This document shows, piece by piece, positions 1-18,089 of a stretch of 18,089 nucleotides of DNA (positions are counted from its first letter, which is position 1; each line of letters begins with the position of its first letter). The notes under the pieces are model-generated. The model was not told where the DNA came from, searched no databases, and was given only the letters and a program-made list of their open reading frames with translations. The stretch is taken from contig JAITBC010000326.1 in the NCBI GenBank assembly GCA_031283785.1, positions 1 through 18,089 on the forward strand, read 5' to 3'. The stretch is from Tannerella sp. GTDB taxonomy: Bacteria > Bacteroidota > Bacteroidia > Bacteroidales > Tannerellaceae. The translations under genes were made by a program, and so were the position numbers.

Positions 1-390
1 AATATATTAGCGAATTATGTACTAATGGACAGTTGGTTTGTAACCGATTTTATGTTGAAGTCAATACGTGAAATTAAAGGAGGACTGCTTCACGCTACGG
101 GTATTTGTAAGATGGATAAGCGTAAATTTGAAGTGAACGGAAAATTATATAACTCTCAGACAATCATAACCATGAATGAGAACAAAAGAGGCAGGCTGCA
201 CGCTTGCCGGAAATTCAAATCAAAGTACATGACGCTTGTCGCAACATACAGCGGAACACCGGTTAAACTGTTTTATATCAAGTACAAAAATGCAAATCGC
301 TGGACACTGTTGCTCACTGCCGATCTTTCCCTGTCCTTTGTAAAGGCGATGGAACTGTATCAAATCCGTTGGAGTATTGAAGTCATGTTT

Positions 391-446
391 AACCCACATT
401 GCAATTCACCGGATTATAAAATGCTGCAGATAAGTCAAGTCCATTT
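391..446 (+). repeat. 56-bp repeat, copy 1 (inverted partner at 6790-6845)
   Basis: Aligned by eye without gaps to the reverse complement of 6790-6845, 43 of 56 positions match. The core GATTATAAAATGCTGCA is identical in both, and both end in CCATTT. The repeat begins exactly where the transposase homology stops. In one frame both copies encode HC-x3-DYKMLQ, and on the opposite strand both encode LQHFII before a stop, so it may be a short coding remnant. Its origin is unknown; an IS end or a piece of a transposase gene are the main options. Confidence 0.6.
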
Positions 447-458
447 TCTCAAATTCCG

Positions 459-475
459 ATTTGTACACTACAAAT
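459..475. repeat. short perfect inverted repeat (hairpin)
   Basis: ATTTGTA and TACAAAT are exact inverted copies separated by CAC. CCG and CGG flank them with a small TTT bulge. It could form a small stem-loop in RNA from either strand. It lies about 270 bases past the end of the T9SS gene that reads toward it, so it might serve as a distal transcription end, but the stem is AT-rich and weak. Confidence 0.3.
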
Positions 476-495
476 TTTCGGTTTGTAATGGGTAA

Positions 496-741
496 CGGTT
501 TGTATTTGAGGCGTCGATAAACGGCATCGCCCCTGGCTGTCGGATCGCGCTGCACCGGCGGGTAATGATCATTTCATCATAGCGGTTTTTGAGATACGGT
601 CATAACATTTTTTGGGCGTTCATGATGTAGATTATTCTTTCTTTCACAAACCCTCAACGATGTGCGCAAAAGAGTACTTATGCCATCTTCTGCCTCGAAT
701 TTGGCTGATCCCGAATCCCATATCCGTATTGCGGCGGCATG
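496..741. other. non-coding debris between transposase remnant and T9SS gene
   Basis: No intact gene is seen here. On the minus strand there are broken protein-like stretches. One ends at 406-408 (TGA) and reads RGDAVYRRLKYKPLPI and then TNRKFVVYKSEFEKMDL. Upstream, in another frame, a stretch reads FVKERIIYIMNAQKML, a stop, then PYLKNRYDEMI. This looks like the decayed 3' end of a gene, but I recognise no family. CGGTTTGTA occurs twice (479 and 496), with a close third copy at 457. Confidence 0.35.
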
Positions 742-3609
742 CTAACGTTTGACGATTTTACCGACGCCACAGGTCGTCTTATCGCATATTTTGACAATAT
801 ACATACCTCCTGACAGTTTTGATATATCAATATTCCCATTGACATTCGAACTATACTGAGATAAAACCTGTTTCCCGGAACTGTCGAATATTTCAATGAC
901 AAGCGGTTCTTTTAACAGATTCGGCCATCTGAAATACAACAGACCGTTTACTGTCGGATTCGGGAAAAGCAGAAACTCCGTTGCCGGCGCCGGTTTAGGA
1001 GTAGAAGCGACGGAACTTTTCACTAAACGATAGTGCATCACATCGTTTTTCCCGGTATGAGGAAGGGTATAGCTCAATTCATAGGTTGCCGTTTCCGCAT
1101 CATACCATGCCTGCCACCAATCATTGCCGTGCACAGCCTGATTGACATTGATCCAGCTGTTGTTTTGCCATTGCTGCAATTGCCAACCGGAATATCCGGG
1201 AAGGTTTTTGACGGTTATCGGTACGTAACCGATTCCCCCGTTGACGGTAAAGTCACATACTACGTCGGCATCACCGCTTACAGCAATAATTTCGCAAGGC
1301 ATATGTTTTTCTACAACGCCCACCGTGGCGGTCGCTTTCATTTTGGTTTGAACGGCATATAAATGGCTTAGCCTCCATGAGGTGAAATCTTCCGCCGGCA
1401 TCTGGGTCAACACCTCACTCGGCCCGTAGTAGTCGTTTTTGCGAGCCGGCAGATTGATAAAGGCGACAGCGCCTTCCACGATGCTGCCGGCTGTGATCGT
1501 ATTTCCAACCGCAGCAGGGGGACACAATTCGATCAGCGCTCCGGAGACCATGGTATTGGTAGTCCGGATATTGAATGCCGGCTTATGGTATTCCGTCCCG
1601 TTCATCGTTGCCTTAAAATCCAAAACGGACAACACTTTGTTGGCGCCGGCCCCATCGGTTCCGGGATGAGGTTGTCCGCCCAGAAAGGCAAACCACATCC
1701 CGTCGCCTCCTACTTCAATTCGCTGCATGTTTTCGCTCAGCAAGTAAGCATTTACGGTCGTCTTGGGGACGTTAAACTCTCCGTTGAAAGCCTGTCTGCC
1801 GATGCTGAAACCGACGATTCCGGCGTCGTTGCCTGCCGCCATTTTGTTGTAAATCCCCACATTGTATTCATCGGCGCCGAATTGATAAAAAGCAAGACGG
1901 GAAAAAGACACATCCTTAAGGAAGATATATTTGAAGGAATGGACAACTTTAGAGGCGTCGTCGGTGCGGGGCATTTCGGCTTTATATTCCATTTCAATCG
2001 CTCCGTCGGAGGTGACTCCCGTATAAATGACTTCGGTCACCACCGGCCCCTGTTTTTTAAATTGTGTACGCATACGCGCGAAAGGTATTTTCGGCAGGTG
2101 ATCGGCGGTATGGTACACCAAGAAATCGGCTGCTCCTACATTGAGCGTCCAGTTATACCGTTCGTTGTTGACTCGTGAAGTGACGAGCGCAGGACATATA
2201 TCGCCCAGAAATGACCGTGTCCATGCCTGATTGACGTCATAACAGAAATTCTCGCCGAAAGAGCCTAATGCCGCCGTCTCCCACTGCTGGTGACCACCCC
2301 AGCAGACCAGACAAAGCTGGGCATGGCTAACGGCAAAGACATTGCCGTAGCGGGCAAAGGGACAGGTATAATCGTAACTGACGCTTTGCCCGGCAGGCAC
2401 TTCAATCAAGGTGTATCCGTGATACCACACACCTTCCCAGTTGCGGGCAGGGTCGTCCCACGGGCGGTTAGTACCGCCGCTGACGCTGTAGAAATGCCAA
2501 TTTTTCGTCAATTGCACCTGTACGCCGATAGGTTCTCCGGTTTCCGTATCGCTTAGGAAGGGAGACAATCCGGTGACCGGAAGCGGCTCGTCTTTGACGA
2601 ACTGCACCGGCACTCGAACGGTTTTGTCGCTGTGGTTGGTTAACGTGAAGGTAAGCCGATCGTATATATTTTGCTGTGCCGGATCGGAACTTTGACTGAC
2701 CATATTATTCAAAGAAATACTTTTATAGCCTGTCGCCGTGACATTGTCCGTCGGCTGTTGCCGTCCCTTATTAGGTGAAACCTGCACGGCGGACACGGTA
2801 ACTTTTTCGCGAGCGTCGTGCAGGGTTGCATCAGCGGAAGAGGCGTTGACGGACGGCAGGACGATTACCGAAAAGCCTGCGAATTTTTTAGCGGGAATAG
2901 TGATCCCGGCAGTGGTGAAAACTACGGTTTGGCTGTTCCTCGTAATAGTGGTGTTGCTGTTGTCGGGAATCATAAAGGTGATTCCCGACTGTCCCGCTTC
3001 GGTGACGGTAAGCGCCCGTCCGTTCATGCCGGTTATCCATTTGGAATAGGTATCGGGTAGCCGGATGGAGAAGGACAATTGCCCGTTATCGATCGAAACG
3101 GCGGAATGGATTTCAAAAGTGAGAGAAAGAAATTCCGGCATACAGGCTACTTCCATTCGCCCCCGCAAGTTGCTGTTACCTGCAAAAGTAAGGTACATCA
3201 GATCCAGTCGCTGCATGTACCGTCCGCTTTCAAGAATGCGAGTGGAATTATTACCTCCTTCTACCGCATCAACATTAAAGAATTTGAAAGATTGTCCGCC
3301 TACGGTAACGGAATAATCCATTTCTACTTCCGGCAGTGCGGCCATCATGCTGTTGTTCTGCGACAAAGCTTCGGTTTCCGAAGGAGACGACGTCAGCGCT
3401 CCCAGACGTACGATACCGCCGGCGACAGCGTCAACGGTCAAACCATAATAACCGGTCTGGATATTTACATGCCGTTTGTCGCCGTAGAAACCTTCGGCCC
3501 ACCACATGTAGGAATAATCCCGCACGGATGGTTACTGGATATAACTTTCGCCGGCGTCCATCCGAACCGCCAGGAAAACAATACAAAGAGAAGTGATTAT
3601 CTTTTTCAT
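742..3609 (-). pseudogene. large T9SS-sorted (type A CTD) secreted protein, nonsense codon after signal peptide
   Basis: The natural start is the ATG at 3609. It overlaps the rhamnosidase TGA as ATGA and begins an Sec-type signal peptide (MKKIITSLCIVFLAV). In that same frame codon 26 is TAA (3532-3534), directly followed by a long open frame that can restart only at a GTG (3525; 927 aa) or later. The continuation PSVRDYSYMWWAEGF has no signal peptide, so the stop very probably replaces a sense codon such as Tyr (TAT/TAC). The body is large and apparently beta-rich and I do not recognise its family; conspicuous segments are NRPWDDPARNWEGVWYHGY, HQQWETAALGSFGENFCY and GGQPHPGTDG. The last 80 or so residues form a typical T9SS type A sorting domain (LFPNPTVNGLLYF, IEIFDSSGKQVLS, LSGGMYIVKI, ending IVKR). 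Pairing with GH78 suggests a secreted carbohydrate-active or glycan-binding role, which is inference. Without the signal peptide the restart product could not reach T9SS. A sequencing error at one base is the alternative. Confidence 0.75.
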
Positions 3610-6272
3610 TTTGATAGATATAAATATGATATTTTATGTAATCCGCTTTCAACCGTAACGATATGGTCGCGATTGTCGGTCGATTTATTACCATTCAGGA
3701 TATATTCGCTTGTCTGTTCGGGTAAAACGACACATGCGACGCTCCCGTGAGGCACAGTTAAAGACAGTTCCATGACATTCCCGTTTAAAGTCCAGTCGAG
3801 GTTCAACCTGCCGTAAGGCGTATCTTTTGAGGTTTTTGCCCATGTAACGCCTTTCGGTATTTGCGGTTCGATCCATATTTTTCGATATCCGGGGTCGTTT
3901 TCGTCGGGTCTGATACCGCCGACAGCCTGATAAAACCACAGGCCGATCCCATTGTAGCAGTTATGAATCCTGCTTCTGCTCCAGGAGGTTTTCCAGTTTT
4001 CCCAATGTTCCCAAGTGGTGGTAGCTCCGTTTTCAATCATGTAGAGATAACCCGGATAGTCTTTCTTTTTCAACATGCCATAGATGAAATCCGGCCGGTT
4101 GTTTTTGATAGCCCATTCGGTAAGCACCGGAATACCGACAAGCCCGCAGAAAAAATGTCCCTTTCTATTTTCCGTTTCCCGGATCAGGCTTTGGGTCGTC
4201 ACGGGGACAAGAGGCGCCGGCGTAACTCCGGCAAGAAGTGGAAACGCCAGGTCGATCTGCGAGCCGGTGGCATAGATATGCTTATCTTCATCATAGAAAT
4301 GTTTGTGTATTTCTTCCTTCAACCGTTCATTGGCTGTCGCATAACGTTGGGCATCGTCGTTACGTCCGAGCCGTAAGGCGATTTTTTCCATCATCCCGTA
4401 GCAGGTGCTGATAAAACTGTTGCCGACCAGATCGACCGTTTGCCTGTCGCTCTGGTCTAATCCGTCCGGCCCTGCCCAATCGCCGAGATACCATTTGTCC
4501 GGCCAGGGTTCCAGTAATCCTTTGGGGGAATATTTTTCCACATAACCAAGCCAGCGCTGCATGGCCGGATAATATTTTTCAATCAGGCGCACATTCCCGT
4601 AGTGTAGGTAAGTTTGCCACGATGCGGTAATCATAAATCCGCTGTAGTAGGGACCTCCTCCGCACCAGTAGGGATAAGGAGCGGCATAAGGCAGCCATCC
4701 GTCGTCCCGTTGGCAATCCGCCCATGCCGCCAGCCAGTTGGTATAGAGCGGAGAAAGATTGAACATGGTTTGCGCGGTTGCAGTAGAAGCGCTGCCGTCG
4801 CCTCCGTATCCCAATCTTTCCAAATGGGGGCAATCTACAATTACTCCGCCCAGGCTCAAGCATTGAAGCGTGTACTGTATCATATCGTGGATAGCGTTAA
4901 GATCATTGTCGGAGCATTGAAATGAGGATGAATTTTCGAATCCGGTACGGATAAAATAACCCGTAATATGATCCGGGGAAAGCGCCGTTATCCCGGAAAT
5001 CCTGACGTACTGGAAACCGTGATAAGCGAATTTGTTGCAAAAATATTCTCTTTGCGCACCCGAGGCAACATAAATGTCTTTTTGCGCCTGATCTACCATT
5101 GTTCCGCTTTCATCCAGCTGATCGCCGTATGCTATTGTTATTTCCTGTCCCTTTTGCAAGCCGGCAAACTTGACGCCTGCCCATCCCGTCATGTTTTTGC
5201 CCATATCGACGAGCCATACGCTGTCGCGCAGTTTCTTAATGCCGGAAGGTTTGAGGCTGTCGGTGATGAAGTTGCTTTCCGTCATTTGCGGCGATACGAC
5301 GTGTTCCGGTGTCTGAACGACTGCGGCAGGGCGCCATTTCAGCCGGTCGAGGGCGGAAGCGCTCATGTTTGCAGGAACAGCGGATGCATCTACCCGCTCG
5401 CCTCCAAACTGCTGCCACTGCCAGCTCCCTATACTCGAAAAACCGCTTTCGGCCGCCTGCCACGACGTATCGGTATGACACAGGGCCCGCCATTGACCGT
5501 GCCGATACATATCCAGTCTCGCTTTTACCAAAGGGCCTTCATAAGCGCCGCCGGGCAATCCCGGACGATACCATCCCTGCCCCAGCCAGATGACAAGCTC
5601 GTTGTTTCCCCTGTTCAGGTAAGGACTTATGTCATAAGTCAGGTACAACGACCGCTTATCCATTTGCGTAACTGCCGGAACAAGCACCTGTTCGCCTACT
5701 TTTTCCCCGTTTAAATAAACTTCGTGATAACCCAGCGAATTGACATACAGGAGGCACTTTCCCTCTCCGTTCCATTCGAATGATTTTCGTAACAGGGGAC
5801 TTTGCGGGATTCCCGCATCTTTCGGGAATCCGATATAGGCGGCTTCCTGCAGTTCCGACGCCGACAGGGGCGTGCCGAAACACGCCGTTTGACTCCACTG
5901 CGACACCTCGTCCTTTTCATCCCATACGCGGACACGCCAATACACCAATATCCGTTCCATTAACGCTTCGCTTGACGGATAAGGCAACAAAACGGATGAC
6001 GACGAAAGCACTTTGCCGGTATTGCACAAATCGGCTTTGCCCTCTTGCAACAAAACGCTGTCGGTAGCCGCCAATATCTGGTAAGCCGTTTGCTTGCCGC
6101 CGTTTCTGTTAAAATATATCTTCCAACTCAAATGGGGAGTATGGCTGTCGACACTCAACGGATTCGTCAGGTTTTCGCAGCGAAGGTCATAGACGCTGAC
6201 AGGCGGCGGAGAATAATTCGCCACACAAGCAGCCAACAAAATACTTAAAGATAAGTACATAATTTTTGTCAT
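3606..6272 (-). CDS. GH78 family alpha-L-rhamnosidase, lipoprotein
   Basis: This 888-residue protein should remove terminal alpha-L-rhamnose from glycans. The N-terminus is a lipoprotein signal with lipobox LLAAC (Cys16); residues after the Cys (VANYS) lack the acidic surface-export signal, so a periplasm-facing anchor is more likely. An Ig-like domain follows (NLTNPLSVDSHTPHLSWKI), then the rhamnosidase N-terminal beta-sandwich domains (LYVNSLGYHEVYLNGEKVG, WLGQGWYRPGLPGG, DMGKNMTGW), the alpha/alpha barrel, and a C-terminal beta domain. The motif VDCPHLERLGYGGD at about residues 477-490 is the GH78 catalytic region, with Glu of DCPHLER the likely general acid. GATTTWEHW and SRSRIHNCYNGIGLWFYQ are also typical of the family, and the length is normal. 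The start at 6272 is preferred because Met5 would leave the signal peptide too short. The TGA overlaps the next gene's ATG (ATGA), so the two were probably co-translated. No SusC/SusD or regulator is next to it. Possible promoter: 6327-6356 inside the IS1 remnant. Confidence 0.93.
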   Translation of the reverse strand: MTKIMYLSLSILLAACVANYSPPPVSVYDLRCENLTNPLSVDSHTPHLSWKIYFNRNGGKQTAYQILAATDSVLLQEGKADLCNTGKVLSSSSVLLPYPSSEALMERILVYWRVRVWDEKDEVSQWSQTACFGTPLSASELQEAAYIGFPKDAGIPQSPLLRKSFEWNGEGKCLLYVNSLGYHEVYLNGEKVGEQVLVPAVTQMDKRSLYLTYDISPYLNRGNNELVIWLGQGWYRPGLPGGAYEGPLVKARLDMYRHGQWRALCHTDTSWQAAESGFSSIGSWQWQQFGGERVDASAVPANMSASALDRLKWRPAAVVQTPEHVVSPQMTESNFITDSLKPSGIKKLRDSVWLVDMGKNMTGWAGVKFAGLQKGQEITIAYGDQLDESGTMVDQAQKDIYVASGAQREYFCNKFAYHGFQYVRISGITALSPDHITGYFIRTGFENSSSFQCSDNDLNAIHDMIQYTLQCLSLGGVIVDCPHLERLGYGGDGSASTATAQTMFNLSPLYTNWLAAWADCQRDDGWLPYAAPYPYWCGGGPYYSGFMITASWQTYLHYGNVRLIEKYYPAMQRWLGYVEKYSPKGLLEPWPDKWYLGDWAGPDGLDQSDRQTVDLVGNSFISTCYGMMEKIALRLGRNDDAQRYATANERLKEEIHKHFYDEDKHIYATGSQIDLAFPLLAGVTPAPLVPVTTQSLIRETENRKGHFFCGLVGIPVLTEWAIKNNRPDFIYGMLKKKDYPGYLYMIENGATTTWEHWENWKTSWSRSRIHNCYNGIGLWFYQAVGGIRPDENDPGYRKIWIEPQIPKGVTWAKTSKDTPYGRLNLDWTLNGNVMELSLTVPHGSVACVVLPEQTSEYILNGNKSTDNRDHIVTVESGLHKISYLYLSK

Positions 6273-6326
6273 ACGATTATTTATTTTTTTAACTTGTTAC
6301 TACTAATATATTTCTGGTGGTGATTT

Positions 6327-6356
6327 AAAAAGTATGCTGATTCAAACAAAGCCAAA
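6327..6356 (-). promoter_or_regulatory. possible Bacteroidetes promoter reading out of the IS1 end into the rhamnosidase
   Basis: On the minus strand TTTG (6353-6356) is followed after 18 bases by TACTTTTT (6327-6334). The Bacteroidetes consensus is TTTG, about 19-20 bases, then TAnnTTTG, so seven of eight -7 positions match. It would give a leader of roughly 45-50 bases before the ATG at 6272. The -7 element is part of the terminal inverted repeat. AT-rich sequence makes chance matches likely. Confidence 0.35.
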
Positions 6357-6765
6357 ATTAATGTAAAAAAACGCGAGGTTAAAGGCCTTAAAATGATTGA
6401 ACAACATCTTTGAAAAACAGCAGGTTTTACGGAAAGCCCTGCGGATACGATGTCTCAGTCTGCAGTTATTTCCCTCGATACCAGCCGTATATTTCTTCCC
6501 CACAAGATGTTTTTCTCCCATGAATGTTGCTGTAAAACCATTCCAATCATCGGGTGGCAATACTTCCGCAGGTTACTTCCGAAGCCGACAGTTTTTTCTT
6601 CAAATTTCCGGCTGTTTTCAAGTCCCGTTTTCCCCAAACAAAAGCTGCGATTTCGCCCGTTGCTCTATGATAAGCATAGAGCAGTCTTACTTTCCTGCTT
6701 TTCCTGCCGGCATAAGTCCAAAGTCCGTCCACCTCCAAACAGGCATAATTGCCAAATTTTTATGA
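6342..6765 (-). pseudogene. IS1-family transposase (InsB-like), frameshifted remnant
   Basis: Read on the minus strand, the first segment is LEVDGLWTYAGRKSRK, YAYHRATGEIAAFVWGKRD, ending GSIAT. The second segment, in another frame, continues DDWNGFTATF, LVGKKYTAGIEGNNC, RLRHRIRRAFRKTCCFSK and AFFYINFGFV, and stops at 6342-6344. This is the IS1 InsB catalytic core with all three acidic residues: Asp of EVD (6727-6729), Asp of DDW (6546-6551) and Glu of GIEGNN. The frames join if one C is removed from the CCC run (GGG on plus, 6552-6554), so a single-base insertion broke the gene. A TAA also lies upstream at about 6760, and the N-terminal DNA-binding half is absent. The C-terminus is complete and abuts the terminal repeat, as in intact IS1. 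Confidence 0.85.
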
Positions 6766-6789
6766 CAGCATACCTTTTACATCACCACC

Positions 6790-6845
6790 AAATGGGCTTA
6801 CCCTGTTTGCAGCATTTTATAATCTGACGGACTGCAATGCTGGTT
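6790..6845 (-). repeat. 56-bp repeat, copy 2 (inverted partner at 391-446)
   Basis: On the minus strand it reads AACCAGCATTGCAGTCC onward and shares 43 of 56 positions with 391-446, including an identical 17-base core. It abuts the IS1 terminal repeat (6789) and lies 44 bases past the lpxB stop. Minus-strand sequence just upstream offers ATG ATT AAC CAG, so it may be the start of a broken small reading frame. The rest of 6846-6888 shows nothing recognisable. Confidence 0.6.
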
Positions 6846-6888
6846 AATCATTTCAACTCTTTTTACCCTGTATTCATAAGTGTAGAAA

Positions 6889-8253
6889 TTACAGACGTGG
6901 GGCGGACAAATAGTCTGTTATCAGTTTTGCCGTTCGCGTAGAAGCGCCGGGATCTCCCAGCAGGGAAATCACGCGGTCATAGTCTTTAAGCATCTTTTCT
7001 TTATATGCATTGTCTTCTATTATGCGCCGGAGTTCTTCGTAGATTCTCCGTCCGGAAAATTTTGCGCCGAAAAGTTCCTGTACGACTTGCTTCCCGGCAA
7101 TCAGGTTGACAAGGGAGATATATGGAACATGGAAAAAATGATCGAAAACAAAATTTATTAACCGCCCGCCCCCAATATAATAACAAACGACTTGCGGCAC
7201 GCGGAATAAAGCCGTCTCAAGTGTCGCCGTTCCCGAAGTAACTAATGCGACTGAGGCATGCTCAAGCAAGTTACAGGTTTGTCCGTAAACGATTTTTACG
7301 CCGAAATCATCGCCAGTCTGCTTGCCGACATCCTGCCCGCCGCCGGCCAACTGCTCACCGCCTGTTGCCGACTTGCCGACGACCTGTTCACCGTCTGTTG
7401 CCGCTTTGCCGACGACCGCCTGCACGCATGTTGCCGCTTTGCCGACATCCCGCCCGCCGCCGACGCCCGCCTGCCCGCAGCCTTTCGCTTTGTCAACAGC
7501 CGCCTGTTCACCGCCTGTTGCCGGCCGGCTTTTCAAAACATGCTTATAATCGTCCGGCGTCAGTCCGGGAGCGCCGGCTATGACTGGCTGGAATCCGGGG
7601 AATCGCTCCGCGACCGATAACATTGCAGGGAGGTTCTGCTTTATTTCCGCCTTCCGGCTTCCGGCGAGTATCGCTATAACAGGTTTGCCTGTCAGTCCGT
7701 GATCTTTTACGAACGTGTCCGGTTTGTTTCTTCCCGATTCGCGGAACGCCGAGACGGAATCTACCGATGGATTCCCTACATAGTCGACCGGATAATTGAG
7801 CGACTTGAAAAATTCCGTTTCAAACGGCAATATGCAAAACATACGGTCTACATACCGGCGAAACGACTTGATGCGATATTTTTTCCACGCCCATATCTTA
7901 GGCGATATATAGTAGTAAACGGGTATATTCAGCCGCGTTTTCACGAATTTCGCCATTTTCAGATTGAAACCGGGATAATCGACTAATATCACCACATCGG
8001 GATTATATGCGCGAATGTCTTCACGGCACATACGCATATTCCGCAATATCGTACGCAAATGGAGCAACACGGGGATGACGCCCATATATGCCGTTTCACG
8101 GTAATGCCCGACAAGCGTCCCGCCTTCGGAGCGCATCAGGTCGCCGCCGAAAAAACGAAAATCCGCCGTCAAATCTTCTTTTTTCAATGCTGCCATCAGG
8201 TTCGACGCGTGCAAGTCGCCCGATGCTTCGCCTGCTATGAGATAATATTTCAT
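6889..8253 (-). CDS. lpxB: lipid-A-disaccharide synthase with tandem-repeat insertion
   Basis: LpxB condenses UDP-2,3-diacylglucosamine with lipid X to form the lipid A disaccharide at the inner face of the cytoplasmic membrane. Family motifs are GEASGDLHAS at the N-terminus, VVILVDYPGFNLKMA, YYISPKIWAWKKYRIK, YVGNPSVD, ILAGSRKAEIKQNLP and VTSGTATLETALF. I chose the ATG at 8253 (protein MKYYLIAGEASGD, 454 aa), where family members begin. An in-frame GTG at 8277 would add eight residues. LpxB is usually about 380 aa. The excess is a Gly/Ala/Gln/Lys-rich block of about 75 residues (7303-7527) between DDYKHVLKS and VKIVYGQT in the C-terminal nucleotide-binding lobe, where relatives have a short loop. 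Every motif on both sides is intact and in frame, so the enzyme may tolerate it as a loop. It lies 46 bases downstream of surE, a common neighbour in this phylum. Confidence 0.95.
   Translation of the reverse strand: MKYYLIAGEASGDLHASNLMAALKKEDLTADFRFFGGDLMRSEGGTLVGHYRETAYMGVIPVLLHLRTILRNMRMCREDIRAYNPDVVILVDYPGFNLKMAKFVKTRLNIPVYYYISPKIWAWKKYRIKSFRRYVDRMFCILPFETEFFKSLNYPVDYVGNPSVDSVSAFRESGRNKPDTFVKDHGLTGKPVIAILAGSRKAEIKQNLPAMLSVAERFPGFQPVIAGAPGLTPDDYKHVLKSRPATGGEQAAVDKAKGCGQAGVGGGRDVGKAATCVQAVVGKAATDGEQVVGKSATGGEQLAGGGQDVGKQTGDDFGVKIVYGQTCNLLEHASVALVTSGTATLETALFRVPQVVCYYIGGGRLINFVFDHFFHVPYISLVNLIAGKQVVQELFGAKFSGRRIYEELRRIIEDNAYKEKMLKDYDRVISLLGDPGASTRTAKLITDYLSAPRL
7322..7525 (-). repeat. in-frame tandem repeats inside lpxB
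   Basis: On the plus strand five units each begin TTGCCGAC or the variant TTGTCAAC: 7322-7372 (51 bases), 7373-7405 (33), 7406-7438 (33), 7439-7489 (51) and 7490-7525 (about 36). The two 51-base units share TTGCCGACATCC, a variable base, then GCCCGCCGCCG; the two 33-base units share TTGCCGACGACC. The order is A-B-B'-A'-C. Every length is a multiple of three. On the coding strand the units encode VGK(A/S)AT(D/G)GEQ-like and GGGQDVGK-like peptides. The block is clearly richer in G+C than the rest of the gene. Growth by slippage or unequal exchange under reading-frame selection is the simplest reading. Confidence 0.9.
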
Positions 8254-8299
8254 TTTTTTAGCGAATAAGTAGATCACCTGATTACAGTGGATTGCGGCT

Positions 8300-9067
8300 T
8301 TATACGAATCGCTTTTTCAGCTCATTCATAAACGCGTAATCCGTTACATCCAGTTTGCAGGGTACGAGAGATGCATATCCGTTATTTAATAATGTTACGT
8401 CATTATCCGGATAATCCCGGCCTGTACGTTCATATTCGCCCGTAAGCCGGTATGCGGGCGCTCCGTTATCGTCCGTTTCACAGATATATTCGCGTACCCA
8501 CTTGCCGTCTGTCTGGCGACCTGTGCGCAGGCCTCCGACGACCGGGATATTCGGAATATTCAGGTTCAGATACGTACCGTGCGGCAAACCGTGTTTTAAA
8601 AGATGTTCGGCCAGGAGATGCGCATAACGGCAAGAGGCGGAAAAATCAGCACCGGGAACGTATCCATGCATGGACACTCCCACCGAAGGAACATCAAACA
8701 CACACCCTTCGAAAGCGGCGCCCATTGTCCCGGAGTAATGTACCGACAAAGCCTGATTCCCCCCGTGGTTAATACCCGACACAAGCAAATCCGGCTTACA
8801 GGGTAATATCTCGCTAACGGCAAGCTTGACGCAGTCGACGGGCGTCCCCGTGCAACTGTATACGGTCAGGCCTTCCTCCCGCCCGATCATATCATATTTC
8901 ACCGGTGTCGTTGTTGTTATTGCACACGACATCCCGGAACGCGGGCCATCCGGAGCGAACACTACAATGTCTCCCAAATCACGTAACGCCGCCGTCAGCC
9001 GCCGTATGCCTTCCGCATCTACTCCATCATCGTTCGAAATCAGTATAAGCGGTTTCTTTTTATTCAT
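8300..9067 (-). CDS. surE: 5'/3'-nucleotidase SurE
   Basis: SurE is a metal-dependent phosphatase that dephosphorylates nucleoside monophosphates, important in stress and stationary phase. The metal site is visible: ISNDDG (Asp13, Asp14), then [12 protein letters not shown] with the metal-site Ser, and [12 protein letters not shown] with Asn. [10 protein letters not shown] and [12 protein letters not shown] are also typical. At 255 residues it has the usual length. The ATG at 9067 is chosen; the TTG two codons earlier is not needed. The start overlaps the stop of a short upstream open frame (9060-9062). lpxB follows after 46 bases and the two are probably co-transcribed. Confidence 0.96.
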
Positions 9068-9190
9068 TTCCAAAATAGTTCATATCTATCATTTGCATCA
9101 GTCCGTTTTCAGGCTTCCGCTTCCAATCGTCACCTACTCTTACTTTCAACCCTCGACATTTGCAATCTCCGGTCTTCTTGCGGATGACTC
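9060..9190 (-). other. short minus-strand open frame leading into surE (possible gene remnant)
   Basis: Between the LRR gene stop and surE, one frame stays open and ends in TAA at 9060-9062, overlapping the surE ATG. It reads TGDCKCRGLKVRVGDDWKRK and then [17 protein letters not shown], a normal-looking composition for a soluble protein end. The frame has no ATG of useful length and continues upstream into the LRR gene in a shifted frame. It could be the tail of a lost gene, a coupled leader peptide, or chance. I recognise no family. Confidence 0.25.
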
Positions 9191-10813
9191 TTATTCGTCC
9201 CAATATCGGAAGGTTGCATAGCCTATATTATTGCGCGGTATAGAATGACCGCGGGTAATGTCTATATATTTCAGATTCGGGTTGTCATAGCACATCAGTA
9301 CATTCACCTTTTTATTTTTACGCAAATCCAGTGCCGTCAATGAACAATTTACACAAGACAACTGTTCCAGCTTCGTGAATGTGTCCAGATATAAGGTTTT
9401 TAGAGGACTGTCACTACATTTCAGATTGATAATATTCGGGCAGTTGTCTATGTTAAGCGCTTCACATCTGAATGTCGCTTCTTCAAGCGATGCACATCCG
9501 GAGACGTTTAGTGTCGCGAGCCGTTGACAGGCGATTATTTTCAATGCAGGACAGTTTTCTATATTTAACAATAACTGAGGCCTTAAATAATCTGCCCTGA
9601 CATCTTCCAGAGCAGGAAGATTCTTCAAGTCAACAGTAGCGGCTCCATCAAAATACGGATCTCTTATATATAATGTCCGAAGTGCCTTGCAGCGGCTCAG
9701 ATCCATCGGGATGTCAAGTACGGCGCAATCTAAATTCTCCAGCATAGTCTGGTTACTCAAGTCCAACATTTCCACGTTTTTTATCATCCAAAAACGCAAT
9801 GTTTTCAGTTTGCGCAGATTGGTTATGTCGCCAAGGATATTCCGGACGTCAACTTCTTCCAATTCGGTATTCTTCGAAATGTCAACATCTCCATACCGAT
9901 AGTACAGTTTTCGTAACGAAGTGCACGGACTTGCATCAAACGATTTATCACTCCCACTAATCACTATTGTATTTAAGGCAGTACACCCAGTCAGATTTAT
10001 ATTAGTACTTTCATAAGAGAACTCGCCTTTTAAACTGAGCTCCTCCAGCTTGTCACAGCCCGAAAGGTCGATTGAGGCCGGTAAAACGTCCATTTCGCAA
10101 TGCAGCTCTTTCAGTGGACTGACGCCGGTATCAATCGCTCCGATCTTTACGTACATCAAAATCAGTTTTTCAAGTGAACGGTAAGTCAATCCTGTTAATG
10201 TCAGGTTTACTCCGTGTCTATTATAGATGCATTGTAGCTCCCGAAGGTTTGTGTTGCGGCTCAGGTTTAAGGACGAGATTGTTGGATTTCGATTAAACGA
10301 CAACACCTGAAGGTTTGTGTTACCGTCCAGATTCAGTGACGCGAGGTTTTGGTTATCATTACAGTATAATACCAGAAGATTCGTATTGTTGCTTAGGTTC
10401 AGCGACTTGAGATAGTAGTTTTCGGAACAATTCAAACAGTTTAACGCCGTGTTCTTACTTAAATCGATGGATTCGAATTCACACCCATCACAAGTGAGCA
10501 ATACCAATGCCGTGTTTTGTGTCAGATCGAGGGCGTTAATTGGATTCCGACTACAATTGAGTGTTTCGAGCGCCGTAAAATACTGAATGCCTTTCAGCGA
10601 AGTGATTCGCCTGTCCGAGCAGTCAATATTGCGCACGGATTTTGCTTCGCGAAGACTGATTAAGCCGTCAGCGTCAGTGTCGAAGTTTTGCAACATATAC
10701 TGTTCAAACAGCAGGTCGGGGAAAGCTTCTCTTGAAATATTTTCAACCTCATCCCGGCATCCCGTTACTGCAAACAATAAAAGTAATAAATAAATAAAAC
10801 AGTTCGTTCTCAT
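9191..10813 (-). CDS. EF-hand and leucine-rich-repeat surface lipoprotein
   Basis: This is a 540-residue lipoprotein: signal peptide MRTNCFIYLLLLLFAVTGC with Cys19 as lipidation site, then RDEVE. The acidic residues right after the Cys resemble the lipoprotein surface-export signal of Bacteroidetes, so outer-surface display is likely. Residues 45-56 (DTDADGLISLRE) are a canonical EF-hand loop with Asp45, Asp47, Asp49, Ser53 and Glu56 as Ca ligands. Roughly 20 leucine-rich repeats of about 20-23 residues follow, of the pattern LxxLxCxxNxLxxLDLSxNTxL. They are regular in residues 60-200, degenerate in the middle and regular again near the end (LEQLSCVNCSLTALDLRKN). There is no T9SS domain. Such proteins usually bind other proteins or host surfaces; the ligand here is unknown. 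The gene is separated from yigZ by 155 bases with a possible promoter of its own. Confidence 0.88.
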   Translation of the reverse strand: MRTNCFIYLLLLLFAVTGCRDEVENISREAFPDLLFEQYMLQNFDTDADGLISLREAKSVRNIDCSDRRITSLKGIQYFTALETLNCSRNPINALDLTQNTALVLLTCDGCEFESIDLSKNTALNCLNCSENYYLKSLNLSNNTNLLVLYCNDNQNLASLNLDGNTNLQVLSFNRNPTISSLNLSRNTNLRELQCIYNRHGVNLTLTGLTYRSLEKLILMYVKIGAIDTGVSPLKELHCEMDVLPASIDLSGCDKLEELSLKGEFSYESTNINLTGCTALNTIVISGSDKSFDASPCTSLRKLYYRYGDVDISKNTELEEVDVRNILGDITNLRKLKTLRFWMIKNVEMLDLSNQTMLENLDCAVLDIPMDLSRCKALRTLYIRDPYFDGAATVDLKNLPALEDVRADYLRPQLLLNIENCPALKIIACQRLATLNVSGCASLEEATFRCEALNIDNCPNIINLKCSDSPLKTLYLDTFTKLEQLSCVNCSLTALDLRKNKKVNVLMCYDNPNLKYIDITRGHSIPRNNIGYATFRYWDE

Positions 10814-10850
10814 AGTTTTAATAAAAATGTTGTTCCCTGTTTAAAAACGG

Positions 10851-10881
10851 CAGAAATAATGAATTATTATATATACTCAAC
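10851..10881 (-). promoter_or_regulatory. possible promoter of the LRR lipoprotein gene
   Basis: On the minus strand GTTG (10878-10881) is followed after 19 bases by TATTTCTG (10851-10858), a 7 of 8 match to TAnnTTTG with normal Bacteroidetes spacing. The start codon at 10813 lies 37 bases further. The rest of the 10814-10968 gap is AT-rich; I see no other gene or clear hairpin in it. Confidence 0.35.
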
Positions 10882-10968
10882 TCTGAATTCATTTACTTAG
10901 AAAACTATACTTTTGTCCAGGCATAAGCGCGGTATACGGAAAACTATGTTCCTTATGATAAGCATATA

Positions 10969-11595
10969 TTACTCTTTAATGTAAGCCGTTTCGACTTTGA
11001 GAAGACGATTCCTGAGATTTTCGAAAAGGCTGCTGCGGATACGCAACGTCATCTCGCAGGTCATCTCAAACGTTTGGGATACGATTTCCGGCTGTTCTTC
11101 CTTTACGATTCGCATTATGCCGTTAAGGTGCGGATATTCGAAGGCGACCGTCAGTTCGCCGTCGACCGTGCGTTCTTCTGTTTCTGCGGCCGCAATCGCT
11201 CCGGCTGCTGCCGTACGATAAGCGACAATCAGTCCGCCTGTCCCAAGTTCGATACCGCCGAAATAACGGACGACAATCACCAGGATATCCGTCAGTTCAT
11301 TGGAATTTATTTGCCCCAGAATCGGTTTGCCGGCTGTCGACGACGGTTCGCCGTCGTCGTTCGTCCGAAACGTTTTACGGTCGGCGCCCAGCATATACGC
11401 CCAGCATACATGCCGCGAATCATAATATTCCTTCCGGTACTCCTGCACATGCCGCTTCACCTCCTCCGGCGTCCTTACAGGCATGGCAAACGACAGGAAA
11501 CGGCTTCGCTTCTCCGTATAATATCCTTCCGATAAACCTTTTATTGTCTTATAAGTATCTTCCGCCATTCGCATAACATCATTTCCATCCGGCAT
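10969..11595 (-). CDS. YigZ / IMPACT family protein (UPF0029)
   Basis: About 208 residues. The N-terminal Impact domain is clear: DTYKTIKGLSEGYYTEKRSR, HVCWAYMLGAD, the signature DGEPSSTAGKPIL, and VRYFGGIELGTGGLIVAYR. The C-terminal part is the usual ferredoxin-like DUF1949-type domain (FEYPHLNGIMRIVKEEQ). Members occur in most bacteria; eukaryotic IMPACT regulates Gcn2 and the bacterial role is not firmly established. The start is uncertain: TTG at 11604 would overlap the upstream TGA, the ATG at 11595 lies five bases after it, and ATGs at 11574 and 11568 are nearer the conserved DTYKTI. GGA lies 9 bases before 11574. In all cases it is tightly coupled to the 72-aa gene. Confidence 0.93.
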   Translation of the reverse strand: MPDGNDVMRMAEDTYKTIKGLSEGYYTEKRSRFLSFAMPVRTPEEVKRHVQEYRKEYYDSRHVCWAYMLGADRKTFRTNDDGEPSSTAGKPILGQINSNELTDILVIVVRYFGGIELGTGGLIVAYRTAAAGAIAAAETEERTVDGELTVAFEYPHLNGIMRIVKEEQPEIVSQTFEMTCEMTLRIRSSLFENLRNRLLKVETAYIKE

Positions 11596-11600
11596 ATGTT

Positions 11601-11819
11601 TCAATCCGGTATATGCGTTTCCTGTTCTTCGCCGAATGCGCGAAAATCTTTCATAATCTCCTCGATCTCCTCAATAAAATAAGGGTCTTTCACTTTACCT
11701 TTGACCATTTCATAATATTTTTCGATAGCCGGAAGCGCACAAATATCTTTACCGCGAAGCAGAAAATAAGGTTCTTCATTTTCTACGCATTGCTTAATCA
11801 TCTGTATCGGATTTTTCAT
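11601..11819 (-). CDS. small uncharacterised protein upstream of yigZ
   Basis: A 72-residue acidic soluble protein beginning MKNPIQMIKQCVENEEPYF, with LLRGKDICALPAIEKYYEM in the middle and a Glu-rich helix-like stretch (IEEIEEIMKDF). No signal peptide, membrane segment or known motif is seen. It is credible as a gene because it fills the space between uvrA and yigZ on the same strand, has an ATG after an A/T-rich leader, and its TGA sits against the yigZ start. The name of its family is not known to me. Confidence 0.75.
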   Translation of the reverse strand: MKNPIQMIKQCVENEEPYFLLRGKDICALPAIEKYYEMVKGKVKDPYFIEEIEEIMKDFRAFGEEQETHIPD

Positions 11820-11887
11820 AAGAATAAATCAATTAAAAATTTAAACAAAAACATTTCCCTTTATCACCAAACTTTATCAGCTAACCT

Positions 11888-14740
11888 CTATACATTAACC
11901 CCTTTAAATTCCGTTTTCAAAAACCGGGCAGTATAGTTCTCCGTTTTTGTTGCGACGAATTGTTCCGGCGTCCCGGCAAAAAGCACGTAGCCTCCGCGTT
12001 GTCCGCCTTCAGGTCCCATATCAACGATATAATCGGCAGATTTTATCATATCCATATTATGTTCAATAATAATGATCGTATTTCCTTTGTCGACAAGTTT
12101 GTTCAGCACTCCGAGCAACACCCTGATATCGTCGAAATGCAGTCCTGTTGTGGGTTCATCGAGAACATACAGTGTCTTCCCCGTATCGCGTTTCGCCAGT
12201 TCCGTCGCCAGTTTGACGCGCTGACTTTCGCCTCCCGACAAGGTTGTCGACGGCTGGCCGAGTTTAATATATCCCAGTCCTACATCCTGCAGAACCTTGA
12301 TTTTATTCAATATGGCAGGCACATTCTCAAAAAACTCGACGGCCATATTGATCGTCATATCCAGCACTTCGGCAATCGACTTACCGCGAAAACGCACTTC
12401 CAGCGTTTCCCGGTTATACCGTTTGCCGTGACAGTCATCACAGGGGACGTATACATCCGGAAGGAAATTCATTTCTATCGTTCTGTAACCATTCCCCTTA
12501 CAGGTTTCGCATCGTCCTCCCGAAACATTAAAAGAAAAACGTCCGGGTTTATAACCGCGTATTTTTGACTCCGGCAGTTCTACGAACAAATTCCGTATAT
12601 CGGAAAACACTCCCGTGTAGGTAGCCGGGTTACTGCGCGGCGAACGTCCGATCGGGGACTGGTCTACGCTGACGATTTTATCCGTATATTCTATCCCTTC
12701 TATGAATTCACATGGCAACGGCAATTCCGTCGAGCGGTAAAAATGCCGGCCGAGAGCAGGCCGCAACGTACCGTTTATCAATGTAGACTTACCGCTTCCG
12801 GATACTCCCGTAATACAGATCATCGTACCTAAGGGAAAAGATACGTTTATATTTTTCAGGTTATTCCCGCTTGCGCCTTTCATCGTCAGGAAATGCCCGT
12901 TACCTTTCCGCCTTATTGCAGGTATTTCGATCGACTTGCGGCCGTTCAGGTATGCCGACGTCAGGGTATCGGTTTTCATCATCTCCTGCGGCGTACCGGC
13001 AAAAACCACTTCACCGCCGAGGCGTCCCGCCTTCGGACCCATGTCGATCACATAATCGGCATTAAGCATCGTATCTTTATCATGTTCGACGACAATCACC
13101 GAGTTCCCGGCATCGCGCAAATCTTTCAACGAGTTGATAAGGCGCACGTTATCGCGCTGATGCAGTCCGATACTCGGCTCGTCGAGGATATAAAGCACAT
13201 TCACCAAGCGGCTGCCTATCTGGGTAGCAAGGCGAATACGCTGGCTTTCGCCTCCCGACAGTGTCGCCGACGCCCTGTTGAGCGAAAGATAGTCAAGCCC
13301 TACGTCAAGGAGAAATTTCAACCGCGAACGTACTTCTTTCAATATCTCCGCCGCAATCTTTTTTTGCTGCCCTGACATCTTATCATCGACCGACATCATC
13401 CATTTATAAAGTTCCGATACGTCCCATTCCGACAGTTCGACAATATTCTTACCATCTATACGGTAATGCAGCGCTTCTTTATTCAGGCGTTGCCCGTTAC
13501 ATTCGGGACATACGGACGTGCTGATAAACTGTCCCGCCCATTTCTGCGCCGACAGCGACGCGTCGTCTTCCTGTTGCATCAATATGTATTTGGCGACGCC
13601 TTCATACGACAAAATATAGTTCGAACTGCCTATATATTCATTCTGTATATGCAGGCGTTCGTCCGTTCCGTTCATTATCTCGTCGATTGCATCATCCGGC
13701 AAATCCCGTACAGGCGTGTTGATGGTAACGCCATGCTTCTTACAAAGCGCATCAATCTGCCAAAAAATCATGGAGTTCTTATATTTGCCGAGCGCAACAA
13801 TCCCTCCGCCGTAAATACTGAGGGAAGGATCAGGCATAATCTTGTTCATATCCAGAATATTAATCGCGCCTAACCCTTTACAGCGCGGACAAGCCCCATG
13901 CGGCGAATTAAACGAGAAGTTATGCGGGGCAGGCTCGCTATACGAAATCCCCGTCACTGGACACATAAGGCGACAGCTGTAATATCGCATCTCGCCGCTA
14001 TGGACGTCAAGCAGAACGATAAGTCCGTCGCCCTGTTTCATGCCCACCCGCAGGCTCTTTTTAAGGCGTTGATTTTCCGAACCGGAAACAATCATCTTGT
14101 CGATCACGATTTCTATGCTGTGCATTTTATAGCGGTCGAGCTTCATCCCGTGGCGTATCTCTTCAACGTTCCCGTCGACACGGACATTCAGATAGCCTTT
14201 TTTACGAATCTGCTCGAACAGTTCCCTGTAATGACCTTTACGATTCCGCACGACCGGCGCGAGGATATACATTTTACGATCCTTATAATCTTTCAGGATA
14301 AGCTCCAATATCTGTTCTTCGGTATATTTGACCATCTTCTCGCCGCTCAGGTAAGAGTAAGCTTCGCCGGCACGCGCATATAGAAGACGCATAAAATCAT
14401 ACACTTCGGTTGTCGTTCCCACCGTAGAACGGGGATTGCGGTTGGTCGTTTTCTGTTCAATCGAAATAACGGGACTTAACCCGCTTATTTTATCGACATC
14501 CGGCCGTTCGATATTACCGAGAAAATTACGCGCATAAGCGGAAAAAGTCTCTATATAACGTCGCTGTCCTTCGGCAAAAATCGTATCAAAAGCAAGTGAT
14601 GACTTACCGCTTCCGCTCATGCCGGTAATAACCGACAGTTTATTGCGCGGGATATCCACATCTATATTTTTCAGGTTATGGACGCGCGCCCCCTCAACGG
14701 AGATAAATCCGCTTTCCTTCATTTTTTCATTCTCATACAT
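11888..14740 (-). CDS. uvrA: excinuclease ABC subunit A
   Basis: UvrA is the damage-recognition ATPase of nucleotide excision repair; a dimer loads UvrB onto lesions. The 950 residues have the usual length and order: Walker [20 protein letters not shown] (about 40-58), [18 protein letters not shown], the zinc-module region ending [17 protein letters not shown], signature [17 protein letters not shown] and Walker [17 protein letters not shown]. The second ATPase half has Walker [12 protein letters not shown], a zinc finger ([14 protein letters not shown] to [12 protein letters not shown]), [18 protein letters not shown] and [13 protein letters not shown]. In the first zinc module the expected CPxC reads CPVTG, which I believe is common in this phylum. 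The start at 14740 is the first ATG; Met7 (14722) is possible. The genes before and after it on the minus strand are 87 and 68 bases away. Confidence 0.98.
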
Positions 14741-14827
14741 TTCACATTTTCTCTTTCTTCATTCGCCAATATCCTATCCGCAAAATCCGGCAAACCTTAT
14801 GAACCTTCTTTTTATTCCGCGCCTCCT

Positions 14828-15796
14828 TCATCGTACAACCCAACGCTTATCGTGCACATATGTACTGCCCGTATTATAATACAAATTATTTTCATCCGGT
14901 ATCAGTATTTTATATGTCCCGCCACCGGTCACAAGTTTCGAATCTTTCAACCACGGATTGAAAGATTTCAGGTCATAATAAGTGATTTCATATTTACGGG
15001 CAAAATCCGCCAGATCGGCAATATCTTCTTCAATCGAAACTTCCCGACAGTTTACCGGACGGTAAAGATTCTCCGCTCTAAGAATAAACCCGTATTTATA
15101 CGGATTCTCAAAAATCTGTTTTACGGCAAAAATACGGTACGGATACCGCAATGATTCTTCTGCCAGATACAAATTAAGGGCGGAAGTCTCCTGCTGTTTT
15201 TCTATCTGCCCCGATATACGCCCCATTCCGGCATTATACGAAGAAGCGACGGCCACCCAATCGCCGTATTTACCATAAGCTTCTTTAAGATATTTACATG
15301 CGGCTTCGGTCGCTTTCGCCACATTACGCCGTTCATCGACCGTAGCCGTTATACGGAGGCCGTAACTCCTGCCCGTGCTTTCCAGGAACTGCCACATCCC
15401 CACCGCACGGGCCGGCGATGTAGCCGTCGGGTCGAGATGACTTTCTATAACGGCAAGGTATTTGAAATCATCCGGAATGCCGTTCGCTCTCAGAATCGGT
15501 TCGATAATAGGGAAATAACGGTTTGCCCGCTTTATAAGCAACATCGTTGTTGAATGGTTATAGATGAAACCGTTCAACTCACGGTCCATCCCTTCGTGCA
15601 TATTATAACGGGTGAGATCGGTTCTTTTCCCGCAAAAAAAGATATAAGAAGGTGTTTCCGGCGAAACCGTAAAGGATGCTACAACGGGCGAATCTTCCCC
15701 GACGGCAACGGAATCTCTGTAGCCGACAAGCAAAAATACCGTCAGGCAGATGATGCTCGCCGTCAGAAAAGCTGTTATTACATGCAATATTTTCAT
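14828..15796 (-). CDS. MltD-like lytic transglycosylase (SLT domain)
   Basis: This 322-residue protein cleaves the glycan strands of peptidoglycan with formation of 1,6-anhydro ends. An N-terminal hydrophobic segment (about residues 5-25) serves as signal or membrane anchor. The SLT domain spans about 95-235: catalytic Glu118 in [12 protein letters not shown], then [19 protein letters not shown], and [10 protein letters not shown] at about 185-193. After it, residues 255-300 ([20 protein letters not shown], then YKILIP) form a single LysM-like module, fewer than in many MltD proteins. It lies 86 bases downstream of the T9SS type-B gene and 87 bases upstream of uvrA, so it could be part of a long unit. 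Confidence 0.92.
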
Positions 15797-15882
15797 TTCA
15801 TTCCATTATTTTTATTTTTATGATACGCCTCCATGCAAATCAACCGCTACCATTCGCCTGTAGTGGGACAACTCCCTCTGTC

Positions 15883-17256
15883 TTATTCTACGATATCCGT
15901 TTTCATATCCGTCCTTCTCGTACGGAACACGTTCACATCGCCTTTCTTCATACGCCTCCGCCCGTCCGTCCCCGTATATTCTATCAGATAATAATATGCT
16001 CCGGCAGGCACATATTCACCCCTGTATTTACCATCCCATCCCTGCGACGGATCGGTCCAACGGAACAATTCGGTACCCCAGCGGTTAAAAATACTTCCCC
16101 TGAAATCCATTACGGATTTATATCTGACCCTGAATATATCATTGATACCGGGAGTAACGCCGGGAGAGAACGCGTTCGGTATCTCCATCACCGTCTCCGT
16201 AATTGCTATATCAAAGCTGTTTTCTTCCGTACAATCTCCCGAACGACTGATTGCTTCCACCGTTATTCTATATTTACCTTCACGGTCGAATGTATATACC
16301 AGTTCTTCCGCGTTAAAAAGAACGTCGGGAGAGGGATTCTCATCTTTAAAGATTTTCCACGTAATCAATGATGCCACAGGTATATTGGCATAAGCGCGAA
16401 ACGTCACATACGCAGGCGCCTGCAATTCGCCTTCCGGGGCATCCGCACCGGCGGCAGCGCCGGGAGAAGCGACTGCCGTATCGCTATAAAGTTCAATCGC
16501 TTTCGCCTCGTAGAGGGATATGGTCGCCGACTTCTCAATGCCGAAGTGACGTGCAAACATATCGCCCGTCAACGTGATCTCCGTATCCGTCAGTATCAAC
16601 GGGAAATTTCGTTCGGCAGACGACGAAGGCATAAACGATGTGGCAAAGGGATGCGTATCAAATGTTTTCGAAACGTGCTCCGGCGAAAAACTTTTCGTTG
16701 CGTCATTCCATACCAGCGTCTCGTAACTTAATTCAAAAATGCGTTTTACCCTTTCCGGCGCGCCTGCCGGCGTATAATATACCATATCCGCCAGATCGGC
16801 GTCCCCTTCAAAACGTATCCCTACACATTCGTCAATTTCCGGAGATACATTGAAACGCCGTATATCAAATGCATATTTGCTATAATCAATAATCCACACA
16901 TAGCGCCTCATCGACCCCTCGTCGACATAATAACCGTATCCGTCTTCAACGTCCGAAATCATAGAAGTCGTACCGTCCTGCACCGCGGACACCCTTTCGG
17001 GGTTATTAAAATCCGGTTTCGTCCGGTAACGACACCACTGATGCGACGTCGACGACGAAGTATAACTTATCTGCACATTTTCCGTCCCATAAACGAGATA
17101 CACCTGTATCCTGTTACTGCTGTTATCGTCCGCCAGAATCGGCGTCCCTCTTCCTCCCGTCACCTTATAATATTCTATCTGCTGGGCAGGCAAAGCGCAG
17201 GTAAACAACAGAATTGCGGAAAGCACATGAAATCTTCTTCTAATATCCATAAACAT
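15883..17256 (-). CDS. T9SS type-B cargo protein (gliding motility-associated C-terminal domain)
   Basis: A 457-residue exported protein. The signal peptide is near MDIRRRFHVLSAILLF with cleavage about LPA-QQ. Residues about 30-255 are an unrecognised beta-rich region. A short Ala/Gly/Pro-rich linker (about 262-275) leads to a PKD-like Ig domain (about 278-352; VYTFDREGKYRITVEAIS). Residues 358-445 are a type-B T9SS domain: IPNAFSPGVTPGINDIFRV, FNRWGTELFRW, WDGKYRGEYVPAGAYYYLI and MKKGDVNVFR. A basic/acidic 12-residue tail follows, longer than usual for this domain. The protein should cross the outer membrane by T9SS; its target is unknown. The first ATG is 17256; Met3 (17250) also gives a good signal peptide and fits better with the close promoter. 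Confidence 0.88.
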   Translation of the reverse strand: MFMDIRRRFHVLSAILLFTCALPAQQIEYYKVTGGRGTPILADDNSSNRIQVYLVYGTENVQISYTSSSTSHQWCRYRTKPDFNNPERVSAVQDGTTSMISDVEDGYGYYVDEGSMRRYVWIIDYSKYAFDIRRFNVSPEIDECVGIRFEGDADLADMVYYTPAGAPERVKRIFELSYETLVWNDATKSFSPEHVSKTFDTHPFATSFMPSSSAERNFPLILTDTEITLTGDMFARHFGIEKSATISLYEAKAIELYSDTAVASPGAAAGADAPEGELQAPAYVTFRAYANIPVASLITWKIFKDENPSPDVLFNAEELVYTFDREGKYRITVEAISRSGDCTEENSFDIAITETVMEIPNAFSPGVTPGINDIFRVRYKSVMDFRGSIFNRWGTELFRWTDPSQGWDGKYRGEYVPAGAYYYLIEYTGTDGRRRMKKGDVNVFRTRRTDMKTDIVE

Positions 17257-17269
17257 AAAAAAAAGTTTC

Positions 17270-17301
17270 CAAAGTTACGGATAATATCCGTCAATAGCAA
17301 A
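17270..17301 (-). promoter_or_regulatory. near-consensus Bacteroidetes promoter
   Basis: On the minus strand TTTG (17298-17301), a 20-base spacer, then TAACTTTG (17270-17277). Both boxes match the Bacteroidetes consensus TTTG / TAnnTTTG fully. The first ATG (17256) is only 13 bases past the -7 box, so the leader would be very short. It probably drives the type-B T9SS gene and perhaps the transglycosylase and uvrA genes behind it. The rest of 17257-17404 is AT-rich and shows no gene. Confidence 0.6.
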
Positions 17302-17404
17302 TTTTACAATATCGGAAATCTATTTTTGAGGTGCTATTGATTTTTTTGATCCGTTATTCCGAAAAAATCATTGTTTTTGTACCGACATAAAAAAACGGTT
17401 TCAT

Positions 17405-18089
17405 ATGAGCAAAAAAATAAAAACGGAAGAAAGCGGTGGCGGTGTGCTGATAGCTAACCCCCATATATGATCATGTATTCAAGTACCTGATGAACGACAA
17501 CCGCGTGGCACGCAAGTTTATATCTGCCATTATCGGCGAGGAAGTGGTATATCTGACCTTCGTCCCGCAGGAATATGTGCGTGAGTTGGAGAATGTTTCG
17601 GAAAGAAGCAGGAGTTTTTACCGTCTGGACTTCAATGCGCGGATACGTATCGGTGAGACGTATAAATCGGTGATGATAGAGGTACAGAAGGTATTGCTTA
17701 ACACCGACATCATGCGCTTCAGGCGTTATCCGGGCGGTCAGTACCGGAAGCGCGAGAACAGCTACGTCGATTCGTCGAAGGTCGAACACCCGATGCAGAT
17801 ATACTGCATCTTTTTCATCGGCTCGGGCATCGGTGTGAAGGGCGTCCCTGTTATGACGGTCAACCCTCGTGCGTCGGACACCGGGAAGGGCCAGGAATTG
17901 AAGGGACTGCGCAACGAGTTTCCGGATAGCCTTCACCACTGTTCGTGGATAGTTCAGGTGCCGGAGCTTCAAGGGCCGCCGCCGTCGCAACGATCCGGAA
18001 ATACTGTTAAGCATATTCGACCAGGCGAACCGTATTGACAACAGCCACATACTGAATTTGCATGTAGAGCGTTTTCCTGACGAATACCG
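17405..18089 (+). pseudogene. Rpn / PDDEXK-family (transposase-like nuclease) gene, two frameshifts, runs off window
   Basis: Three consecutive reading frames rebuild one protein. From the ATG at 17405: MSKKIKTEESGGGVLIAN. After the C run at 17458-17462 the frame moves to IYDHVFKYLMNDNRVARKF, ISAIIGEEVVYLTFVPQEY, YRLDFNARI, KSVMIEVQKVLLNTDIMRF, MQIYCIFFIG and SLHHCSWIVQVPEL. After GGG at 17973-17975 it moves again to RRRRNDPEILLSIFDQANR and LNLHVERFPDEY to the window edge. Removing one C and one G restores a single frame. Asp of RLDF and Glu-x-Gln of IEVQK match the PD-(D/E)xK core of this family (PDDEXK nuclease / recombination-promoting). It is plus-strand, opposite to its neighbours, as expected for a separately acquired gene. 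Confidence 0.85.

Follow-up and report, generated by a model that had tools for sequence, protein, structure and literature searches.

Rickettsia palindromic elements add extra in-frame peptides to ordinary proteins, and both these elements and palindromic amphipathic repeats spread among genes. The locus described here is like the palindromic amphipathic repeat (PMC2996958) in that an otherwise ordinary protein holds an extra in-frame peptide. It is also like the intragenic tandem repeat variation of bacteria, in which coding genes differ in the number of in-frame repeats; unlike the cases in that work (PMC2639597), the repeats here sit in a core enzyme of lipid A synthesis, with a single interior loop as the recurring site of change across many lineages. 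We found no description of a variable-length LpxB loop in the titles and abstract openings listed from the open-licence literature.

The window, by which we mean the whole analyzed stretch of 18,089 nucleotides from a Tannerella sp. contig (JAITBC010000326.1), contains a gene for LpxB with an enlarged variable segment:

8253-6889, minus strand: lpxB, lipid-A-disaccharide synthase, 454 aa, with ATG at 8253 and stop codon at 6889-6891 (ORF call; Pfam LpxB)
7294..7545, minus strand: the whole variable segment, residues 237-320 (84 residues), between invariant Y236 and conserved I321

An in-frame GTG is found at 8277, upstream of the lpxB ATG. The window LpxB matched the PF02684 (LpxB) profile with an E value of 1e-65, the match being split into two stretches, the best of which covers residues 4-218. 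E. coli LpxB aligned to residues 4-215 and 312-407 of the window protein; the gap between the two sequence-matched stretches is 30 residues in the E. coli enzyme and 96 residues in the window LpxB.

To place the active site, equivalence to E. coli LpxB was assigned by motif from the alignment, with the E. coli residues and the structures of that enzyme (PDB 5w8n, 5w8s, and 5w8x) taken from PMC5785501. Residues E9, S11, D92, G198, S199, R200, T342, E346, and N383 are invariant columns across 74 aligned proteins, and their E. coli counterparts bind UDP or act in catalysis, according to the same paper. The LpxB motifs on both sides of the insert are intact, as the original prediction had stated. 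The position of E. coli P198 is occupied by Ala both in the window LpxB and in the 74-protein consensus.

The nearest genome, that of Tannerella sp. MAG Cc175_bin96 (G001; lpxB locus L001), yielded a single LpxB match. Between the window and L001, the LpxB core had a dN of 0.05, a dS of 0.47, and a dN/dS of 0.106; the corresponding dN/dS ratios for neighboring genes were 0.091 for UvrA, 0.192 for the transglycosylase, and 0.144 for the CHU_C-domain protein. The core of the window LpxB is under purifying selection. Judging by its sequence, the window lpxB is most likely a working enzyme gene, with the enzyme activity of its product predicted on the same grounds.

Most of the variable segment consists of a repeat block, which is listed here in the order in which its units are read in the protein:

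7315..7527, minus strand: the repeat block proper, 71 codons, 68.5% GC (tandem-repeat analysis with TRF and self-match)
7489..7527, minus strand: unit C, RPATGGEQAAVDK, 39 nt or 13 codons, first in the protein, with RPATGG common to relative P0002
7438..7488, minus strand: unit A', AKGCGQAGVGGGRDVGK, 51 nt or 17 codons, 34/51 identical to A
7405..7437, minus strand: unit B', AATCVQAVVGK, 33 nt or 11 codons (repeat dissection)
7372..7404, minus strand: unit B, AATDGEQVVGK, 33 nt or 11 codons, 24/33 identical to B'
7321..7371, minus strand: unit A, SATGGEQLAGGGQDVGK, 51 nt or 17 codons (repeat dissection)
7315-7320, minus strand: QT, the closing residues of the repeat block (repeat dissection)

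The insert of GC-rich tandem repeats that had been proposed in LpxB is thus present as a block of 71 codons. On the plus strand the units run A-B-B'-A'-C; the protein reads 13, 17, 11, 11, and 17 codons, followed by QT. This order and the unit lengths of 51, 33, 33, and 51 nt agree with the scheme first put forward, whereas unit C has 39 nt, not the approximately 36 nt assigned to it. The block was also said to be GC-rich relative to its gene, and its GC content of 68.5% compares with 48.3% for the rest of lpxB and 47.4% for the window. At third codon positions, GC content is 69% in the block versus 53% in the rest of lpxB.

The block contains head-to-tail copies beyond chance. Its best self-match occurred at a 33-nt shift, with a net score of 42, a value reached by none of 200 codon shuffles (mean, 11.9; maximum, 19). 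Its TRF score of 120 is the highest in the window, scores elsewhere being at most 54. The copies are degenerate, with 24/33 bases identical between B and B' and 34/51 between A and A', and include a 24-nt portion of A and A' that is 96% identical. The dN/dS ratios of the repeat copies, 0.64 and 1.70, come from just 11 and 17 codons, and the ratio of 0.213 for the loop comes from an unreliable alignment with a saturated dS (2.2).

Two plus-strand ORFs overlie the block, at 7245-7583 (112 codons) and 7258-7620 (120 codons). They were rejected as genes for want of a Pfam match of weight: the best E value for 7258-7620 was 0.063, and 7245-7583 had no match. These antisense frames are probably a by-product of the GC-rich sequence. 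A search for structured RNA returned no Rfam match at the gathering score anywhere in the window.

We evaluated loop length, measured by the alignment columns between Y236 and I321, in 139 LpxB proteins, made up of 120 (the window's included) and 19 new ones, with P0121, the translation of L001, left out. Each of the two protein lists holds the top 120 of 8,000 scored, similarity to two long-looped queries deciding the rank. Among the 139 proteins listed, the loop has 9-12 residues in 101, 13-15 residues in 5, and 16-84 residues in 33; its length ranges from 9 to 84 residues, with 25 distinct values. The insert replaces a short loop, as had been supposed, and is missing from most of the relatives compared. 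The two nearest proteins among the matches listed, P0002 (core identity, 89.5%) and P0003 (core identity, 89.7%), have loops of 38 and 74 residues, respectively, so that alignment to relatives, the check originally proposed, returned no fixed-length family architecture. The insert is not a fixed architecture of the family.

Variation in length between strains had been suggested as possible; loop length varies between close relatives. Proteins P0035 and P0029, whose cores are 97.6% identical, have loops of 26 and 11 residues, the longer one being a 15-residue duplication. Further close pairs have 19 versus 9 residues at 95.9% core identity and 34 versus 12 residues at 95.7%. Loops thus differ by 10-22 residues between proteins with 96-98% identical cores, in a comparison where the species of the window is represented by one strain. 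A quick tree of 74 proteins, from which the loop columns were excluded, requires at least 18 changes between long (at least 18 residues) and short loops; the count is approximate, as 20 of the 70 inner branches are open. Since the 74 proteins were hand-picked from the 120, partly for length diversity, the frequency of long loops was taken from the 139 proteins.

The genome collection contained 54 loci with a readable loop, 52 of which have 9-11 residues; the only longer loops are those of L001 (74 residues) and L002 (20 residues). In the genus set, 34 of 41 genomes had an LpxB match, and 30 loci were fetched. Twenty-eight of these have loops of 9-12 residues, and the other two belong to the L001 and L002 genomes. 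With 2 of 54 genome-collection loci expanded, the distribution of the trait is patchy, and most of its known examples are metagenome proteins. By its nearest relatives, the window looks like a Tannerellaceae contig, and sample codes hint at a possible origin in a termite gut. The high rate of expansion rests on these metagenome proteins, some of which may contain assembly errors. The allele in the window is itself known from one contig, as would be expected of an assembly artefact or a decaying gene. Against this explanation, which we consider very unlikely, the reading frame is unbroken across 213 repeat bases, the core dN/dS is as low as given above, and related repeats occupy the same residue position in two relatives, each on a contig of its own.

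These two relatives are P0002 and P0003, whose loops hold units related to those of the window, such as SAAGGEQ and ATGGEQ. In P0003, the LpxB of L001 (90% core identity), the 74-residue segment lies at the same site as in the window and contains the units SATGNKQVVWDK, SAAGGEQGAKK, and PTVGGEQNADK, in a number different from that in the window. In addition, LTPDDYKQILEN is duplicated there as LTPDDCRQVLDS with a shift of 24 residues, and the DNA has a 37-nt repeat, 81% identical, at a shift of 72 nt; the window LpxB has no such duplicate. Across the long loops, duplication, either internal or of upstream sequence, exceeded that in shuffles at p<=0.01 in 10 of 33 cases, as opposed to 0.3 expected. 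Six of these ten loops copy the upstream APGLTPDDY region (P0003, P0079, P0124, P0111, P0074, and P0083). The other 23 long loops, including that of the window's relative P0002 (p 0.354), have no duplication at p 0.01, and they may have arisen in another way or decayed quickly.

The GC-rich, foreign-looking block could alternatively be a dispersed mobile repeat inserted in frame, like a Rickettsia palindromic element, and GEWRVESGEWRV-like peptides do occur at the same site in some other lineages. However, there are no inverted repeat pairs in 7100-7700. When the block was compared with 10 relative genomes, the matches listed were fragments shorter than 50 nt only (best E value, 0.013), and the comparison with plasmids gave short GC-rich fragments only (best E value, 0.6). 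Moreover, the visible duplications in relatives copy local lpxB sequence. In having neither a palindrome nor, among the matches listed for the 10 relative genomes, convincing dispersal, the LpxB block is unlike the palindromic coding repeats, and a mobile origin is very unlikely.

To assess how local the lability is, we counted all interior insertions and deletions of at least 5 residues. In the LpxB interior, insertions of this size occur at the loop site in 33 of 139 listed rows and at two other places in one row each; no interior deletions of this size were found in the 139 listed rows. The C-terminal tail of LpxB is also variable, 31 of 139 listed rows being at least 5 residues off the mode. 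The loop is therefore the only interior labile part of LpxB, though not its only labile part. The gene directly upstream served as a control:

8300..9073, minus strand: surE, control gene (Pfam SurE)

SurE had no interior insertions or deletions of at least 5 residues in 121 aligned rows; its length varies at the ends only. The window and L001 share the gene order around lpxB. Gaps between the two numbered 22 in LpxB and 0 in five neighboring genes over 2,189 aligned residues (SurE, 253; YigZ, 207; UvrA, 950; transglycosylase, 322; CHU_C-domain protein, 457). This no-gap control consists of the five genes named; the rhamnosidase and the leucine-rich repeat protein had no L001 match, and a 927-residue ORF was left out. 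Since LpxB is gapped while SurE and the other neighbors are ungapped, the lability is local. A 216-kb sample of G001 contained 4 in-frame arrays (period divisible by 3, within frames of at least 200 residues), one of them at the end of a BioB-BioA-like frame, compared with 6 in the 814 kb of L001-L055. Given the coding arrays elsewhere in G001, in-frame repeats in that genome are not unique to LpxB, and a general in-frame repeat tendency of the nearest-genome lineage may contribute to the growth of the LpxB loop.

In a structure model of the window LpxB, 264 of 454 residues have a pLDDT of at least 90, and residues 247-314 fall below 50. A helix (residues 233-241) precedes the block, and a strand (residues 320-323) follows it. 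The block is thus predicted to form a disordered alpha-to-beta connection in the C-terminal (nucleotide-binding) domain, a disordered excursion of the kind anticipated. Strand topology, rather than a measured distance, would place it at the edge of the sheet, away from the nucleotide-binding residues. The residues VILMFWYC make up 16% of long loops versus 41% of the core.

A frame and a hydrophilic composition kept through expansions in many lineages could point to a selected disordered arm that docks a lipid A or envelope protein or modulates the LpxB dimer, with copy number adjusting its effect. The recurrence of ATGGEQ-type units in the window and two relatives, which implies that the motif has persisted for a while, would also fit such an arm. 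Yet different lineages fill the same LpxB site with unlike sequences, most relatives are unexpanded, no common binding motif is apparent by eye among the loops, and the copies of the repeat have come to encode different amino acids at some positions. Overall, a functional arm of this type seems unlikely. The earlier suggestion that copy number might tune the activity of the enzyme, its association with the membrane, or its binding of a partner went unsupported. For E. coli LpxB, the face proposed to bind the membrane belongs to the N-terminal domain (PMC5785501), and the block is in the C-terminal one. That repeat number acts in these Tannerellaceae as a contingency-like dial for dimer behavior or the docking of a partner, with selection maintaining its lability, is decidedly doubtful. 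If loop length did prove functional, lipid A synthesis would have a control of an unexpected kind.

The explanation that we favor, and consider probable, is an exposed loop in a working LpxB with room for in-frame tandem duplications, which arise repeatedly and are mostly neutral. In-frame tandem duplications of the loop or of the adjacent GLTPDDY segment would recur at this site, presumably by replication slippage or unequal recombination. They would be tolerated because the segment is predicted to be exposed, disordered, and distant from the catalytic residues. The copies would then drift by point mutation and be lost or lengthened anew. In the lineage of the window, the 84-residue segment would have grown by multiplication of an xATGGEQxxGK unit of 11 residues and of a derivative with 17 residues. 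We infer that the loop is nearly neutral. It is a striking example of a single hypervariable site inside an otherwise rigid protein, and its function is probably ordinary. The LpxB loops form a natural length series (9 to 84 residues) in one core enzyme, with a mutational route that is partly readable, and offer a test bed for the growth of disordered loops in folded enzymes, neutral or not. The results also suggest that the long forms of LpxB in these bacteria are real genes and not annotation errors.

Several other sequences were observed along the way. The loops of P0026, P0048, P0029, and P0035, which belong to other lineages, have GEWRVESGEWRV or MENGEWRV peptides at the same site. We take these peptides to resemble a GA-rich dispersed repeat, as if the loop had taken up such sequence. 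In the window, fragmentary plus-strand ORFs at 25-495 and 6397-6827 flank the gene cluster. The former resembles a DDE transposase family at a level below the cutoff (E value of 0.0059), and 6397-6762, which has no Pfam match, gives the impression of a decayed insertion sequence. At positions 4040-4130 of L108 (G001:C70), ESDAVCESDAVCE repeats close a BioB-BioA fusion-like frame and extend over the beginning of a BioF-like one; as read from the sequence, which also supplied the names BioB, BioA, and BioF, this array is an in-frame repeat spanning a gene boundary. Finally, the LpxB of Tannerella sp. MAG Md513_bin134 (L007) combines a 9-residue loop with a repeat, KRTPPSSSLRTPPSSSLR (RTPPSSSL), in its C-terminal tail at 4867-4920.
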